Assembly: GCA_014896295.1 (NCBI GenBank)
Contig: JADBKR010000006.1
Location: 62,001 to 126,000 of the forward strand
DNA: 64,000 nucleotides
DNA from: Limnochordaceae bacterium
GTDB taxonomy: Bacteria > Bacillota > Limnochordia > Limnochordales > Geochordaceae
Reading direction: 5' to 3'
Shown: one piece after another, positions 1-64,000 of the stretch
Layout: every line of letters begins with the position of its first letter
How positions within the stretch are numbered: the first letter of the stretch is position 1
Position numbers and translations under genes: made by a program
Notes under the pieces: generated by a model
The model's input: only the letters and a program-made list of their open reading frames with translations
Told to the model about the DNA's origin: nothing
Databases searched by the model: none

Positions 1-865
1 TGGTACGGGGGGTGACCAGCGGGAGCAGGTCGGCCAGGTTGCGCGCCGCCGAACCCTCCCGGATGAACACCATCATGCCGAGGCGAAGCTTCTCCCGGGC
101 CTCCTCCAGGGAGACGGACTCGTGGTCCGAGGCCACGCCCGCGGCGACGTACGCCGAAAGTGCCCGGCCTCCGAGCAGCGGCGCGTGGCCGTCGGTGACC
201 TTACCCCGCCGTTCGGCCATCCAGATCTTGCGGAGCTCCTGCTCGTCGCCAGCGGCGACGCCCGGGAAGTTCATCAGTTCCGCGAGGCCGACGACCCCGT
301 CCATGGCGAGCGCCTCGTCCAGATCTCCGGCGCCCAGGCAGGCGCCCGCCGTCTCGAGGGGGCTGGCGGGCACCGAGGACGACGCCGTCAGGAAAACGTC
401 CAGCGGCAGGCCCCGGGTGGAGGCCGACGCCGCCTCGAAGGCGACCTTGCCCACCACGTTGGCCCACTCGTGAGGATCCCAGACCACGGCGGTCACACCG
501 CGAGGAACGACGGCCCTCGCATACTCCCGAGGCTCCACCAGCGCCGACTCCAGGTGAACGTGCCCGTCCACGAAACCGGGCACTACCAGCCCTCCGGGAA
601 GTTCCACGACCTCACGGGCCTGCGACCGGGCGGCCTGCTCGCCGGTGGCCGCGATGAGGCGGCCGGCGAACACCACCGGCCCGGGGAGGATCTCCCCGGT
701 GAAGACGTTGACGACGTCGACGCCCCGCAGCATCACGCTGCCTGCCTCGCGGCCGGCCGCCACGGCGACGGCTCTGCGTACCTCCTCCGGTGCCAGCGGG
801 CCACCGGGTGGGCCCAAGGGCGCCGCCGGGCCTTCCGGCGTCGTCCAGCCTGCTTTGCCTGCCAT
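1..865 (-). CDS. ade: Adenine deaminase, 3' end cut by window edge
   Basis: Amidohydrolase-superfamily enzyme that converts adenine to hypoxanthine and ammonia in purine salvage. The minus-strand reading frame is open from an ATG at 865 to the left edge, giving about 288 residues of an enzyme that is usually 550-600 long. The typical metal-binding block GFVDGHVHLESALVEP is followed by VWDPHEWANVVG, which is characteristic of adenine deaminase, and KVTDGHAP and VASDHESVS occur further on. The start is supported by GAGGAGG seven bases upstream. The gene is divergent from the ZIP transporter. Only the N-terminal half is visible, so the C-terminal domain cannot be checked. Confidence 0.9.
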   Translation of the reverse strand, partial: MAGKAGWTTPEGPAAPLGPPGGPLAPEEVRRAVAVAAGREAGSVMLRGVDVVNVFTGEILPGPVVFAGRLIAATGEQAARSQAREVVELPGGLVVPGFVDGHVHLESALVEPREYARAVVPRGVTAVVWDPHEWANVVGKVAFEAASASTRGLPLDVFLTASSSVPASPLETAGACLGAGDLDEALAMDGVVGLAELMNFPGVAAGDEQELRKIWMAERRGKVTDGHAPLLGGRALSAYVAAGVASDHESVSLEEAREKLRLGMMVFIREGSAARNLADLLPLVTPRT

Positions 866-1179
866 CGTCGACCTCCTCGGCGTTTGACCAGAGGATTAGG
901 GAACGCTCTACCACGTCCCTGCCGGCTCGTCCCGGGCTGCCGCCGGGCAGGGCCTGGCCCGCGAGGATACCCCGGTCGAGGCGCTCGGGCTCGGAGCGCG
1001 TACGGGACCGAAGTGACACCGTATCGGATGTGCCGCCGAGCGCCGGCAGGAGAGCGGCTGAAAATGAGTATCCAGTGCACTAGCATGCCCTCCCACAGGC
1101 GTTGACAGAGAAGGCAAATCCAAGTAGCCCTAGGGTGGGATAGGGCCGAAGTCATGCATCGCAGGTCCCGGTACGAAGT

Positions 1180-1375
1180 CCTATTCCGGGCGGCAGCGGA
1201 GTCCAGGCGTTGCGAGCGTAGCAGAGCGGAGAGAGTGGGGGCGGGTTCGTCGGAGGACGGGGCCGCCCCTGCTCGCGCTCGCCACCGGGCCTCGCCCCGG
1301 TGAAGTCCCGCCCCTGCGCCGGCGGGGGTGGCACTTGCGGAGCGTACTGCTCTTTGCCCTCGCCGCGTACACCTC
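1180..1375 (+). promoter_or_regulatory. Possible T-box-like leader in the 530-base gap before the ZIP gene
   Basis: The gap from 866 to 1395 has no convincing gene. Within it, AGAGAG followed by G-rich and C-rich arms (about 1230-1275) recalls a T-box stem I. GGGGGTGGCACTTGCGG near 1323-1340 resembles the T-box antiterminator consensus GGGTGGNACCGCGG with one extra base and a C-to-TT change, and a small GAGC/GCTC hairpin follows it. No specifier loop could be assigned, and a ZIP gene is not a usual T-box target. This is a weak structural resemblance in GC-rich sequence. Confidence 0.22.
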
Positions 1376-1395
1376 CGGGTGGGAGGGCCACGGGG

Positions 1396-2142
1396 GTGCA
1401 GGTGGTGTGGGCCAGCCTGGCTGCAGGGCTCGCGACGGCGGTGGGGGCCCTGCCGGCGGTGGCGTTTGCCCGGCTGCCGGAGGACGTGCGGTCGTTCGCC
1501 ATGGGGGTGAGCGCGGGAGTCATGACCGTCGTCTCCATCTGGGGGCTCGGGGTGCCCGCCCTCAGCAGCGGGCCAGGGGCGGCGGCCGGGGGGCTCTTTG
1601 GCGGCACGGCGGCCATGTGGGGGCTGGACCGGCTCGTCCGGCGGGCGGTTCTTGGTCAGGGGCGCCAGACGCCCCCGAGCGCCCGGCGGCAACACGCCCG
1701 CCGGGCGCTCTTGCTCTGGACGGCCATCGTGCTGCACAACATCCCCGAGGGGCTCGCCGTCGGCGCCGCCTATGCCGCTCCTATTCCCGTTCGGGCGGCC
1801 ATGCTGGCCGTCTCCATCGGCGCCCACAACCTGCCGGAGGGGCTGGCCGTGGCCGTGCCGCTGAGGGCGGCCGGCGCGCACCGGTGGCTCGCATGGGCTG
1901 CTGCCGCGGCGGCGGGACTCGTAGAACCCCTGGCCGCGGCGACGGCCTATCTGACTTTGGTCTCTGCGCCCGGGTGGCTGCCGGCCGCGCACGCGGGCGC
2001 GGCGGCAGCCATGCTGTACGTGGTGGCCACCGACATGCTGCCCGAACTCGAAGCAAAACCCTTCCCCGGATGGGGCGCGGTCGGGGCAGGCCTCGGCCTG
2101 GCCGCAGCCCTGGCCGTCGAGGTGTGGGCAGGCGGCACGTGA
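1396..2142 (+). CDS. ZIP-family divalent metal transporter
   Basis: Membrane protein of about 248 residues of the ZIP/ZupT type, which imports zinc, iron or manganese. The two metal-site helices carry the diagnostic motifs HNIPEGLAVG and HNLPEGLAVAV, spaced as in the family. A His/Arg-rich cytoplasmic loop (RRQHARRA) precedes the first, and about seven hydrophobic segments are visible. A GTG start at 1396 is chosen because GGGAGGG lies eight bases upstream and the protein then begins directly with a membrane segment. A longer frame back to 1300 would add a proline/glycine-rich leader unlike the family. The metal cannot be told from sequence. Confidence 0.88.
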   Translation: MQVVWASLAAGLATAVGALPAVAFARLPEDVRSFAMGVSAGVMTVVSIWGLGVPALSSGPGAAAGGLFGGTAAMWGLDRLVRRAVLGQGRQTPPSARRQHARRALLLWTAIVLHNIPEGLAVGAAYAAPIPVRAAMLAVSIGAHNLPEGLAVAVPLRAAGAHRWLAWAAAAAAGLVEPLAAATAYLTLVSAPGWLPAAHAGAAAAMLYVVATDMLPELEAKPFPGWGAVGAGLGLAAALAVEVWAGGT

Positions 2143-2275
2143 GCCGGGTCGAGCGGTGCTTCGATTTCATGGGCTGCCGGGTCGATGCCCCCTTGGACAG
2201 AGGCCATGGCGACCGGTGCAGCGGCCTTCGGTACGATTGTGGCCGGCACGACCACTGCGCGAGGCTCGAACGGGG

Positions 2276-2686
2276 GTGACGGGGGTGACCCTCCAGCGTC
2301 TCATCGTGCAATACCTGCGAACTCACCATGCCTCGTACAGCCACCCTATCTGTTCCAGGGAACTGTCCGAGGCGCTGGGCGTATGCTGGAGCTATGCCCG
2401 CATGCAAGCAAGGATGCTCGTCGACCAGGGCCAGGTGGCCGTGAGGCGCGGCCCCGGCGGCGGGTATTACCTCCCGCGTGCGCACGAGCAGCCCGTTCCC
2501 AAAGCCAGCCACGAGATCGAGGGCGTCGTGGCGGAACTGACCGACATCGCCCGCCAGCTGGCGCGAGCCTGCCATGCATTGCGCGCCAGCGAAGCGGGCG
2601 ACGAGCGCACAGAACCCCGAAACGTGGAAGCGCGCCTTTACCGGATCGTCGACACCCTCGGGCGAATCCGGGACGGCGCCGGGTAG
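2276..2686 (+). CDS. Small winged-helix DNA-binding protein
   Basis: A protein of about 136 residues not assigned to a named family. Residues 1-60 look like a winged helix: LQRLIVQYLRTHH, then a recognition-helix-like SRELSEALGVCWSYARMQAR, then a wing with QVAVRRGPGGGYYL, similar to GntR or Rrf2-like folds. The rest is a charged helical tail (EGVVAELTDIARQLARACHAL) that may mediate dimerisation. The start is uncertain: GTG at 2276 or 2285 removes an arginine/proline-rich leader that looks non-coding. It lies between the ZIP gene and the secretion cassette; any target is unknown. Confidence 0.55.
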   Translation: MTGVTLQRLIVQYLRTHHASYSHPICSRELSEALGVCWSYARMQARMLVDQGQVAVRRGPGGGYYLPRAHEQPVPKASHEIEGVVAELTDIARQLARACHALRASEAGDERTEPRNVEARLYRIVDTLGRIRDGAG

Positions 2687-2857
2687 ACGGACGGAGTAGG
2701 TTGGTGGTGGGCGAGGAGAGTAAGCGGGGACGGGTGCGGCACGCCACGGTCAGTCGCGCGTACCTCGTGCCGAATTCCTGGAGACGAGATCCTCCGAGAC
2801 GTCCGGTAAGCCGGAGCTGTGAGACCTGGCACGAGCTCCTGGAAAGGCGCGGCGCCC

Positions 2858-5800
2858 GTGCATCCCTGGTGCGCGCGAGCGTGCCTCCTCTGGCTTGCCT
2901 GCAAGAAGGTCAAGCCGGCGCTTCTTGCCGCATATCTGGCCATCATCGGGGTGCTCGTACGGGATGCCCTGTCCCATGCCCTGCCCCTCGGGCCCGTGGC
3001 GCCGGGTGAGCAGGCGGAGATCGGGCCGGAGCAACTTGCTGCTTCCCAACCCGAGCAGCCCTCTGCAGGGGGCTTCTCGCCGTCGTTGCGCGCCTCGGGG
3101 GAGAGCCTGTGGAACGTGCGCCTCGCCTGGGGCGACGTGGCAGGCCTGCTGGGCCAGGAGGGCTACGCCGCCGGGCAAGCCACCTTCCAACAGCAGCTCC
3201 GGTTACGCCTCGAGGGCGACGTGGCCCCTGGCGCCAAGGTGTCGAGCGACCTGGACAACGTGCGGAGCGAAAACCTCCAGCTCATCGGCATCGACTTCAC
3301 CTGGGGCCCCGCCACCGCACACCTCGGGGACGTCCGGCTCCGATCCGAAAGCCGTTACGCCGCCGGCCCGGCCACGTTGAAAGGGTTGAGCGTCGAGGCT
3401 CGCTGGGGAGCCTGGGAGCTGGGGGCGCTGGCAGGGCGAGCCAGGGGGATTCCCGCGACCAAGACGTTTTACGGCCCGAACAGCGAGGATACCACCCGGT
3501 GGGTGCCGGCCGCCCCTCCGGCCTTCTCGCCTTCGTACGCCCCCACGCGGGAGGGGGCGGCGCTGGTCGCAGACGCCAGGGGCGCGCAAGGCTTTCGCCT
3601 GGCGCGGGCTTTCGAGCCCGACTTCATGAAGGTATGGCTCATTCCCTCCGACTCGGCGCCTGCCGCCGGGTGCGGGGAGACGAGGGACGGCCGTTCCTCG
3701 TTGAAGCAGCTTCTCGACGACTTCGGGCTGGGGTATCTGGTCGACGCCGGGCCGGGCAGCACGCCGCGCGGCGTCCTGAAGCCCCAGCCGTACGCTCCGC
3801 CGTCCCAGCTACCCCCGCCCGGCCTTTCGACCGAGGACGTCGCCCGGGCGTTCTTCCCCCTCGACTCCGGCCGGTTCACGGCGGTGGCGAATCCCGAGGG
3901 AACGTCGCCCCGGGGCTACGTCCTCCTGCAGCTCGAAACCCTCGACCTCCTGCGCTCCCACGTCGAGCTCCTCATCGAGCGGTACAACGAGCTCAACCGC
4001 CTGTCAGGCGCCGGCCGGCGTACCTACCCGTTCGTACGGGGAAGCGACCTGGAGCGCCAGTTTCTCTCGCTCCTGCGCCAGTACTACCGCATCGAGGCAG
4101 GAGCGGGCGACTATCCCGGCGCTTCCGGATGGAGCAGCGCCATGGCGCCCCTGTCGGGCACGGGCGCGAGCGGTCCCGTGGGGGCCTCCTGGCTCGGCAC
4201 CTGCCCGGACTACCGGGAGTACCTGGGCACGGGCACCGCCAACCTCGAGGTCGCACCCGATGGCACCTTCGACCGGTCGAAGGCGCCCGACCCTGCCCGC
4301 ACGCCCGCCTCTGTGCTGTACCTGACGGGCAACGCCGCTTTGCAACAGGATTCGCTGGTCGTCGAGGTGGAGCGGCCCGAAGGAAGTGTCGAGCCGGCGG
4401 ACACGTACGGGTTTTCGTGGATGGTGTTCCCCGAGCAGGGCGTGTTGAAGGTTGCCTTCCCGGCGACCATCGGCGGGGCGCCCGGCACCATCGAGGCGTT
4501 GGCCAGGAGCTTCAGGGCGCTGCAGGCCCGGTACCGCTACCGCGTCTCCGGGGGGATCTACGCGCTCGGCACCTCGGTGGCGGCCGGGAGCGAGGAGGTG
4601 CGGCTCAACGGCCAGCAACTGCGCCGGGACGTCGACTACACCATCGACTACGAGACCGGCGTGCTGGTGCTGCTTCGGGACGCAGGCCCGGCCGACACGA
4701 TCGAGGTGCGCTTCGAGTACTTCCGGGGTGGGCCGGGTGCCACCACCGAGTACAACCGCAACGTGTTGGGCGTGAGGGCGGGATGGAAGCCCGGCGATGC
4801 ATGGCGGGTGGCGGGCGAGCTGTTGTTCGCCGGAGACGAGCCCCGGCCGCTGGTCGCACCGGATCGGGCCCGCACCATGCCCAACTCCCACACGGTCGCC
4901 GCCCTCGTGGGAGGCTACCGGGCATGGCAGGGCGTGCGCCCGGAGCAGGGGTTCTGGGCGGAGCTGGACACAGCGTGGTCGCACGACGTCTTCCCGTTCG
5001 ACGACAACGTGCGGGAGCCGCAGGCCAACGAGGTGCAGGCCATTGCGGGGGGAGTATCCGGCGGCGGGTGGGGCGGTTACGTGCTGCTCGGGCACCGGGC
5101 GGGCCTCACCGTAGGGGCGCTGGACGCTGCGGGCCAGGTGATGCAGGGCACATGGCGGCGGTACGACACGGGCGCCGGGTTGAGCGGGACCAACGTGCTG
5201 GCCGTCGCGGGCGCCGCACGCGGCACGGTGTCGGACGGAAGCCTGGGAGACCCCGTGGGCCCGGTCGAGGCGTGGCTGCTCGGGACGGAGTCCGGGCTTA
5301 CGGCGGTCGTCGACGCCGGGCAGGGTCCCGCCAGCTTCGAGAAGGCGACCAGCTACCTGCGCCGCTACGCGTCCGGCGGGCTTCCGTCCAACGAGGTACG
5401 AGACGTGCTTTACGTCGGGGTCGTGCCCCCGCCTGCGAGCCGGGTAGCCCATGGGCCGGCGGACAAGCCCTCGGTCTGGGTGGCGACGGCCAGAGGCCTG
5501 GCCTGGGCGGGGGCCGGGGAGTGGAACGCGACGAGCCTGGGCGATTGGCACGGCCTGGACGCTGCCGCTCTTCCGCCGTGGCCCGAGGGCGGCTTCCGGT
5601 CGCTGGCCTTCGCCCCGGTGGGACCGCACGATCCAGGAGCGCCGCCCGCGGCCGCCGCGCTGCTCGCGGCCGGGCCCGGCGGTGTGCTGTGGATCCCCCT
5701 GTGGGGACTGGAGGAGGGATGGGGAGCGAGGCACCCACCTCCTTTTCGAGGGCCAGCCGGTCGACAGGGTAGCGGCGGTCTGTCTGGACTGCTCGCAAGG

Positions 5801-7880
5801 CTCCACGCAAGGGCTGCACGTGCGCATCTTCGCCGGGGGCGAAGCAGGGTTGGAGTGGCTCGACGTCGCCCCGGGGGGCGGGCCCACCGGCGCGGGCGGG
5901 CAGGGGAGCACGGGCAGCTCGCAAGTCGGCGGGGTGGCCGGTAGGGTGCGCTCCCTGCGGCTTGTGTCCGGGAAGCTCTGGGTGGGCACGGACCGGGGAC
6001 TGTACCGGATCGACCCCGGCGCGCCGGGGCGCCTTCCCGCGGTCACCTATCGCGCAGACCCCGGGATGGCTGGCCCGGTCACGGCCGCCGGCATCGTGCC
6101 GGCCGGCGCCGGGTCGCCGGGACAGCCCTCGCTGCAGCTCTGGGTGGCGACCCGGCCGCAAGACGCCGGACAGCCCGGGCTGTTCACGCTGGATCCGGCG
6201 GTCGACCCGCCGCCGGCGCCGCAGCCGCTGGCCGGGGAGACGTTGCCCTCCGAGCAGGCGTTGCCGGCCCGCGATCCCGCTCGATACCGGGACCCGGAGC
6301 GGCGCGCGGTCTACGACGGGCTCGCCGGCCGGTTCGACCTGGGCTACGCCTGGCCGCAGGGCGGGGTGGAGGCCGGGTACGAGCGGGTGGACGCCCCGTT
6401 TCTCGCCATCAACGACGTCGAGCGCCGGGAGGTAGAGGCGTGGCACGTCGCGGTGCGGCACCGCTTTGGGGAGAGCGTGGGGGTCGAGGTGAGCCATGCC
6501 GACCGCCGGACGGCCGACCCGCGACTTGCCCGCCAGGAGCCGGATGGGCCGGGCGAGTCGCCGGGTACGAGCGTCCGGCACATCCAGCGCACCCTCACCG
6601 ACGAGGCCACGGTCACGTGGACGCTGCCCGTGCCGGCGCCCGCCACGTGGATGGGCCCGCCCGAGCTGCGGGGCAGCGTGCGGTGGGACCGGATCGACCG
6701 GGACGAGGCGGCCGCAGGGTGGGAGGTGACGGTCTCGAGCCGGAGCCTCCAGCTGCAGGAGAGCTTCTGGGACCGGCGCCTCGTCGCGGCGGTCGGGTAC
6801 GAAAACCTGCGCTACCGGGAAGCAGGCGTGGCCGGCTACGTCGCGCACAACCTGCTGGCCGACCTGACGGCGACTCCCGCGCAGGACGTGACGCTGAGCG
6901 TGCGATTCCGCTATCCGCTCAGGGTGCACGACCTGGACGCTGCCGCAGGTTGGGCGTACGGGGCGGCGGCGTCGCGCCTCGAGGGCGCCCAGGACCTGCA
7001 GCTGGGAGCCACCGCCAGCCGCAACCTGGGCCTGGTGCGCACCACGCTCGACCTCAGCCAGCAGTCGGGCTGGCAGGTGACCGACCGGGGAGTGACCCCG
7101 GACCGCCTCGAGCGGCAGGCCCGGGTGTCGCTCGCTGCGCCCACGCTGGCGGCGGGGCCGTGGACGTTCTCCCCGGCCGGGCGGATCGAATGGGCCTATA
7201 CAGGTTCGCCGCTTTCACGGGCGACGACCACGGGCGCCGGCGGCAGCCTTCAGGCCGCGTGGCAACCTGCCTCCCTCAATCTGACGCTGGATGCGAGCCG
7301 CCGGTACCAGCAGGCGGAGTTTCCGGGGGCGCGGCGCGCCGTGGACGACCGGCTGTCCTTGACGGCCGGCACCGAGGCGTTTGCGTGGGTCGACCCGTCC
7401 CTCACCCTTTCCCGGGACGCCCGCCACGTCACCACCCTCGGTGACGGGCGCCAGACCACGACGCAGACGTACGCCGCCACGCTGCGGCTCGGGTGGAAAG
7501 GTATGACCCGGTGGCCCCAATCGACACGCCTCGGAGTGCGCTGGACCGGCGAACCAACGGCCGCAAAGGGCAGCCGCAGCGTGGAGTGGAGTCACTCCGT
7601 GGCATGGGAACCGGAGGGGCCGTGGCGCTTTTCTGCCTCGGCCGGCGGTGCCCGGGGCGAGGCGTGGGATGCGGGGGCGGCGCCGAAACCCCAGTGGCGG
7701 CTCGAAGTATCGGGCCAGGTGAGCTACCGGTTCTCGGCCCGGTGGAGCGGCGGGCTGGAGGTAGGCTACGCCCGCGGGCAACAACCCCCGAGCTGGATGA
7801 GCGCGGGCTCGATCGCCGCCGGAGACCCCGTCCCGTTCCAGGCGGGGTGGACACGCCTCTTCGTGCAGGCCACGTTTTGA
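2858..7880 (+). CDS. SprA-like giant surface/outer-membrane protein with beta-propeller repeats; frameshift near 5721
   Basis: With one base removed from the GGGG at 5721-5724 this is a single protein of about 1673 residues. A signal-like hydrophobic stretch lies at residues 18-38. Residues 108-200 (FQQQLRLRLEGDV, LGDVRLRSESRYAAGPATLK) resemble the repeated N-terminal unit of SprA, the type 9 secretion translocon. Around residue 580 comes VRLNGQQLRRDVDYTIDYET, the hallmark SprA-type strand motif. Residues 775-1055 hold two-component-regulator-type propeller repeats (GLPSNEVRDVLYV, LWVGTDRGLYRID). The C-terminal 550 residues alternate as beta strands and end in TRLFVQATF, a barrel-type terminal aromatic. 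GTG 2858 gives the signal sequence; GTG 2819 is possible. Family assignment is by eye. Confidence 0.62.
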
Positions 7881-8226
7881 GCTAAGTCCTTTCCAACAAA
7901 GGAAACGAAGCCCAACTCAGGTTCCATGCCTCCAAATACGGCAGCTCGGCCCTCTTCTTTCTTCGATTCAACTCGTTTCAATTCGACGTTTGCCGTCAAG
8001 GATTCGATCGTACCGGAGCCTAATTCCAGGAAGCGTTCCCAACTTCGCGTGGTCCCCCGCCACGAACGGCACCCCGCGTTTTCGCGCCTTTCACGCCTGC
8101 GACGGGCGCTCGACGCGCGTGGGCCGCGGGGCCGGCGGTAGGAGGGGGGTGGGCCAGCCGGGGGAAGCGAGACTGCCGCGTGCGTGGGAAGGGACGAGCG
8201 CAGGCACGGGAAGGGAGGCTCGATCT
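7881..8226 (+). other. Intergenic region, locally AT-richer, before the protease gene
   Basis: This 346-base gap holds no convincing gene. Positions 7900-8030 are clearly less GC-rich than the surroundings, with CTTTCTTCGATTCAACTCG and related pyrimidine-rich stretches, as expected for a promoter or leader. A short CCTTT/AAAGG hairpin at 7887-7901 follows the upstream stop codon and could be a weak terminator. No well-spaced -35/-10 pair stands out. Confidence 0.35.
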
Positions 8227-10737
8227 GTGACGTTACGGGTGTCTAAGCTCTGGGGCCTGGCAGCCGGCTTGCTGCTGATCGTCCTGCTCGTGGCCGCCGC
8301 TGCGGGTGCGGCGCCGGGCAGCGCGACAGGGAGCCGGAGCGGTGCCCGGCTCGACCCGGCGCTCAAGTGGCTTCTCGAGCAGGCGGAGAAGGAGAAGGAG
8401 ATCGATCTGGCGCCGCTCGCCGGCCTGTTTGCGGTGTACCGGGACAACCGGCCCGTCACGGTTCCCATGTTCCGGCCTTCGCAAACGGGCATCCTGGTGC
8501 CGGGCGTCCCATCCCAGGGCTCCGCGGGGGGTCAGGGCCTGAAGCCCTCGGGAGCGGGTGCCGGCAGCGTGGCGTCCAGAGGAGTGCCCGCCGACCGGTT
8601 CGGAGTCTTCGTCATCACCGACAACCCGGGGGTGCTGGCCTCGGTCGGGGCCCGTCCCAATACGGTGGCGGGCAACGTGGTCACCGCCCACCTGACCCTC
8701 GACCAGATTCGCCGCCTGAAGGACGCGCCCGGGGTGCAGGCCATCCGGCTCGGGCGCCGGGTCCGGTTGACGCTCGATCGGAGCGTGCCGGAGATCGGCG
8801 CGCAGGTGCTGCAGACCATGCAGCCTTTCCTGCGGGGAAAGGGCGTCATTTCGGGCGCGGTCGACACGGGCATCTCGTACCTGCACAAAGACTTCCGGGC
8901 CCCCAAAGGGCCGGGCGATCAGGAGGAGCTGGCGTCACGCATTCTGTTCATCTGGGACCAGATGCCCGGCATCAGCTACTTCGGGCCGGGTTGGCCGATG
9001 CCGTGCGCGCCGGCCGATTGCCCCTACAACCCGCCGGCGGGGTTCGGCTACGGCACGGAGTACACGAAAGCGCAGATCGAGCAGGACATCGCCAGCGGCG
9101 TCAGGGATGCGTACGACCCACGGGCCATCGTCAAGGCCGTCGACGACTACGGGCACGGCACGCACGTGGCGGGGATCCAGGCCTCCGACGGCAGCTCGCA
9201 GCCGGCCGGATACCCGGCTCGCTACGTCGGCATGGCGCCCGACTCCGACATCATCATGGTGCGGACGACCCTCCACGACACCGACATCGTGGACGGGGTC
9301 GCGTACATCTTCCGGAAGGCCGACGAGCTGGGCCGGCCTGCCGTGGTCAACCTGAGCCTGGGCGGCCAGTTCGGGCCGCACGACGGGACGGAGGCCTTCG
9401 ACCTCGCCGTCTCCAACCTGGCGAGCAAGCCCGGGCGCATCGTGGTCGTGTCGGCGGGCAACGAGGGATCCGACCGCATCCACGCCGGCGCCGAGGTGAC
9501 GGCGGGCGGGCCGGCTACGTCGGCGAGGTTGACGCTGCCTGACGCGGACCCCTCGACGGCGGGAAACCAGCCCGACCCCGACGGGTATGCCATCTCCCTC
9601 TGGTACCCGGAGGCCAGCCGGTTCACCGTGTCCCTCACCTCGCCCGGCGGTAACACGTATAGCGCGGCCTGGGGGACTGAGCCGGAAGCACCGATCGTCA
9701 CTCCCGACGGATGCATCCTGGTCTCCAACGGCCCGCCGGCCCTGGCGTCGATCGGGTCCGTGCAGCCCGAAACCACGGCCAACCAGGTGGAGATCGAGGT
9801 GCTGGGGTCGCAAGGAGCACCGGGCTGTCCGGCTGACGCCGCCACCGGCACCTGGACGCTCACCGTGAGCCCGGGGGCGGGTTCCCCCGCCGGCCGCTGG
9901 GACGGCTGGATCTACTTCGGCAACGCGACCTTCGACGTGCAGTACGCCGACCCCAACATGACCGTCGGCTCGCCGGGCGTGGCGAAGGGCGTCATCACGG
10001 TCGGGGCGTACATGACCCGGGATCGCTGGCAGAGCATCAACGGCAACGTCGTGGTGCCGCGCACCGAGCCCGTGGGCAGCTACGCTCCCTTCACGAGCCG
10101 CGGCCCCACCCGCGACGGCCGCCAGAAGCCGGAGGTGAGCGCGCCCGGTTCCTGGATCGTGGCGACGGCCGCGAAGGAGTCCGACCTGTACGCGGCGACG
10201 AACTCCACCTTCGGCCCGCAGTACCTGGTCGTCCCCGATCGGGAGCACCTGTCGCTTCAGGGCACGAGCATGGCCGCCCCGCACGTGGCGGGTCTGGCGG
10301 CGCAGATGCTGCAGGCGGTGCCCGGGCTCACCACGCCGGACGTCCGGGACCTGCTGACGAGCACGGCCCGTTCCGACCTCTACACCGGCGTCACGCCCAA
10401 CGTCGTGTGGGGCTACGGCAAGATCGCGGCCGACCGGGCCTACGCCGCCGAGGTGTCGCCGCGCCAGTTCGCCATCCGCGTCGGTCCCAACCCGGCCAGG
10501 GAAGTGGCCACTTTCTACTATTCGCTCGACCGGGACTACCCCTCCGTCACGCTGCTGGTCTACACCGTGGCCGGCCAGCGGGTCTACGAGCAACCTCTGC
10601 CCTCGACGGCCGGCTCCCACTTCGTCCACTGGAACCTGACCAACACCTCGGGCCAGCCCCTGGCCACGGGGATGTACCTGTTCGTGCTCAAGGCCGGAGA
10701 ACGCACGAGTACCGGCAAGCTCCTGGTCGCCCGCTGA
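8227..10737 (+). CDS. Secreted subtilisin-like (S8) serine protease with FlgD/type 9 sorting-like C-terminal domain
   Basis: Exported protease of about 836 residues. A signal peptide (LWGLAAGLLLIVLLVAAAAG) is followed by a propeptide-like region. The S8 domain has Asp213 (GAVDTGISY), His310 (GHGTHVAG), oxyanion Asn412 (SAGNEG) and Ser681 (GTSMAAPHVAG). A beta-rich insertion at about 440-570 sits between Asn412 and Ser681. The last 90 residues (VGPNPAREVATFYYSL to ATGMYLFVLKAG) match the FlgD-Ig/T9SS sorting-domain pattern. The GTG start at 8227 has GGGAGG eight bases upstream and gives a clean signal peptide; the frame open back to 7990 is not signal-like. It sits between the SprA-like and PorV-like genes, suggesting it is their cargo (inference). 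Confidence 0.88.
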   Translation: MTLRVSKLWGLAAGLLLIVLLVAAAAGAAPGSATGSRSGARLDPALKWLLEQAEKEKEIDLAPLAGLFAVYRDNRPVTVPMFRPSQTGILVPGVPSQGSAGGQGLKPSGAGAGSVASRGVPADRFGVFVITDNPGVLASVGARPNTVAGNVVTAHLTLDQIRRLKDAPGVQAIRLGRRVRLTLDRSVPEIGAQVLQTMQPFLRGKGVISGAVDTGISYLHKDFRAPKGPGDQEELASRILFIWDQMPGISYFGPGWPMPCAPADCPYNPPAGFGYGTEYTKAQIEQDIASGVRDAYDPRAIVKAVDDYGHGTHVAGIQASDGSSQPAGYPARYVGMAPDSDIIMVRTTLHDTDIVDGVAYIFRKADELGRPAVVNLSLGGQFGPHDGTEAFDLAVSNLASKPGRIVVVSAGNEGSDRIHAGAEVTAGGPATSARLTLPDADPSTAGNQPDPDGYAISLWYPEASRFTVSLTSPGGNTYSAAWGTEPEAPIVTPDGCILVSNGPPALASIGSVQPETTANQVEIEVLGSQGAPGCPADAATGTWTLTVSPGAGSPAGRWDGWIYFGNATFDVQYADPNMTVGSPGVAKGVITVGAYMTRDRWQSINGNVVVPRTEPVGSYAPFTSRGPTRDGRQKPEVSAPGSWIVATAAKESDLYAATNSTFGPQYLVVPDREHLSLQGTSMAAPHVAGLAAQMLQAVPGLTTPDVRDLLTSTARSDLYTGVTPNVVWGYGKIAADRAYAAEVSPRQFAIRVGPNPAREVATFYYSLDRDYPSVTLLVYTVAGQRVYEQPLPSTAGSHFVHWNLTNTSGQPLATGMYLFVLKAGERTSTGKLLVAR

Positions 10738-10777
10738 GGCGCCGCCGGCGGACAGCAAGAGAGGAGGTACTCCCAGG

Positions 10778-11749
10778 ATGCGAACGCATGACAGCCGGCA
10801 GCGGCAGGGGTATCCGGCGGGTGGGCCGCCCGTGGCACGGCCCGCGACCCGGCATGCCCCGCCCGTGGTGGCAGCGGCGGTGCTCCTGGCCCTGGCTGCG
10901 GCGCTGCCTTGGCCGGCCGCGGCTCGAGCCGCCGACTACGCCCAGACGATGGCGGCCGGGGGCATCGGGTACAGCGCCCGGTTGCTGGGCATGGCGGGCG
11001 TATCGGTCGGCCTGGTCGACGAGACCGCCACGCTCTTCACCAATCCCGCGGCGCTGGCCCTGGTGAGGCGTCCCCACGTGACCACCCTGTACACCCGGCC
11101 GTTCGGCGAGGCCGACCACGTCGCCGTGAGCGGCGGCCTCCCCGGCTTCGCGGCGGGCGGCTCGCTGACCACGAGCGCCGTCGACCGAACGGACGAGTAC
11201 GGCCTGCCCGCAGGCGGCGCCGCCGGGTATCAGGAGCTGACCGTGGCTCTCGGCGGTGCGGCCGCCGTGGCGCGAGCGGCCGGCGCCACGCTCTACGCGG
11301 GCGGGGCTGCGCGCTACTACCGGCAGGCCGTGGCCGACGTGCAGGGCCAGGCGTTTACCGCCGACGTGGGCCTGCTCGTCGAGGCGGGGGCGGCCCAGGT
11401 GGGGATCAGCCGCCGCAACCTGCGGGCGGGGGCGATCGGCGTGGTGCGCTACCAGGACGGCGTCGAAGACCCGCTTGACCCGGCCACGACCATCGGAGCC
11501 GCCGTGCGGTTGGGGCCGGTGCTGGTGGCGGCCGACCATGGCCTCGAGGATGCGACCACCCGGGTGGGCGCCGAAGCGTGGGTGGGACAACTGGCGGTGC
11601 GAGGTGGCGTGGCCTTCGCCCCCGGAGGGGAGCGCCAGGTGAGCCTGGGGGCCGGGGTGGCGCTCGGGGCGGTCAAGGTCGACTACGCGTACCTCATGCA
11701 CCCGGCCCTTCCGGACTCTCACCGCCTGTCGCTCTCCGTCGACCTCTGA
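10778..11749 (+). CDS. PorV/UPF0164-like outer-membrane beta-barrel protein
   Basis: Protein of 323 residues with an N-terminal signal peptide (hydrophobic core VVAAAVLLALAAALPW, likely cleavage after ARA near residue 51). The start of the mature part, SARLLGMAGVSVGLVDETAT followed by LFTNPAALAL, follows the PorV/PorQ/UPF0164 signature (G-A-R-xLGMGGAxVAxxDD-xxxxxNPAxL). The remainder is alternating beta-strand sequence ending in SLSVDL. In Bacteroidota, PorV is the outer-membrane shuttle that works with SprA. AGAGGAGGT lies about ten bases upstream of the ATG. It directly follows the protease with a 40-base gap, probably in the same transcript. Confidence 0.68.
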   Translation: MRTHDSRQRQGYPAGGPPVARPATRHAPPVVAAAVLLALAAALPWPAAARAADYAQTMAAGGIGYSARLLGMAGVSVGLVDETATLFTNPAALALVRRPHVTTLYTRPFGEADHVAVSGGLPGFAAGGSLTTSAVDRTDEYGLPAGGAAGYQELTVALGGAAAVARAAGATLYAGGAARYYRQAVADVQGQAFTADVGLLVEAGAAQVGISRRNLRAGAIGVVRYQDGVEDPLDPATTIGAAVRLGPVLVAADHGLEDATTRVGAEAWVGQLAVRGGVAFAPGGERQVSLGAGVALGAVKVDYAYLMHPALPDSHRLSLSVDL

Positions 11750-11770
11750 GAAGGCCGTCGAAGCCGCAGC

Positions 11771-11810
11771 CCGAGGAGGCGGCCCCGTCAGGTGCCGGCC
11801 GCCTCCTCGG
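11771..11810. terminator. Bidirectional hairpin between convergent genes
   Basis: A perfect 14-base-pair inverted repeat, CCGAGGAGGCGGCC and its complement, with a 12-base loop. It lies between the end of the PorV-like gene and the convergent racemase gene, overlapping the racemase C-terminal codons. There is no T-run on either side, so termination is inferred from structure and position. Confidence 0.6.
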
Positions 11811-12573
11811 CCACGCTCCCAACGGCATACTCCACGACGGCGCGGGCCAGTACCTCCGTCGAGTCGATCAACGGCACGGCGGTATCTTCCCGGCGGAGCA
11901 CGAGCGGCAGCTCCGTGCACCCGAGCACGACGGCCCCGGGCGCAAGCCGCAGCGTCTCCCGCGCCAGAGCATCCAGCGCGAGCGGGCGGGCCACGGCGCG
12001 CTGGCCGGCCTTGACCCGGTAGATGGCCTCCATGACGCGCTCCTGGACGGCTGCCTCGGGCACGACCAGCCGGAGCCCCTCCTCCTCGAACGCCCGCTGG
12101 TACGTCCCTCCCAGTACCGTGCCGGTGGTCGCCAGCAGGAGCACCGGCGTGCCCAACCGGCCGACCCGCTCCTCGAGTGCCTGCCGGGTGGCGGCCGCCG
12201 CCAGGCGAATCATGTGCAGCACCGGCACTCGCACCGCCGCCGCGATCTCGTCGTACCAGTAGTGCGCGGAGTTGCAGGGCATCGCCAGCACCTCTGCCCC
12301 GGCCCGCTCCAGGCCCCTCGCCGTTTCGACGAGCATGGGCAGGGGGCTGGGCCCTTCGCCCTTGATGGCGGCCGTCCGGTCGGGGATCTGCGCGTTGCTG
12401 TCGATGAGCACCCGAGGGTGGTCCTGGTCTTTCGACGCAGGCACCAGCCGGACGATGCGCCAGAAGAGGTCGGCCGTCGCCTCCGGGCCCATGCCCCCGA
12501 TGATGCCGATGACCTTGGGCCGGCGAGGCTCCGGGCCTGCCGATCCGCCCGAGGCGTTGAACGTCGACCGCAT
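11788..12573 (-). CDS. Aspartate/glutamate racemase family protein
   Basis: Cofactor-independent racemase of 261 residues. The N-terminal VIGIIGGMGPEATADLF is the classic Asp-racemase start, and the two catalytic cysteines lie in MPCNSAHYWYDE and LGCTELPLVL. The substrate (aspartate or glutamate) cannot be fixed. ATG 12573 is chosen because AAAGGAG lies seven bases upstream; an upstream in-frame start at 12672 would add a non-conserved leader. It is transcribed divergently from perR. D-amino acids from such enzymes feed peptidoglycan. Confidence 0.88.
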   Translation of the reverse strand: MRSTFNASGGSAGPEPRRPKVIGIIGGMGPEATADLFWRIVRLVPASKDQDHPRVLIDSNAQIPDRTAAIKGEGPSPLPMLVETARGLERAGAEVLAMPCNSAHYWYDEIAAAVRVPVLHMIRLAAAATRQALEERVGRLGTPVLLLATTGTVLGGTYQRAFEEEGLRLVVPEAAVQERVMEAIYRVKAGQRAVARPLALDALARETLRLAPGAVVLGCTELPLVLRREDTAVPLIDSTEVLARAVVEYAVGSVAEEAAGT

Positions 12574-12730
12574 GGGGTGACTCCTTTCAACGGGGAAGGT
12601 ACGAGAACCGGAGGCGAAAGGCCTGCGAGCGCCCGAGCCCGCCTCGGGACCGTACGTTCGACATGAGGGCACGAAACCCGTTACGCTGGATCAATGTCCC
12701 GGGCATCTGTCACAAACTGGACGGTTCGTG

Positions 12731-12759
12731 TTGACAGTAACCATCGTCAGCAGTATCCT
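12731..12759 (+). promoter_or_regulatory. Sigma-70-type promoter for perR
   Basis: TTGACA at 12731-12736 and TATCCT at 12754-12759, separated by exactly 17 bases, about 100 bases upstream of the perR start. The -35 is a perfect consensus match and the region is AT-richer than its surroundings. No clear PerR box was recognised, so autoregulation is not shown. Confidence 0.65.
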
Positions 12760-12859
12760 CAAAACGAGGTTTGCGCCATTCGTCACAAAGTACAGCAATA
12801 CCAACGAGTTGCAGCAAGGGACGTCGTCATCGCCGCTGCAGCAGAGAGGACGGTCTGGG

Positions 12860-13333
12860 ATGGAGAAAATCCAGGGGTTCATCCGCAAGACCAAGCAGCG
12901 GGAGGTCATCCTGCGGGTGCTGCGGGGGACCAAGTCGCACCCGACCGCTGACTGGGTCTACCAGGAGGTTCGCAAGGAGCTGCCCAACATCAGCCTCGGC
13001 ACCGTCTACCGCAACCTCAAGATCCTCACGGCCTCGGGCGAGGCTCTCGAGCTCTCCTACGGGAGCTCGTACAGCCGCTTCGACGGCACGCCCGAAAACC
13101 ACTACCACTTCGTGTGCCAGCGCTGTGGCCGGGTAGAAGACGTCCCGATGCCCGTAGACGAGTCGCTCGATCGGGCCGTGGAGCAGCTGATGGGCGTCAA
13201 GGTGCGCCAGCACCGGCTGGAGTTTTACGGCCTGTGCGAGCAGTGCGCGGCCGAGCAGATCGAGCGCCCGGAGAGGCCCATGGCGCTCCGGCGGCAGCCC
13301 GTGGAGGAGCGAGACCAGGCCTACGCCCACTGA
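12860..13333 (+). CDS. perR: Fur-family peroxide-responsive repressor
   Basis: Metal-dependent repressor of 157 residues. The helix-turn-helix (HPTADWVYQEVRKELPNISL then GTVYRNLKILTASGEA) precedes a metal region, RFDGTPENHYHFVCQRCG, and a second zinc pair, YGLCEQC. Residues matching the B. subtilis PerR regulatory metal site are present: His in SHPTADW, Asp in RFDG, both His in NHYHF, and Asp in VEDV. The block QHRLEFYGLCEQC is nearly that of PerR, so PerR is preferred over Fur or Zur. ATG 12860 follows AGAGGA; the frame open from 12728 would translate through the promoter. Confidence 0.87.
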   Translation: MEKIQGFIRKTKQREVILRVLRGTKSHPTADWVYQEVRKELPNISLGTVYRNLKILTASGEALELSYGSSYSRFDGTPENHYHFVCQRCGRVEDVPMPVDESLDRAVEQLMGVKVRQHRLEFYGLCEQCAAEQIERPERPMALRRQPVEERDQAYAH

Positions 13334-13406
13334 GCTTCGGCGGGCATCCGGGGCGGGGATGCGGCCCCAGGGGAGGCGACATCCTCATTCCCCATGAGGG
13401 GCCGCC

Positions 13407-13444
13407 GTCGGCCGGCTCCGATCCAGGCGACGGAGCCGGCCGAC
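13407..13444 (+). terminator. GC hairpin downstream of perR
   Basis: A perfect 14-base-pair inverted repeat, GTCGGCCGGCTCCG and its complement, with a 10-base loop, 73 bases after the perR stop and just before sfsA. No U-tract follows. It probably terminates perR transcription, although a structured leader for sfsA is possible. Confidence 0.55.
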
Positions 13445-13470
13445 TCGCGCCCGCGCGCTACCATTCCATC

Positions 13471-14202
13471 ATGAACGTCGCATCGGTTCTCGAGCCTTCC
13501 ACGTTGCTCGCACGGCTCAACCGCTTCGCCGTCGCACTCCACCTCGACGGCAAGCGGCAGGTGGCACACCTGCCCAACTCCGGGCGCCTGCGAGAACTCC
13601 TCACGCCGGGAAGGCCTACGCTCGTCGCCCTTCCTTCCCGTGCGCCCGAGACCTCCCGCAGGCCAACCGTGAACCTCCCGAGGCGAACGGTCGGGGATGC
13701 GCTCTTCATGCTCGGCCCCAACGGCTGGGTCTGCGTGGACGCCCGGTTGCCGGGCCGGCTGCTGGCCGAGGCCGTGGAGCAGCAGCGGCTGGACGTCTTC
13801 CGGGGCTGGCGGGTGAAACGGCTCGAATACCCGGTGCCCCAGGAGCCCGGCACCCGTCTCGACCTGCTCCTGGAACGGGGGGAAGCGCTCGCGCTGGTGG
13901 AGACCAAGTCGGTGACGCTGGTCGAGCGGGGCACGGCGCTTTTCCCCGATGCGCCGACGGTTCGGGGGCGCCGTCACGTGGAGGTGTTGCTGCGGGCGGC
14001 CGAGGCGGGCGGCGCGGCGTTCGTCGTCTTCGTGGTCCAGCGGCGCGACGCGCTGCGGTTCAGCCCGCACCGGCAGGCCGACCCGGCATTCGCCGAAGCC
14101 CTCGAGCGTGCAGCCCGAGGGGGCGTGCAGGTCCTGGCCTACCGGTGCGGGGTCGATCCGCCCTCCGTCGGCATCGAAGAGGCCATCCCGGTGGTGCTGT
14201 GA
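13471..14202 (+). CDS. sfsA: SfsA family DNA-binding/nuclease-like protein
   Basis: Protein of 243 residues, within the usual SfsA length. The N-terminal OB-like part (RFAVALHLDGKRQVAHLPNS) is followed by the PD-(D/E)XK-like core with LDLLLERG and VETKSVTLVE. The family stretch ALFPDAPTVRGRRHVE and FVVFVVQRRDALRFSPH follow. SfsA was named for sugar-fermentation stimulation in E. coli and its biochemical role is uncertain. The ATG at 13471 lacks a strong ribosome binding site but matches family N-termini. Confidence 0.9.
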   Translation: MNVASVLEPSTLLARLNRFAVALHLDGKRQVAHLPNSGRLRELLTPGRPTLVALPSRAPETSRRPTVNLPRRTVGDALFMLGPNGWVCVDARLPGRLLAEAVEQQRLDVFRGWRVKRLEYPVPQEPGTRLDLLLERGEALALVETKSVTLVERGTALFPDAPTVRGRRHVEVLLRAAEAGGAAFVVFVVQRRDALRFSPHRQADPAFAEALERAARGGVQVLAYRCGVDPPSVGIEEAIPVVL

Positions 14203-14224
14203 GCGACTCGGTTGCCTGCGCGCC

Positions 14225-15631
14225 TCAGGCCGGCGGCCCTCCGGGGCTCGCCGGTGCCGCCGGAGCGGTGGGCGTCTGCGGGACGGCACCTGCGGGCGGC
14301 GGTGCCGGTGGGTTCGAGGGCGGCGGCACCGTGGGGGCGGTCGTGCTGCCTCCGGCGTTGGGCAGGATCAGCTGGTTGATGACCTTCTCCAGGAGTTCCT
14401 GCTGCGCCAGCTGGCGGGCGCTCGTCCAGTCCTGGGCCAGCACCGATCGGATGAGTTCGGGGGAGACGTTGAGCCTGGTCGCCCCCTCCTGGGCCAGCCG
14501 GTCCATGGCTACCTGCCGGAGCGACGCCCAATCCCGGTTGATGAGGGCTTCGGCCTCCCATGGGGCGATGCCGAGGGCCATCAGCCGGTCATAGACCTCC
14601 GGGGTCAGGGTCGTCGTGAGACCCTTCCAGTCCCCTTGCAGGAGCATCTGCCACTGCTGCGGGGTGAGGTACTGGGCGACCTGGCGCAGGAGGTCGCGGG
14701 CCTTCTCGAGGGCCACCTGCTGGTCCAGGATGCTGCCACCCGACGCCACGACGACTTTCGCCTCGCCTGCCGGGTCGAGGACGGCGGTCACCTGGTCCCC
14801 CGTGGCCAGACGTTCGACGCTGGAGGGCTGGCCGTTGCGCATCACCAGGGTGGCGTCGGAGAAGCGCAGGGGCACCGGGCCCCCATCCGTCGTCACGGTG
14901 GCGCGGCGGGCGTTGGCCTGGCTCAGCTGCAAGCGCCCGCTCGCCGTGGAGAGCTGGCGCGCCAGATAGAGCACCTGCACGGCCTCGCCGCGGGTGGCGG
15001 CCCGGCGGGCCTCGCTGGCCGACCGGATGCTCGCGGGTACCATCCCGGCCGCCCTGGCCAGCTCCATCGCGGCTCCGGACGGATCCCCGCCGTTCGGCGC
15101 CGGCCACTGGCCGGCGAGCGAGCCCATTCCGGCCAGCCGTACGGCGGCGGTCAGGAGGTTGCCCACCGACAGCGGGGTCGAGGCGGCATCCGCAAGGTCC
15201 GTGACTTTGGGCAAGATCCCCCGCTCCATGAGGGCCTGCACCGCGGCGCGCTCGGGGCTCGCTCCCGCGGGCAGGGTCATGTCGAAGGTGGCCACGCCGG
15301 CGCGGGCAAACTCACCCAGGGTGATGGCCCGAGAAGCACGAAAGTGGTCTCCCGGGAACGCCGTGAGTGCCCCCGTCGGCTCGAGCGCCTGCAGCGCCCG
15401 GCGCAATGCGGCGTCGGTGACGTCGGTGTACCCTCCGGGTGCCGGCGCGCTCTGAGACGCCTTCGAGGCAGCCGTGGCCGGCTCCGGAGCACCGGCGCGC
15501 TGGCCGGTCGCCGCCGCGGCGACCACCGGCGCGGCGATCAAGGTCACGATGAGGCCGAGCCATGCAAGCGAACGACCTCGCAAGAGGCTGCACACTCCTC
15601 TCCTCGCGTGTCGAGGAATTTGGAGCCGCAC
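14225..15631 (-). CDS. Exported SLH-domain-like protein
   Basis: Protein of 468 residues with a signal peptide (LAWLGLIVTLIAAPVVAAAA) and a proline/alanine linker. Three SLH-like modules appear to follow at about 60-230: YTDVTDAALRRALQALEP with ITLGEFARAGV, then ERAAVQALMERGILPKV, then ELARAAGMVP with TRGEAVQVLYLAR. The second half holds a beta-type section (PLRFSDATLVMRNGQ) and a long helical region, ending in a proline-rich tail. SLH modules bind secondary cell-wall polymers, and in diderm Bacillota they link outer membrane to peptidoglycan. The GTG start at 15631 has AGAAAGGAT upstream. Specific function unknown. Confidence 0.6.
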   Translation of the reverse strand: MRLQIPRHARRGVCSLLRGRSLAWLGLIVTLIAAPVVAAAATGQRAGAPEPATAASKASQSAPAPGGYTDVTDAALRRALQALEPTGALTAFPGDHFRASRAITLGEFARAGVATFDMTLPAGASPERAAVQALMERGILPKVTDLADAASTPLSVGNLLTAAVRLAGMGSLAGQWPAPNGGDPSGAAMELARAAGMVPASIRSASEARRAATRGEAVQVLYLARQLSTASGRLQLSQANARRATVTTDGGPVPLRFSDATLVMRNGQPSSVERLATGDQVTAVLDPAGEAKVVVASGGSILDQQVALEKARDLLRQVAQYLTPQQWQMLLQGDWKGLTTTLTPEVYDRLMALGIAPWEAEALINRDWASLRQVAMDRLAQEGATRLNVSPELIRSVLAQDWTSARQLAQQELLEKVINQLILPNAGGSTTAPTVPPPSNPPAPPPAGAVPQTPTAPAAPASPGGPPA

Positions 15632-15763
15632 GGTCGAACATCCTTTCTGTAACTACCGGTAAAGCAAGCAGCGACGGCCTTTGGGGCCACTGCCGGGCAA
15701 AACGACCAGGCTCTTCCGGGCGACCGCGCCGGAGAGGGCCGGACACCGGAGGAGGCCGCATCG

Positions 15764-18763
15764 ATGGCTGAAACGGCACGGCGCCTCATGCTGGTCGACG
15801 GATACAGCCTGCTCCACCGCGCCTTTTTCGCCCTGCCGATGCTGACCACCAGCGGGGGCGAGCCGACGAGCGCGGTCCTGGGCTTTGCCACCATGCTGGT
15901 GCGGCTGTTGGAAGAGGAGCGCCCCGACCACGTGATCGTGGCGCAGGACATGGCCGGGCCTACGTTCCGGCACCGCCAGTTCGAGGCGTACAAGGCCCAG
16001 CGGCCGTCCATGCCTGACCCGCTGCGCCACCAGGTGGTGCGCTTCGAGCAGCTCGTGGAGGCGTTTCGCATCCCCCGGGTGGGGGTGGAGGGGTTCGAGG
16101 CGGACGACGTCATCGGCACCCTCACTCGCCAGGCGCTCGAGCAAGACCCCACCTGCCAGGTGCTCATCGTGACCGGGGATCGGGATATCCTGCAGCTCGT
16201 CGGCGACCGGGTGACCGCGCTCATCACCCGGCGGGGCATCAGCGAAATGGAGCGCTTCACGCCCGAGCACGTGAGGCAGGTACTGGGGATCGCGCCGGCT
16301 CAGGTGGCCGACCTCAAGGGGCTGGTGGGCGACACGAGCGACAACATCCCCGGGGTGCCGGGCATCGGGGAGAAGACCGCATCGCAGCTGCTGCAGCACT
16401 ACCCCGACCTGGAGAGCATCCTCCAACACGTGGACGAGCTGCCGGGGCGGGTGGCCAGGGCGCTGGAGAGGTTCGGGGATCAGGCCAGGCTCAGCCGTCA
16501 CCTGGCCACCATCGTCACCACGGTGCCCGTAGAGCTCGACTGGGAGTCTTGCCGGCGCCGGGAGCCCGACGCCGATCGGCTCGCCTCCCTGCTGCTGGAG
16601 CTCGAGTTTTCGCGCTTGCTCGCGCGCCTCGGACAGATGTACCCGGCCGTCGCCGAGGCTGCCCGGAGGGGCGCAGGCGCCGGGGGGAAGGCCGGGGAGA
16701 GCCCGAACGGGGCGGCAGCCGCGGAGCAGGCAGAGCAAGGAGGCCTGGCGGCGCCGCCGGGACAGGATGGCGTGGCCGCCGGTGAGGGAGCGGCGGCACG
16801 AGGCGCCGCGAGGGTCTCCCGGGGCCGCAGGCAATCCGGCGAGGGGGGAGACGGGGAGTCCGGGAGCACGGGCAGGGGGCATCCGGCCGAGCGCCGCGTG
16901 GCGGACGGGCGAGCTCCGTTCGGTCTCCCGGAGCTGCTCGACCGGCCGGAGGCGCTGGCGCAGGCCGTCGAGAGGTTGCGGCGGGCAGGGCCTGCGGCGG
17001 TGCTGGTCGTGCCGGCGTCGACCGACCCCATGCGGGCGCCGGCGGTTGCCGTGGCTGCTGCCAACGAGGGCGCCGCCCTGCTGGTGGCGGCCGCCGGGGA
17101 GTCGTGGCCGGCCGAGCTTGCACCGCTGGCGCGGTGGCTCGAGGATCCGCAGGCGCCCAAGTGGTGCCACGACGCCAAGACCGCCGCCGTGGCCCTGGGC
17201 AGCCGCGGCGTGGTGCTCAGGGGCGTCGTGGAGGACGTCATGCTGGCCTCCTACCTCTTGCGCGCGGGCCAGGGTAACCACACCCTCGAGGAGATCGCGC
17301 TGCGTTTCCTCGGGCGCATGGTCGAAGAAGGCGCGGGGGTCGAGCCTCGCAAGGGAGGGGGAGCCCGGCAGCCGCCGGACGGTGCCGTGCAGCAGGCGCT
17401 GGTCCCGGAGTTGCTGGTCGCCGCCGTCCAGGGCCAGACGCGGGACCTGGCCCAAACGGTGCGGCAGTTCGCCAGAGAACGCCTGGAGGCGATCTACCTG
17501 CTCGCCGGCCCGCTGGCCCGGTGGGTGGAGGAGGACGGCCTGGAGCGGGTCTACCGGGAGATCGAGATGCCGCTGTGGCCGGTGCTGGCCGAGATGGAGC
17601 AGGTTGGGGTCAAGATCGACACCGAGGCGCTGGCGCGGCTGGGAGAGACCCTGGGGCGGGAGATCGAGGCCACGGCCGAGGCGATTTACCGGCTGGCGGG
17701 CGAGTCGTTCAACATCAACTCGCCCCGGCAGCTCAGCCACATCCTCTTCGACAAGCTGGAGCTGCCGGTGGTCAAGGAGACCAAGACCGGCCCCAGCACG
17801 AGCGCCGACGTGCTGGAGCAGCTCGCCGACCAGCACGAGATCGTGCGGAAGATCCTCGACTACCGGCAGCTGGTCAAGCTCAAGGGCACCTACGTCGACC
17901 CCATGCCCGCCCTGGTCCATCCCCGCACCGGCCGGCTCCACACGACCTTCCACCAGGCGGTGACGGCGACGGGGAGGCTGTCCAGCAGCAATCCCAACCT
18001 GCAAAACATCCCCGTGCGCACCGACCAGGGCGCGGTGATCCGGGAGGCGTTCGTCGCCGGGATGCCCGGGTGGGTGCTCATGAGCGCCGACTACTCGCAG
18101 ATCGAGCTGCGGGTGCTGGCCCACATGGCGGGCGACGAGGTGCTCATCGACGCGTTCCGCTCGGGGCAGGACATCCACACCCGTACGGCCTCGGAGGTCT
18201 TCGGGGTGCCGATGGACGCCGTGACCCCGGCCATGCGCAGCGGGGCCAAGGCCATCAACTTCGGCATCGTCTACGGGATCAGCGCATATGGGCTGGCCAG
18301 GGGGACAGGCCTGTCGCAGGAAGACGCCCGGCGGTACATCGACGGCTACTTCCACAAGTACGCCGGGGTCAAGGCGTACCTCGACCGCACGGTGCAGGAG
18401 GCGAGGCGGCTCGGCTACGTGACGACCCTGTTCGGGCGGCGGCGGTATCTGCCGGAGCTTCACTCGCGCCAGTACGCCCAGCGGGCCTTCGCCGAGCGCA
18501 TGGCGATGAACACGCCCATCCAGGGCACGGCCGCGGACATCATGAAACTGGCGATGGTGGCCGTCCACCGCGCCCTGGAGGAGGAGGGGCTGGCGGCCCG
18601 AATGGTGCTGCAGGTACACGACGAGCTGGTACTGGAGGTGCCCCAGGACGAAGTGGAGCGGGCCGGCGAGCTCGTCCGCTCGACGATGGAAAACGTCGTG
18701 CACCTGTCGGTGCCCCTCGTCGTCGACGTCAAGAGCGGCCGTAACTGGCGGGAGTGCAAGTAG
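15764..18763 (+). CDS. polA: DNA polymerase I
   Basis: Replication and repair polymerase of 999 residues. Residues 1-290 are the 5'-3' exonuclease domain (LVDGYSLLHRAFFALP, GFEADDVIGTL, TGDRDILQL, GVPGIGEKTA). Residues of about 295-390 form a low-complexity Gly/Ala/Glu-rich linker that makes the protein longer than usual. The 3'-5' exonuclease region lacks the acidic DxE motif, so proofreading is probably lost. The polymerase domain is intact: motif A DYSQIELR (Asp776), motif B KAINFGIVYG (Lys829) and motif C VHDEL (residues 951-955). ATG 15764 follows GGAGGAGG. It is probably co-transcribed with coaE, mgsA and the transglycosylase. Confidence 0.97.
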   Translation: MAETARRLMLVDGYSLLHRAFFALPMLTTSGGEPTSAVLGFATMLVRLLEEERPDHVIVAQDMAGPTFRHRQFEAYKAQRPSMPDPLRHQVVRFEQLVEAFRIPRVGVEGFEADDVIGTLTRQALEQDPTCQVLIVTGDRDILQLVGDRVTALITRRGISEMERFTPEHVRQVLGIAPAQVADLKGLVGDTSDNIPGVPGIGEKTASQLLQHYPDLESILQHVDELPGRVARALERFGDQARLSRHLATIVTTVPVELDWESCRRREPDADRLASLLLELEFSRLLARLGQMYPAVAEAARRGAGAGGKAGESPNGAAAAEQAEQGGLAAPPGQDGVAAGEGAAARGAARVSRGRRQSGEGGDGESGSTGRGHPAERRVADGRAPFGLPELLDRPEALAQAVERLRRAGPAAVLVVPASTDPMRAPAVAVAAANEGAALLVAAAGESWPAELAPLARWLEDPQAPKWCHDAKTAAVALGSRGVVLRGVVEDVMLASYLLRAGQGNHTLEEIALRFLGRMVEEGAGVEPRKGGGARQPPDGAVQQALVPELLVAAVQGQTRDLAQTVRQFARERLEAIYLLAGPLARWVEEDGLERVYREIEMPLWPVLAEMEQVGVKIDTEALARLGETLGREIEATAEAIYRLAGESFNINSPRQLSHILFDKLELPVVKETKTGPSTSADVLEQLADQHEIVRKILDYRQLVKLKGTYVDPMPALVHPRTGRLHTTFHQAVTATGRLSSSNPNLQNIPVRTDQGAVIREAFVAGMPGWVLMSADYSQIELRVLAHMAGDEVLIDAFRSGQDIHTRTASEVFGVPMDAVTPAMRSGAKAINFGIVYGISAYGLARGTGLSQEDARRYIDGYFHKYAGVKAYLDRTVQEARRLGYVTTLFGRRRYLPELHSRQYAQRAFAERMAMNTPIQGTAADIMKLAMVAVHRALEEEGLAARMVLQVHDELVLEVPQDEVERAGELVRSTMENVVHLSVPLVVDVKSGRNWRECK

Positions 18764-18938
18764 CCTGGCGGGCTCGAGGCCACCGGCGCCGCTGGGGGTG
18801 GCGGGGCTGGCGCTCGGGGCGGGGTGGACGCCTCCGGGGCCGAGCGGACGCGGCGGGCCGCCTGCCCGGCGCCGCCATCCGTGCCCGTGGGCGGCCGTGG
18901 GGCCGGCGGCGCGCCGCTGGTGCCGCCGGCACGCGCCG

Positions 18939-19693
18939 GTGGTCGGCCTGACGGGCGGGTTCGCCAGCGGCAAGAGCGTGGTACGGGAGATGCTCCGGAC
19001 CCTGGGGGCCGGCGTCGTGGATGCGGACGCGCTGACGCGGAGCTGTCCCGGCCGGGCGGCCCGGTCTGGCGGGCCATCGTGGAGGCACTGGGGGCGGGCG
19101 GGGTGCTGCGCCCCGACGGAGAGCTCGACCGGGCGGCCATTCGCCGCCGCATCTTCGAGGATGCGGGGGCCAGGCTCAAGGTCGACGCGGCGACGCACCC
19201 CATCATCCTGGCGGAGCTTCGCAGGCGGGTGGCGGGCCTGATGCGCTCGGATCAGAAGGAGCACCGGGCCCGCCCCGTCGTGGTAGAGGTGCCGCTCCTC
19301 TTCGAGGCCGGCCGCCGGGCCTGCCGGATGGTGGACGTGACGGTGGTCGTCTGGGCCGACCCCGAGACGTGCCTGCAGCGGGCCACGGGCCGGGGCCTCG
19401 ACCCGGGCGAGGCGCAGCGCGCCATCGAAGCCCAGTGGCCGCTCGAGCGTAAACGGCGCCTGGCGGACTGGGTGGTCGACAACTCGGGGCGCTTGGAGAA
19501 GACCCGGCGCCAGGTGCGCCGGCTGTGGAGGGTGCTGGCATCTTCGTGCGCATCGCACTGGTGGCTCATGACAAGCAAAAGCCCGCGATGGTGGAGTTCG
19601 TCCGGCGCTTTCGCCCGGTCCTCGAGCGCTGCCGCCTGGTTGCCACCGGTACCACCGGGCGGGTGGTGGCGGAGGCGACGGGGCTCGACGTAG
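18939..19693 (+). CDS. coaE: Dephospho-CoA kinase, frameshifted near 19040
   Basis: Last enzyme of coenzyme A synthesis, phosphorylating dephospho-CoA. The N-terminal frame gives [19 protein letters not shown] (P-loop) and [10 protein letters not shown]. The conserved continuation [44 protein letters not shown] and [20 protein letters not shown] lies in a different frame. Adding one G to the GG at 19039-19040 restores a normal protein. As coaE is normally essential, a sequence error is likelier than decay. The start is uncertain (GTG 18939 gives the canonical N-terminus; GTG 18798 adds an odd leader). The tail runs about 150 bases into mgsA, which is also suspicious. Confidence 0.8.
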
Positions 19694-19950
19694 AGCGGAT
19701 GCTGTCGGGCCCGTACGGCGGCGACCAGCAGATCGGCGCGCAGGTCGCAGCCGGCCAGGTCGATGCGGTGATCTTCTTGCGCGACCCGCTGACCGCCCAA
19801 CCCCACGAGCCCGACATCAGCGCGTTGATGCGGGTCTGCGACGTCCACGACGTGCCCCTGGCGACCAACGTCGCCTCGGCGGCCCTCATCCTGACGGCGC
19901 TGGCCGCCCGGCTGGGAGTCACGGTCCCGTGCGAGCCCGGCGCCGCGTGA
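19546..19950 (+). CDS. mgsA: Methylglyoxal synthase
   Basis: Converts dihydroxyacetone phosphate to methylglyoxal, a bypass of lower glycolysis under phosphate limitation. The 134-residue protein starts [19 protein letters not shown] as in the family, has the phosphate-binding [12 protein letters not shown], and the catalytic block [20 protein letters not shown] followed by [17 protein letters not shown] with the conserved Asp and His. GTG 19546 is chosen to match homologues, with GGAGGG upstream; GTG 19525 is an alternative. It overlaps the apparent coaE tail and its stop overlaps the next start (GTGA). Confidence 0.93.
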
Positions 19951-20528
19951 GCCCCGGCCACCCGTCCCGGCGGCTCGCGCTCGGCTGGCTCTTGGTGCTG
20001 GCCGGGATGCTGGGCCTGACCGTGTGGGGCGTGGTCCACGTGCGGTGGGTGTTGCGCTGGGTCTACCCGGTCTACTACCGCGAGAGCATCGTGCGCTGGT
20101 CGAGGGAGCACGGGCTCGACCCGTGGCTCGTCGCCGCCGTCGTGCGGGTGGAGAGCAACTTCAGCCCGACCGCGGTCTCTTCTCGGGGGGCTCGCGGGCT
20201 CATGCAGCTCTTGCCCGAGACGGCCCAGTGGGTGGCTCAACAGTCCGGAGACCGTGACTTTTTCCCCGATCTCCTGTTCGACCCTGACGTCAATTTGCGC
20301 CTGGGCACGCGGTACCTGGCTCAGCTCATGCAGGAGTTCCAGGGGCGGGAAACGCTGGCTCTGGCGGCCTATAATGCGGGCAGGAGCCGGGTCGACCGGT
20401 GGCTCGCCGAATCGCAGTGGGACGGCACGGAGAGCGGGGTCGACGGGATCCCGTACGGGGAGACCCGGCGGTTCGTGGCCCGGGTGCTGCGGATCCGCCG
20501 GCTGTACCAGTGGATCTACGGATCATAG
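19947..20528 (+). CDS. Membrane-anchored lytic transglycosylase (SLT/GH23)
   Basis: Peptidoglycan-cleaving enzyme of about 193 residues. A single N-terminal membrane helix ([20 protein letters not shown]) is followed by the SLT domain: [20 protein letters not shown] with the catalytic Glu in [29 protein letters not shown] and ALAAYNAG. The start GTG at 19947 overlaps the mgsA stop as GTGA, suggesting translational coupling; GTG 19929 would add six residues. The domain would act on the outer face of the cytoplasmic membrane. Confidence 0.92.
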
Positions 20529-20567
20529 GCGTGGAGGGGCTCGGGTAACCGAGGGGGGCAAGGTGGC

Positions 20568-21662
20568 GTGGGAGACGTGGTGACGATGGGAGCCAAGTTC
20601 CTGGAGAGCGAAGCCGACGTCAAGAGCCTGCGGGTCGATCCCGCGCGGCCGCTTTTCTCGGCAGAGCACGACGAGATCCTGGCCGGGCATACCGCCGACG
20701 TTTACTTCGTCAAGACCCTGCAGGTGCTGCGGGCCGAGGGGAAGGCCGACGTTCCGGTGGTCGCGGAGATCTTCCCCCGTTCGGAGGGGATGCTGGCGGG
20801 AGTCGAAGAGGCGCTGCGGTTGTTGCAAAACCGCCCACCGGAGCTGGGGGCCATCGAGGTCTGGGCCATGGACGAGGGGGAGTGGTTTTCCCCCAAGGAG
20901 GTCGTGATGCGCATCGCCGGGCCGTACAGCGCGTTCGGCGTGTACGAGACGGCCATCCTGGGCATCCTCGCCCAATCGAGCGGATGGGCCACCGCGGCCC
21001 GCCGCGTGGTCGAGGCGGCCGGCGGCAAGCCGGTGAGCTCGTTCGGGGCCCGGCACGTCCACCCGGCGGTGGCGCCGGTGATGGAGCGGGCGGCTCTCTT
21101 GGCCGGGGCCTCGGGCGCCGCCTGCATCCTGGCGGCCAAGCTGCAGGGCAAGGAGCCCGTCGGGACGGTGCCCCACGCCCTCATGCTCATCCTCGGGGAT
21201 ACCGTCTCCGGGGCGCTTGCGTACCATCGTCACACGGCGCCGGATTCGCCCCGGATCATCCTGGTCGACACATACAAGGACGAGGCCGAGGAGTCGCTGC
21301 GCGTCGCCGAGGTGCTGGGCAAGGCGCTCGAAGGGGTGAGGCTGGATACCCCGGGCGAGCGGGGAGGGGTGACGCCCGACCTGGTGGCCGAAGTGCGGGC
21401 ACGACTGGATCAGGCGGGATACCGGCACGTCAAGATCCTCGTCTCGGGCGGGCTCACGCCCGAGAGGGTGCAGCAGCTGGCGGCGGCCGGAGCCGATGCC
21501 TTCGGGGTGGGGAGCTACATCTCGTCGGCGCCCCCGCTCGACATGACCCTCGACCTCAAGATGGTCGAGGGCAAACCCGTGGCCAAGCGCGGCCGCATCC
21601 CCGGCATCCAAGCCAATCCCCGGTTGCGCTTGCGCATCGAGGGAAGGAACAGGGTCGCTTGA
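20568..21662 (+). CDS. pncB: Nicotinate phosphoribosyltransferase (short archaeal-like form)
   Basis: Joins nicotinate to PRPP in NAD salvage. The 364-residue protein has the type II PRTase features FGARHVHPAVAPVMERAA (active-site His region), ALMLILGDTVSGALAYHR, the phosphate-binding section ILVDTYKDEAEES and ILVSGGLTPERVQQLAAAGA, then GVGSYISSAP. It is shorter than E. coli PncB and like the archaeal/thermophile form. The GTG start has GAGGGGGG nine bases upstream. It follows the transglycosylase by 39 bases. Confidence 0.9.
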   Translation: MGDVVTMGAKFLESEADVKSLRVDPARPLFSAEHDEILAGHTADVYFVKTLQVLRAEGKADVPVVAEIFPRSEGMLAGVEEALRLLQNRPPELGAIEVWAMDEGEWFSPKEVVMRIAGPYSAFGVYETAILGILAQSSGWATAARRVVEAAGGKPVSSFGARHVHPAVAPVMERAALLAGASGAACILAAKLQGKEPVGTVPHALMLILGDTVSGALAYHRHTAPDSPRIILVDTYKDEAEESLRVAEVLGKALEGVRLDTPGERGGVTPDLVAEVRARLDQAGYRHVKILVSGGLTPERVQQLAAAGADAFGVGSYISSAPPLDMTLDLKMVEGKPVAKRGRIPGIQANPRLRLRIEGRNRVA

Positions 21663-21732
21663 GGCGAAGTTCCCCACCGCCGAGGTGGAGCCCGTGGATG
21701 CTCCAGAGCATGCCAGAGAAGGAGGGCGGTTC

Positions 21733-23595
21733 ATGCGGTTTCGGCTATTGGGAGTGGCGCTGGTCCTGCTGTTGGCCATGAGTGTGCCCGTGGCGGCGGC
21801 TACGTACGAGACGGCGATTTTCGAGGAGCCGACCACTCTTAACGTCTTCGCCGGGCTGGGCCCGCAGGCGACCGTGTGGAACTCGTACGTGACTTACGGG
21901 ATTTACTACGGCACGCTGTACGCCAACGCGCCGCCCACGTGGGTCTGGGCCCCGTCGCTGGCGGCCGATGTGCCGACGCCGCCCAAAGAGGTGACCGAGG
22001 GCGGCACGACGCTGTATACCTCCGACGTGCCGATCCGGACCGGCATCCGGTGGTCGGACGGGACCCCCTTCACGGCCGACGACGTGGTCTTCACTTACGA
22101 TACGCTCCTCAAGTTCGACGCGGACAAATTGGGCGGCAACTGGGCGAGCTACGCCCCCAAGACCGTCCTTGCCAGGGTGGAGAAGCTGAGCCAGTACAAG
22201 GTGCGGTTCTTCTTGAAGAAGAAGCCCGGCCTGGCGGACTGGCAGTACGGGATCCTGCAGGCTCCCATCGTCCAGAAGAAACTGTGGGAGCCCATCGTCC
22301 AAAAGGCGCTGAAGGACGCCGATCCCGTCAAGAGCCTCCTCGCCGCGGACGTGAAACAGCCGGACGCGATCGGCGGGCTCAAGTTCGGCCGGTGGGAGCG
22401 CGGAGCCTTCTTCGAGAACGTCGTCAACCCGTACACGTCCTTCCGTGGAGAGACCTCCGAGTTCTTCAAGAACGGTGGATTCCGCCTCACCAACCCGAAG
22501 CTCAACTTCAAGTGGGCCACGACGGACCCGGCGCCGTCCGGCGAGGTGACCCTCAAGTACACCGAGGGGCCGTACGTCGACAACGTGATCTACCGGATTT
22601 ACCAGAATCAGAACGCCGCGGTGCTGGCGCTGCTCAACGGGGAAGTCTCCTACATCTTCAACTCGCTGGGGCTGCAGCGGGGCTTCCAGACGCAGCTGCA
22701 GGCCAATCCCAACGTCGAGATCATCCGCAACAACACGAACGGCTTCCGGTACCTGAGCTTCAACATGCGGCGGGAGCCTTTCAGCATCAAGGAGTTCCGC
22801 CAGGCCATCGCGACGCTCATCGATCGCGACTTCGTCACCAAGGACGTGCTGCAGGGCGTCGCGTTCCCGCTGGCCACGGTGGTGCCCCCGGGCAACGCCT
22901 TCTGGTACAACCCGGAGGTCAAGATCTGGGGGCAGGGCATGACCCGTGGCGAGCGGGTGCAGGCCGCCACGGAGCTACTGAAGAAGGCCGGCTTCAAGTG
23001 GCGCAAGGAGCCTGTGATCAAGGACGCCAAGAAGGACCAGTATGAGCCCGGCGAGGGGTTGCTGCTTCCCAACGGCGAGCCCGTCAAGCCGTTCGAGATG
23101 CTGGCCCCGGCGCCGGGATACGACCCGCTCCGGGCGACCTTCGCCCTGTGGATCGAGCGGTGGGTGGCCGACCTTGGCATCCCCCTGCGGGTGCGCCTGA
23201 CCGACTTCAACACCATCTCCAGCAAGGTGTACGACGAGCAAGACTTCGACATGTACATGCTGGGCTGGAGCCTTACCCTGTTCCCGGATCACATCTATCT
23301 CTTCTTCCACTCGAGCCAGGCGGCGCCGGGCGGCTTCAACGCCGGCGGGTACAACAACCCTGAGTTCGACAAGGTCGCCGAGGCCCTCAAGGACGCATCC
23401 GACCTCGAGACGGCCCGCAAGTACGCCTTCGAGGGACAACGGTTCCTCGCCGAAGAGGTGCCGTACATCGTCCTCTTCGACACCCCGGTGATGGAGGCGT
23501 ACCGGAAGGACCAGGTCAAGTACCCGTACACGCAGGTCCTGGGCGGGCTGCAGTACGTCTACGGCCTGCAGGCAACCGTCCAGCTGATGAAGTAA
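21733..23595 (+). CDS. Peptide-type ABC transporter substrate-binding protein (SBP family 5)
   Basis: Extracellular or periplasmic binding protein of 620 residues. A signal peptide (LLGVALVLLLAMSVPVAAA) is followed by the family-5 fold: IRWSDGTPFTADDVVFTYDT, TNGFRYLSFNMRREPFSIKE, then FRQAIATLIDRD, and GWSLTLFPDHIYLFFHSSQA near the ligand cleft. There is no lipobox cysteine after the signal peptide, so anchoring is unclear. ATG 21733 has AAGGAGGG upstream; a longer frame from 21685 is not signal-like. It is the first gene of the transporter operon. The ligand could be peptides, nickel or oligosaccharides and is not predictable. Confidence 0.92.
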   Translation: MRFRLLGVALVLLLAMSVPVAAATYETAIFEEPTTLNVFAGLGPQATVWNSYVTYGIYYGTLYANAPPTWVWAPSLAADVPTPPKEVTEGGTTLYTSDVPIRTGIRWSDGTPFTADDVVFTYDTLLKFDADKLGGNWASYAPKTVLARVEKLSQYKVRFFLKKKPGLADWQYGILQAPIVQKKLWEPIVQKALKDADPVKSLLAADVKQPDAIGGLKFGRWERGAFFENVVNPYTSFRGETSEFFKNGGFRLTNPKLNFKWATTDPAPSGEVTLKYTEGPYVDNVIYRIYQNQNAAVLALLNGEVSYIFNSLGLQRGFQTQLQANPNVEIIRNNTNGFRYLSFNMRREPFSIKEFRQAIATLIDRDFVTKDVLQGVAFPLATVVPPGNAFWYNPEVKIWGQGMTRGERVQAATELLKKAGFKWRKEPVIKDAKKDQYEPGEGLLLPNGEPVKPFEMLAPAPGYDPLRATFALWIERWVADLGIPLRVRLTDFNTISSKVYDEQDFDMYMLGWSLTLFPDHIYLFFHSSQAAPGGFNAGGYNNPEFDKVAEALKDASDLETARKYAFEGQRFLAEEVPYIVLFDTPVMEAYRKDQVKYPYTQVLGGLQYVYGLQATVQLMK

Positions 23596-23612
23596 GTCAC
23601 CGAGGAGTCCCG

Positions 23613-24848
23613 GTGGAGGGGGCCGCAAGAAGCGACCCCCTCCGCTGGCTTTGGGGGGCCGGGCACTTGGGACGCTTCCTGGTAAACCGCCTGATTCAGG
23701 CCATCGTGACCATCTTCGTGTACATGACGGTGACGTTCTTGATCCTCCAGGCGATGCCCGGCAACATCACCGTCTTGTACACCAACAACCCCCGGATCAC
23801 CGCGGAGGTCCGGCAAGAGCTGGAGCGTCGCCTGGGCCTCGACCAGCCGTGGTACATGCAGTACGCGTCCTACCTCAAAAACTTCCTGAGCGGCAGCCTC
23901 GGCATCTCGTTCAGCCAATATCCGAGGCCCGTGTGGGACATCATCGCCGAGCGGGCGCCCCGCACGGTGGTGCTCTTTTTCACGGCGACCGTGGTGTCGT
24001 TTTACATAGGGTTTTTGCTGGGCCGGATCATCGCCTGGCGGCGAGGGGCCACGGTGGATTACGCGGCCACCACGGTGGGGGTGACCTTCTGGACGGCGTT
24101 CTACCCGCTGCTCGGGCTCATCGTCATGTGGCTGTTCGCCTACCAGATGAAGCTCTTTCCGCTCAACCAGTTCATCAGCCCTTCCGTGTGGCGCACGGCT
24201 TCGGTCAGCAGCAACCAGGTCTTCGGCCTCATGCTGGTCAACCTGGCGCTGTTCGCCCTGCTGCTGATGGTGGGCTACGGGCTCGGCATCCCGCGGATCG
24301 GCACCGTCGGCGGGCGCGCCCTGACCCAGGTGGGGCTCTGGGGCGGGGGGCTCCTGGCGAGCGGCGCCTGGTGGGTGCAGTCGGGGCTGGCCCGCTACGC
24401 CCTCGACATTGCTTCCCACATGGTCCTGCCGGTGTTCACGCTGTCGCTCATCAGTTTCGGCGGCACGATGCTCTTGATGCGCGACTCCATGCTGGAGACA
24501 ATCCGTGAAGACTACGTGATGGCCGCGCGGGCCCGGGGGCTGCCCGACCGGGTCGTGCGCGACCGCTATGCCGCGCGCACGGCGCTGTTGCCCGTGGTCA
24601 CCAGCTTCACGCTCAGCATCGGCGGCGTCGTGAGCGGCGGCATCATCACGGAGACCGTCTTTTCGTGGCCGGGCCTGGGCCTGACGCTCCTCGAGTCGGC
24701 GCGGGTGTACGACTACCCGCTGGCCGTCGGGGCGTTCGTCTTTACGGGCGTCTTCGTCGTCCTGGCCCACATCGTGGCCGACCTGCTGCATGCCTTCCTG
24801 GATCCCCGCCTGCGGGTGGCCGGCGGGGAAATCACGGCGGCTGAGTAG
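23613..24848 (+). CDS. ABC transporter permease, DppB/OppB type, with insertion
   Basis: Inner-membrane subunit of 411 residues, longer than the usual 310-340. The N-terminal helix with VNRLIQAIVTIFVYMTVTFL and LGLDQPWYMQYASYL are typical DppB features, and the EAA-loop region reads DSMLETIREDYVMAARARGL. Between the middle helices there is an extra segment of about 75 residues (LFALLLMVGYGLGIPRIGTV with ALTQVGLWGGGLLASGAWW) adding one or two hydrophobic spans. GTG 23613 follows GAGGAG. It pairs with the next permease. Confidence 0.92.
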   Translation: MEGAARSDPLRWLWGAGHLGRFLVNRLIQAIVTIFVYMTVTFLILQAMPGNITVLYTNNPRITAEVRQELERRLGLDQPWYMQYASYLKNFLSGSLGISFSQYPRPVWDIIAERAPRTVVLFFTATVVSFYIGFLLGRIIAWRRGATVDYAATTVGVTFWTAFYPLLGLIVMWLFAYQMKLFPLNQFISPSVWRTASVSSNQVFGLMLVNLALFALLLMVGYGLGIPRIGTVGGRALTQVGLWGGGLLASGAWWVQSGLARYALDIASHMVLPVFTLSLISFGGTMLLMRDSMLETIREDYVMAARARGLPDRVVRDRYAARTALLPVVTSFTLSIGGVVSGGIITETVFSWPGLGLTLLESARVYDYPLAVGAFVFTGVFVVLAHIVADLLHAFLDPRLRVAGGEITAAE

Positions 24849-24859
24849 CAGCCGCGAAG

Positions 24860-25834
24860 GTGGCACGCAAGACAACCATGGCGCACCCGGCAGCTCCGCT
24901 TCCGGCAGCCCCCGTTGCGACCACCTTGTGGCAGATCCGGTGGCGGCTCTGGAAGCGAACGTTTCGCGAAAACTGGGAGCTCTTCAGGAACAGCCGCATC
25001 GGCCCCATTGGGCTTGCCATCATCGTGCTCTTCGGCGTTCTCGCCCTCTTGCACCCCATCCTGATGGCGACGGTGTGGCCGGCCCAGGTCTACGACCCGA
25101 TCACCGGCTACGACCCGATGATCATGCATCCCTCGCCTCCGTCGCCGCAGCACCTGCTCGGCACGGACCCGTACGGGAGGGACGTGCTGAGCCAGCTCAT
25201 GTACAGCACCCGCTGGGAGTTCGTCCTGGGGGTGCTCTCGGCCGTGCTCTCCGTGGTCATCGGCACGCTGGTGGGCACGCTTTCGGCCTATTTCGGCGGT
25301 TGGATCGATACCATCTTCATGCGCATCGCGGACCTGTTGCTGCTCTTTCCGACCATCCCCTTCCTGCTCGTGCTCGGCGCGCTCTTCGAGATCGATCTTT
25401 TCGAGCTGGCGCTCATCATCGGGCTTCTCTCGGGGTTCGGAGGCATTACCATCATCATCAAGTCCCAGGCCCTCTCGGTCTCGGTGCGCCCGTACGTGGA
25501 AGCGGCCCGGCTGGCGGGCGGCAGCCCCTGGTGGATCATCCGCAAGCACATCGTCCCCAACGTGATGCCGCTCTCGTTCCTGTACATGATGTTCAACGTG
25601 ACGGCGGCCATCCTCAGCGAAGCGACGCTCTCGTTCTTCGGGCTGCTCAACGTGCGCATCAGCTGGGGCCTCATGATGAACACCGCCGAGACAGGCGGCT
25701 ATCTGCTCATGTTCGACAAGTTCTGGTGGCTATGGCTGCCGGCGGGGCTGGCCATCACCCTTCTGTGCGCCGCCTTCTACCTGGTCGGCCGCGGCCTCGA
25801 CGAGGTCATCAACCCCCGGCTGCGAAAGAGGTGA
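24860..25834 (+). CDS. ABC transporter permease, DppC/OppC type
   Basis: Second channel subunit, 324 residues. A DppC N-terminal hydrophobic helix (IGPIGLAIIVLFGVLALLHP) is followed by the family motif HLLGTDPYGRDVLSQLMYST, a helix cluster, and the EAA loop YVEAARLAGGSPWWIIRKHI that docks on the ATPases. The final segment WLPAGLAITLLCAAFYLVGR then DEVINPRLRKR is standard. GTG 24860 is taken; ATG 24878 is possible. The stop overlaps the first ATPase gene (GTGA). Confidence 0.93.
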   Translation: MARKTTMAHPAAPLPAAPVATTLWQIRWRLWKRTFRENWELFRNSRIGPIGLAIIVLFGVLALLHPILMATVWPAQVYDPITGYDPMIMHPSPPSPQHLLGTDPYGRDVLSQLMYSTRWEFVLGVLSAVLSVVIGTLVGTLSAYFGGWIDTIFMRIADLLLLFPTIPFLLVLGALFEIDLFELALIIGLLSGFGGITIIIKSQALSVSVRPYVEAARLAGGSPWWIIRKHIVPNVMPLSFLYMMFNVTAAILSEATLSFFGLLNVRISWGLMMNTAETGGYLLMFDKFWWLWLPAGLAITLLCAAFYLVGRGLDEVINPRLRKR

Positions 25835-26865
25835 GCGAACCGTTGCCGCTGCTCGACATCCAGGCCTTGCAGCTGCGCTACACCACCCGCCGGGGCGCCA
25901 TCCCGGCCGTCCAGGACGTCGACCTGGCGCTGGAGCGGGGCGAGTCCCTGGGCATCGTGGGGGAGTCGGGTTCGGGGAAGACGTCGCTTGCGATCAGCAT
26001 CATGAAGATGCTTCCCGACAACGCCCGCATCACCCGCGGCCACATCTACCTCGACGGGACGGACCTGGTGCCGCTCTCGGAGAGCCAGATGCGTACCATC
26101 CGGTGGCGGCGGGTTTCCATGATCTTTCAGGCGGCGATGAACTCCTGGAACCCCGTGTACACGGTCGGCGACCAGATCGTCGAGGTGATCCAGACCCACG
26201 AACCCCACGTCAGCCGCCAGCAAGCCCGGGAGCGGATCGCCGAACTCTTCCACCTGGTGGGCCTCGCGCCGGATCGCATGGATCACTATCCTCACGAGTA
26301 CAGCGGCGGCATGAAACAGCGTGCCGTCATCGCCATGGCGCTGTCGTGCAGCCCCCAGCTGGTGATTGCCGACGAGCCCACCACGGCGCTGGACGTCATC
26401 GTGCAGGAGAAGATCCTGCAGGAGCTGGACGCCATCCGGCGGCGGCTGCACATGACGATGATTTACATCTCGCACGACGTGGCGGTCATCGCCGAGGTCA
26501 GCGACCGGGTGGCCGTGATGTACGCCGGGCGTATCGTGGAGCTCGGGAAGGCGTCCGACGTGTTCAAGCGGCCGAAGCACCCGTACACGGCGGGCCTCAT
26601 GGCAGCCTTTCCCAGCATCGCGGGCGCCAAGCGGGATCTGGTGACGATCCCGGGGGAGCCTCCCAACTTCCTCGACCTGCCACGCGGGTGCGCCTTCCAC
26701 CCGCGCTGCCCGTACGCCACGGAGCAGTGCCGGGCCGAGGTGCCGACTCTGGCGCGGGCGGGCGACGACCACCTGGTGGCCTGCTGGCACCCCGTGGCCG
26801 GGCAGGACGTACGGGCCGACTTCGCCGCCAGGGCGACCGCCGTAGGGGGTGAGCGGGCGTCATGA
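25831..26865 (+). CDS. ABC transporter ATPase, DppD/OppD type (first pair)
   Basis: ATP-hydrolysing subunit of 344 residues. Walker A is GESGSGKTS, the Q-loop reads MIFQAAMNSWNPV, the signature is SGGMKQRAVIAMAL, Walker B is [11 protein letters not shown], and the switch His lies in ISHDVAVI. The C-terminal oligopeptide-transporter domain is present with cysteines in GCAFHPRCPYATEQC, of the kind that can hold an iron-sulfur cluster. The start is the GTG overlapping the permease stop, with GAAAGAGG immediately before it. Confidence 0.93.
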   Translation: MSEPLPLLDIQALQLRYTTRRGAIPAVQDVDLALERGESLGIVGESGSGKTSLAISIMKMLPDNARITRGHIYLDGTDLVPLSESQMRTIRWRRVSMIFQAAMNSWNPVYTVGDQIVEVIQTHEPHVSRQQARERIAELFHLVGLAPDRMDHYPHEYSGGMKQRAVIAMALSCSPQLVIADEPTTALDVIVQEKILQELDAIRRRLHMTMIYISHDVAVIAEVSDRVAVMYAGRIVELGKASDVFKRPKHPYTAGLMAAFPSIAGAKRDLVTIPGEPPNFLDLPRGCAFHPRCPYATEQCRAEVPTLARAGDDHLVACWHPVAGQDVRADFAARATAVGGERAS

Positions 26866-27884
26866 GCGACGCCATCGGGGCCACCAAGGGGGCTGTCACG
26901 ACGGCGGCGCCCCCGGCGACCGTCGCGGAGGCCAGGCACCTGCGCAAGCTCTTCCCGATCCGCAGTGGCTGGTTTCGCAAGGCCGAGCACTTCGTGCACG
27001 CGGTGGACGACGTCAGCTTCAGCATCCGGGACGGTGAGGTCTTCGGCCTGGTCGGCGAGTCCGGCTGCGGCAAGACGACCACCGGCCGGCTGCTGGTGCG
27101 GGCTACCACGCCGACGTCGGGGGAGGTACGGGTCGGGGGGTTCGACCTCGGCCGTATCGAGGGGCCTGACCTGCAGCGCTTCCGGCGCAACGCGCAGATG
27201 ATCTTCCAGGACCCTTACGAGTCGCTCAACCCCCGGATGACCGTCTTCGACATCGTCTCGGAGCCGCTGGCGGTTCATGGGATCGGTTCGCTGGCCGATC
27301 GGGAGCAGCGGGTAGCCGAGGAGCTCGAGCGGGTGGGGCTGACGCCGCCCTCCGCCTTCGAGTTTCGCTTCCCGCACGAGCTATCGGGCGGGCAGCGCCA
27401 GAGGGTGGCCATCGCCCGGGCGCTCGTCTTGCGGCCCAAGTTCGTGGTGGCCGACGAGCCGACCTCGATGCTGGACGTCTCCATCCGGTCGGGGATCATG
27501 AAGTTGCTGCTCGAGCTCAAAGAATCGCTGCAGATGACCTACCTCTACATCACCCACGACCTGGCGGTGGCCCGGTACCTGTGCGACCGGATCGCCGTCA
27601 TGTACCTGGGGAAGATCGTAGAGGTCGGGCCGGCCGAGCAGATCATCCGGCAGCCCCTGCATCCCTACACGAAGGCGCTCGTAGCGGCCATGCCCGTGCC
27701 CGACCCGGAGGCTCCCAAAGCCACCATCGCCATCAAGGGCGGGGTGAGCAAGCCCATCGACCCCCCGCCTCGCTGCCGGTTTTACGAGCGGTGCCCGATT
27801 GCGAGCGACCGGTGCGCCCGGCAGGATCATCCCCCTCTGGAGGAGAAAGCACCGGGCCAATGGGTCGCCTGCTACGAGGTATGA
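26862..27884 (+). CDS. ABC transporter ATPase, DppF/OppF type (first pair)
   Basis: Partner ATPase of 340 residues. Walker A GESGCGKTTTGR, Q-loop [16 protein letters not shown], signature LSGGQRQRVAIARALV, Walker B VVADEPTSMLD, switch His in ITHDLAVARYL, and the C-terminal cysteine cluster CRFYERCPIASDRC. The helical region before Walker A (HLRKLFPIRSGWF) is typical of the F type. ATG 26862 overlaps the previous stop as ATGA, so translation is coupled. Confidence 0.93.
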   Translation: MSDAIGATKGAVTTAAPPATVAEARHLRKLFPIRSGWFRKAEHFVHAVDDVSFSIRDGEVFGLVGESGCGKTTTGRLLVRATTPTSGEVRVGGFDLGRIEGPDLQRFRRNAQMIFQDPYESLNPRMTVFDIVSEPLAVHGIGSLADREQRVAEELERVGLTPPSAFEFRFPHELSGGQRQRVAIARALVLRPKFVVADEPTSMLDVSIRSGIMKLLLELKESLQMTYLYITHDLAVARYLCDRIAVMYLGKIVEVGPAEQIIRQPLHPYTKALVAAMPVPDPEAPKATIAIKGGVSKPIDPPPRCRFYERCPIASDRCARQDHPPLEEKAPGQWVACYEV

Positions 27885-27903
27885 TCGGTGAGGGGGACGG
27901 CAG

Positions 27904-28994
<1,091 letters not shown>

Positions 28995-28998
<4 letters not shown>

Positions 28999-30071
28999 CG
29001 ACGGCATCGGGCGGGGAGTCCCGTGGTGGGGCTCGCGACGACGTGCTCCTCGAGGTGAAGGGGCTGGTGAAGCACTTCCCGATCAGCCGGGGCATCATCT
29101 TCTCCCGGCAGGTCGGGGCGGTCAAGGCGGTTGACGGGATCGACTTCTTCATCCGCCGGGGGGAGACCCTCGGCCTGGTGGGCGAGTCGGGGTGCGGCAA
29201 GTCGACCACGGGGCGGTTGGTCCTCCGCCTGCTGGAGCCGACGCGGGGTGAGGTCTACTTCGAGGGCCAAAACATCTTCCATCTCGGGCGGGAGCCCATG
29301 CGCAGGCTGCGGCGGCAGATGCAGATCATCTTCCAGGACCCGTACGCCTCGCTCAATCCCCGCATGACCGTGGGCGACATCATCGGGGAGCCTCTGGTCA
29401 TCCACGGGATCGCCAAAGGCCCCGCCAAGGAGCGGAGGGTGCGGGAGCTCTTGGAAGTGGTGGGACTGGCGGCCATGCACGCCCGGCGCTATCCCCACGA
29501 GTTTAGCGGCGGGCAGCGCCAGCGCATCGGCATCGCGAGGGCCCTGGCCGTCAACCCCAAGCTGATCGTGGCCGACGAGCCGGTCTCCGCCCTGGACGTT
29601 TCCATCCAGGCGCAGGTCATCAACCTGCTGCAGGACCTGCAAAAGGAGTTCGGTCTGACCTACCTCTTCATCGCCCACGACCTGTCGGTCGTGAAGCACA
29701 TCTCCAACCGCGTGGCCGTCATGTACCTGGGCAAGATCGTGGAGCTCGCCGACAAGACCGAGCTGTTCGACGATCCGCTGCACCCTTATACCCAGGCGCT
29801 CATGTCCGCCATCCCGATTCCCGATCCCACGGTGCGGAGGGAGCGCATCATTCTGCAAGGAGACGTGCCGAGTCCGGTCAACCCGCCGAGCGGGTGCCGC
29901 TTCCACACGCGCTGCCCGCTGGCCGAGGAGATCTGCCGGGTGCAGGAGCCGCCGTTCGTCGACCTGGGCAACCATCACTACGTGGCCTGCCATCTGGCCA
30001 AGCCGGGTGACATCCGTACCCGGGGGCTGGCGGAGAAGGTGAAGGTGGCGGCCGCCCAGCGCGTGGCGTGA
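28995..30071 (+). CDS. ABC transporter ATPase, DppF/OppF type (second pair)
   Basis: F-type ATPase of 358 residues closing the transporter operon. Walker [20 protein letters not shown]-loop [16 protein letters not shown], signature [15 protein letters not shown], Walker [14 protein letters not shown], switch His in [12 protein letters not shown], and cysteine cluster [18 protein letters not shown] 28995 overlaps the preceding stop (TTGA), with GGAGGGGAG about ten bases upstream. The operon therefore encodes four ATPases for two permeases. Confidence 0.92.
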
Positions 30072-30095
30072 GCGCGCCGGGGCGGCTGTTCGGCG

Positions 30096-30650
30096 ATGAA
30101 GTGCCCAGCGTGTGGCCAGGAAGTGCTCCTTGCAGAGCGCTGCCCGTACTGCGGCAGCGCTGTTCCTCGCGAGATGACCGGCGACGAGGCTGGCCGTGGC
30201 CGGCGCCAGGGAGCCCCGGTGAGGGGCCGGTTCGTAGGTGCTTTGAGGAGGGCCAGCCGGAGTGGCCCGTGGGGCGTGCCGGGGCAAGGATGGGATGCGC
30301 CTCATGGGGATCCGTGGCATGCGTTCCGGCACGGCCGCACCGCTTCGGCGGGCGGGAGCGCACCGATCTCCTGGTGGGGCTACCTGGGGCGGTTGTGGCG
30401 GTACCTGCACGACCCCGGTGTGGCCTCCTGGAAGAAGGCCCTGATCCTCGCAGGGCTCCTGTACGTGATCATCCCCGTGGACCTGCTCCCCTCCGTGCTG
30501 ATCCCCGGCGTGGGCTGGCTCGACGACTTGCTGGTGCTGTGGGTGGGGCTGCCCGCCCTGCTGCGAGAGCTTGCGGCCTATGAACCCTCCACCCGCGGGG
30601 CTGGGGGCGGGCGCAGGGTCGAGCGAGACGATGGGGACCAGCCGGCCTGA
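30096..30650 (+). CDS. YkvA/DUF1232 membrane protein with N-terminal zinc ribbon
   Basis: Protein of 184 residues. The first 25 residues hold a CxxC-CxxC zinc ribbon ([20 protein letters not shown]). A Gly/Arg-rich linker follows, and a DUF1232 domain at about 115-160 reads [20 protein letters not shown] and [16 protein letters not shown], the typical proline-containing hairpin. DUF1232 proteins have no firm role. The zinc ribbon fusion is an uncommon architecture. The end overlaps the next gene by about 20 bases. Confidence 0.8.
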
Positions 30651-32022
30651 ATCCAGGAGGCGTCCGGCCTTCCCCGCCAGCGGCGGGAGCGTCGGAAGCG
30701 TGCGCTTCGCCGCCCGGGTCGTCCTGGCGGCAGGGGCGTTGGTGTGGGCCTGGGGCGGCGGAGGGGCAGGCGCCCAGACTCGGGCGCAGCCGCCTCTTAC
30801 GCTGGCTGCGCTGCTATCGGCGCAAATGCCCGGCGACACCCGCGTCACCCCGTTTTGGCTCGGCGGGCGGCTATGGCTCGTGATGGAGGCGGTGGGCGCG
30901 GAGCCCGGGCGATTGGCGGGCGACGACATCGACGTCGAAGTCGTGCGGCGCCACCCCGCGGTGGCCTCCTACTACCTCTGGAGGCTGGCAGAGACCGCCA
31001 TCTGGTGGAGAGGGCTGTGGCCCGCCGGGGCAGGGTCGCTCTCCGAGGTCGTGCTTCTCGTCCCGGGTTCGCCTGCGGTGGCGGTACAGGCAGGAGGCCA
31101 GCCCGGGCCCTGGGAACGGCCCTTTTCGCCTGCGGCCGCCGGGGCGATGCAGCTGTTCGTGGAGGGCCAGCCCCCGCAGACGGCCGCGGACAGGGCCGGC
31201 CTGGTGGAGGCGGCGAAGGCGCTCGCCGTCGACGGGGACGCGCGGTATGCCCGTTATCGTCCCAGGGCGAGCCTTTCGGTGGCGCCGGACGTGGGGGACC
31301 TGGTGCGGGCGCGTACCCTCTATGAAGCGGCGTGGGAGCTCGATCCGAGCTCGAGCAGGGCCGCTTCGCAGATGGCAGCGGTGGATCGACGATTGGCCGC
31401 TGCGGCCTTGTTCGGCAGGGCGCTGGCCGTGGTGGGGGAGCACGAGCCGATGCTCCGGGAGGCCGACCGCCGCCATCACGAGGAGGGCCAGCGGCGGCAC
31501 GCCTATTTCCTGGAGCGCTCGACGGAGCTGCTCGAGAGGGCGCTGGAGCTCGATCCCGATCTCGTGGGAGCAGCGGCCCTGCTCGATCGGGTGCGCCGGG
31601 CGCTCGGAGACCGGCCCTCGGCCCGGCTCTTCGAGCCACCAGGGGCAGAGGCCGAGTGGCGCGCTCTTTTCGAGAGCCGGTCAGTGGCGCTCGAGCCTGC
31701 TGCGGTGCTGGCGGGACAAGAGCGCCGGTGGGGCCGGCTGGTGCGCTTCTCCGGTACGGTCGTAGAGCGTACGGCCGACACGCTGGTGGTGCAGGTCGAG
31801 GAGCCAGGCAACGCCGCCCCGGCAGGCATGCCCGGAGCGCTCGTCCGGGTTAGTACGGGCTTGGTCGCTTCCGGCCCGGGGCCCGGAACCGCCTTGGCCT
31901 ACGCGGTTGGCTCGCCCGTCCGGATCGTGGGGGAATGGATGGGGATACAGCGAGTCGTCCTGGACGACGGGGCTCCCCGCACGGTGCTGATGGTGACGGC
32001 GGCCTTCATCGACGGGCAGTAG
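30631..32022 (+). CDS. Exported protein of unknown function with helical repeat region
   Basis: About 463 residues, not assigned to a family. A signal-peptide-like segment ([20 protein letters not shown]) is followed by an alpha/beta region ([20 protein letters not shown]). A helical TPR-like stretch at about 210-350 contains [20 protein letters not shown] and [20 protein letters not shown], which match TPR spacing. A C-terminal beta domain ([20 protein letters not shown]) resembles a small OB/SH3-like fold. ATG 30631 is chosen for the signal peptide; TTG 30571 is possible. It overlaps the YkvA-like gene. Confidence 0.55.
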
Positions 32023-32035
32023 GGAGGCGACGACC

Positions 32036-32494
32036 GTGGCGGCCATACGGGACTTCCTGTACCTCGTGGCTCTCGCCTGGTGGACCGGGACGGCCCTCTA
32101 TTTCGGAGGCAGCGCGACGCCGGCCATCTTTGCCCGGTTTCCCCGCCCGCAGGCCGGGCAGGTGGTCGAGGTGATCTTCCCGGGTTACTACCGGACGGCC
32201 GTGGCCACGGCGGTGGCCCTGGCGGTCCTCGCCTCGTGGCGGCTTGCCGCCCGGCGGCCCAGGGCGACCGTGGCGCTCGTCCTGGTGCTGGTGATGCTCG
32301 CCCTCGACCTGGTAGGGGCGCTGTTGTTGCAGCCGCGCATTCACGCCCTTCGGGCGCAGGCCGGCGAAGCCGAGGGCGGAGCTCCCTTACCGCCGGAGTT
32401 CGGCCGGCTGCATGCTCTCTCGGTGGCGGCGAGCGCTCTTTCTCTGCTCATGGCCTTGGGCCTGTGGGCCCTCGTGGCGTGGGCCGGGTTGTAG
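32036..32494 (+). CDS. DUF4149 (TMEM205-like) membrane protein
   Basis: Integral membrane protein of 152 residues with four hydrophobic helices. The start FLYLVALAWWTGTALYFGGS and the Phe/Pro-rich FARFPRPQAGQVVEVIFPGY followed by YR match the DUF4149 pattern, and the last helix pair follows PEFGRLHALSVAASALSLL. The function is unknown. The GTG start has GGAGG ten bases upstream and the gene follows its neighbour by 13 bases. Confidence 0.75.
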   Translation: MAAIRDFLYLVALAWWTGTALYFGGSATPAIFARFPRPQAGQVVEVIFPGYYRTAVATAVALAVLASWRLAARRPRATVALVLVLVMLALDLVGALLLQPRIHALRAQAGEAEGGAPLPPEFGRLHALSVAASALSLLMALGLWALVAWAGL

Positions 32495-32638
32495 GCATCG
32501 ACCGGGCCGAACTTCCTGTGTCGGCCTCTCGGGGCCTCTGGGCCAGGTCGCCTTTCGCCGGCGCATCATGGTGAGCTTCGAGGCCCTGACCCCGTGAAAC
32601 CGCCGGAGACCTCGGAGTGAGGTGGGAACACGCGTTCG

Positions 32639-33538
32639 ATGGGAGGCCAGTTCACGCTGCAGCGCTTCACCGTCCGAGAGCTCGCGAGCCCCACGGAGTT
32701 CAAACAGACGGAGGCCGTCCAGCAGGCTGCGTGGGGCATGGACGACATCGACGTGGTGCCCGCGGCCACCATGATCGCCATCGCCCGCGAAGGCGGGCTG
32801 GCGGCCGGGGCCTTCGAGGGCGGGAGGGTGGTGGGGTTCGTCTTCGGCTTTCCCACGGCCGACCCGAAGCTCCAGCACTCCCACATGCTCGCGGTGCTGC
32901 CCGAGTACCGGGGCACGGGGCTGGCGGTGCGGCTGAAGCTGTTCCAGCGAGCGTGGTGCCTGGCCCGGGGCATCGACCGCGTCGTGTGGACCTACGACCC
33001 GCTGCTGGGCCTCAACGCCACCTTCAACGTGCGCAAGCTCGGCTGCGTGGTGCGCACCTACCTGGCCGACTGCTACGGCCCGCTGAGCGGCGTCAACGCC
33101 GGGGTGCCCACCGACCGGTTCCTGGCGGAGTGGGCTCTGACGAGCGCGCGCGTCGAGGCCGCGGTGAAGCGCCTGGAGGGGGCACGGGGCGAGGCCGGCT
33201 GCCTGTGGCCCGGTTCGGGATCCAGCTCCGGTGCTTCGGGTGCCGGCCGAGGGGATGACGGGGCAGAGGCCAACGCTCGGGTGGCCGAGCCGCCGCTGGC
33301 CAACCTGTCCCGGGGGGAGCGTCCCGTCGCCGTCACCCCCGCACCCGAGGGGCCCCGCGTCGCCGTGCAGATCCCCGACGACTTTTCTCGACTGCTCCGC
33401 AGCGATCCGGCGCTGGCCATGGAGTGGCGTCTGCACGCGCGGGAGCTCTTCAGCGGTTATTTCTCCAAGGGCTACGCCGTCGTCGACTTCATGCGCGCCG
33501 GCGGGCGCAACTTCTACGTTCTGGAGAGAGAAAGGTGA
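32639..33538 (+). CDS. GNAT-family N-acetyltransferase (COG3375-like)
   Basis: Protein of 299 residues. The acyl-CoA-binding core is visible as VVGFVFGFPTADPKLQHSHM then LAVLPEYRGTGLAVRLKLFQ, where Y-R-G-T-G is the pyrophosphate-binding turn. VWTYDPLLGLNATFNVRKLG and YGPLSGVNAGVPTDRFLAEW are typical of the COG3375 group. A low-complexity Gly/Ala/Ser insertion near residues 180-215 separates a C-terminal RVAVQIPDDF module. The substrate is unknown. It ends five bases before the PLP enzyme. Confidence 0.83.
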   Translation: MGGQFTLQRFTVRELASPTEFKQTEAVQQAAWGMDDIDVVPAATMIAIAREGGLAAGAFEGGRVVGFVFGFPTADPKLQHSHMLAVLPEYRGTGLAVRLKLFQRAWCLARGIDRVVWTYDPLLGLNATFNVRKLGCVVRTYLADCYGPLSGVNAGVPTDRFLAEWALTSARVEAAVKRLEGARGEAGCLWPGSGSSSGASGAGRGDDGAEANARVAEPPLANLSRGERPVAVTPAPEGPRVAVQIPDDFSRLLRSDPALAMEWRLHARELFSGYFSKGYAVVDFMRAGGRNFYVLERER

Positions 33539-33543
33539 GACGC

Positions 33544-34831
33544 ATGGGTCTTGAAGGCACCGACCGCGGAGATTCTCGCCTGCCCGGCTACCGGCTCGAC
33601 ACGCTGTCGGCCCAGGCTGGCCGCAGGCGGCCGGTGGTCATCGAACGACCGGTGGCGCCGCCCATCTTCCAAACGTCGGTGTTCGAATTCGAAAGCCTCG
33701 AACGCATGGCGGAGGTCGAGGCCGAACAGGGCTCGGGGCCTCCCCGCAACTTCTCCTACAGCCGCGAGGCCAACCCCACCGTGGCGACCCTGGAGCGGGC
33801 GGTGGCCGACCTGGAGGGCGCCGAGGATGCGTGGGCGGCCGCCTCGGGCATGGGCGCCATCTTCACCACGCTCTGGAGCCTGCTGGCCCCGGGCGACCAC
33901 GTGGCGGTCGCCGCGGAGGTGTACGGCGGCACCTACCGGGCGGTGACGCAGGAGCTGGCGCGCTTCGGGGTGCGCTTCACGCAGGTGGACACCAGCGACC
34001 TCGAGGCCGTACGTGCTGCTCTGCGTCCCGAGACCCGGGTGCTGTACGTCGAAACGATCAGCAATCCCACGCTGAAGGTAGCCGATCTGCCGGCGCTGGC
34101 CCAACTCGCGCGCCGCCATGGCGGGTGCCGCCTGGTGGTGGACAACACTTTCGCCTCGCCGGTGCTGTGCAGGCCGCTGGAGCTGGGCGCCGACCTGGTG
34201 GTGGAGAGCGCCACCAAGTTCTTGGGCGGGCACGCCGACGTCACGCCTGGGCGTCGTGGCGGGTTCGGCGGAGCTGGTGACCCAGGTGCGGCGGCGGGGC
34301 ATGATCCTGGGGGCGGCGGCTGCCCCGTTCGTCGCCTGGCTGGCCCTGCGGGGTCTCATGACCCTCGCGTTGCGAATCCGCCGGCAGAGCGAAAACGCCG
34401 TGGCACTGGCGCGGCGCCTGGCAAGCCACCCCAACGTCGAAAGGGTCTACTATCCCGGACTGGAGCCGGCGGGCGGGCCTGCGCCCCGGATGCTGGGCGG
34501 CGGGTTTGGCGCGATGGTATCGTTTGTTATCCGGGAGCGCACCGGCCCGGCCGGCCCGGCGTCGGGTGGCGCCGCTCCTGCAACCGTCGAAGGGGTCTCG
34601 CCTGCTGTCGCACGGTTCGTGCGCGCGCTGAAGCTGGTGCGGCTCGTGCCCAGCCTGGGCGAGGTAGGTACCACCATCTCGCATCCGGCCTCTTCGTCTC
34701 ACCGGGCCATGCCGCCGGAGCAGCGCCTGCGCCTCGGCATCGTCGACACGCTGATCCGGGTCTCGGTGGGTGCCGAGGACATGGAGGACATCTGGGAGGA
34801 CTTCGATCAGGCCCTGCGAGCAGCCGGTTAG
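33544..34831 (+). CDS. Cys/Met-metabolism PLP enzyme (cystathionine gamma-synthase/lyase type), frameshifted near 34246
   Basis: Fold-type I trans-sulfuration enzyme of about 428 residues. The first frame gives PIFQTSVFEFESLE, FSYSREANPTVATLERAVAD, the PLP-binding block YVETISNPTLKVADLPAL and VDNTFASPVLCRPLELGADL, then ESATKFLGGHADVT containing the PLP lysine. The conserved continuation LGVVAGSAELVTQVRRRGMI, RIRRQSENAVALARRLASHP and KLVRLVPSLGEVGTTISHPA is in the next frame. Removing one C from GCCT at 34245-34248 joins them. Possible roles are methionine synthesis or degradation; sequence alone does not decide. Confidence 0.85.
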
Positions 34832-35085
34832 TCGTCGCGACCAGCAGGAGCGAGGCGGCGCCCGGTGTGCCGGGAGTCTCCGGGCTGGGGCCAGGGGGAC
34901 GGCGGTGGCGGTCGTGGTCCTCCCCCTTGGCTCCCGTCATCGGACTGGGCCCGCTGCGGAACAATACCGGCAGCCGGTGAGCGCAGGCAGGGGATGACCG
35001 GTGCCCCGGCGAAATAGTGAAACACATCACAAGCGCCGTCGCCGGGTGGAACGCCTGGGACGGACGGCGAGGAGGTCCGGTCATC

Positions 35086-35439
35086 GTGAGCGACTCTCAG
35101 GCGTACCCCCAGCTCCGCAACGACGTCTTGCGCAGGATGGGCGAGCTCGGACGGGCGATCCCCGGCACCATGCAGGGGTTTCAGGCCCTGCACGACGCGG
35201 CCGTGCGAGAGGGGGCCCTATCGCCCAAGATGAAGGAGCTCATTGCCCTGGGCATCGCCATCGCCGTGCATTGCGAGGGCTGCATCGCCTGCCATGTCCA
35301 TGACGCCCTGCAGCACGGTGCGTCCCGGGAGGAGATCGCCGAGACCGTGGGGGTGGCCGTCATGATGGGCGGCGGGCCCTCGGTAGTGTACGGGTCCATG
35401 GCGATGGCGGCGGTGGAGCAGTTCCAGGGCCCGAAGTGA
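35086..35439 (+). CDS. Carboxymuconolactone decarboxylase/AhpD-like protein
   Basis: Small helical protein of 117 residues. The redox motif lies in IAVHCEGCIACHVHDALQHG, with the CxxCxxxH arrangement of AhpD-type disulfide reductases, preceded by LSPKMKELIALGIAIA and followed by REEIAETVGVAVMMGGGP. It is likely a thiol peroxidase-linked or dehydrogenase-like enzyme. GTG 35086 is chosen because GAGGAGGT lies eight bases upstream; an ATG at 35017 lacks such a site. Confidence 0.85.
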   Translation: MSDSQAYPQLRNDVLRRMGELGRAIPGTMQGFQALHDAAVREGALSPKMKELIALGIAIAVHCEGCIACHVHDALQHGASREEIAETVGVAVMMGGGPSVVYGSMAMAAVEQFQGPK

Positions 35440-35465
35440 GTCGCCCGGGGATGGTGCGGCGATAG

Positions 35466-35507
35466 GGGGCGCGCATCCCCGCGTCGTCCAGACGCCCACC
35501 GCGCCCC
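35466..35507 (+). terminator. Probable terminator after the AhpD-like gene
   Basis: GGGGCGCG and CGCGCCCC form an 8-base-pair stem enclosing a 26-base loop, followed by TTTGGG. It lies 27 bases after the stop codon and upstream of the tRNA promoter. Confidence 0.45.
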
Positions 35508-35540
35508 TTTGGGCAATAGTCTTACGCTGCGCCCCTTCGC

Positions 35541-35570
35541 TTGACGCACGGCGGCGCCCGCCTCTATAAT
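35541..35570 (+). promoter_or_regulatory. Promoter of tRNA-Leu
   Basis: TTGACG at 35541-35546 and a perfect TATAAT at 35565-35570 with an 18-base spacer, ending 23 bases before the tRNA. This is the strongest sigma-70-type promoter in the window. Confidence 0.8.
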
Positions 35571-35593
35571 CGGGGCGTCACCCACCGAGGCGT

Positions 35594-35682
35594 GCCCGGG
35601 TGGCGGAATTGGCAGACGCGCACGTTTGAGGGGCGTGTAGGGGTAACACCCTATCCGGGTTCAAATCCCGGCCCGGGCACCA
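35594..35682 (+). tRNA. tRNA-Leu (GAG anticodon), CCA encoded
   Basis: Class II tRNA of 89 bases. The acceptor stem GCCCGGG (35594-35600) pairs with CCCGGGC (35672-35678), followed by A and an encoded CCA. The D-loop region holds TGGCGGAATTGGCAGACGCG, the anticodon GAG sits at 35628-35630 in a 7-base loop, the variable arm is long, and the T-arm is CCGGGTTCAAATCCCGG. It reads CUC/CUU leucine codons. The 3' end is next to an integrase remnant, as expected for an integration site. Confidence 0.95.
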
Positions 35683-35763
35683 ATTCCAAGGGGCAAAAGG
35701 CGATACCCGCCCTGGGTATCAGTCCGTTCGTAATAGCCGTTCGCAGTCGGACCGGTACGCGAA

Positions 35764-35791
35764 AGGGCGGCCGGCTGCCACCGGCCGCCCT
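35764..35791 (-). terminator. Hairpin downstream of the integrase remnant
   Basis: A perfect 11-base-pair stem AGGGCGGCCGG with hexaloop CTGCCA, followed on the minus strand by TTTCG. It lies just past the stop of the minus-strand integrase remnant and would also stop read-through from the tRNA. Confidence 0.6.
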
Positions 35792-35814
35792 AGTTGTCCC
35801 GGCAGCGGGCCGGG

Positions 35815-36512
35815 CTACTGAGCCGCAGGAGGTTGCCCGACCAGACGCTCGATGGCGCGGGCGGCCTCCTGCGCTAGCTTTCTCGTCACCCGCTGGTAGA
35901 TCTGCGCCGTCACCTTGATGTCCGAGTGGCCCGCCAACACGGACGCTGTCTTCAGATCGACGTCCTGCTCGGCCAGCCAGGTGACGTAGGAACCCCGCAG
36001 GTCATGCAGGCGCAGGTTCGTCGGGAAGCTTCAGCTTCTCCCGGATGTCTGCCCACGCATGGTCCAGCTCCGCCGGCGCGATGGGCTTGCCATCTCCCCG
36101 GTCGAAAATCAGCGGGCCAAGCCCCTGCGCCTCCTGCGTCACCTTGTGGGCTGCCAGGGCGTCGGCGAGCGGCGCGGGAATAGGCACGTCCCGCACCCCA
36201 GCCTTGGTCTTCACGGGCACCCGGCCGTAGTGGCCCTCCTCGTCGAGGGGTCCCCACTGGCAGCGCACGTGGATGACCCCAGCCTCGAGGTCCACGTCCT
36301 CCCACGCCAGGCCCAGGACTTCGTTTCGCCGCAGGCCCGTGCTCGACGACTTGCCCGCCGCGGGCGACAAGCTGCGCCTCTACCTTGGCCCAATTGATGG
36401 GGCCGGGGTACTGCCGCTCGACGCGGGCTTTCAGGGACGGGGTGAGCCGGGGCCGGGCACCCAGGTAGGCAAGCCGCACCTGCCGCACCTTTGCGCCTTC
36501 GCGAATGGCGCG
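35815..36512 (-). pseudogene. Tyrosine recombinase (integrase) remnant
   Basis: The catalytic domain of a phage-type tyrosine integrase is recognisable but broken. Visible pieces are TGLRRNEVLGLAWEDVDLEA (catalytic Arg), LRLHDLRGSYVTWLAEQDVD (HxxR), LAGHSDIKVTAQIYQR (His and nucleophilic Tyr), and a C-terminal tail. A one-base shift near 36020 separates the Arg part from the HxxR part. Before the Arg motif the frame also changes and about 20 expected residues seem missing; the N-terminal region is absent or truncated. It lies beside tRNA-Leu, so it probably once catalysed insertion there. Confidence 0.8.
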
Positions 36513-36927
36513 TCAAGTGGCGCCCTGGCGGTGTTTGTCCGCCATAGGGTGCTCGGTGAGCACCCCTGGAGAGGAGGGTGTCACCCCAAACGACACCTCA
36601 CCAAGTGGCGGAGTGTCGGCCGCCGCCGGGAGTGGGGTGCCCCAAGAGCGGCGGGTGACGGTGGGCGGCCGAGCGGTGCACCTGACGGCCACCGAATACG
36701 CCCTGCTGCGGACCCTCGCACTGCACCCGGGCAAAGTGCTGACCCACGGGCAGCTGCTCCGGGCCGTGTGGGGCCCCGGCTACACGGGGGACAGCCACTT
36801 GCTGCGGGTGAACATGAGCAACCTGCGCCGGAAGATCGAGCCGAACCCCCTCAAGCCCCAGTACATCATCACAGAACCGGGTGTGGGCTACCGGCTGCGC
36901 GAAGATGTCCGTCCAACGAGTGGGTGA
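36505..36927 (+). pseudogene. Orphan OmpR/PhoB-type DNA-binding domain (KdpE-like) without receiver
   Basis: The last 90 residues form a complete winged helix of the OmpR/PhoB class: VHLTATEYALLRTLALHPGK, VLTHGQLLRAVWGPGYTGDS, HLLRVNMSNLRRKIEPNP and TEPGVGYRLRED, closest by eye to KdpE. The phosphorylation (receiver) domain is missing and replaced by about 45 residues of unrelated sequence from ATG 36505. No sensor kinase or Kdp genes are nearby. It may be a truncated response regulator carried into the element or a functional orphan regulator. Confidence 0.6.
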
Positions 36928-37027
36928 GCGAGTGGCCACGGGCCGCCTGCAAGGTAACCGCTACCGGAAGGCCGCGCAAAGGGTGGAGGTCGGTCGTCTC
37001 GGTATCCAGGGCGACGAACGCTATCAT
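36869..37027 (-). pseudogene. N-terminal fragment of a DEDD-type 3'-5' exonuclease
   Basis: A 52-residue open frame on the minus strand begins MIAFVALDTETTDLHPLRG. The pattern A-L-D-T-E-T-T-x-L-x-P is the ExoI motif of DEDD exonucleases and of phage-type DNA polymerases. The remaining catalytic motifs are absent, and the frame ends after running antisense to the winged-helix gene. It looks like a leftover 5' end of a phage-like exonuclease or polymerase gene. It is too short for function. Confidence 0.5.
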
Positions 37028-37147
37028 GAGACCACCCACCGAGGTTCGAAATGCTCGCGTTTCCTCCGCGCCTCCTTCGTGTAGCGGCGTAAGGGTGTGC
37101 GCTACCCAGGATACTTTCCGGATGCCGGAGCGGTGAGCAGCACCGGC

Positions 37148-37432
37148 TCATGGTTGCTGCGCCTTTTCCCCCCGCAGGCGCTCGAGGATCCAAACTCGGG
37201 CCAGCGTGCCAGCCCCGAGGCCGTAGCGGGCGGCAATCCGGCGCAGGGCCTCCATGTCCTGCTGCGCCAGACGCACCGAGAGGAGCCGCTTCTTGCGCAC
37301 CACCTGCACCGGCTCCTGGACCGGCTCCAGTTGGTCCCAGTAGTCCGCCACCGAATGGGCGTCCCAAAAGGCCGCTTCTTCTTCGGCGGACTCGAAGGCA
37401 GGCAGAGGCTTTTCCTGCGTTTTACGTGCCAT
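37148..37432 (-). CDS. BrnA-like antitoxin
   Basis: Protein of 94 residues with the architecture of a BrnA/ribbon-helix-helix antitoxin. A disordered N-terminus (PLPAFESAEEEAAFWDAHSV) is followed by a short strand-helix-helix, KRLLSVRLAQQDMEALRRIA, then RYGLGAGTLARVWILERLR. The ATG overlaps the BrnT stop codon (TGATG), with GGAGGGAGA upstream, so the two are translationally coupled in the usual toxin-first order. It would neutralise the toxin and repress the operon by family precedent. Confidence 0.75.
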   Translation of the reverse strand: MARKTQEKPLPAFESAEEEAAFWDAHSVADYWDQLEPVQEPVQVVRKKRLLSVRLAQQDMEALRRIAARYGLGAGTLARVWILERLRGEKAQQP

Positions 37433-37737
37433 CAGCTTCTCTCCCTCCGATAAAGCCGGCGTTCCTCGGATTGTGCTGGCCGAGCCGTCACGACTCTCGC
37501 ACGGCCTGCGCGCCGTACCTCAAAGACCACGACCAGATACCGCCCCTCGTCGGTCTGGCCAATAGCGACGTAGCGTCCGCTTCGTGAGCGGCGAACGACA
37601 GGGCGGTTTTGCAGAACCTGCTCGGCCTCGTCCGGATCCACATTGTGGCGAGCGATGTGCCCGATGTTGGCGTCATCCCATTCGAAGCCGGTGATTCGCA
37701 GGGTCGTACCCCCAGGCCGAAGTATAGCATTTGTCAT
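37432..37737 (-). CDS. BrnT-family toxin (RNase-like)
   Basis: Protein of 101 residues with the BrnT pattern: GFEWDDANIGHIARHNVDPD, EAEQVL, RRSRSGRYVAIGQTDEGRYL, VVVFEVR, then RVVTARPAQSEERRLYRRE. BrnT is a RelE-like ribonuclease toxin paired with BrnA. The gene overlaps the antitoxin by four bases. The start ATG 37737 has no strong ribosome binding site; a shorter N-terminus nearer FEWDD is possible. It probably persists in the decayed element through its addictive function. Confidence 0.82.
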   Translation of the reverse strand: MTNAILRPGGTTLRITGFEWDDANIGHIARHNVDPDEAEQVLQNRPVVRRSRSGRYVAIGQTDEGRYLVVVFEVRRAGRARVVTARPAQSEERRLYRRERS

Positions 37738-37763
37738 CCATGAGATGTCACCGTCAGCGTGGG

Positions 37764-37982
37764 CTACGCCGCCCCGCTCTGTGCCTTGCGAGCCAGCGCC
37801 GCGGCGGTGTCCAGGATGAGGGCCAGCACCTGCTCCACCTCGTGCAGCACCCGGAGCACGGCGCGGGCCGATTGCTGCGGCGAGACGTGGGCGTAGTCGG
37901 CCACGTACTCCCGCGCCCAGCGCTCACACGGAGGCTCGGGGCCTTGGCGGCGGATCAGGGCTGCTGCAACGATCTCGGGCAT
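37764..37982 (-). CDS. Small hypothetical protein
   Basis: A 72-residue helical protein upstream of brnT on the same strand, not recognised. Its sequence (RAVLRVLHEVEQVLALILDT) predicts an amphipathic helix. The ATG at 37982 has TAGGA about eleven bases upstream, which is the main support for a real gene. The spacing to brnT is 26 bases, so it could be co-transcribed with the toxin-antitoxin pair. From here to 38266 no gene is seen. Confidence 0.35.
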   Translation of the reverse strand: MPEIVAAALIRRQGPEPPCERWAREYVADYAHVSPQQSARAVLRVLHEVEQVLALILDTAAALARKAQSGAA

Positions 37983-38266
37983 GCGGCTGTTTTCCTACGT
38001 GGCCAGCAGCCGGCGGATCGCATCGGCAGTTGCGTCGTCATGGTGAACTCCCCCGTTGCCTGCACCGGGCTACCTCGGCCCATTTTTCGGACTGCCCTTG
38101 CAGCCTGGCTCTGCAGGGCCGGGGGCGGGCCGGAAAGGCCCGGAGCGAACCGACGCCGCAAGGCCGGCCCGAAGGGCCTGGGCCTTGAAGGCCCAGAGCC
38201 CCCGGCCCGCATAATGGCCCCAGAAGGGCCGTCCTGCCTGCCTGGATGCGTGGGTTCGGGCCGCCG

Positions 38267-38649
38267 TCAGGATGGGGCGGAGAAGGTGGGCCCAGTGGCC
38301 GAACCCCCCCTCGGCTCGAAGATGGCCAACCGCTCGGCCTCGCTGTCCAGGATCACCGCCGCTAGGTTGGCGGACACCTGAAACAGCCGGCCCGGCCCGC
38401 GGGGGTCCGTACCTTGCGGCCAAGGAACGGATACAGGCGGGCATGGGGAACGCCATAGCGGGCCTCGGCCTCCCACGACGCGGGCGGCCAGGCGAGAAGC
38501 TCCGGCACGGCCACGTTGTGCGCCTGTAAGGTATCGATCAGCTCGGGGCTCGGCGCGTCCCTGCTGCCGATGACCCGGATGGCGTTCCCCTCGGCCCGAA
38601 CGATGACGCCTCGACGGTGAAGCTCGGAGAGGGCGGTGGCGGGGCTCAT
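38267..38649 (-). CDS. TubC-type docking-domain-like protein, frameshifted near 38401
   Basis: About 127 residues. The N-terminus (LHRRGVIVRAEGNAIRVIGS, then ELIDTLQAHNVAVPELLAW) follows the TubC N-terminal docking pattern seen in some phage and plasmid replication proteins and in NRPS enzymes. The middle reads GRKVRTP, and the natural continuation GPGRLFQVSANLAAVILDSE with RLAIFEP is in the next frame. Adding a G to the run at 38401-38405 restores it. The gene ATG overlaps an upstream minus-strand stop (TGATG), suggesting a truncated operon partner. Function unknown. Confidence 0.45.
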
Positions 38650-38769
38650 CAGATGAAAGCCTCCACCAAGTCATCGGCCAGCGGGGACGAACTATCGCCC
38701 GCTTGCCGGGCGCCGTTCAGCCGGAGCGGCCGAAGAAACGCCGTCGTGATGCAGGTTCGGACCTTTCTC

Positions 38770-38818
38770 CGCAAGTCCGCAAGTATCTATATGTGGGTTG
38801 CGGACGTGCGGACTTGCG
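38770..38818. repeat. Inverted and repeated CGCAAGTCCG elements
   Basis: CGCAAGTCCG at 38770-38779 is inverted at 38809-38818, and GTCCGCAA at 38775-38782 is inverted at 38798-38805. The AT-rich centre TATCTATATG lies between the arms. Nested copies of one short word facing each other suggest a regulator operator, a replication or recombination site, or a cruciform in the remnant element. The wider stretch 38650-39023 holds no convincing complete gene. Confidence 0.5.
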
Positions 38819-38983
38819 TCCCGTCCCGTCGAAGGCGCGCCAAAGCCGACCAGCACTCCACCGTGCTTCCTTTAAGGGTCGGCGCTCGACGGGCGAAGGC
38901 GGATCGGCCGACCCGGATTGGCCCTTGCCACCGGCCGGGATACGGGAGGAGGTTGCCCGGTACGCGCCGTACCTGCTGACCCA

Positions 38984-38995
38984 GGCCCGGGCACC
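38984..38995 (+). repeat. Possible right attachment site matching the tRNA-Leu 3' end
   Basis: GGCCCGGGCACC here is identical to tRNA-Leu positions 35670-35681. The 3.3 kb between the two copies contains the integrase remnant, toxin-antitoxin pair and other low-coherence genes. Twelve identical GC-rich bases could arise by chance, so this is only suggestive of attL/attR. Confidence 0.35.
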
Positions 38996-39023
38996 CGTCC
39001 TACCGATGGAGGCATACTCGCAC

Positions 39024-39854
39024 GTGCGCGTCTACATCTCGGTCGACATGGAGGGCATCGCCGGCACCTTCAGCTGGGCGCAGGATCAGGGAGAGTGGCG
39101 CCCGCAGGTGCGCCGCCTCATGACCCTGGAGGTCAACGCGGCGGTGGAGGGCGCTCTCGAGGCCGGCGCCTCGAGGATTGTGGTCAACGACTCGCACGAT
39201 CGGATGAGCAACCTCGATCCCGAGCTCCTGCACCCGGTTGCCGAGCTCATCCAGGGGTCGCCCAAGCCGCTCAGCATGGTGCAAGGGATCGAGGAGGGCT
39301 TCGACGCGGCGTTGTTCCTGGGCTACCACGGCGGTGCAGGGACGGCCGGCGCGACCCTCGACCACACCTACTCCGGCACCGTAGAGTGGGACGTGCGCAT
39401 CAACGGCCGTGCGGTCAACGAAGCAGCCCTCAACGCCGGGGTGTGCGGGTACTTCGGTGTGCCGGTGGTGCTCGTGAGCGGCGACGACGCGGCATGCCGC
39501 CAGATGGCCGAGTGGATGCCGTGGGTGCGCACCGTGGTCGTCAAGCATGCCGTAGGCCGCACGGCCGCCCGGTCGGTTCACCCCGAGCGCGCCCGGGCCA
39601 TGCTGAAGGAGGCATCTCGGGACGCGCTCAGAGACCTGGAGAAAGTCGCGCCGGGTGCGGTGCCGCTGCTTCGCTTCGAGCCCCCCGTCGTCGTGGAGCT
39701 GACGACCGTGCACACCGGCCAGGCCGACGCCGCCTGCATCATGCCCGGCGTGGAGCGGACGGGCCCCCGTACCTTGCGTTACACGGCCTCCGACTATCTG
39801 ACGGCCTTTTCCGCCCTGCGCAGCATGCTCATCATGGCCCGCTCGGGGGATTGA
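39024..39854 (+). CDS. dppA: D-aminopeptidase (M55, DppA-like)
   Basis: Zinc peptidase of 276 residues that releases N-terminal D-amino acids. It begins MRVYISVDMEGIAGT, the hallmark M55 start with metal-binding Asp and Glu, and contains VVNDSHDRMSNLDPELL, FLGYHGGAGT, LDHTYSGTVEWDVRINGRAV and VSGDDAACRQMAEWMP. GTG 39024 is chosen because GGAGG lies eleven bases upstream and homologues begin there; a longer open frame upstream is probably not translated. It overlaps the convergent synthetase-like gene by 23 bases. Confidence 0.93.
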   Translation: MRVYISVDMEGIAGTFSWAQDQGEWRPQVRRLMTLEVNAAVEGALEAGASRIVVNDSHDRMSNLDPELLHPVAELIQGSPKPLSMVQGIEEGFDAALFLGYHGGAGTAGATLDHTYSGTVEWDVRINGRAVNEAALNAGVCGYFGVPVVLVSGDDAACRQMAEWMPWVRTVVVKHAVGRTAARSVHPERARAMLKEASRDALRDLEKVAPGAVPLLRFEPPVVVELTTVHTGQADAACIMPGVERTGPRTLRYTASDYLTAFSALRSMLIMARSGD

Positions 39855-41253
39855 GCCCTCTCGGCGCCCGCACGCGCCGGGCGTGCTCCACCAACGCCCC
39901 GAGCGCCCGGGCGGCCCGCCAGAGGGACGGGTACGCGGGTACCCCTGCCCGGTTGAGGGCGCGGCGGGCCTCCAGGCTGGCGTCCGATCCGATGGAAAAG
40001 GCGATCACTGGCTTGCCGGTCGAGCGGGCGAAGGCCGTGACGACGTCGATCAGCCGCGCATCCAGGCCCGGCGGCTCCAGTTGCACGCCGCACAGTATGG
40101 CGTGCACCGCCGGATCGGCGCCGACGATGGCAAGGGCCTGCTCGACCATGTCGACGGTGGCGCTTGCCGTGAGGTCGACGGGGTTGTCGACCGCGGCGAA
40201 CGGGAGCACCACCGAGCGCAGGCGGTCGCAGGTCTCGGGGGCCAACCGGCTCAGCCGCAAGTGGACGGAGTGGACGGGGGCTTCGAGGTAGTCCGCCATC
40301 ATGACCCCGTGCCCTCCCGCGGACACCAGCACGGCGACGCCGTCCCCCGCGGGAAGGGGCGCACGGGCCAGCGCCCAGGCCACGTCGACGAGTTCTTCGT
40401 CGTCGTAGGCGCGGTAGATGCCGAGCTGCCGCAGGATCCCGCCGACCACGCGTTCGCCTGGCGCAAGGGCTCCGGTGTGCAGCGCGGCCGCCCGGGCACC
40501 CGCCGGGCTACGCCCGGTCTTCACCAGGCAAATGGGCACCCGGGCTCCCAAAGAGCGTACGGTCTCGAAGAAACGGGCGCCGTCCGAGAAGCTCTCCAGG
40601 TAGAGGGCGATGGCCTTGACCTCGGGAAGGGCGGCGAGATAGGGCAGTAGCTCGTTTTCGTCGATGTCGACACGGTTGCCGAGCCCGACGAAGGAGTGAA
40701 AGCCAAGGCCCTCCCAGGCGGCCGCGTTCATGCGGGTGACGGCGGTGGCCCCGCTCTGGGAGATGAAGGCGACAGGCCCGGGGCCGGGCCGAGGGCAGCG
40801 CTCGCGCACCACGAACATCGTGTCGAGGCCTGTCGAGGGCACCAGCACGCCCAGCGTGTTGGGGCCGAGGAGCCGAACGCCTCCCGCCCGGGCAGCGGCG
40901 GCCATCTCGCTCTCCAGCTGCCGGCCCTCCGGCCCGGTCTCGCCGAAGCCGCCGGCCACCACCACTGCGACCGGCACGCCGCGGCGCGCGCACGCCCGCA
41001 CGACGTCCGGAGCGGCGGCCGCCGGGGTCGCGATCACGGCGAGGTCGATCGGTGCAGGGAGAGAGGCGAGGTCGGGCCAGGTGCGGTGGCCGAGAATCTC
41101 GGTGGCAGAGGGGTTGACGGGATACACCTGCGAGCGGCTTTCAAGAAGGTACCGGAAGATCAGCCCTCCGGGTTTGCGGGGATCCCGGCTGGCCCCCACC
41201 ACGGCGATCCGCCGAGGAGCGAAGAGGGCATCCAGCGCGCCCCAGGCAGCCAC
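39832..41253 (-). CDS. Acyl-CoA synthetase (ADP/NDP-forming) alpha-type protein
   Basis: Protein of 473 residues with the CoA-binding and succinyl-CoA-ligase-like domains of ADP-forming acetyl-CoA synthetase alpha subunits. Visible are IAVVGASRDPRKPGGLIFRY (CoA-binding Rossmann start), VYPVNPSATEILG, LLGPNTLGVLVPSTGLDT, VAFISQSGATAVTRMNAAAW, LEVLE-like FVGLGNRVDIDENELL and AVDNPVDLTASA. No beta (ATP-grasp) subunit gene is adjacent, and the usual catalytic-His region is partly divergent, so a regulatory or acyl-CoA-binding role is possible. GTG 41253 lies directly after AAAGGGG. Confidence 0.82.
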   Translation of the reverse strand: MAAWGALDALFAPRRIAVVGASRDPRKPGGLIFRYLLESRSQVYPVNPSATEILGHRTWPDLASLPAPIDLAVIATPAAAAPDVVRACARRGVPVAVVVAGGFGETGPEGRQLESEMAAAARAGGVRLLGPNTLGVLVPSTGLDTMFVVRERCPRPGPGPVAFISQSGATAVTRMNAAAWEGLGFHSFVGLGNRVDIDENELLPYLAALPEVKAIALYLESFSDGARFFETVRSLGARVPICLVKTGRSPAGARAAALHTGALAPGERVVGGILRQLGIYRAYDDEELVDVAWALARAPLPAGDGVAVLVSAGGHGVMMADYLEAPVHSVHLRLSRLAPETCDRLRSVVLPFAAVDNPVDLTASATVDMVEQALAIVGADPAVHAILCGVQLEPPGLDARLIDVVTAFARSTGKPVIAFSIGSDASLEARRALNRAGVPAYPSLWRAARALGALVEHARRVRAPRGLNPPSGP

Positions 41254-41844
41254 CCCCTTTCGTGACCGGCGCTGGTGCTACCGCCAGGCCCCTGCCGGCC
41301 GATGCAAGACAAGGGCCCGGCCGGGGGTGGTAGATGTCCAGCCACGACTCTCGTTACGACTCTCCTGCGTCGGATGTAGCGATGAGGCTACGGTCGAGAG
41401 TGCGTCGCAACGGCGTCTCGTGCATTCGCGCTAGCGAAGGTTTGCCGTAACAACCCTCAGGCCGTGTCGCTCCCCCCGGGCACCGGGCCACCAATACATA
41501 TCGACACGGCTCGACAGGTTCCTGCATGCCTCGACCGTCCGTCCGCGCGAAAAACGCGCAGGCAATGGTTGGGTTTGAGTGGGACAAACGCACCCGTTCG
41601 AAGGCAACGTGTCCGCGGCACCCGGACTGCGGGCGCTCGTCGTCGCCGGGGTGCTCGGGGGCCGTCTGGGGAACCGTCGAAGTCATGACGGGCTCCGGGC
41701 TGCGCAACCGTCTCGTTCCGGGGCGCGGCCCGGGTGAACGAGAGTGAACACCACGAGGGGAAAAGACGTCACAATCGCGCACGATCTATGGCTCTCCTGT
41801 GCGCTCTTGCGCTATACTAGCGGCAGGGAAAGGGACGGGTCGGG
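41254..41844 (+). other. Long intergenic region upstream of the ROK kinase
   Basis: This 590-base gap lies between divergent genes and has no gene with a supported start. Near its right end TATACT at 41813-41818 could be the -10 box of the ROK kinase promoter, with no clear -35. The gap is less GC-rich than the genes around it. A 142-codon minus-strand frame inside it lacks any recognisable domain. Confidence 0.4.
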
Positions 41845-42804
41845 ATGGCCGGCGCGGAGGAGCCCTTGGTCGTCGGGGTCGACGTGGGCGGTTCCAACGT
41901 TCGTGCGGCGCCCTTCCAAGGCTTGCGGCGCCTGAGGGATCCCATCGTTCGCGCTACCCCCAGGGATCCCGCCCAAGTGATCCCGGTCATCGCGGGTGCC
42001 GTCCGGTCGGTCGTTGACGAGCAGGCCTCCCTGGGGCGGCGTGTCCGGGCGGTCGGGGTGGGTTTCCCGGGGGTCGTAGACGTGGGGCGGGGCGTCTCGA
42101 TCAGCGCGGGCAACCTGCCGGGGTGGACGGGTGGCCCCGTCGCCGACGAGCTCTCGACGGCCCTCGGGCTGCCGGTTGCCCTCGAAAACGACGTGCGCGC
42201 CGGCGGATGGGGAGAGGTATGGGCGGGCGCCGCGAGGCGCGCCTCCAGCGCGGTCTACGTCAGCATCGGCACAGGCGTCGGAGGGGCCGTCTTCCTCGGC
42301 GGGGAAGCCTGGTACGGCGCCGGTTTCTCGGCGGGGGAGATCGGCCACATGGTGCTGGACGCGTCGGCTTCGCAGGCGCGGTGCCGCTGTGGCCAGGTGG
42401 GCGACGCCGAGCCGCTCCTCGGCGGCTACGGGGTCGAGGCCATGGCACGCCCGTTTGCCGGGCACCCGGTCATGGCCACGGAGGTGCTGGAGGCGGGGGC
42501 GAGGGGGGAGGGAGGCTTTGCGGAGGTCCGGGGCCGGGTCGTGGGCTATCTCGCCATCCTGCTGGTCAACGTGGCCGCGGCCTTCGACCCCGAGGTGGTG
42601 GTCATCGGAGGGGGGCTGGGCACCCATCCCGCCTACCCCGTCGAGGAAGGCACGGCCCGCTTCGAGAAGACGGCTCCCGGCTGGTTGAAGCGGACGATGC
42701 GGGTGGCCCGGGCCGAGCTCGGCCCGCACTCCGGTATCACGGGCGCCGCCGTGGTCGCGTTGCGCCGGCTGGGATGGGAGCGTCCGAGTCGTCGCGAGGG
42801 GTGA
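41845..42804 (+). CDS. ROK-family sugar kinase (glucokinase-like)
   Basis: Cytoplasmic kinase of 319 residues. The ATP phosphate-1 motif is VGVDVGGSNVRAAPF; the sugar-site ELENDVRAGGWGE-type segment reads ALENDVRAGGWGEVWAGAAR; the phosphate-2 motif is VYVSIGTGVGGAVFLGG; the zinc region is GEIGHMVLD followed by RCRCGQVGDAEPLLGG. The last cysteine of the usual CxCGxxGC signature is replaced by Asp, so zinc binding may be altered. AGGGAAAGGGA lies upstream of the ATG. The sugar is unknown; the next genes are two sugar-type dehydrogenases. Confidence 0.9.
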   Translation: MAGAEEPLVVGVDVGGSNVRAAPFQGLRRLRDPIVRATPRDPAQVIPVIAGAVRSVVDEQASLGRRVRAVGVGFPGVVDVGRGVSISAGNLPGWTGGPVADELSTALGLPVALENDVRAGGWGEVWAGAARRASSAVYVSIGTGVGGAVFLGGEAWYGAGFSAGEIGHMVLDASASQARCRCGQVGDAEPLLGGYGVEAMARPFAGHPVMATEVLEAGARGEGGFAEVRGRVVGYLAILLVNVAAAFDPEVVVIGGGLGTHPAYPVEEGTARFEKTAPGWLKRTMRVARAELGPHSGITGAAVVALRRLGWERPSRREG

Positions 42805-42828
42805 GAGGATCCGGGGACAGGCGGAGCC

Positions 42829-43019
42829 TGGTGCTCATCCAGAGCCCGGAGCTCATGCCCATCACGCAAGGGCTGTATCAGTTCTTCTCGCGAAGCTCGG
42901 TGCGCTGGCCGGAGCTGATGGCGGCGTCGACGGTGGCGGCGGCCATCCCGGTGATGCTGTTCGTGGCGGTGCAGCGCCACATCGTACAAGGGCTCACGGC
43001 CGGCGCCGTCAAAACCTGA
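42829..43019 (+). pseudogene. C-terminal remnant of a MalG-type sugar ABC permease
   Basis: An open frame of about 63 codons without a clear start ends in the typical tail of carbohydrate permeases: LMPITQGLYQFFSRSS, WPELMAASTVAAAIPVMLF, AVQRHIVQGLTAGAVKT. Only the last one or two helices remain, with no partner permease or binding protein next to it. It indicates that a sugar transporter operon between the ROK kinase and the dehydrogenases was deleted. Confidence 0.75.
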
Positions 43020-43099
43020 TGCCCGGTGAGGCTGGGGCGACTCGCGGCAGGGGCGGGGCCGGTGTGCTGTTGCCCCGGCAGGGGAGGAGGGGTCGAGCT

Positions 43100-44154
43100 T
43101 TGCCATCTCGGAAGGTCGTGATCCTGGGTGCAGGCCTGATGGGCGAGGTGCACTACCGAGCCTGGAAGGCGCTCGAAGCCGAGGGCGTCGAGGTCGTGGC
43201 GGTCGCCAAGTCGGACGGGCGCCCCAGGGCGTGGCTGCAGCGCGAGCAGGAGAGTCGGGGCGGGCAGGTGCCCCGCATCGTTGCGGGTTACCGAGAGGCC
43301 ATCGCGTTGCCCGGGGTGGACATCGTCGACGTCTGCCTGCCGACGCCCTTGCACCGTGACGCCATCGAGGCGGCGGCAGCCGCGGGCAAGGCCGTCGTTT
43401 GCGAGAAGCCTCTGGCTCGTTCGGCGGCGGAGGCCGAGGCCGCCGTCGAGGCAGCCGCCCGCCGCGGGGTGCCGTTCATGGTGGCGCAGGTGGTGCGCTT
43501 CTTCCCGGACTACCGGCTGGCCCGGGAGGCCGTCGTGTGCGGCCAGCTCGGCGTGGCCCGCTCCGCCCGGTGCTTCCGGGTGGCGCCGTACCCGCCTGGA
43601 ACACGTGGATGCGAGACGAGTCGCAAAGCGGTGGGGTCATCGTGGACATGCTCGTTCACGACATCGACTACCTGCGCTGGATCTTCGGGCCGGTGGCACG
43701 GGTGTCGGCCGTGAAGACCTCGACGGGCTCGTCGGGGGAGCAGCACGCGGCCGTGCTCCTGCGCTTCGAAAACGGCGCCATTGCCATGGCCGAGGGCGCG
43801 TGGAGTTTCCCGCCGGGGGCGCCGTTCACGACCGAGGCGGAGATTGCGGGGACGCAGGGGCTTTTGCAGTGGTCGAGCCACGGGGCGGAGAGCGTGCGCT
43901 CGTGGCGCAGGCCGCCCCGGGCATCGCAGGCGGGGGAGGCGGCGGGTGCGCCGGGGCCCGAGGCGGAGACCCGGCTGCCGGCCAGCCCGCTCGACCCCGA
44001 CCCGTACACGCTGGAGCTCGAGCACTTCCTCGAGCACGTCACGAAGGGCTCGCCGCTCGACATCACGCCCGAGGAGGCGCTGGCCGCCGTGCGGGTGGCG
44101 GAAGCGGCCAACCGGGCGGCGCTCGAGGGCCGGCCGGTGGAGGTGCATGCATGA
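43100..44154 (+). CDS. Gfo/Idh/MocA-family oxidoreductase, frameshifted near 43595
   Basis: NAD(P)-dependent sugar dehydrogenase of about 351 residues. The N-terminal Rossmann part reads KVVILGAGLMGEVHYRAWKA with VDIVDVCLPTPLHRDAIEAA and CEKPLARS (conserved EKP lysine). The C-terminal part, WNTWMRDESQSGGVIVDMLV then HDIDYLRWIFGPV, lies in another frame. Adding one C at 43595 restores PPWNTW. TTG 43100 has GGGGAGGAGGGG seven bases upstream. Its stop overlaps the next dehydrogenase start. The substrate is probably an inositol or sugar derivative. Confidence 0.86.
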
Positions 44155-45245
44155 TGGCTAGGCGCGAAATGGCCGCCGCAGGCGGCCCGGGCCGTGGCGA
44201 AGCTTCGGGCGAGCAGCCCTTGGGCGGCGAAGGCCGGCCCGTGCGGGTCGGGATCGTGAGCTTCGCCCACGTGCACGTGCATGCCTACGTGCCAGGGCTC
44301 AAGTCGCTGCCGCACGTCGCGCTGGCCGGCGCCTACGACGAGGAGCCGGCCCGGGGGCGGGCCGAGGCCCAGCGCTACGGGCTGCGCTTCTTCGAGCGCC
44401 TGGAGGACTTGCTGGAGGCGGTCGACGCCGTCGTCATCACGGCGCCCAACGCGCTGCACCACCGCTACACGCTCGCCGCCGTGCAGGCCAGGCGCCACGT
44501 GCTGTGCGAGAAGCCGCTGGCGACCACGGTGGAGCACGCCGCCGAGATGGTGCGCCGGGCGAGCGAGGCCGGCGTGCGCTTGATGACGGCGTTTCCCATG
44601 CGGTTCAGCCCGCCGGTGGTGACGGCCAAACGGGCCGTGGCGTCGGGCGTGGTCGGCGAGGTGCGGGCCGTCACCGGCAGCAACAACGGGCGGATGCCGC
44701 CGGGATGGTTCGGGGATCCGGAGCTGGCGGGCGGCGGGGCCACGATGGATCATGTCGTGCACCTGGCGGATATCTACCGGTGGCTCGTGGGCCACGAGCC
44801 CGTCGAGGTGATGGCCGAGGCGGGGACGCTCCTGCACGAGGGCAGCCGCGTGGACGATGTGGCCATGGTGCTGCTGCGCTTCCCCGGCGGAGTCATCGGC
44901 ACCATCGACGCCAGCTGGTCGCGCCCGGCGAGTTACCCCACGTGGGGCGGGCTGCGGTTCCGGGTGATCGGCACCGAGGGGTTGCTCGACATCGACGCGT
45001 TCGGGCAGCAGGCACAGCTGTCGAGCGACAAGGAGCGTGCCCACCGCTGGGTCTACTGGGGCTCCGACGCCGACCGGGCGATGCTGGCGGCGTTCGTGGA
45101 GGCGGTGCGGTCGGGCGGGCCGGTGCCGGTGAGCGGCGAAGACGGGCTGGCGGCCGTACGGGTGGCCGTGGCGGCGCAGCAGTCGGCGAAGAGCGGCCAG
45201 CCCGTCGCCATCCGGCAGGAGTCTTTGCGCGTCGCCCCTGAGTGA
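44151..45245 (+). CDS. Gfo/Idh/MocA-family oxidoreductase
   Basis: Second dehydrogenase of 364 residues. After a Gly/Ala-rich leader of about 30 residues, the Rossmann domain reads VRVGIVSFAHVHVHAYVPGL, with DAVVITAPNALHHRYTLAAV and VLCEKPLATTVEHAAEMVRR. The substrate domain has RFSPPVVTAKRAVASGVVGE and GGGATMDHVVHLADIYRWLV. The two enzymes are distinct, so they may catalyse successive steps or oxidise and re-reduce one sugar. ATG 44151 overlaps the previous stop (ATGA) with GGAGGTGC upstream. Confidence 0.92.
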   Translation: MMARREMAAAGGPGRGEASGEQPLGGEGRPVRVGIVSFAHVHVHAYVPGLKSLPHVALAGAYDEEPARGRAEAQRYGLRFFERLEDLLEAVDAVVITAPNALHHRYTLAAVQARRHVLCEKPLATTVEHAAEMVRRASEAGVRLMTAFPMRFSPPVVTAKRAVASGVVGEVRAVTGSNNGRMPPGWFGDPELAGGGATMDHVVHLADIYRWLVGHEPVEVMAEAGTLLHEGSRVDDVAMVLLRFPGGVIGTIDASWSRPASYPTWGGLRFRVIGTEGLLDIDAFGQQAQLSSDKERAHRWVYWGSDADRAMLAAFVEAVRSGGPVPVSGEDGLAAVRVAVAAQQSAKSGQPVAIRQESLRVAPE

Positions 45246-45323
45246 CGGCCCGTCCGGGCGCGATGGGGCGGAGAAGGTACCGCCTCCGCGCTTCTGCAAG
45301 GGCTTGCAACAGGCAGGAGAAAC

Positions 45324-46154
45324 ATGGTAACGTCATCGTGCCGACTATTGGTCGACCGAGGATCGACCGTTGGCCGATTGCCTGCCCGAGATGCACGAGC
45401 GAGGAGGCAGGGTACGGTGCGAGGCACTACCGGCGACCTGGTCTTGCGGCGAGGTACCCCCAGGCCGCATGGCGCAGCCGGCGCTCCGGCTGGACGTGCC
45501 CCCGCCGACGCCGCCGCGGGTGACGGCGCCACCAAGGCGGATAAAGCCTACCGGGCTCTTCACCGAATGATCGTGACGATGGAGTTGCCGCCCGGAAGCG
45601 TTATCGACGAACGACTCTTCGCTGCCCGGTTCGGGATCGGGCGGACACCCCTGAGAGAAGCGGTGGAGCGCTTGGTCGAGCAGCGCCTCGTGGTCTCCTC
45701 CGCACACCGTCCTTCGCAGGTAGCGCCCCTCGAGCTCACCGACGTGCAGGCCATCTGTGAGCTGCGGGCGCTGCTCGAGCCGTTTGCCGCACGGCTCGCG
45801 AGCCGGCGAGCCACCGATGCCGACCTGGCGCGCATGGAGGCCCTCCTCGACCGCTACCGGGCGATCGCCTCGCCACCCGACGTCCGCGAGGCCATCCAGG
45901 TCGATTACGCGTTCCACGAAGCCCTGGCTCGCAGTGCCGGCAACCCCCATCTCGAGGATGCGATCGACCGGCTCAATGCCCACAGCCAGAGGTTGTGGTT
46001 CCTCTCCTTGAGGTTGCTCGACAGTTTGGAGCCCATCGTGCGGGAGCACGAGGCTGTCCTTGCCGCCATCCGTCAACACGACGGCGACGGAGCGGATCGT
46101 GCCATGCAGGAGCACATTGAAAGCTTCAAGGCTCGGATCCGTACACTCCTTTAG
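45324..46154 (+). CDS. GntR-family regulator (FadR/FCD subfamily)
   Basis: Ligand-responsive transcription factor. The winged helix (YRALHRMIVTMELPPGSVID, then GIGRTPLREAVERLVEQRLV) is followed by an FCD ligand domain with EIRALLE-type ICELRALLEPFAARLASRRA, DYAFHEALARSAGNPHLEDA and EHEAVLAAIRQHD, whose His and Asp residues normally hold a metal. ATG 45324 has AGGAGAAAC directly upstream but yields an unusual 70-residue Arg/Ala-rich leader, so a later start is possible. It probably controls the TRAP operon that follows. Confidence 0.85.
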   Translation: MVTSSCRLLVDRGSTVGRLPARDARARRQGTVRGTTGDLVLRRGTPRPHGAAGAPAGRAPADAAAGDGATKADKAYRALHRMIVTMELPPGSVIDERLFAARFGIGRTPLREAVERLVEQRLVVSSAHRPSQVAPLELTDVQAICELRALLEPFAARLASRRATDADLARMEALLDRYRAIASPPDVREAIQVDYAFHEALARSAGNPHLEDAIDRLNAHSQRLWFLSLRLLDSLEPIVREHEAVLAAIRQHDGDGADRAMQEHIESFKARIRTLL

Positions 46155-46246
46155 CGTTTTGCCGGGGTCCCGAGCCGGCCTCGACGCAGCCAGGCAGCCG
46201 CACGTGACGCAGGGGGTTGGGCCACGAAAGGAGTGCGCACGAGAGC

Positions 46247-47362
46247 ATGGGCAGGGTAGGCAGCAAGCGGGCAGGCAAGGAAGGCCACGAGCGGACGGGA
46301 CGGGCATCCGGTAGGTGGGCCCGGGCGGTAGCCCTGATCGCGCTCCTGTTCCTGGCGGCCGGGGTCGCGGCCGCGGCACCGGCGCCGCTCCAGTTGAAGT
46401 ACGTCGGCAGCTGGAGCAACCTGAGCCTGTTCCAAAACTTCGAGAAGCCGTTCTGGGGCGAGACGCTGCCCAAAGCGCTGGGAGGCACGGTGACGTTCCA
46501 GATAAGCTCCGTGGACCAGATGGGGCTCAAGGGGCCCGAAGTCTTCCGGCTGCTCCAGATGGGGCTCTACCAGGTCGCCGCGACCACCGGCGACTACGTC
46601 ATCGGCGACGTGCCGGCGCTCGAGGGGCTGGACATGCCCGCCCTGGCGCCCGACATCGGGCTTGCCCGCCGGATCGTCGACAGCTACCGGCCGGTGGTGG
46701 ACGAGGCGTTTCGCCGCCAGTACAACGCCACCGTCCTCGCCATCGTGCCGTATCCGGCCCAGATCCTGTTCTGCCGCGACCGCCTGGAGAGCGTGGCCGA
46801 CCTGAAGGCCCGCAAGATCCGCATCAGCGGGCGCAGCTCGGCCGACTTCGTGCAGGCGGTGGGCGGCACGGCCATCAACCTGGCGTTCAGCGAGGTGCCC
46901 CAGGCGCTGGAACGGGGCGTGGTGGACTGCGCCGTGACCGGCAGCCTCTCAGGGTACCACGCCGGATGGGGCGAAGTCTCCTCGTACCTGTACCCGCTGC
47001 CCGTCGGCGGCTGGGACTACGTGGTCACCGCCATGCGCCTCGACGACTGGAATCGCCTCGGCGCCGAGCGCCAGCAGGCCTTGCGGCAGGCCATCGCTCG
47101 TGATTTCGAGGACGCGGTCTGGAAGGCCGCCGACCGTGAGACCCAGCAGGGCATCGCCTGCCTGACGGGCACCGGCCCGTGCGAGTACGGGCAGCCCCGC
47201 AAGATGCACCTCGTCCCGCTGAAGGACGCCGACCGGCAGGCTGCGAGCCAGGTCTTGACCCAGTACGTGCTGCCGAAGTGGGCGGCCCGCACGAGCCCCG
47301 AGTGGGTCTCCCGGTGGAACGAGACGATCGGCAAGGTCACCGGCCTGGTCGCAAAGCCGTGA
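46247..47362 (+). CDS. dctP: TRAP transporter substrate-binding protein (DctP)
   Basis: Periplasmic binding protein of 371 residues. A signal peptide (WARAVALIALLFLAAGVAAA) is followed by the DctP fold: PEVFRLLQMGLYQVAATTGD, FRRQYNATVLAIVPYPAQIL, VADLKARKIRISGRSSADFV (with the carboxylate-pairing Arg) and LAFSEVPQALERGVVDCAVT. The Arg is typical for organic-acid ligands. ATG 46247 is chosen for the signal peptide; a TTG at 46217 is possible. First gene of a dctPQM operon. Confidence 0.92.
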   Translation: MGRVGSKRAGKEGHERTGRASGRWARAVALIALLFLAAGVAAAAPAPLQLKYVGSWSNLSLFQNFEKPFWGETLPKALGGTVTFQISSVDQMGLKGPEVFRLLQMGLYQVAATTGDYVIGDVPALEGLDMPALAPDIGLARRIVDSYRPVVDEAFRRQYNATVLAIVPYPAQILFCRDRLESVADLKARKIRISGRSSADFVQAVGGTAINLAFSEVPQALERGVVDCAVTGSLSGYHAGWGEVSSYLYPLPVGGWDYVVTAMRLDDWNRLGAERQQALRQAIARDFEDAVWKAADRETQQGIACLTGTGPCEYGQPRKMHLVPLKDADRQAASQVLTQYVLPKWAARTSPEWVSRWNETIGKVTGLVAKP

Positions 47363-47418
47363 CGGGTCGGGAAGGCGTGACGGCTGGACGCCGGCGCCGA
47401 ACGCGGGGGGTTGGGGCG

Positions 47419-48000
47419 ATGGCCGGGCGGTGGCAGCGCCTGTTCGACGGAGTAGAGGCGGTCTCCCGGGGCGCGGCGTGGGTTGCCGGCGCGCTCTTGC
47501 TGGGGGCTGCCGCGTGGATAGGCGTGGAGGTACTGGTGCGTAAGCTCCTGGGCATCTCGACCCAGGGGTCGACCGAGATCTCGAGCTACGTGCTGGCCCT
47601 GAGCACGGCGTGGGCGCTGCCCTACACGCTGCTGCGCAAGGCCCACGTGCGGGTGGACGTTCTGGTGGCGCGGCTCCCCCTCGCGGGGCGAGCCGCGTTG
47701 CACCTCGTCGCGCTCTTCGTCCTGTTGACGTTCGTGATTCCGCTGGCCTACTTCGGCTGGGGCGTGGCGTGGGCATCCTTCGTGCGGCGCACGGCGGCCA
47801 ACACCGTGCTCGGCACTCCGCTCTGGATACCGCAGGGTCTATGGATGCTGGGGCTCGTCGCCTTCGCCCTCGTGCTCCTGCTCATGACGGTGCGGGTGGT
47901 GGGCCTCATGGCCCGGCAGGACTACGCCGGCGTCGAGCGGCTCGCGGGGCTCGGCGGCTCCGCGGAGGAGCCCGCCGCAAAGGGGGCGAAGCGGGGATGA
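47419..48000 (+). CDS. dctQ: TRAP transporter small permease (DctQ)
   Basis: Membrane protein of 193 residues with four helices. The family segment EVLVRKLLGISTQGSTEISS and YTLLRKAHVRVDVLVARLP are clear, and the last helices contain GTPLWIPQGLWMLGLVAFAL. DctQ couples the binding protein to the large subunit. ATG 47419 follows a G-rich segment. Its stop overlaps dctM by four bases. Confidence 0.9.
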   Translation: MAGRWQRLFDGVEAVSRGAAWVAGALLLGAAAWIGVEVLVRKLLGISTQGSTEISSYVLALSTAWALPYTLLRKAHVRVDVLVARLPLAGRAALHLVALFVLLTFVIPLAYFGWGVAWASFVRRTAANTVLGTPLWIPQGLWMLGLVAFALVLLLMTVRVVGLMARQDYAGVERLAGLGGSAEEPAAKGAKRG

Positions 48001-49283
48001 CGGCGGTCGTCGGGCTCGGGCTCCTTCTGATCCTGTTGCTGGCCGGCATCCCGGTGGCCGGGGTGCTGGGCTCTCTCGGGCTCTCGCTGGGGGCTCTGTT
48101 CACGTCGTTTCCGGTCTACCGGGCAGTCGGGGAGATCGCGTGGACCACCAGTACCGACTTCGTGCTGGTGGCGATCCCGCTTTTCGTGCTGCTCGGGGAG
48201 ATCTTGCTGCGGGCCGGCGTGGCGGAGCGCACCTACGACGCCCTGGCCAAGTGGCTCAACCGCCTGCCCGGCGGATTGGTGCACGCCAACATCGGCACGT
48301 CGGCCCTGTTTGCCGCCACCTCCGGCTCGAGCGTGGCCACCGCGGCGACCATCGGTACGGTGGCGCTGCCGCAGGCCCGCCGGTTCGGGTACGACGAGGG
48401 TTTCTTCGCCGGCTCCATCGCCGCCGGCGGAACGCTCGGCATCCTCATCCCGCCTTCCATCAACATGATCGTGTACGGCTCCATGACCAACACCTCCATC
48501 CCGAAGCTGTTCATCGCGGGGATCGTGCCCGGGGTGCTGCTGGCTGCCGCGATGATGACCGCGGCGGCGCTGGTCTCGGCCCGCAAGCCTGCGCTGGTCG
48601 GCCGGCCCGTACCGGCCACCTGGCCGGAGCGCTGGAAGGCGCTGGGTGGCATCGTGCCGATCCTGCTGGTCTTCTTGGTGGTCGTGGGGTCGATTTACAC
48701 GGGGTTCGCCACTCCGACGGAGGCGGCGGCTCTCGGGGTGCTCGCGGCGCTCGGGCTCGCGGCCTGGTATCGCACGCTGTCGATGGCGATGCTCCGGCAG
48801 GTCGTCGAGGCGACGATGCGCACGACCGGCATGATCATGTTCGTCCTGCTGGCCTCCTACTTCCTCAACTTCGTCTTCGCGACCGTGGGCCTCACGGATC
48901 TGCTCTCCGACTTCGTGGCGGGGATCCACCTCGGGCCGGCCGGAACGATGCTGGTGCTCGTGCTCATGTACGTCGTCCTCGGCTTCTTCATCGAGACGCT
49001 GTCGCTGATGGTCATCACCATTCCCATCGTGTTCCCGGTGGTCGTGCGCCTGGGGTTCGACCCGGTCTGGTTCGGCGTCGTGCTCATCGTCCTCATCGAA
49101 CTGGCGCTCATCACGCCACCGGTCGGGCTCAACCTGTACGTCATCCAGGGCATCCGGGGAAGAGGCTCCATTTCCGAGGTAATATCCGGCGCAGTCCCCT
49201 TCATGGTGGCCGTGGCGCTTTTCGTGGGAGTGCTCCTGCTCTTCCCGCAGCTGGCGTTGACCTTGCCCAACCGGATGGGGTGA
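47997..49283 (+). CDS. dctM: TRAP transporter large permease (DctM)
   Basis: Membrane protein of 428 residues with about 12 helices, the sodium-coupled channel. Family hallmarks are IPLFVLLGEILLRAGVAERT, SALFAATSGSSVATAATIGT, GSIAAGGTLGILIPPSINMI (ligand and sodium loop), YTGFATPTEAAALGVLAALG and LITPPVGLNLYVIQGIRG. ATG 47997 overlaps the dctQ stop. Its stop overlaps the DUF2848 gene (GTGA), which suggests that the next genes process the imported compound. Confidence 0.94.
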   Translation: MTAVVGLGLLLILLLAGIPVAGVLGSLGLSLGALFTSFPVYRAVGEIAWTTSTDFVLVAIPLFVLLGEILLRAGVAERTYDALAKWLNRLPGGLVHANIGTSALFAATSGSSVATAATIGTVALPQARRFGYDEGFFAGSIAAGGTLGILIPPSINMIVYGSMTNTSIPKLFIAGIVPGVLLAAAMMTAAALVSARKPALVGRPVPATWPERWKALGGIVPILLVFLVVVGSIYTGFATPTEAAALGVLAALGLAAWYRTLSMAMLRQVVEATMRTTGMIMFVLLASYFLNFVFATVGLTDLLSDFVAGIHLGPAGTMLVLVLMYVVLGFFIETLSLMVITIPIVFPVVVRLGFDPVWFGVVLIVLIELALITPPVGLNLYVIQGIRGRGSISEVISGAVPFMVAVALFVGVLLLFPQLALTLPNRMG

Positions 49284-49995
49284 CACAGTCCGTGCAACTC
49301 ATCGTGGAAACCGTGCGCGGCGTGCGGCGGGTGGAGTTCGTGCCCCGGCGCATGTGGAACGCCGGCTGGGCCGGCCGCGACCAGCAGGCCGTTCGCCGGC
49401 ACATCGAGGAACTCGCCCGCCTCGGGGTGCCGGCGCCCGAGACCGTTCCTGCGGTCTTCCCGGTGGCGACCCACTTGCTCCTGAACGCCGCCGAGGTACA
49501 GGTGGTGGAGCCCAACACATCGGCCGAGGTGGAGTACGTGCTGCTGGTGACCCCGGGGAGGTGTGGGTCACCGTGGGCTCCGACCACTCCGACCGGGCGC
49601 TCGAAGCCCACTCGGTGACGAAGGCCAAGAACGCCTGCCCCAACGTGGTGGCGCGCCGGGCCTGGCCCTTGGACGAGGTGGCCGCCCACTTCGACCGGGT
49701 GCAGCTCTCCTGCGACGTCACCCGGGGCGGCGAAACCGTGGCGTACCAGCGGGGCACGGCCGGCGAGCTCCTGCCGCCGTCCCACTGGCTCGAGTGGCTG
49801 GCCCGGCAGGGGGTGCCCGGCGAGGCGGGGACGCAGGCAGCCTTCTTTTCGGGCACGATCCCGGCGCTGCACGGGCTGGAGCCGGGCGACGCCTACGAGA
49901 TCCGGATGCGGGATCCGGTGCTGCAGCGGGAAATCGTCCATGCGTACCGGGTCGAGGTGGTGACGGCCGATGGGCGCTCGAACGGGCGGCGCTGA
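49280..49995 (+). CDS. DUF2848 protein, frameshifted near 49556
   Basis: About 238 residues when joined. The first frame gives VEFVPRRMWNAGWAGRDQQA, HIEELARLGVPAPETVPAVF and TSAEVEYVLLVTPG; the rest, EVWVTVGSDHSDRALEAHSV, TKAKNACPNVVARRAWPLDE and PGDAYEIRMRDPVLQREI, is in another frame. Adding a G to the GGGG at 49555-49558 joins them. DUF2848 proteins resemble fumarylacetoacetate-hydrolase folds and often sit with transporters for organic acids; the reaction is unknown. GTG 49280 overlaps the dctM stop. Confidence 0.8.
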
Positions 49996-50833
49996 CAGCG
50001 CGCCTGGCGCCGGCCCCGCCGGCGGCGCGGCCGCCCCGCGTGGCAAGCTCGACGTCGCGCTGGTGCAGGTGGGCTCCGGCCCGGACAAGGCCCACAACCT
50101 GCAGGTGGCGGCGCGCTTCATCCGGGAGGCGGCCGGGGCGGGGGCGCGACTGGTGGTGTTCCCGGAGATGTTCATGGGCGCACCGTCGGCGGAGCGTCCG
50201 CCACGGGCGTTCGCGGAGCCCCTCGACGGGCCGTTCGTCCGGGGGCTGGCCGGGGAGGCGAAGGCGGCGGGCGCCTACGTCGTCGCCGGGGTCTGGGAGA
50301 CGAGCGACGACCCCGCTCGGCCGTTCAACACCGCGGTGGTGGTAGAGCCGAGCGGGCGCGTGGTGGCAGCGTACCGCAAGCTGCACCTGTTCGACGCGCT
50401 GGGGGTGCGGGAGTCGCACGTGATGCGGCCGGGAAGCGCACGGCCGCCCGTGTGGGAGATCGACGGAGTCCCCCTGGGCGTGGCGATCTGCTACGACCTG
50501 AGGTTTCCCGAGCTCTTCCGGGAACTGGCGGCGCGGGGGGCGGAAGCCGTGGTCGTGCCGGCGGCCTGGTACTCCGGGATTTTGAAAGAGGAGCACTGGC
50601 TCACCCTGCTGCGGGCCCGGGCCATCGAAAACACCCTGTACGTGCTCGGGGCCGACCAGGCCGGAGGGCCGTTTTGCGGGCGCAGCGCCGGGTTCGACCC
50701 GTTCGGCGTCACGCTGGGCGACGCGGGCGAGGATGAGGGGCTTCTCCTGGTGCACGTGGACCGGGCCCGGGTACAGGCCGTCAGGCGCAAGCTCCCCTCA
50801 CTGCAGCACCGGCGGACCGACCTCTACGGGTGA
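49970..50833 (+). CDS. Carbon-nitrogen hydrolase (nitrilase superfamily amidase)
   Basis: Protein of 287 residues with the Glu-Lys-Cys triad of the nitrilase superfamily: Glu66 in VVFPEMFMG, Lys137 in YRKLHLFDALG, and Cys174 in GVAICYDLRFPELFRELAAR. The second conserved Glu lies in LKEEHWLTLLRARAIENTLY. It likely hydrolyses an amide such as an omega-amide or carbamoyl compound. The ATG overlaps the DUF2848 gene by 26 bases, so it belongs to the TRAP operon. Confidence 0.9.
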   Translation: MGARTGGADSAPGAGPAGGAAAPRGKLDVALVQVGSGPDKAHNLQVAARFIREAAGAGARLVVFPEMFMGAPSAERPPRAFAEPLDGPFVRGLAGEAKAAGAYVVAGVWETSDDPARPFNTAVVVEPSGRVVAAYRKLHLFDALGVRESHVMRPGSARPPVWEIDGVPLGVAICYDLRFPELFRELAARGAEAVVVPAAWYSGILKEEHWLTLLRARAIENTLYVLGADQAGGPFCGRSAGFDPFGVTLGDAGEDEGLLLVHVDRARVQAVRRKLPSLQHRRTDLYG

Positions 50834-50864
50834 GCGCCCGTCACCCTTGCACCTCGTGCGCGGG

Positions 50865-50893
50865 TTGACTTCGTCATGGACTCCGTCTACCCT
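50865..50893 (+). promoter_or_regulatory. Candidate promoter before the aminotransferase
   Basis: TTGACT at 50865-50870 and TACCCT at 50888-50893 with a 17-base spacer in the 143-base gap after the nitrilase gene. The -10 is weak, but the gap and spacing fit a new transcript. Confidence 0.4.
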
Positions 50894-50976
50894 CACCGGG
50901 GAGAGACTCGCCCGTGGCCGTGGGTGATCCGTCCTGACTTCGTCGCGCCATTGCCAGGCGTAGGGACGGTCCGGTA

Positions 50977-52524
50977 GTGGGTCGGCGAACCTCACCCGGT
51001 GGTGGGACGACGAGGGCCTGGTCTCGCCTTATGCCGTGCCATCGAACCGAGTCCCGGACCATGATACGAGGTGAGGGCGTCTACCTGTTCGACGCCGAGG
51101 GGCGCCGGTACCTCGACTTCTCGGCCCAGCACTCGGCTGCCATCCTTGGCCACGCCCACCCCGAGATGGTCGAACACCTGTCGGCCCAGCTCCGCCGCCT
51201 CGTCGGGGTGAGCCCGGCCTTCCTCACTCGAGAGCGGGCGCTGCTCGCCGAGCGCCTGGCGGCGACCATGAGCGATCCGGCGCCCGCGGGAGGCACGCCC
51301 CCTCCTACGAGGTCGCCTTCGGCGTGACCGGCTCCGACGCCGTCGAGCTGGCCCTGAAGCTCGCCAAGCTCGCCCGGGGCGGCGGAGCCATCGTGGGCCT
51401 GTGGCGCGCCTTCCACGGGGCGACGGCCGCCGCCCTCGCCGCGAGCGGCAAGCCCGAGGCGGAGTTGCTCGATCCGGCTCTCCGAGAGCTCTTGCCGGGC
51501 GGCTTCCTGCACGCAAGCCCGCCGTATTGCTACCGCTGCGACTTCGGGGCGACCTACCCCGAGTGCGCCTGGCGGTGCCTCGGTGACCTCGAGGAGCGCC
51601 TGGCGCAGGCGGGGCAACTGCCGCTCCCGGCGCCGCTGCCGCACCCGGAGTGGCCGGCATGCCCGGGCCGACCGGGGAGGCCGCCTGCCGCCGTCATCGC
51701 CGAACCCATCCTCACCGGCGGCGGCGTCATCGTGCCCCCTCCCGGGTACCTGCGGGCGCTGCGGGCCCTCTGCGACCGCACGGGCGCCCTGCTTATCCTC
51801 GACGAGGTCGTGACCGGCATGGGACGCACGGGTACGCCGTGGGCGTGGCAGCAGGATGGCGTCGCTCCCGACATCCTGGTGGCGGGCAAAGGGCTGACGG
51901 CAGGGTACGTGCCCGGTTCGGCGGTGCTCGTGCGTGAGGAACTCGCCGACCGCATCGAGGCTGCCGGGGCTGCGTTGCACCCGCACACCCACGCCGGGTA
52001 TCCTTTGATGCTGGCCGCGGCGCTCAAGACTCTCGATATAGTCGAGCGAGACCGCCTTGCCCTCCGGGCTGCGGCGCTGGGAGAGCACTTCGGGCGTCTC
52101 TTGAGGGAACTTCAAGCCCGGCACCCCTGCATCGGCGACGTCCGCGGTCGCGGCCTCCTATGGGGCATCGAACTCATCCGGCCGGCGCCGGACGGCGCGC
52201 CCGCCAGCAATGCCGCAGGCGCCGGCTCGCGTACTGGTCGACGGCATGGGCGTGGCCGGTTGCCGCATCATCGACGCGTCCCGGAGCCGGCGTACGAGCT
52301 GGCCGCGCGTCTTCGACGCGCTGCTCGACCGGGGGCTCATCGTGGAGGTAGAAAACCACCCGCTCTCGGGGAGCGCGGTGCTCATCCTGCACCCGCCCCT
52401 CGTCGTGGAGAAACGGCATCTGGACGACGCGACGGCCATCCTGGACGAGGTGCTCGGAAGCCCGATGGGGGCACGGCGTATCCCCACCGTGAACTGCGGC
52501 GCCGGCGCAGAGAGCCTCTGCTAA
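50977..52524 (+). CDS. Class III PLP-dependent aminotransferase, two frameshifts
   Basis: One gene spread over three frames. The first part reads IRGEGVYLFDAEGRRYLDFS and ILGHAHPEMVEHLSAQL; adding a G at 51292 leads into YEVAFGVTGSDAVELALKLA, PAAVIAEPILTGGGVIVPPP, LLILDEVVTGMGRTG (PLP-pairing Asp) and DILVAGKGLTAGYVPGSAVL with the Schiff-base lysine. A second shift near 52304-52311 leads to FDALLDRGLIVEVENHPLSG and LHPPLVVEKRHLDDA. A Gly/Arg-rich stretch before the second shift is poorly conserved. It probably acts on an omega-amino or amino-acid intermediate of the TRAP-imported compound. The start is uncertain. Confidence 0.82.
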
Positions 52525-52721
52525 GGCTCTCTCCAGCCGCCCGCGCTGAGGAGCGGGCCCGGTACGCCGTGGAAATCCCTGCGTGAGTACGCCTGGGGAT
52601 GCAACAGCACGAGAATCAATGCCTGTCACCGCCCACTGTTGCACCGAGGCAAGAAGAGAAGTCAGAAGTCCGCTGACCGAGCAGAAGGGTTTGCAACCAT
52701 TTCCAACCAGGCGCAGGATAT

Positions 52722-53958
52722 GTGCGGAAACAAAACGAACTAATTCCCCTGGAGACCGAGGGTCGCATGCCAAGGGACGGGGGCGAGTGGGTGCGAGTCA
52801 TCGGCCAGCCGCCGCTACTTCGCAAGATCAACCAGAGGGCGGTTCTCGAGCTTCTGCGCAAGCAAGGCCCCATGTCGCGGGCTGAACTCACTCGGGCCCT
52901 GCGCCTGAGCAAGTCGACGGTGTCGCAAGTGGTGATGTCCCTTCTGGAGCGCGGGCTGGTGCGAGAGGAGGGGCGCCATCCTGCGTCCCCTGGTGCCGGC
53001 GGACCCCGACGCCGCTCCGTACGGCTTGAGGTGGTCCCCGAGGCCGGATTCGTCGTGGGCATCGATTTGGGTGGGACGCTTCTACGAGCGGCAGTAGCTG
53101 ACCTTGGCGGCGAGATCCGTGCGCGCCACACCGAGCCGACCGAGCATCGAGGGCTCCCCGAGCTACTCGCTCAGCTTGAGGGGGCGGTGCGGCAGGTGAT
53201 GAGCGCGGCGCACGTTCCAGCAGATCGGCTTCTCTCCGTTGCCGTGGGGGTGCCCGGCGCCGTATCTGCCGTGAACCGTTGCGTACAACTCTGCCCGAAC
53301 CTGCCTGCCTTGCAGGACGTGGAGCCTGGGCCGCCTGCTGGGCGACCGCCTCCGGGTCGATGTGCTCGTCGAGAACGACGTAAACCTCGCAGCTGTGGGC
53401 GAGAAGTGGAAAGGATGTGCACGGGGCGTCGACAGCTTTGCCTATCTGGCGATCGGAACCGGCCTCGGCATGGGCATCGTCCTGGAAAACCGCCTCTATC
53501 GCGGCACCCGCGGGATCGCTGGTGAGATCGCGTATCTTCCGTATCTCACGTCCTCCGGCCCGAAGCCGCTCGAATCGGTCATCGCGGGCGGAAGTATCCG
53601 TCGCAGGTTTGGAGTTGAGGCGAGGGATCTCTTCCAGGCGGCCCGCGCGGGCGACGCGAAGGCCATCGAAGTGGTGCATGAGATCGGCACGGCTCTTGGC
53701 TGGGCGGTTGCGGCCGTGACCGTCCTGTTGGACGTGGGGCTCATCGTGCTCGGCGGGGGCATCGGGCAGAACACTGACTTGCTCCTCCCCCGTATCAGCG
53801 CCCAGGCCGCCGCGCTCGTACCGGTTCGACCGGAGATCCGGGCATCGGCGCTCGCAGGCGAAGCATCGATGTACGGCGCCATAGCCGTGGCTCTCCGAAC
53901 CGGCCGCGATAGCGTGGAGGAGATGGGAAGCTACGTCGCGCTCACCGGCTGCGATTGA
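52722..53958 (+). CDS. ROK-family transcriptional repressor, frameshifted near 53320
   Basis: XylR/NagC-like regulator of about 412 residues. An N-terminal winged helix (LLRKINQRAVLELLRKQGPM, then SRAELTRALRLSKSTVSQVV) precedes a ROK domain beginning VVGIDLGGTLLRAAVADLGG. The natural continuation SLGRLLGDRLRVDVLVENDV, YLAIGTGLGMGIVLENRLYR and GLIVLGGGIGQNTDLLLP is in the next frame; removing one base at 53319-53322 (GACGTGG to GACTGG) joins them. The zinc cysteines of sugar kinases are absent, as in some repressors. It probably senses the sugar imported by the downstream transporter. Confidence 0.88.
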
Positions 53959-53969
53959 GGGGGTCTCGG

Positions 53970-54989
53970 ATGAAACCCGTAAACATGCCCGAAGCCGATA
54001 CCCAAGGTCGTCGGAATCCGAGCGCTGAGGAGCGCTGGGGCGTGCGGGTCCTTGACTTCCACGCGCACTTCCCCCACCCCGACGACGCCGCGCTGGATGG
54101 GTGGGAAACGGCTTACCGCCGGCGCTTCGGGGACCGCAAGCTTGCCATTCTGCGAGAGCGCAACCTGAATGCGCAGCGTGAGTGGTGGCGGCGCTGGTCG
54201 TTTCCGTTCCCAGAGGCACCCTCGGCGCCGCTCGAAACCCAGGTCGCCCGCTGGGCGGGCGAGGTGGACCGGTACGGTCTGGACGGGGTCGTGTTCGTCA
54301 CGGGAGGGGGTAACGACGCCCTGGCCGCGGTGGTGCGCCGCCACCCTCGCTTTTTCGGCTTTGCTCACCACGACCCCTTCGCGCCTGACGCCGCCGCCGA
54401 GCTCCGGCGAGCGATCGGGGAGCTTGGCCTGCGGGGTTACAAAATCCTCGCTCCGGCCCTGTCGGGGCCCATCGACGACCCTGCGCTCTATCCCGTCTGG
54501 GAGGCCGCAGAGGAACTCGGGATACCGGTGCTGGTTCACTTCGGTGTGTTGAATGGGGGCGGGGGGGTCGGCAATCACGTCAACATCGACCCGCTGCGTC
54601 TCCACGATGTAGCCAAGGCCTTTCCTACCATCCCGTTCGTGGTGCCACACTTCGGATGCGGCTATCCTACCCAGTTGCTACATCTGTGCTGGACTTGCGA
54701 AAACGTATACGTCGACACCTCGGGCAACAACGAGTGGATGCGATGGATGATCCCGGAGTTGACCTTGGAGGAATTGTTCCGCCGCTTCCGGGAAACCGTG
54801 GGACCCCATCGGATCGTCTTCGGTACAGACTCCTCACACTTCCCGCGTGGGTTTGTCGTGAAGTACCTGGAGGAGCAGCTTCGTGCGTGTCGGAACGTGG
54901 GGTTCGGAGAAGCGGAACTGGGTGCCGTGTTCAGTGGGAACGCTCGGCGTCTATTGCGCATCGAAGGAGGTGCTGCTCAAGCAGGCTGA
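53970..54989 (+). CDS. Amidohydrolase family 2 (TIM-barrel hydrolase/decarboxylase)
   Basis: Protein of 339 residues of the COG2159 amidohydrolase-2 type. Metal ligands appear in VLDFHAHFPHP (HxH), in VLVHFGVLNG and IPFVVPHFGCGYP (His), and in IVFGTDSSHFPRG (Asp). Members act as lactonases or decarboxylases on sugar acids and aromatic acids. ATG 53970 has GAGGGGG nine bases upstream. It lies between the ROK repressor and the binding protein, so it is probably part of the sugar-uptake operon. Confidence 0.88.
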   Translation: MKPVNMPEADTQGRRNPSAEERWGVRVLDFHAHFPHPDDAALDGWETAYRRRFGDRKLAILRERNLNAQREWWRRWSFPFPEAPSAPLETQVARWAGEVDRYGLDGVVFVTGGGNDALAAVVRRHPRFFGFAHHDPFAPDAAAELRRAIGELGLRGYKILAPALSGPIDDPALYPVWEAAEELGIPVLVHFGVLNGGGGVGNHVNIDPLRLHDVAKAFPTIPFVVPHFGCGYPTQLLHLCWTCENVYVDTSGNNEWMRWMIPELTLEELFRRFRETVGPHRIVFGTDSSHFPRGFVVKYLEEQLRACRNVGFGEAELGAVFSGNARRLLRIEGGAAQAG

Positions 54990-55055
54990 TTGAAGCGGGT
55001 GTGTCGCGGGCAACTCAGGTCATTTCGGGCTTGAACCGAAGGGAGGACACCATCC

Positions 55056-56318
55056 ATGCATCGGTCGTGCATACGGCAACTGGCTCTTGGTGCGCTGATG
55101 CTCGGGTTGGTATGGGCTCTCGTCTCGCTACCGGTATTTGCCGCGAACGTAACCATCGTCCACTGGCAGCACTTCCACGAAGGACGGTCCAAGGCACTCG
55201 AGGAACTCATCAAGGTGTTCGAGCAGGAAAACCCCGGCATCACGGTGAAGGCAGACTTCCCGCCTTATGAACAATACACGGACAAGCTGCTTGCCGCGCT
55301 TGCCACCGGTAGCGGGCCTGACGTCTTCCAGGTCCCCATGGAGATGGCGGAGCAGCTCCTCTATAGCCGGTTCTTGACGGCGGTACCCAAGAGCGTGCTG
55401 ACCACGGACCAGATCGAGGCGCAGTACTTGGATTGGACGGTGGCCCGGTTCAAGCGTAATGGCCTTTATTGGGGTCTGCCGACAGATGTGCAGCACTTGG
55501 TCATGTACATCAACGACGACCTCGCCCGGGCCTCCGGCCTTGATCCGACCAAGCCTCCGAAAACGTGGCAGGAGCTCCTCGAGCAGGCGCGCAAGGCAAC
55601 CAAACGGGACGCCCAAGGCAACATCCTTCAGGCAGGTCTGGATACCCGGTACCGGTGGGCGGTCTACACGTCGCTGTTGTACTCGTACATGGACGGGCCG
55701 GTCGTGAGTGCGGAGGACCGCAAGGCCAACTACGACTCACCGCAGGGGCTCGCCGCGTGGCGGATGGCTGAACAACTCGCGCGAGGGCCGCAAGCCGTTG
55801 ATTCTCCTCGTTTCATGACCGGCCAGCGCAAGTTCGAGCAGTCCAAGGCCGTGTTCTACATCAACCATCCGGTAGCCCGCAGCGTCATCGCTACGATGGC
55901 ACCTAACCTGAAGTATACCGTGGCGCCCGTCCCTACCGTGGAGGGTAAGCCAGTCACCGCTCCTGGCCACCACTGGGCCTATGTAGTGAGTAGCACCACC
56001 AAGAACGCGGAGGCCGCGTGGAAGTGGGTTCACTTCCTGGCCAGTGAGAAAGCCATCCGCAAGTGGATGGAGGTAGCGGGTGACCTGCCGTCGCTCAAGT
56101 CGATGGCGAGTGACCCGAGCCTCTTCAAGACGCCGAACGAACGGGTGATTATGGCCTCCATCCCACTCGTGCGCCCGGTCGAGAGCATCGGATTTGCCAC
56201 CGACCAGATCCGCAACGACCTGTGGGATGCAATCGCCCTGACGGACACCCCGGTCGATCAGCTGGTGAAGCAGTACATCGGCCGGGAGAACGCGCTGATC
56301 AAACAGATCCTGCGGTAA
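55056..56318 (+). CDS. Sugar ABC transporter substrate-binding protein (SBP family 1)
   Basis: Binding protein of 420 residues. A signal peptide (LALGALMLGLVWALVSLPVF, then AANVTIVHWQHF) is followed by the family-1 pattern LEELIKVFEQENPGITVKAD, KLLAALATGSGPDVFQVPME, GLYWGLPTDVQHLVMYINDD and TAPGHHWAYVVSSTTKNAEA. No lipobox is obvious. ATG 55056 follows GGGAGGA by nine bases. It is expressed with the two permeases downstream. Confidence 0.93.
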   Translation: MHRSCIRQLALGALMLGLVWALVSLPVFAANVTIVHWQHFHEGRSKALEELIKVFEQENPGITVKADFPPYEQYTDKLLAALATGSGPDVFQVPMEMAEQLLYSRFLTAVPKSVLTTDQIEAQYLDWTVARFKRNGLYWGLPTDVQHLVMYINDDLARASGLDPTKPPKTWQELLEQARKATKRDAQGNILQAGLDTRYRWAVYTSLLYSYMDGPVVSAEDRKANYDSPQGLAAWRMAEQLARGPQAVDSPRFMTGQRKFEQSKAVFYINHPVARSVIATMAPNLKYTVAPVPTVEGKPVTAPGHHWAYVVSSTTKNAEAAWKWVHFLASEKAIRKWMEVAGDLPSLKSMASDPSLFKTPNERVIMASIPLVRPVESIGFATDQIRNDLWDAIALTDTPVDQLVKQYIGRENALIKQILR

Positions 56319-56358
56319 GGCCGGGTCGCGTTCGCACCAAGTAACCATAACGAAAGGC

Positions 56359-56402
56359 GGGAGAGCTGCCGGGGACCTCGAAGGAGGCTCGGCAGCCCTC
56401 CC
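56359..56402 (+). promoter_or_regulatory. Intercistronic hairpin between binding protein and permease genes
   Basis: GGGAG-A-GCTGCCG at 56359-56371 pairs with CGGCAGC-C-CTCCC at 56390-56402 (12 pairs with one mismatch), loop 18 bases. No T-run follows. Such stems after a binding-protein gene commonly stabilise its mRNA or lower downstream expression. Confidence 0.55.
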
Positions 56403-56419
56403 ACGGGAGCGAGGCCAGC

Positions 56420-57344
56420 ATGCGGATGGTGCCTGGGGTCCACCTGACATACCGGACGTGGAGAGGCATCTGGGCGTTTCTGTTCTTGTTGCCCTCCCTG
56501 ATCCTTTTCGGCCTGATCGTCGTCTATCCCCTCGGCTGGGCGGCGTGGATCTCGCTCAACGATTGGGGGTTTCTGCGGCTACCTGCGTTCATCGGCATGG
56601 GCAACTACGCGCGGCTCCTCGCCGATCCGCTCTTCTGGAAGTCGTTGAAGGTGACGCTGTTGTGGACCGTGGTGGTCGTACCGGCGATCCTGGTCTTCTC
56701 GCTGCCGTTGGCTCTGATTCTCAACGCGGGATGGGTGAAGCTCAAAGGGCTGTTTCGAGGCATCTACTTTGCGCCCGTGGTGACCAACATCGTGGCCGCC
56801 GCATTTGTGTGGCGGTGGATGTTCGAGCCTGGGACCGGCGTCGTTAACTGGATTCTCGGTAGCCTGGGGCTCGGGAAGCCCGGATGGCTTGCCGACCCGG
56901 CGTGGGCCTTGTGGGCGGTCATGGTGGTCGGCGTGTGGAAACAGATCGGGCAGGCTCATGGTCCTCTTCTTGGCTGGACTTCAGACCATCCCTGAGCACT
57001 ACGTGGAAGCGGCGCGCATGGATGGCGCGGGGCGTTGGCAGGTTTTTCGGCACATCACCCTGCCTTTGCTCAATCCGACGGTGCTGTTTGTGGTGGTCAT
57101 CCTGGTCATCAACGCCTTGCGTGTCTTTACCATCCCGTACGTCATGAGCTCTGGCGGGTTGCAGATGCGAACCCCGGGCGGGCCGCTCGACAGCACCCGC
57201 GTCTTCGTGTTGCACATTTACGACATTGGCTTCAAGCAGTTCGAGCTCGGGTATGCCTCCGCGAACGCATTCGTGTTGATGGCTCTCATCATTGTCGTGA
57301 CGCTCGTCCAGATTCGTCTGATCCAAAGGCCGTTCGAATACTGA
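56420..57344 (+). CDS. Sugar ABC transporter permease (MalF type), frameshifted near 56953
   Basis: Inner-membrane subunit of about 307 residues. The first frame holds FLFLLPSLILFGLIVVYPLG, FIGMGNYARLLADPLFWKSL and FRGIYFAPVVTNIVAAAFVW; the continuation LMVLFLAGLQTIPEHYVEAA, RMDGAGRWQVFRHITLPLLN is the EAA loop in the next frame. Removing one G from CAGGCTC at 56951-56957 joins them as KQIGQLMVLFLAG. The ATG follows GGGAGCGAGG. It pairs with the next permease. Confidence 0.9.
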
Positions 57345-57365
57345 CAGGACGGGGGAACCGAGGGG

Positions 57366-58190
57366 ATGAGTCGACATCGGGCGGTGCGCCTCTTGCTGTA
57401 CGCCCTGCTGGTGGGTGGAGCCATACCCATGGTCCTCCCCCTGGTGTGGATGCTCTCCAGCGCGGTGAAGCCACTGTCAGAGGTGATGAAGGTTCCACCC
57501 TCGCTGATCCCGGAGCAGCCCACGCTCGACAACTTCGCCGTCGTGTTCACCCAGCTTCCGTTCGGCCGGTACCTGGCCAACAGCGTCATCGTGGCCGTGA
57601 TCGTCGTCGTAGGCGTCGTCTTCGTGAGCGCCATGGCCGGCTATGCCCTGGCCAAGTTCCCGTTCCGGGGACGGGAGGTCCTCTTCATGGCCATGCTGGC
57701 CAGCCTCATGGTACCGTTTCAGGTACGGATGATTCCGTTGTACCTGATGTCCATGAAACTCCATCTAACGGACACCCTGGCGGGCGTGGCGTTCCCCTGG
57801 CTGTTCGATGCTTTCGGCATCTTCTTGATGCGACAGTTTTTCCATACCATTCCCACCGACATCATCGAGGCTGCCCGCATCGACGGGACCAGCGAGCCGA
57901 GGATTTTCTTCGAGATCGTGCTGCCGCTTACCAGACCAGCGCTCGCTGCCCTCGGCATCTTCACGCTGGTGGCCAACTGGGAAGAGTTTTTGTGGCCTCT
58001 CATCGTCACCAACTCGGACGTGAGCCGCACCCTTCCGGTGGGCCTGCAGAGCTTCAGCGACCAGTACATCGCCAACATCCACTGGCAGATGGCGGGAGCC
58101 ACCATCGCTGTGGCGCCTCTGCTGATCGCGTTCCTGATTTTCCAAAAGCAGTTCATTCAGGGCATCGCCATGACAGGGCTGAAGGATTGA
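57366..58190 (+). CDS. Sugar ABC transporter permease (MalG type)
   Basis: Second channel subunit of 274 residues with six helices. The segments FVSAMAGYALAKFPFRGREV, MLASLMVPFQVRMIPLYLMS and the EAA loop IIEAARIDGTSEPRIFFEIV are typical, ending TLPVGLQSFSDQ and FIQGIAMTGLKD. GAGGGG lies upstream of the ATG. No ATPase gene occurs in the cluster, so a shared MsmX-type ATPase encoded elsewhere is likely. Confidence 0.93.
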   Translation: MSRHRAVRLLLYALLVGGAIPMVLPLVWMLSSAVKPLSEVMKVPPSLIPEQPTLDNFAVVFTQLPFGRYLANSVIVAVIVVVGVVFVSAMAGYALAKFPFRGREVLFMAMLASLMVPFQVRMIPLYLMSMKLHLTDTLAGVAFPWLFDAFGIFLMRQFFHTIPTDIIEAARIDGTSEPRIFFEIVLPLTRPALAALGIFTLVANWEEFLWPLIVTNSDVSRTLPVGLQSFSDQYIANIHWQMAGATIAVAPLLIAFLIFQKQFIQGIAMTGLKD

Positions 58191-58195
58191 GCAAC

Positions 58196-60135
58196 ATGCA
58201 CGTTGTGAGTGGTCCCGGCGCTGCATCGAATCTCATGACCCCCTCGCCCTTGCTTGGGGATGGACCTCGTGTGGTCGCCACGGGGAACGAGTGGGTGTCA
58301 CTGCCCGACATTTCCCCGGAAATGGCTGCTATCGGCAGTTTCCAGGTACTATCCGGTCGTGCCCTGGGCCTCCTCGGGGTGGCCGGTGAGGATCAGCCGC
58401 TGCTCGCCGCCTTTCTCGAGATCGACGGGAGTCCGGCCCTCGTCGCAGGCCAGGGCTTGACCCGGGTGGGACGGCCTCACGACTGGTGGGTGGAGGCGAG
58501 CGGCGACGTCGGGCCCGTGACACTGCATGCCAAAGTATTCGCCCCGATCGGTCACCGGGGGTTCGTCGTACGGCTAACGGTGGAACGCCCGGCGGGAAAG
58601 GCCGACAGTGGTTCGGAGCGCGTCTTCGTCCGGTTCGGCCTCGACATCAGGTGGGATGTTCTGTGCTACACCCTGTTTCGTACGCGCCCGATGCCGGCCA
58701 CGCTGCGGGCCACCTATGACAAGTGGACGCGCAGCGTGGTCATGGAGGCGACCAACGGCCTTCCAGTACTGGGGTGGGCGGTTGGAATGGCCGAGGCCAT
58801 GGGGCTCCCGGAGCAGGCGGAGCTATTGGAGAGCGGCCAACTGGCTTCGACGTCGCCATCGTTTCGCATGGGGCGCTCGGTGTCGCTCGCGCCGGGCGAA
58901 CGAGCCAGCGCCACCTTTTTCGTGAGCGTAGCGCCGGAGGGCGATGGCGCGCGGACCACCAACGTGGATATGCGGCGGCGGGGCTTCGATGCCCTTGTGG
59001 AAGAAAGCGCCGGATGGCTGATGGCTCGCCGGCGGTCGACGGATAGCCCGGCAGTGGACGAACGGATCAACCTGAACCTGCTCACCACGTTCTTCTTCGG
59101 GGCCGGGCGCACGCTGGAAGAGGGTGAGTGGGTAGCCGTGACTTCCAGGAGTCCACGCTACTACGTGAGTGCTGCCTTCTGGGCTCGTGACACGCTACTG
59201 TGGAGTTTCCCGGCGTGATCGAAGTGGGTCCAGAAGAGGCCCGGCGCGTGCTGCTGGCCGCCTTTCGCGTCGGGTGGCGAAACCCCGGGATCCATGCTCA
59301 GTACCTGAACGGCACCGTCCTCTATCCGGGCTTCGAACTCGACGAACTAGCCGCATACCCCGTGGCTCTCGGCCTTTACCTGGAGCGGACCGGGGACTCG
59401 AGCGTGCTCGTCGAAGAGCCGGTCCGCCAAATGTTGGCTGGCTTTCGCGAGGTGCTCGTTCAGGAGGCAGGGAAGGGGCCCCTTTTTGCGACGTTTCTGG
59501 ACCCGTCGGACGACCCGCCGCCATACCCGTTCCTGACATACGACAACGCCCTCTTGCTGCGGGCGCTTCATGTGCTACACGAGCTGTACGACAAAGTCGG
59601 CGACGGGGAGCGCGGGGACTGGGCGCGGGAGACGGCCGCTCGCCTGGCGGGGGCGCTTCGGGCACACTGCATCGTGGAAGGGCCGTTTGGTCCGATGTTC
59701 GCGTGGGCCGTTGACGCGCGAGGCGGCGTCACCGTGTACGACGATCCGCCGGGGAGCTTGCAACTCCTTGGGGTACTGGGTGCCTGCGACCCTGACGATC
59801 CCGTGCTGCTCAACACGATCCGCTGGGTGTACTCGGAGGACAACCCGCACTACTATACCGGGCCGTTTGGGGGCGCCGGGTGCGTGCATGCTCCTCATCC
59901 CTGGCCTATGTCTGCCGCCAATACCCTGCGCGCGATACGGGCAATGAGGCGCCCTCTCCCAGAGTGGCTGGAGACATTGAAACAACACGCCTTGAGCATG
60001 CTGGTCGACGCACCGATGGACGGCGGTGTTGCATGCGAAACCGTCGACCCGGCGACGGGCAAGGCCCGCACCGGCGCCGCTTTCGCCACGGCAGCCGGTT
60101 ACCTAGCGTCGGCGCTGCTGGCCACGAAAGCTTGA
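58196..60135 (+). CDS. Glycoside hydrolase-like (alpha/alpha)6-barrel protein, frameshifted near 59213
   Basis: About 646 residues when joined. A beta-rich N-terminal half (VVATGNEWVSLPDISPEM, ERASATFFVSVAPEG) is followed by helical-barrel sequence, INLNLLTTFFFGAGRTLEEG and FWARDTLLWSFP. The continuation VIEVGPEEARRVLLAAFRVG, IHAQYLNGTVLYPGFELDEL, and PYPFLTYDNALLLRALHVLH lies in another frame. Adding a G at 59212 joins them. WARDT then a Pro/Glu/Asp-rich barrel resembles glycogen-debranching or GH125-type six-hairpin enzymes; the exact family and substrate are uncertain. It probably cleaves the imported oligosaccharide in the cytoplasm, having no signal peptide. Confidence 0.68.
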
Positions 60136-60430
60136 ATGGCCGCGCTCGCCCTCGGCACGAGGGGCCACCGGTTGCTCGCCCTCGACGAGGTCGTGGAGGT
60201 CGTGCATGACATGTCCTACTGCGCCGGCAAGCTCGAGCCACAACTTGTAGTAACGCTCGTAGATCGAGGCAGCGTCAGGCCGAGGGGCAACTGAGTACGG
60301 CATGAGCCCGCCGGCCTGTTCTGAGGAGGTGCCGGAGGGCCAGGTTTCCGCAGCCAGTTCGTCTGGCGGAATGATACGCAGGCCAAGGCCCAGACCTGCC
60401 TCCACCGATGCCCCTGACAACGTCGCTGAA
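60103..60430 (-). pseudogene. C-terminal remnant of an FGGY-type sugar kinase
   Basis: A minus-strand frame without a plausible start carries GASVEAGLGLGLRIIPPDEL and then APRPDAASIYERYYKLWLEL, which fits the end of FGGY carbohydrate kinases (G-A-x-x-x-A-G-x-G, then P-x-P-x-x-x-x-x-Y-x-x-x-Y). The catalytic part is missing. The end overlaps the convergent glycosidase-like gene. It probably marks deletion of a neighbouring sugar operon. Family match is moderate. Confidence 0.45.
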
Positions 60431-60581
60431 GGGATGCACGACCGGGCAGCGAACCGGTGCGCCGTGGCAGCCGGCTTGTGGCACCGGAGGCTCGCCCGAC
60501 GTCGAGGCGGGCCGTCCCGAGGCGCCTGAGGCCCGCCCGAGCCCCACCCGAGGCCCACTGCTTGCGGCCTGGTCGAGGAGC

Positions 60582-61253
60582 GTGAAGCCGTTGCCGTCAG
60601 GCCCCGTCGTGATCGCCGACATCCACGAGCGTCGCCGGGTGCTGGTGGACGCCCTGGAAGCGCGGGGAGTCAGCGTGGAGTTCCGCCCGCTTCCGGTGGG
60701 TGACTTCGTGCTGAGCGCCCGTATGGCGGTCGAGCGCAAGCGTTCCGACGACCTCATTGCCTCGGTGATGCACAAGCGCCTGCACAAGCAGCTGGCGGCC
60801 CTGAGAGAGCAGTTCGAGCGGCCCATCCTCGTCGTGGAGGGCTACTACCTGTACGCCAACCGCCACCTGCCGCCCGACTTCGTTCGCTTGCAGCTCGCCA
60901 TGCTCATCGTAACCGGCGTCAGCGTCGTGGTGACCCGGGACGCCGAGGACACGGCCGGCCTGCTCGCCGCCCTGGCCAAGCTCGAACAGCAGGGCCTCGG
61001 CCACGAACCCTCGCTCCACGCCCGCAAGCCCCAGGCGGCCATGGAGGAGCAGGCCCGCTACGTCGTGGAGTCCCTGCCCGGCATCGGGCCTGCGCTCGCC
61101 CGGGCGCTCCTGACCCACTTCGGCACGCCGCAGCGGGTGATGGCCGCCACCCCTGCCGAACTCATGCAGGTGCCCGGTATCGGCCGCGCCCGGGCGCAGC
61201 GCATCCACCGTGTCCTGTCGGCGAGGATGGCCGCGCCCGGCGCCCCCTCATAG
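60582..61253 (+). CDS. XPF/ERCC4-type structure-specific nuclease
   Basis: Protein of about 223 residues. The nuclease core has VVIADIHERRR and VSVEFRPLPVGDF, then AVERKRSDDLIASVMHKRL with the diagnostic ERKxxxD motif (Glu51, Arg52, Lys53, Asp56/57), followed by RPILVVEGYYL. The C-terminus has two helix-hairpin-helix units, VVESLPGIGPALARALLTHF and AELMQVPGIGRARAQRIHRV. The layout is that of archaeal XPF/Mus81, without a helicase. Such enzymes cut branched DNA; the family is much commoner in archaea and eukaryotes than bacteria. The start is uncertain (GTG 60582 has GAGGAG too close; GTG 60609 is possible). Confidence 0.85.
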   Translation: MKPLPSGPVVIADIHERRRVLVDALEARGVSVEFRPLPVGDFVLSARMAVERKRSDDLIASVMHKRLHKQLAALREQFERPILVVEGYYLYANRHLPPDFVRLQLAMLIVTGVSVVVTRDAEDTAGLLAALAKLEQQGLGHEPSLHARKPQAAMEEQARYVVESLPGIGPALARALLTHFGTPQRVMAATPAELMQVPGIGRARAQRIHRVLSARMAAPGAPS

Positions 61254-61852
61254 ATACGCGTTGACCCCCACCGACACCCGGGGCATGGGATACACGTTGC
61301 CCCCGGCAGCAACAGGTCGAGCCCGGCCTCCCAGTAGTAGCTCATGCTGCTCTCCGGCGGCCGGTACTCCATCCCGAGCCCGAGCGCCAGAGCGCCCACG
61401 CCCGACGCGGCCGCCGCCTCGTGCGTCTTTCCGCCCCACACGTAAGCCGGCCCCACGGAGAAATACGGCTGATTCCCGAACCCGCCGTGAAACAGCGCCT
61501 GCGCCGTCAACCGGCCCAGCACCGCCGAACCGATGGGCGTCACGTCGCCCGTCAGGGCGACCATCGCTGTCCTGCCCAGCGGAGCCCGCACCGTGCCCCC
61601 GACGAGATAGGGAAAGCCGAGGCGTATGCCTGCCGTGAACTGAGGGGGCGGGGAGGAAAGCTGCAATGCCGGCTCGCCGCCCCCGCATGCGGCCGGCTCC
61701 ACCACCCCTGGCACCACGCCGAACGCAGCCGTGCCCAGCGCCACAGCCGCCACCAGCGCCCACCGAACCACCCGCGCCGGGCGCGCTGCCGTCGCCAGCC
61801 ACGCTTGCTTGCCTCGAACTCCTGGCCTCGTGACCTGTGGTGATTGCCTCAC
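61248..61852 (-). CDS. Small outer-membrane beta-barrel-like protein, frameshifted near 61302
   Basis: About 200 residues when joined. A signal segment (VVRWALVAAVALGTAAFGVV) is followed by alternating beta-strand sequence: FTAGIRLGFPYLVGGTVRAP, LTAQALFHGGFGNQPYFSVG, AYVWGGKTHE, ALALGLGMEYRPPESSMSYY then WEAGLDLLLPG. The last strand, NVYPMPRVSVGVNAYL, is in the next frame; adding one C to the run at 61300-61304 joins them. GTG 61852 has GGAGG nine bases upstream. It resembles OmpW/OmpA-size barrels of unknown role and overlaps the convergent nuclease gene by six bases. Confidence 0.6.
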
Positions 61853-62334
61853 CGAACCACACCTCCGTGCAGGCGCCGCGGCCGCTGGCGATCCCGCCAT
61901 GCGACCCCGGGCGGGCGGCCGCCTTTTCCTGTCCCTGTGGTCACTCTTTCGATTCGCCTCGAGCCGAACTGACCGGCCGCGCCATCGAGGCCATGCGAGA
62001 CTCCAAGGAAATCGCTGGTTGGTACCGACCGCGTATTGACCGCTATCACGCTGGCGGGGGCGGACCCGGAAACCCGTTCGGCCTTCAGCGCCGCCGCCTG
62101 CTCGGGCGCAAAGCACCCTGCCCGGGTCACCCAGGAGATGGTATCCCCTTGCACCTAACGTTCGGGCGCTTCGGGGCGCGAGGCTATGACACCGACCTAC
62201 TCATGGCCCGATGGCGGGGTCGTCGGGGTCGAGGGCCGCGTGGGGGCCATGGCTACCGACTAACGAACCGCCGAGGTCCTCGGTATGGCAGAGCATGAGC
62301 ACATCCCTTACACCACCATAAGTCCAGTGCGTCC
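61853..62334. other. Intergenic region between two minus-strand genes
   Basis: This 480-base stretch has open frames on the plus strand but none with a supported start or recognisable domain. It is lower in GC near 61930-62040. It lies upstream of the small barrel gene, whose promoter should be here, and downstream of the ATPase gene. No clear promoter pair or terminator was found. Confidence 0.35.
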
Positions 62335-64000
62335 CTACACGTTGACCCTTGCTCGGCGAGCCAGGGTGAGCACGCGGGGCCGCGCGCCAGACTCGAGCTT
62401 GAAGTTGAGCCCATAGCGGAAAATCTCGGGCATGTAGTACTCGTCCCCTTCGCGCAGTACCACGCCGTTGTCTTCGAGGAGTTTAATGTGCTCCGGGTCG
62501 AGTCCGACTCCTTCGCGGGTGAACGGAATTGTCCGCTTGTCGGCACTCAGGGACCGAAGGCGCTCGAAAACAGGCTTGAGAAGCTGGTTTTCAGCCTCGA
62601 CCTCTTTGGTTTTCTCGGTGCTGCAATGAGGCAAAGCCCGCCGCAGAGCACCGGGCGTAAGCAGGCGGTCTTTCCAGTGGGAATCCCCGACCGACGCCTC
62701 CGCGGCCAGAGCAAGGAGCCTCACCAAGTCCCTTGCCTGGATCTGCTGGCGAAAGTCGGAGAGAGCGGAGATCACCCACTCGGAGGAGCGCGCCTCTTTC
62801 GATCGGTCGCTTCCTAGCTTCTTGCCCCATAAAGGTTCCAGCATCTCGGATAGGGTCTTTCGATCGGCTTCGTGAAGCGAATCCACCGTTTGGTTTGCCA
62901 GCACCCCCGCCTTCACGGCGATCCAGGCCACGAGCTTCAACGCTTCTTCTTCGTTCCACTTGAGGGCATACGGTTCATATCTAGCCAAGAACTGGGCCGT
63001 GTTTTGGCGCACTGCCGAAAACACCATGTCGCTGCGGATGAACACCAGCAGGCCCACGGGCCGGCCTGGCTGCTGTTCAAGCCATTCCGGGACGTCCTGC
63101 AGCAGACCTCGCAGCGCGGTCTGCTGTGACTGATTCTCGGAAAAGTACTGAAACATATCCTCTAGGCCGTCGATCACCACGAGTAGCCTTTCGCCTCTTT
63201 GCCGGAGGAGCTCGGCCAGAGTTCTCCCGGCGCCGGAAGCCCGGATCTCCACGCCCAGAGCCCACGCCATCATGTCGAGCCACCGTTCCCGCCATTCTCC
63301 TTCGTGGAGATTCTGCTTTAGGGCATCCTCGATTGCATCGCGGACCTGGTGGATCCTCCACGGGTCACCGAAGCCAAGGCTGCGCGCCGCTTGCTCTCGT
63401 GCTTGTTGCACCATCTGCTGGACTTGCTGTTTGAGGCTCTTTGGCTCCACCAATGGGAATATCCACGCGTCAGGACGAACGTCAAGGGCTCCGGCGTCTT
63501 GCACGAACCTCGACCATTGCGCGCGTCGGACGATTTGCAGGAAGGTGTAGGTCTTTCCCGATCCCTTGGCACCGACTACGACAGAGATCGGAAGCTCCCG
63601 ACGGTGGTCGGAGGCAAGCCGTACCAGGGGGATGGTCGCAAGAAATTCGGTGCCCTCTCCCTCTTCAGCGAAGATCAGCTTCCGTGCGAAGGCCCCGAGC
63701 CGGCGACGCTGGTTGTCGAGGTCAGCCCTCTGCGGTAGTTCCATGCGTGGTTCCTTGCGCGCAAGCGGCAGCCACGGTAACAGTTCGCGTAGAGCCTCGT
63801 CCAACCCAGCCCTTCGGATCCGACCGAGGGCCTCGTCCCAGTCGAGCGGGAGCGAGCTTAGCCTGCGGTCAAAAGGAGTGACCACCGTCGGAGGTTGATT
63901 CTCCTCGGTCACGAAACGGGGAGCCGACCGGAGCAACTCCTCTCTGGCCCGATTGAGCAAGCCTCCCTCGGCTTCCTCATCTGTTCCGCGGCTAATAATA
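62335..64000 (-). CDS. P-loop (AAA/STAND-like) ATPase, 5' end beyond the window
   Basis: At least 555 residues in one open frame that runs to the right edge without a stop, so the true start may lie outside; TTG 63960 is the first internal candidate. Walker A is ISVVVGAKGSGKTYTF and Walker B is LLVVIDGLEDMF, followed by RPVGLLVFIRSD (sensor 1-like) and a winged-helix-like C-terminus (LKLLEDNGVVLREGDEYYMP-like order: HIKLLEDNGVVLREGDEYYM). The mix with EEEALKLVAWIAVKAG suggests a signal-transduction or defence-associated ATPase. The codon use and lower GC content differ from neighbours, hinting at horizontal transfer. Family not recognised with certainty. Confidence 0.65.
   Translation of the reverse strand, partial: IISRGTDEEAEGGLLNRAREELLRSAPRFVTEENQPPTVVTPFDRRLSSLPLDWDEALGRIRRAGLDEALRELLPWLPLARKEPRMELPQRADLDNQRRRLGAFARKLIFAEEGEGTEFLATIPLVRLASDHRRELPISVVVGAKGSGKTYTFLQIVRRAQWSRFVQDAGALDVRPDAWIFPLVEPKSLKQQVQQMVQQAREQAARSLGFGDPWRIHQVRDAIEDALKQNLHEGEWRERWLDMMAWALGVEIRASGAGRTLAELLRQRGERLLVVIDGLEDMFQYFSENQSQQTALRGLLQDVPEWLEQQPGRPVGLLVFIRSDMVFSAVRQNTAQFLARYEPYALKWNEEEALKLVAWIAVKAGVLANQTVDSLHEADRKTLSEMLEPLWGKKLGSDRSKEARSSEWVISALSDFRQQIQARDLVRLLALAAEASVGDSHWKDRLLTPGALRRALPHCSTEKTKEVEAENQLLKPVFERLRSLSADKRTIPFTREGVGLDPEHIKLLEDNGVVLREGDEYYMPEIFRYGLNFKLESGARPRVLTLARRARVNV

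Follow-up and report, generated by a model that had tools for sequence, protein, structure and literature searches.

A putative type 9-like protein secretion cassette in the Limnochordia and the Bipolaricaulota

Organization of the locus

The window analyzed here is a stretch of 64,000 nucleotides from G000, a high-GC Limnochordaceae genome of 2.89 Mb, and the locus of interest lies at positions 2858-11749 of the window (G000:C6:64858-73749). It consists of three adjacent, co-directional genes on the + strand, encoding a giant SprA-like protein, a secreted S8 protease and a PorV-like barrel, as a sequence-only reading of the window had described. The features of the locus are as follows.

2858..5731, + strand: SprA-like gene, part 1, with the N-terminal barrel strands, the plug domain and the start of the propeller (TIGR04189, the intact G001 homologue, structural model)
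5732..7880, + strand: SprA-like gene, part 2, in the next frame, with the remaining propeller and the C-terminal barrel strands (tblastn with the G001 protein)
3104..3430 (approximate), + strand: N-terminal SprA signature region, LRLEGD..SSDLDN..NLQL..GD..L.G (profile A3)
4520..4717, + strand: second SprA signature, GSEEVRLNGQQLRRDVDYTIDYETG (TIGR04189 match, P0001 568-633; profile)
5030..6270 (approximate), + strand: beta-propeller insert (Reg_prop/PorZ-like) in the SprA-like protein (profile matches; propeller of the L094 model)
8239..10737 (about), + strand: secreted S8 (subtilisin-like) protease (Pfam; intact catalytic motifs; full-length Bipolaricaulota homologue)
10480..10737, + strand: C-terminal type A-like sorting domain of the protease, PNPAR...GMYLFVL...KLLVAR (TIGR04183; profile A5)
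10778 or 10865..11749, + strand: PorV-like shuttle barrel (PorV_fam; profile A4)

The SprA-like gene is interrupted as assembled. Its open reading frame begins at a start codon within 2819-2858 and extends to 5944 in one frame, then continues in the next frame on to 7880, such that the full protein counted across the break is ~1680 aa. When the intact 1586-aa homologue of sister genome G001 is aligned to the window with tblastn, its residues 20-839 match in frame 2 at 48% identity and its residues 934-1586 match in frame 3, at 5820-7877, at 38% identity; the two open reading frames are a single gene with one frameshift at about 5720-5740 (5.73 kb), a position set by eye from the reading frames and the tblastn alignment and falling inside the beta-propeller insert. 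Four more frameshift-like breaks are present in the window, near 43580, 51290, 53330 and 56940, all of them in ordinary metabolic genes, which suggests indel errors in the assembly. With these genes broken as well, the frameshift of the SprA-like gene more probably reflects an assembly error than real damage.

A giant SprA-like protein and a PorV-like partner

From a single sequence, the resemblance to SprA is short. The window protein matches TIGR04189 over 66 residues (aa 568-633; 1.8e-8, 32.1 bits) and the G001 protein scores 38 bits, both below the cut-off of 200, and the Pfam SprA_N model matches neither the window protein nor anything else in its own genome, in searches where no control gave a match. 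The match is convincing once family profiles and structure are added. A profile of the SprA-like family, drawn from 61 relatives and searched against all PDB sequences, finds SprA (6h3i_A, 1.8e-7) in two collinear stretches, with profile positions 36-145 pairing with SprA residues 146-260 and positions 406-488 with residues 697-777. The remaining strong matches of the profile are beta-propellers (4a2l, 1.4e-33; PorZ 5m11, 6.1e-7), and with these set aside SprA is the sole outer-membrane protein at E<0.01. PDB entries 6h3i, 8gl6 and 8gl8 represent the SprA/Sov translocon with PorV from Flavobacterium johnsoniae.

Two AlphaFold models point in the same direction. The first covers residues 24-1223 of L094, a near-complete 1257-aa relative (mean pLDDT 89), and begins with long strands at its N-terminus, followed by a plug-like domain, a second set of strands, the beta-propeller (residues 515-787) and lastly another 23 long strands. 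The predicted fold consists mostly of the long strands of a putative barrel. VIA-align matches of this model (Z up to 26) all fall to the propeller and are uninformative on the barrel. By Foldseek against the PDB, four SprA structures occupy ranks 1-4 (1.3e-19 to 4.4e-12), ahead of the next match at 3.3e-8, in alignments that run nearly end to end at a very low identity of 7-8%, as expressed over the structural alignment. The second model, of the window protein itself up to the frameshift (912 aa, window 2996-5731; pLDDT 77), again places the four SprA structures at ranks 1-4, with E values of 1.1e-15 to 6e-6 and a fifth match at 1.1e-4. The sequence-only reading had claimed a SprA-like giant barrel and had made that claim depend on profile similarity and on the predicted structure; the similarity was found, and SprA heads the matches of both models.

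The PorV-like protein of the window matches PorV_fam (NF033709) at 4.9e-14 and 52.6 bits, below the 90-bit cut-off, and the same family model is matched by all 27/27 of the PorV-like proteins aligned. When the family profile A4 is compared with the PDB, a single match is significant, to the PorV chain of the SprA complex (6h3i_F, 2.2e-9), in line with the PorV-like barrel claimed earlier. Distances among SprA-like and among PorV-like proteins are correlated (r 0.89), although we do not count this as evidence because shared species history would produce the same correlation.

These comparisons also bear on a rival explanation, in which the giant barrel would belong to the LptD type or to another generic kind of large outer-membrane barrel (serving LPS or lipid export or S-layer anchoring), the PorV-like protein would transport substrates in the manner of FadL, and the protease would merely happen to be encoded next to them. 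LptD (1.8e-7) and SlpA (3.2e-6) are indeed among the Foldseek matches of the L094 model, and one FadL-like structure appears in the PorV profile search at E 0.48. LptD is not the best-matching fold, however, SprA scoring some twelve orders of magnitude better and aligning over almost the whole model; outside the propeller matches SprA is the one outer-membrane protein that its profile finds at E<0.01, PorV is the one significant PDB match of its family, and the linkage of the three genes is kept across two phyla. We therefore regard this explanation as improbable.

A tagged S8 protease

The protease of the window contains a Peptidase_S8 domain (Pfam, 1.9e-40) with all three catalytic triad motifs intact (AVDTGI, HGTHVAG and GTSMA), and is a full-length homologue of the Bipolaricaulota cassette protease, at 37% identity over 819 aa. 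Its C-terminus matches FlgD_ig (1.1e-8) and also exceeds the 23-bit cut-off of the type A sorting domain model TIGR04183 (Por_Secre_tail), scoring 25.1 bits, or 30.2 bits when the genome was searched. The sequence-only reading had proposed just such a protein, an S8 protease that is secreted and ends in a region resembling FlgD and T9SS sorting domains. Only two TIGR04183 proteins are encoded genome-wide in G000, and these are the proteases of its two cassettes; eight other genomes tested encode from 1 to 10.

FlgD_ig is the best Pfam match of the C-terminal domain, and FlgD structures match profile A5, built from these domains, at 4.8e-4, raising the alternative that the domain is a mere FlgD- or Ig-like structural or surface-binding module and that the SprA-PorV pair secretes some other substrate. 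In the same search, though, the PorU C-terminal domain (CTD; 6za2, 3.5e-9) and PorZ (2e-4) score better than FlgD, and a T9SS CTD (8glj, 5.8e-4) scores about equally. The domain stops at the very C-terminus of the protein with a conserved RLVIxR-like end, it is restricted to the cassettes in G000, and its pairing with PorV persists even where SprA is encoded elsewhere (see below), all of which make this alternative unlikely, to about the same degree as the one above.

Linkage and distribution

Absence of the three-gene linkage from relatives would have counted against the sequence-only reading, but the genes are found side by side in related genomes, in another cassette of G000 itself, and throughout the Bipolaricaulota. 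The second G000 cassette, at G000:C7:169343-178576 (L019 9343-18576), contains an M6 metalloprotease with a sorting domain, a PorV-like gene and a SprA-like gene, the latter two with several frameshifts as assembled. The G001 cassette encodes a SprA-like protein, an S8 cargo of 3477 aa and PorV, and that of G002 a SprA-like protein, an M6 protease and PorV. Among named genomes, the SprA-like family is present in Bacillota MAGs and in Candidatus Bipolaricaulota/Acetothermia, and the three genes are together at 13 loci on 13 named contigs.

Of 81 relatives searched, seven encode the SprA-like protein, and an eighth hit, in G026, is a short match to a protein of 797 aa. PorV-like proteins scoring >200 bits are present in 7/7 genomes with the SprA-like protein and in 0/74 others (Fisher 2.9e-10, with kinship ignored). 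In G008, G010 and G071 SprA is located elsewhere, yet PorV adjoins a sorting-domain protein. G004 has a single SprA-like gene alongside some eight close PorV genes, and almost all of the latter adjoin sorting-domain proteins.

Within the Bipolaricaulota, 90 of 100 genomes encode the SprA-like protein. The order sorting-domain protein, PorV, SprA-like, on one strand and with gaps mostly <120 bp, is seen at 46 of 58 loci, and two further loci end at a contig edge after PorV. In every case where Pfam was applied to the sorting-domain protein that precedes PorV and SprA, it proved to be an S8 protease. In a tree, a single branch separates the SprA-like proteins of Limnochordia from those of Bipolaricaulota, as two internally diverse clades. 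Neither the spread to the Bipolaricaulota, nor the frameshift, nor the propeller insert had been part of the sequence-only reading. Published work places SprA, PorV and the type A CTD in Bacteroidota and perhaps in further FCB phyla (PMC11285876), but a recent acquisition from Bacteroidota, or contamination of the contigs, is very improbable given the two separate clades, the great sequence distance from SprA, the propeller insert of the SprA-like proteins, the near-universal presence in Bipolaricaulota, and the occurrence of the SprA-like protein in the single-contig genomes G001 and G004.

A number of other genes with similarity to these components were noted. A third PorV-like gene of G000 (G000:C8:643303-644124; L032, L166) is an orphan beside sugar-phosphate enzyme genes, with no sorting-domain partner nearby. 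Many Bipolaricaulota have a second, convergent pair of PorV and sorting-domain genes on the other flank of the SprA-like gene (L097-L099, L104-L108, L110, L125 and L126), and the one sorting-domain protein of such a pair that was tested contains PKD domains. A divergent PorV-like gene (~130 bits) adjoins that of a putative outer-membrane protein of 1276-1307 aa beside a chemotaxis cluster (L164 9854-14937; L167 5624-10562); the L167 outer-membrane protein weakly matches the SprA-like profile (6e-10), and these pairs are possibly another lineage of the PorV/SprA-like pair. In genomes lacking the SprA-like protein, a PorV-like gene lies near genes identified by eye as BamA and OmpH (L163 4903-11053; L165 5378-9664). 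At L027 2-3773, a gene directly downstream of one that by eye is TamB-like encodes a protein of 797 aa in which the second SprA signature alone is present. Finally, the SprA signature is present in proteins of ~1150-1816 aa from WOR-3, Desantisbacteria, Chthonomonas and others (L056-L062), a possible wider SprA-like family.

Motor and sortase components

PorL and PorM (GldL and GldM) constitute the proton-driven motor of the T9SS. GldM was found in 0 of 20 genomes, with no convincing match in a search of six, and GldL in 0 of 6; both searches were run with no T9SS-positive control genome. The C25 peptidase (PorU-type sortase) is absent from 21 of 22 genomes, including G000, and was found in G159, with no control genome matched in this search. 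ExbD/TolR, searched for with working controls, is present in 7/7 Limnochordia-type genomes and 1/15 Bipolaricaulota; as it is missing from 14/15 Bipolaricaulota, we rejected it as a general energizer of the system.

Discussion

The products of the three genes probably form a T9SS-like unit for protein secretion across the outer membrane. They are homologs of the translocon, the shuttle and a signal-bearing cargo, their genes are linked and co-occur, and the predicted fold of the largest is closest to that of SprA; that the unit transports its protease, that the protease leaves laterally, and that it may process other proteins, we infer. The core is homologous to that of the T9SS, and because the GldM motor and the C25 sortase were mostly not found we consider the cassette a relative of that system and not a canonical member. 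The proposal of an undescribed or minimal T9SS relative in a probable diderm member of the Bacillota is supported in this form, and the evidence seems to us stronger than was claimed for it.

In F. johnsoniae, the translocon is a 36-strand SprA with PorV across a lateral opening, through which cargo exits CTD-first with PorV (PMC10994853). By analogy, we propose that the protease would be exported by Sec and would enter the SprA-like giant barrel, where its C-terminal Ig-like sorting domain would be recognized inside the pore; the PorV-like barrel would then take it over at the lateral opening, and lateral release would deliver it to the cell surface, either together with PorV or from it. The beta-propeller built into the SprA-like protein is the main structural addition. 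In genomes with extra PorV-cargo pairs encoded elsewhere, these pairs presumably feed one SprA-like translocon. The cassette protease could be the main cargo only, or could also act as a PorU-like processor of the sorting domains of other cargo; we tentatively favor the latter because its position is kept in genomes with other tagged proteins.

A broader and more tentative reading, which we put at somewhat short of even, is that type 9 transport exists here in an ancient form that runs without the GldLM motor, a cassette of translocon, shuttle and tagged protease that is core in the Bipolaricaulota and retained in diderm Bacillota. If so, either the core of the T9SS predates the Bacteroidota system or distant diderm phyla have exchanged it, and lateral release by PorV can run on power other than GldLM.

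The T9SS has been reported in Bacteroidota only (PMC4793230), or perhaps in other FCB phyla too, and has been stated to be absent elsewhere (PMC11285876). No such system is described in the literature that we found on Limnochordia or Bipolaricaulota, which included few subscription papers and bioRxiv preprints. Microscopy shows an outer membrane in Limnochordia, with diderm members in culture (PMC11456536); a study of Bipolaricaulota left their envelope type undecided and noted a single extracellular protease in its genome (PMC6092417). A SprA-PorV-tagged-protease cluster in both groups would carry the T9SS to very distant phyla, would speak for the presence of an outer membrane in Bipolaricaulota, and would offer a small natural system for probing the purpose of the motor.

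Comparison with known systems

The cassette is best described as T9SS-like, with translocon, shuttle and signal in common and a fused beta-propeller in addition, a combination that appears to be undescribed. Like SprA/Sov-PorV, it combines a predicted giant barrel, in which a plug-like domain separates the N-terminal strands from later ones, with a PorV-family partner and with cargo that ends in an Ig-like sorting domain. In contrast to SprA/Sov, the SprA-like proteins are about 1260-1680 aa, as opposed to 2403, and contain the internal propeller; the partner and a protease share one operon-like cluster, and the genomes lie outside the FCB group. In the genomes searched, moreover, no GldM was found and C25 peptidase is almost absent.

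PorU is a C25 sortase that carries a CTD itself, and PorZ consists of beta-propellers with a CTD. The cassette resembles PorU in having a tagged protease, and among PDB entries its sorting domain matches the PorU CTD best; the protease is, however, of the S8 family (M6 in the second cassette) and not C25. Both the propeller and the CTD of PorZ are matched by cassette profiles, although in the cassette the propeller forms part of the SprA-like protein.

A further parallel is with the specialized cargo-shuttle pairs formed by type B CTDs and PorP/SprF (PMC12618676). As in G004, these are dedicated pairs of genes lying side by side and away from the translocon gene; here, however, PorV-like shuttles are paired with type A-like domains, whereas the type A cargo of Flavobacterium shares one PorV.

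What the first reader, a model, noticed from the sequence alone, without database searches (positions are those of the whole stretch)
10452..10737. FlgD/type 9 sorting-like domain at the end of the subtilisin-like protease
The last 90 residues contain VGPNPAREVATFYYSL, LLVYTVAGQRVYEQPLP, HWNLTNTSGQPLATGMYLFV and a final GKLLVAR, the pattern of C-terminal domains that direct proteins through type 9 secretion. A possible translocon-like gene upstream and a PorV-like gene downstream make a sorting role plausible.
Basis: partly seen in the sequence, partly recalled or inferred. Interest (0 to 1): 0.6.

Follow-up and report, generated by a model that had tools for sequence, protein, structure and literature searches.

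The report
Mini type-9 secretion cassette in Bacillota
The tail of this secreted protease looks like an export tag, and the genes on either side look like the matching outer-membrane carrier and pore, forming a compact secretion kit in a two-membraned relative of Gram-positive bacteria, a group where this machinery was thought to be absent.

Summary
The last 88 residues of the S8 protease (window 10471-10734, +) score above the curated cut-off for the T9SS type A sorting domain. They fold (pLDDT 92) as a seven-strand sandwich whose best solved match is the C-terminal domain of PorU. The upstream gene (2819-7880, split by a one-base frame break; intact in a conspecific genome) is a distant SprA relative. 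The downstream gene (10778-11749) is PorV-family. The same genome has exactly one other such tail, on an unrelated M6 protease, again beside its own PorV-like and SprA-like genes. Across 398 genomes of the phylum, tail and SprA-like gene co-occur in 24 (30 and 29 carriers, Fisher 3e-28), and 54 of 77 tails are followed directly by a PorV-like gene. Passengers are unrelated: S8, M6, RCC1, beta-helix, lamin-tail/PKD. No fourth gene is conserved in the cassette, and no GldL or GldM reached its cut-off (weak test). Most likely this is a reduced, substrate-dedicated relative of type 9 secretion in diderm Bacillota, outside the FCB superphylum to which the papers read confine T9SS. Not shown: secretion, energy source, cleavage, exact species.

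The parts
10471..10734 (+). C-terminal sorting-like domain (type A T9SS-like CTD), 88 residues, ends at the protein's last residue
   Evidence: TIGR04183 and FlgD_ig over cut-off; AlphaFold model pLDDT 92.4, best PDB match PorU C-terminal domain, Z 12.6, 88 of 88 residues
8227..10737 (+). S8 (subtilisin-like) protease that carries the tail; likely start GTG 8227 (ORF open from 7990)
   Evidence: Peptidase_S8 E 1.9e-40; start, ribosome-binding site and catalytic motifs
2819..7880 (+). SprA-like outer-membrane barrel gene, read in two overlapping ORFs (2819-5944 and 5451-7880) because of a one-base frame break near 5.7 kb; intact copies exist in a conspecific genome; exact start uncertain
   Evidence: TIGR04189 match; family profile of the N-half finds only SprA in the PDB, E 5.1e-8; intact copies of 1,687 and 1,689 aa in G071
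4565..4660 (+). most conserved SprA-like motif (LGTSVAAGSEEVRLNGQQLRRDVDYTIDYETG)
   Evidence: lies inside the SprA model match at residues 568-633; position
10778..11749 (+). PorV-like outer-membrane carrier gene, 40 bp behind the protease
   Evidence: NF033709 E 4.9e-14; family profile best PDB match is PorV of the SprA-PorV complex, E 1.2e-13

Best explanation
[quoted passage not shown] Proposed steps: (1) Sec exports the protease to the periplasm (signal-like N-terminus seen; inferred). (2) The folded C-terminal beta-sandwich is recognised by the SprA-like barrel encoded next to it, which provides the channel (homology shown; function inferred). (3) On the outside the tail is taken over by the PorV-like barrel encoded directly downstream, a private carrier that probably keeps the protease at the cell surface (homology, adjacency and correlated divergence shown; binding and anchoring inferred). 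It joins a type A-like tail and PorV-like carrier to the one-substrate-one-carrier logic that Bacteroidota use for type B tails and PorP/SprF carriers. The host is a diderm member of Bacillota, most likely class Limnochordia (class inferred).
For: Tail over cut-off for the type A sorting model and on two unrelated proteases of the genome; 27 of 27 tails scanned match that model; unrelated passengers; fold nearest to PorU CTD, then PorZ and mirolase CTDs among T9SS proteins. 29 of 29 carriers match the PorV family, best solved match PorV. 19 of 20 pore proteins match the SprA model; N-half profile finds only SprA in the PDB; C-terminal model has 25 long strands plus 4 before the propeller, three SprA chains rank first in Foldseek. 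Tail and pore co-occur in 24 of 398 genomes, Fisher 3e-28; 54 of 77 tails have a PorV-like gene within 600 bp downstream; 19 of 36 fetched stretches with a pore hit hold all three genes. Omp85 in 21 of 22 carrier genomes.
Against: Pore and window carrier score far below the curated T9SS cut-offs. Foldseek TM-score to SprA is only 0.29 and VIA-align saw only the propeller. No GldM in 21 genomes, no GldL over cut-off in 22, so the known energy chain was not found. The tail fold is also near Vpr, Fn3 and FlgD domains. Tail-carrier correlation within one genome is not significant, and two G004 carriers behind different tails are 98% identical. 23 of 77 tails lack a detected downstream carrier. Five pore-positive and six tail-positive genomes lack the other part. 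No experiment.
Confidence: 0.75

Rival explanations
1. The tail is an ordinary Ig/Fn3-like accessory domain of secreted proteases (stability, substrate or envelope binding) with no sorting role; similarity to FlgD_ig and T9SS tails is only a shared fold.
For: Good structural matches to a Bacillus Vpr domain (Z 11.5), Fn3 domains (Z 9-10) and FlgD (Z 9.3); FlgD models match 18 of 27 tails weakly.
Against: Tail at the very C-terminus of S8, M6, RCC1, beta-helix and lamin-tail/PKD proteins, beside PorV-like genes in 54 of 77 cases and co-occurring with a SprA-like gene; sequence model is type A T9SS over cut-off in the window.
Confidence: 0.12
2. A complete T9SS with a motor is present, and the missing parts (GldKLMN, SprE, PorU) are merely too diverged for the searches made.
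For: The GldM search had no control genome that rang; GldK, GldN, SprE, PorU and PorQ were not searched; weak GldL-model hits below cut-off in 3 of 22 genomes; the pore and carrier are themselves strongly diverged.
Against: No GldM in 21 and no GldL over cut-off in 22 genomes; unrelated control genomes gave weak GldL hits too; no fourth gene family conserved beside the cassette.
Confidence: 0.25
3. The three genes are an outer-membrane surface complex without protein translocation: the SprA-like protein is a structural or binding barrel, the PorV-like one a FadL-type transporter, and the protease reaches the surface by another route and docks there.
For: FadL-type barrels are the next PDB matches of the carrier profile; the propeller resembles ligand-sensing domains; pore identity to SprA is low.
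Against: Carrier profile prefers PorV by ten orders of magnitude; the N-half of the pore finds only SprA; the trio tail-PorV-SprA is the core of T9SS and occurs together here.
Confidence: 0.08

Closest known systems
Type IX secretion system of Bacteroidota/FCB (SprA/Sov, PorV, type A CTD)
   Same: Type A-like tail at the extreme C-terminus on unrelated passengers; homologous pore and carrier; diderm host
   Different: Tails mostly have a PorV-like gene of their own instead of one shared PorV; pore is 1,350-1,690 aa with an inserted propeller against 2,403 aa for the solved SprA; no GldL or GldM over cut-off; host phylum Bacillota
Type B CTD with dedicated PorP/SprF-like shuttle (F. johnsoniae SprB-SprF, P. 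gingivalis PG1035-PorP)
   Same: Substrate gene next to its own outer-membrane carrier (PMC12618676 and PMC9143113, abstracts)
   Different: Here tails are type A-like (27 of 27) and carriers PorV-family (29 of 29; PorP/SprF model weakly in 2 of 29)
FlgD Ig-like domain (flagellar hook cap)
   Same: Related beta-sandwich and Pfam's best family for the tail
   Different: Tail ends secreted proteases beside outer-membrane genes; neither copy in the genome is on FlgD
PorZ (propeller protein of the T9SS attachment complex)
   Same: Reg_prop-type propeller; PorZ model matches 7 of 20 pore proteins
   Different: Here the propeller is inside the barrel protein, not a separate CTD protein

Membership tests
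Type IX secretion system | Substrates carry a C-terminal type A sorting domain over the curated cut-off | tested here: met
   25.1 bits against 23 for the window protein; 27 of 27 tails match at E 0.01
Type IX secretion system | The domain is a seven-strand 3+4 beta-sandwich like solved T9SS CTDs | tested here: met
   Model pLDDT 92.4, seven strands; PorU CTD Z 12.6, 88 of 88 residues, rmsd 1.8
Type IX secretion system | The domain is shared by otherwise unrelated secreted proteins | tested here: met
   S8 and M6 in the own genome; further kinds in relatives
Type IX secretion system | SprA/Sov reaching the curated equivalog score | tested here: not met
   32 bits for the window ORF against 200; 0 of 60 relatives over cut-off
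Type IX secretion system | Pore protein homologous to SprA with a giant outer-membrane barrel | tested here: inconclusive
   Homology of the N-half shown (E 5.1e-8, collinear stretches); 29 long strands in a model that lacks the N-terminal piece; TM-score 0.29; barrel closure not examined
Type IX secretion system | PorV-family carrier | tested here: met
   29 of 29 match NF033709 at E 0.01, best solved match PorV E 1.2e-13; the window member is below the curated cut-off, 53 against 90 bits, 5 of 60 relatives are over it
Type IX secretion system | GldL/GldM (PorL/PorM) motor | tested here: inconclusive
   GldM 0 of 21 genomes, controls silent; GldL 0 of 22 over cut-off, 3 weak hits; no T9SS-positive control genome
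Type IX secretion system | GldK/GldN ring, SprE, PorU sortase, PorQ | not tested
Type IX secretion system | Diderm envelope | tested here: met
   Omp85 in 21 of 22 carrier genomes including the window's
Type IX secretion system | Tail-dependent transport across the outer membrane | not testable with these tools
   needs experiment
FlgD flagellar hook-cap protein | Domain lies in a flagellar hook-assembly protein | tested here: not met
   Both copies in the genome are on proteases

The most novel reading that the evidence does not exclude
Diderm Bacillota carry a motorless, 'one substrate, one carrier, one pore' form of type 9 transport. Where a pore serves one or a few private substrate-carrier pairs, the carrier need not be ejected by force, so no GldKLMN energy chain is required. 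The pore-carrier-tail core would then be older than, or separate from, the gliding machinery from which T9SS has been proposed to derive, and T9SS would not be an FCB invention.
Probability: 0.33. Interest if true: 0.88.

Novelty: new variant of a known kind. Interest (0 to 1): 0.72.

Why it matters
The papers read confine T9SS to Bacteroidota or the FCB superphylum: genes absent from other phyla (PMC11285876, passages), 'FCB-specific' SprA (PMC12611786, passages), none outside Bacteroidetes in a 2016 survey that also covered diderm Firmicutes (PMC4793230, passages). A reduced, operon-sized relative in diderm Bacillota would widen that range, offer a minimal natural version for structure and reconstitution, and test the proposal that type 9 transport arose within the gliding machinery (PMC12635249, passages). 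It also suggests how surface proteases cross the outer membrane in a lineage central to the diderm/monoderm question.

Tried and rejected
Rejected: domain unique to one protease or only in FlgD. Rejected: the frame break as a conserved feature; the conspecific genome G071 has the SprA-like gene whole in both loci, so the break in the window and those in the second locus are assembly errors or strain-specific.

Considered and kept as rivals: the tail as a plain accessory Ig domain (Vpr match), a complete but undetected T9SS, a non-transporting surface complex. Considered and set aside: PorP/SprF-type carriers, 2 of 29 weak matches only.

Tried, gave little: VIA-align of the barrel model was filled by the propeller (residues 400-698), so it neither supports nor excludes SprA. 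Tail-carrier correlation within G004 alone was not significant. Literature searches listed no paper that by title or start of abstract reports T9SS in Limnochordia or other Bacillota; two searches gave 0 papers; only the papers named in the report were opened, and in part.

Limits of the counts: one search scored at most 13 candidates per genome and at most 6, with its list cut at the end. One search used places copied, left out PorV rows of genomes without a tail, and added two G004 PorV places; so 54 of 77 is a lower bound. The genomes of the Fisher test are related and not independent. One locus (L160) that may hold a third gene cut by the contig end was not counted among the 19 of 36.

Full report
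Observation. The protease ORF ends with exactly the motifs quoted. The last 88 residues, window 10471-10734 (+), pass the curated cut-offs of Pfam FlgD_ig and NCBIfam TIGR04183, 'T9SS type A sorting domain'. The gene is an S8 subtilase, probably starting at GTG 8227.

Same genome. A whole-genome search with a 20-row tail alignment found exactly two copies at E 0.01 or better. The second ends an M6-type metalloprotease (P0001; the M6 naming is from its HEYGHAIGLPD zinc motif, recalled, and from Pfam M6 hits on its relatives). Each copy lies in a locus with a PorV-like and a SprA-like gene. In the window the order is SprA-like, protease, PorV-like; in the second locus it is protease, PorV-like, SprA-like. 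A single-contig genome of the same species (G071; 97.9% identity over 14 kb) has both loci with the SprA-like genes whole (1,689 and 1,687 aa). In the window that gene is read in two overlapping ORFs because of a one-base frame break near 5.7 kb.

The tail. Its predicted structure (20 aligned tails, pLDDT 92.4, seven strands) is closest in the PDB to the C-terminal domain of PorU (Z 12.6, rmsd 1.8, 88 of 88 residues, 27% identity). PorZ and mirolase C-terminal domains also rank high, and T9SS-bound NucA and FspA tails appear in the Foldseek list. A Bacillus Vpr domain (Z 11.5), Fn3 domains (9-10) and FlgD (9.3) are near too, so the fold alone is not decisive. By sequence all 27 tails scanned match TIGR04183. 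Passengers in the order and phylum are S8, M6, RCC1-repeat, lamin-tail/PKD and beta-helix proteins, and beta-helix proteins again in another family of the class.

The carrier. The downstream gene matches the PorV/PorQ family, as do all 29 relatives scanned. A profile of them finds as best solved structure the PorV bound to SprA (E 1.2e-13), ahead of FadL-type barrels. Of 77 tails listed in the phylum search, 54 have a PorV-like gene on the same strand within 600 bp downstream; three of the other 23 lie at contig ends (places). Distances between tails and between their neighbouring carriers are correlated: 22 pairs, r 0.61, permutation p 5e-5; 14 pairs of the order, r 0.54, p 5e-5; 7 pairs of one genome, r 0.45, p 0.066. 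Shared ancestry can account for part of this.

The pore. The upstream gene belongs to a family of about 1,350-1,690-residue proteins; 20 full-length members were aligned. 19 of 20 match the SprA model, far below its equivalog cut-off where scores were shown. A profile of the half before the propeller finds SprA and nothing else in the PDB at E 10 (best E 5.1e-8), with collinear stretches matching SprA 147-260 and 682-807. The half after the propeller weakly matches outer-membrane barrels (KdgM 0.0058, FapF 0.2). Foldseek ranks three SprA chains first (E about 1e-13) but with TM-score 0.29. The propeller is of the Reg_prop type, and 7 of 20 members also match the PorZ model.

Distribution. The SprA-like family was found in 17 of 72 class genomes and 29 of 398 phylum genomes, tails in 30 of the 398, both in 24 (Fisher 3e-28; related genomes are not independent). 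Of 36 fetched stretches with a hit of this family, 19 hold all three genes, counting adjoining L052 and L053 as one (my count); several others are cut by contig ends, and in G004, G008 and G010 the tail genes lie elsewhere in the genome. A comparison of flanking ORFs showed no fourth family specific to the cassette: the remaining shared clusters, judged by reading the list, were frame shadows of the three genes or general transporter genes. A second group in one family of the class pairs a more distant SprA-like gene with a divergent PorV-like gene in 8 of 9 fetched stretches, with a beta-helix tail protein elsewhere.

Host. Omp85 occurs in 21 of 22 carrier genomes tested, the window's included. 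The class is probably Limnochordia, whose isolates show two membranes by electron microscopy (PMC11456536, passages); this naming is inference.

Mechanism and comparison. In Bacteroidota, substrates cross SprA, are taken by a carrier and ejected with energy from a motor chain; type A tails share one PorV, type B tails have dedicated carriers (PMC12635249, passages; PMC12618676 and PMC9143113, abstracts). Here type A-like tails have dedicated PorV-like carriers. No GldM was found in 21 genomes and no GldL over cut-off in 22; for lack of a T9SS-positive control genome this is only suggestive. I therefore call it homologous to T9SS in three parts and likely to work like it, but do not file it as a bona fide T9SS: the SprA equivalog score was tested and not met, and the motor was not found.

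Literature. The opened papers state that T9SS is confined to Bacteroidota or FCB (passages). Searches combining T9SS terms with Limnochordia, Bacillota, Firmicutes, diderm Firmicutes or Negativicutes listed no paper that by title or abstract start reports it there. Preprints and most subscription papers are not in that library.

Noticed in passing
L059-L063, L066, L067, L069 (pore and carrier); L091-L097 (tail proteins): A second, more distant SprA-like group in one family of the class sits divergently beside a PorV-like gene, while its tail-bearing beta-helix protein lies on another contig.
   Followed up: partly
L153 family, model residues 400-698: A complete Reg_prop-type propeller is inserted inside the SprA-like barrel protein; 7 of 20 members match the PorZ model, so pore and PorZ-like functions may be fused.
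   Followed up: partly
L164 7087-8874 and L165 7681-10095: Much shorter SprA-like proteins (596 and 805 aa) next to M6 tail proteins and PorV-like genes carry a CTD-like Ig domain near their own N-terminus.
   Followed up: no
L054 8446-9282 and L080 11868-12704: Two PorV-like carriers of genome G004 behind different tail proteins are 98% identical while their tails are 52% identical, which looks like recent duplication or gene conversion.
   Followed up: no
L088, L089, L090 (genome G058): Classic PNPFNP-type T9SS tails (LRR and chondroitinase B passengers) on short contigs of a genome with no SprA model hit at E 0.1; contamination from an FCB genome is possible.
   Followed up: no
window 2819-7880 and L051 10229-16573: The window's genome has frame breaks in both SprA-like genes and in the second PorV-like gene, while the conspecific genome has them whole; this suggests indel errors in the assembly.
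   Followed up: partly
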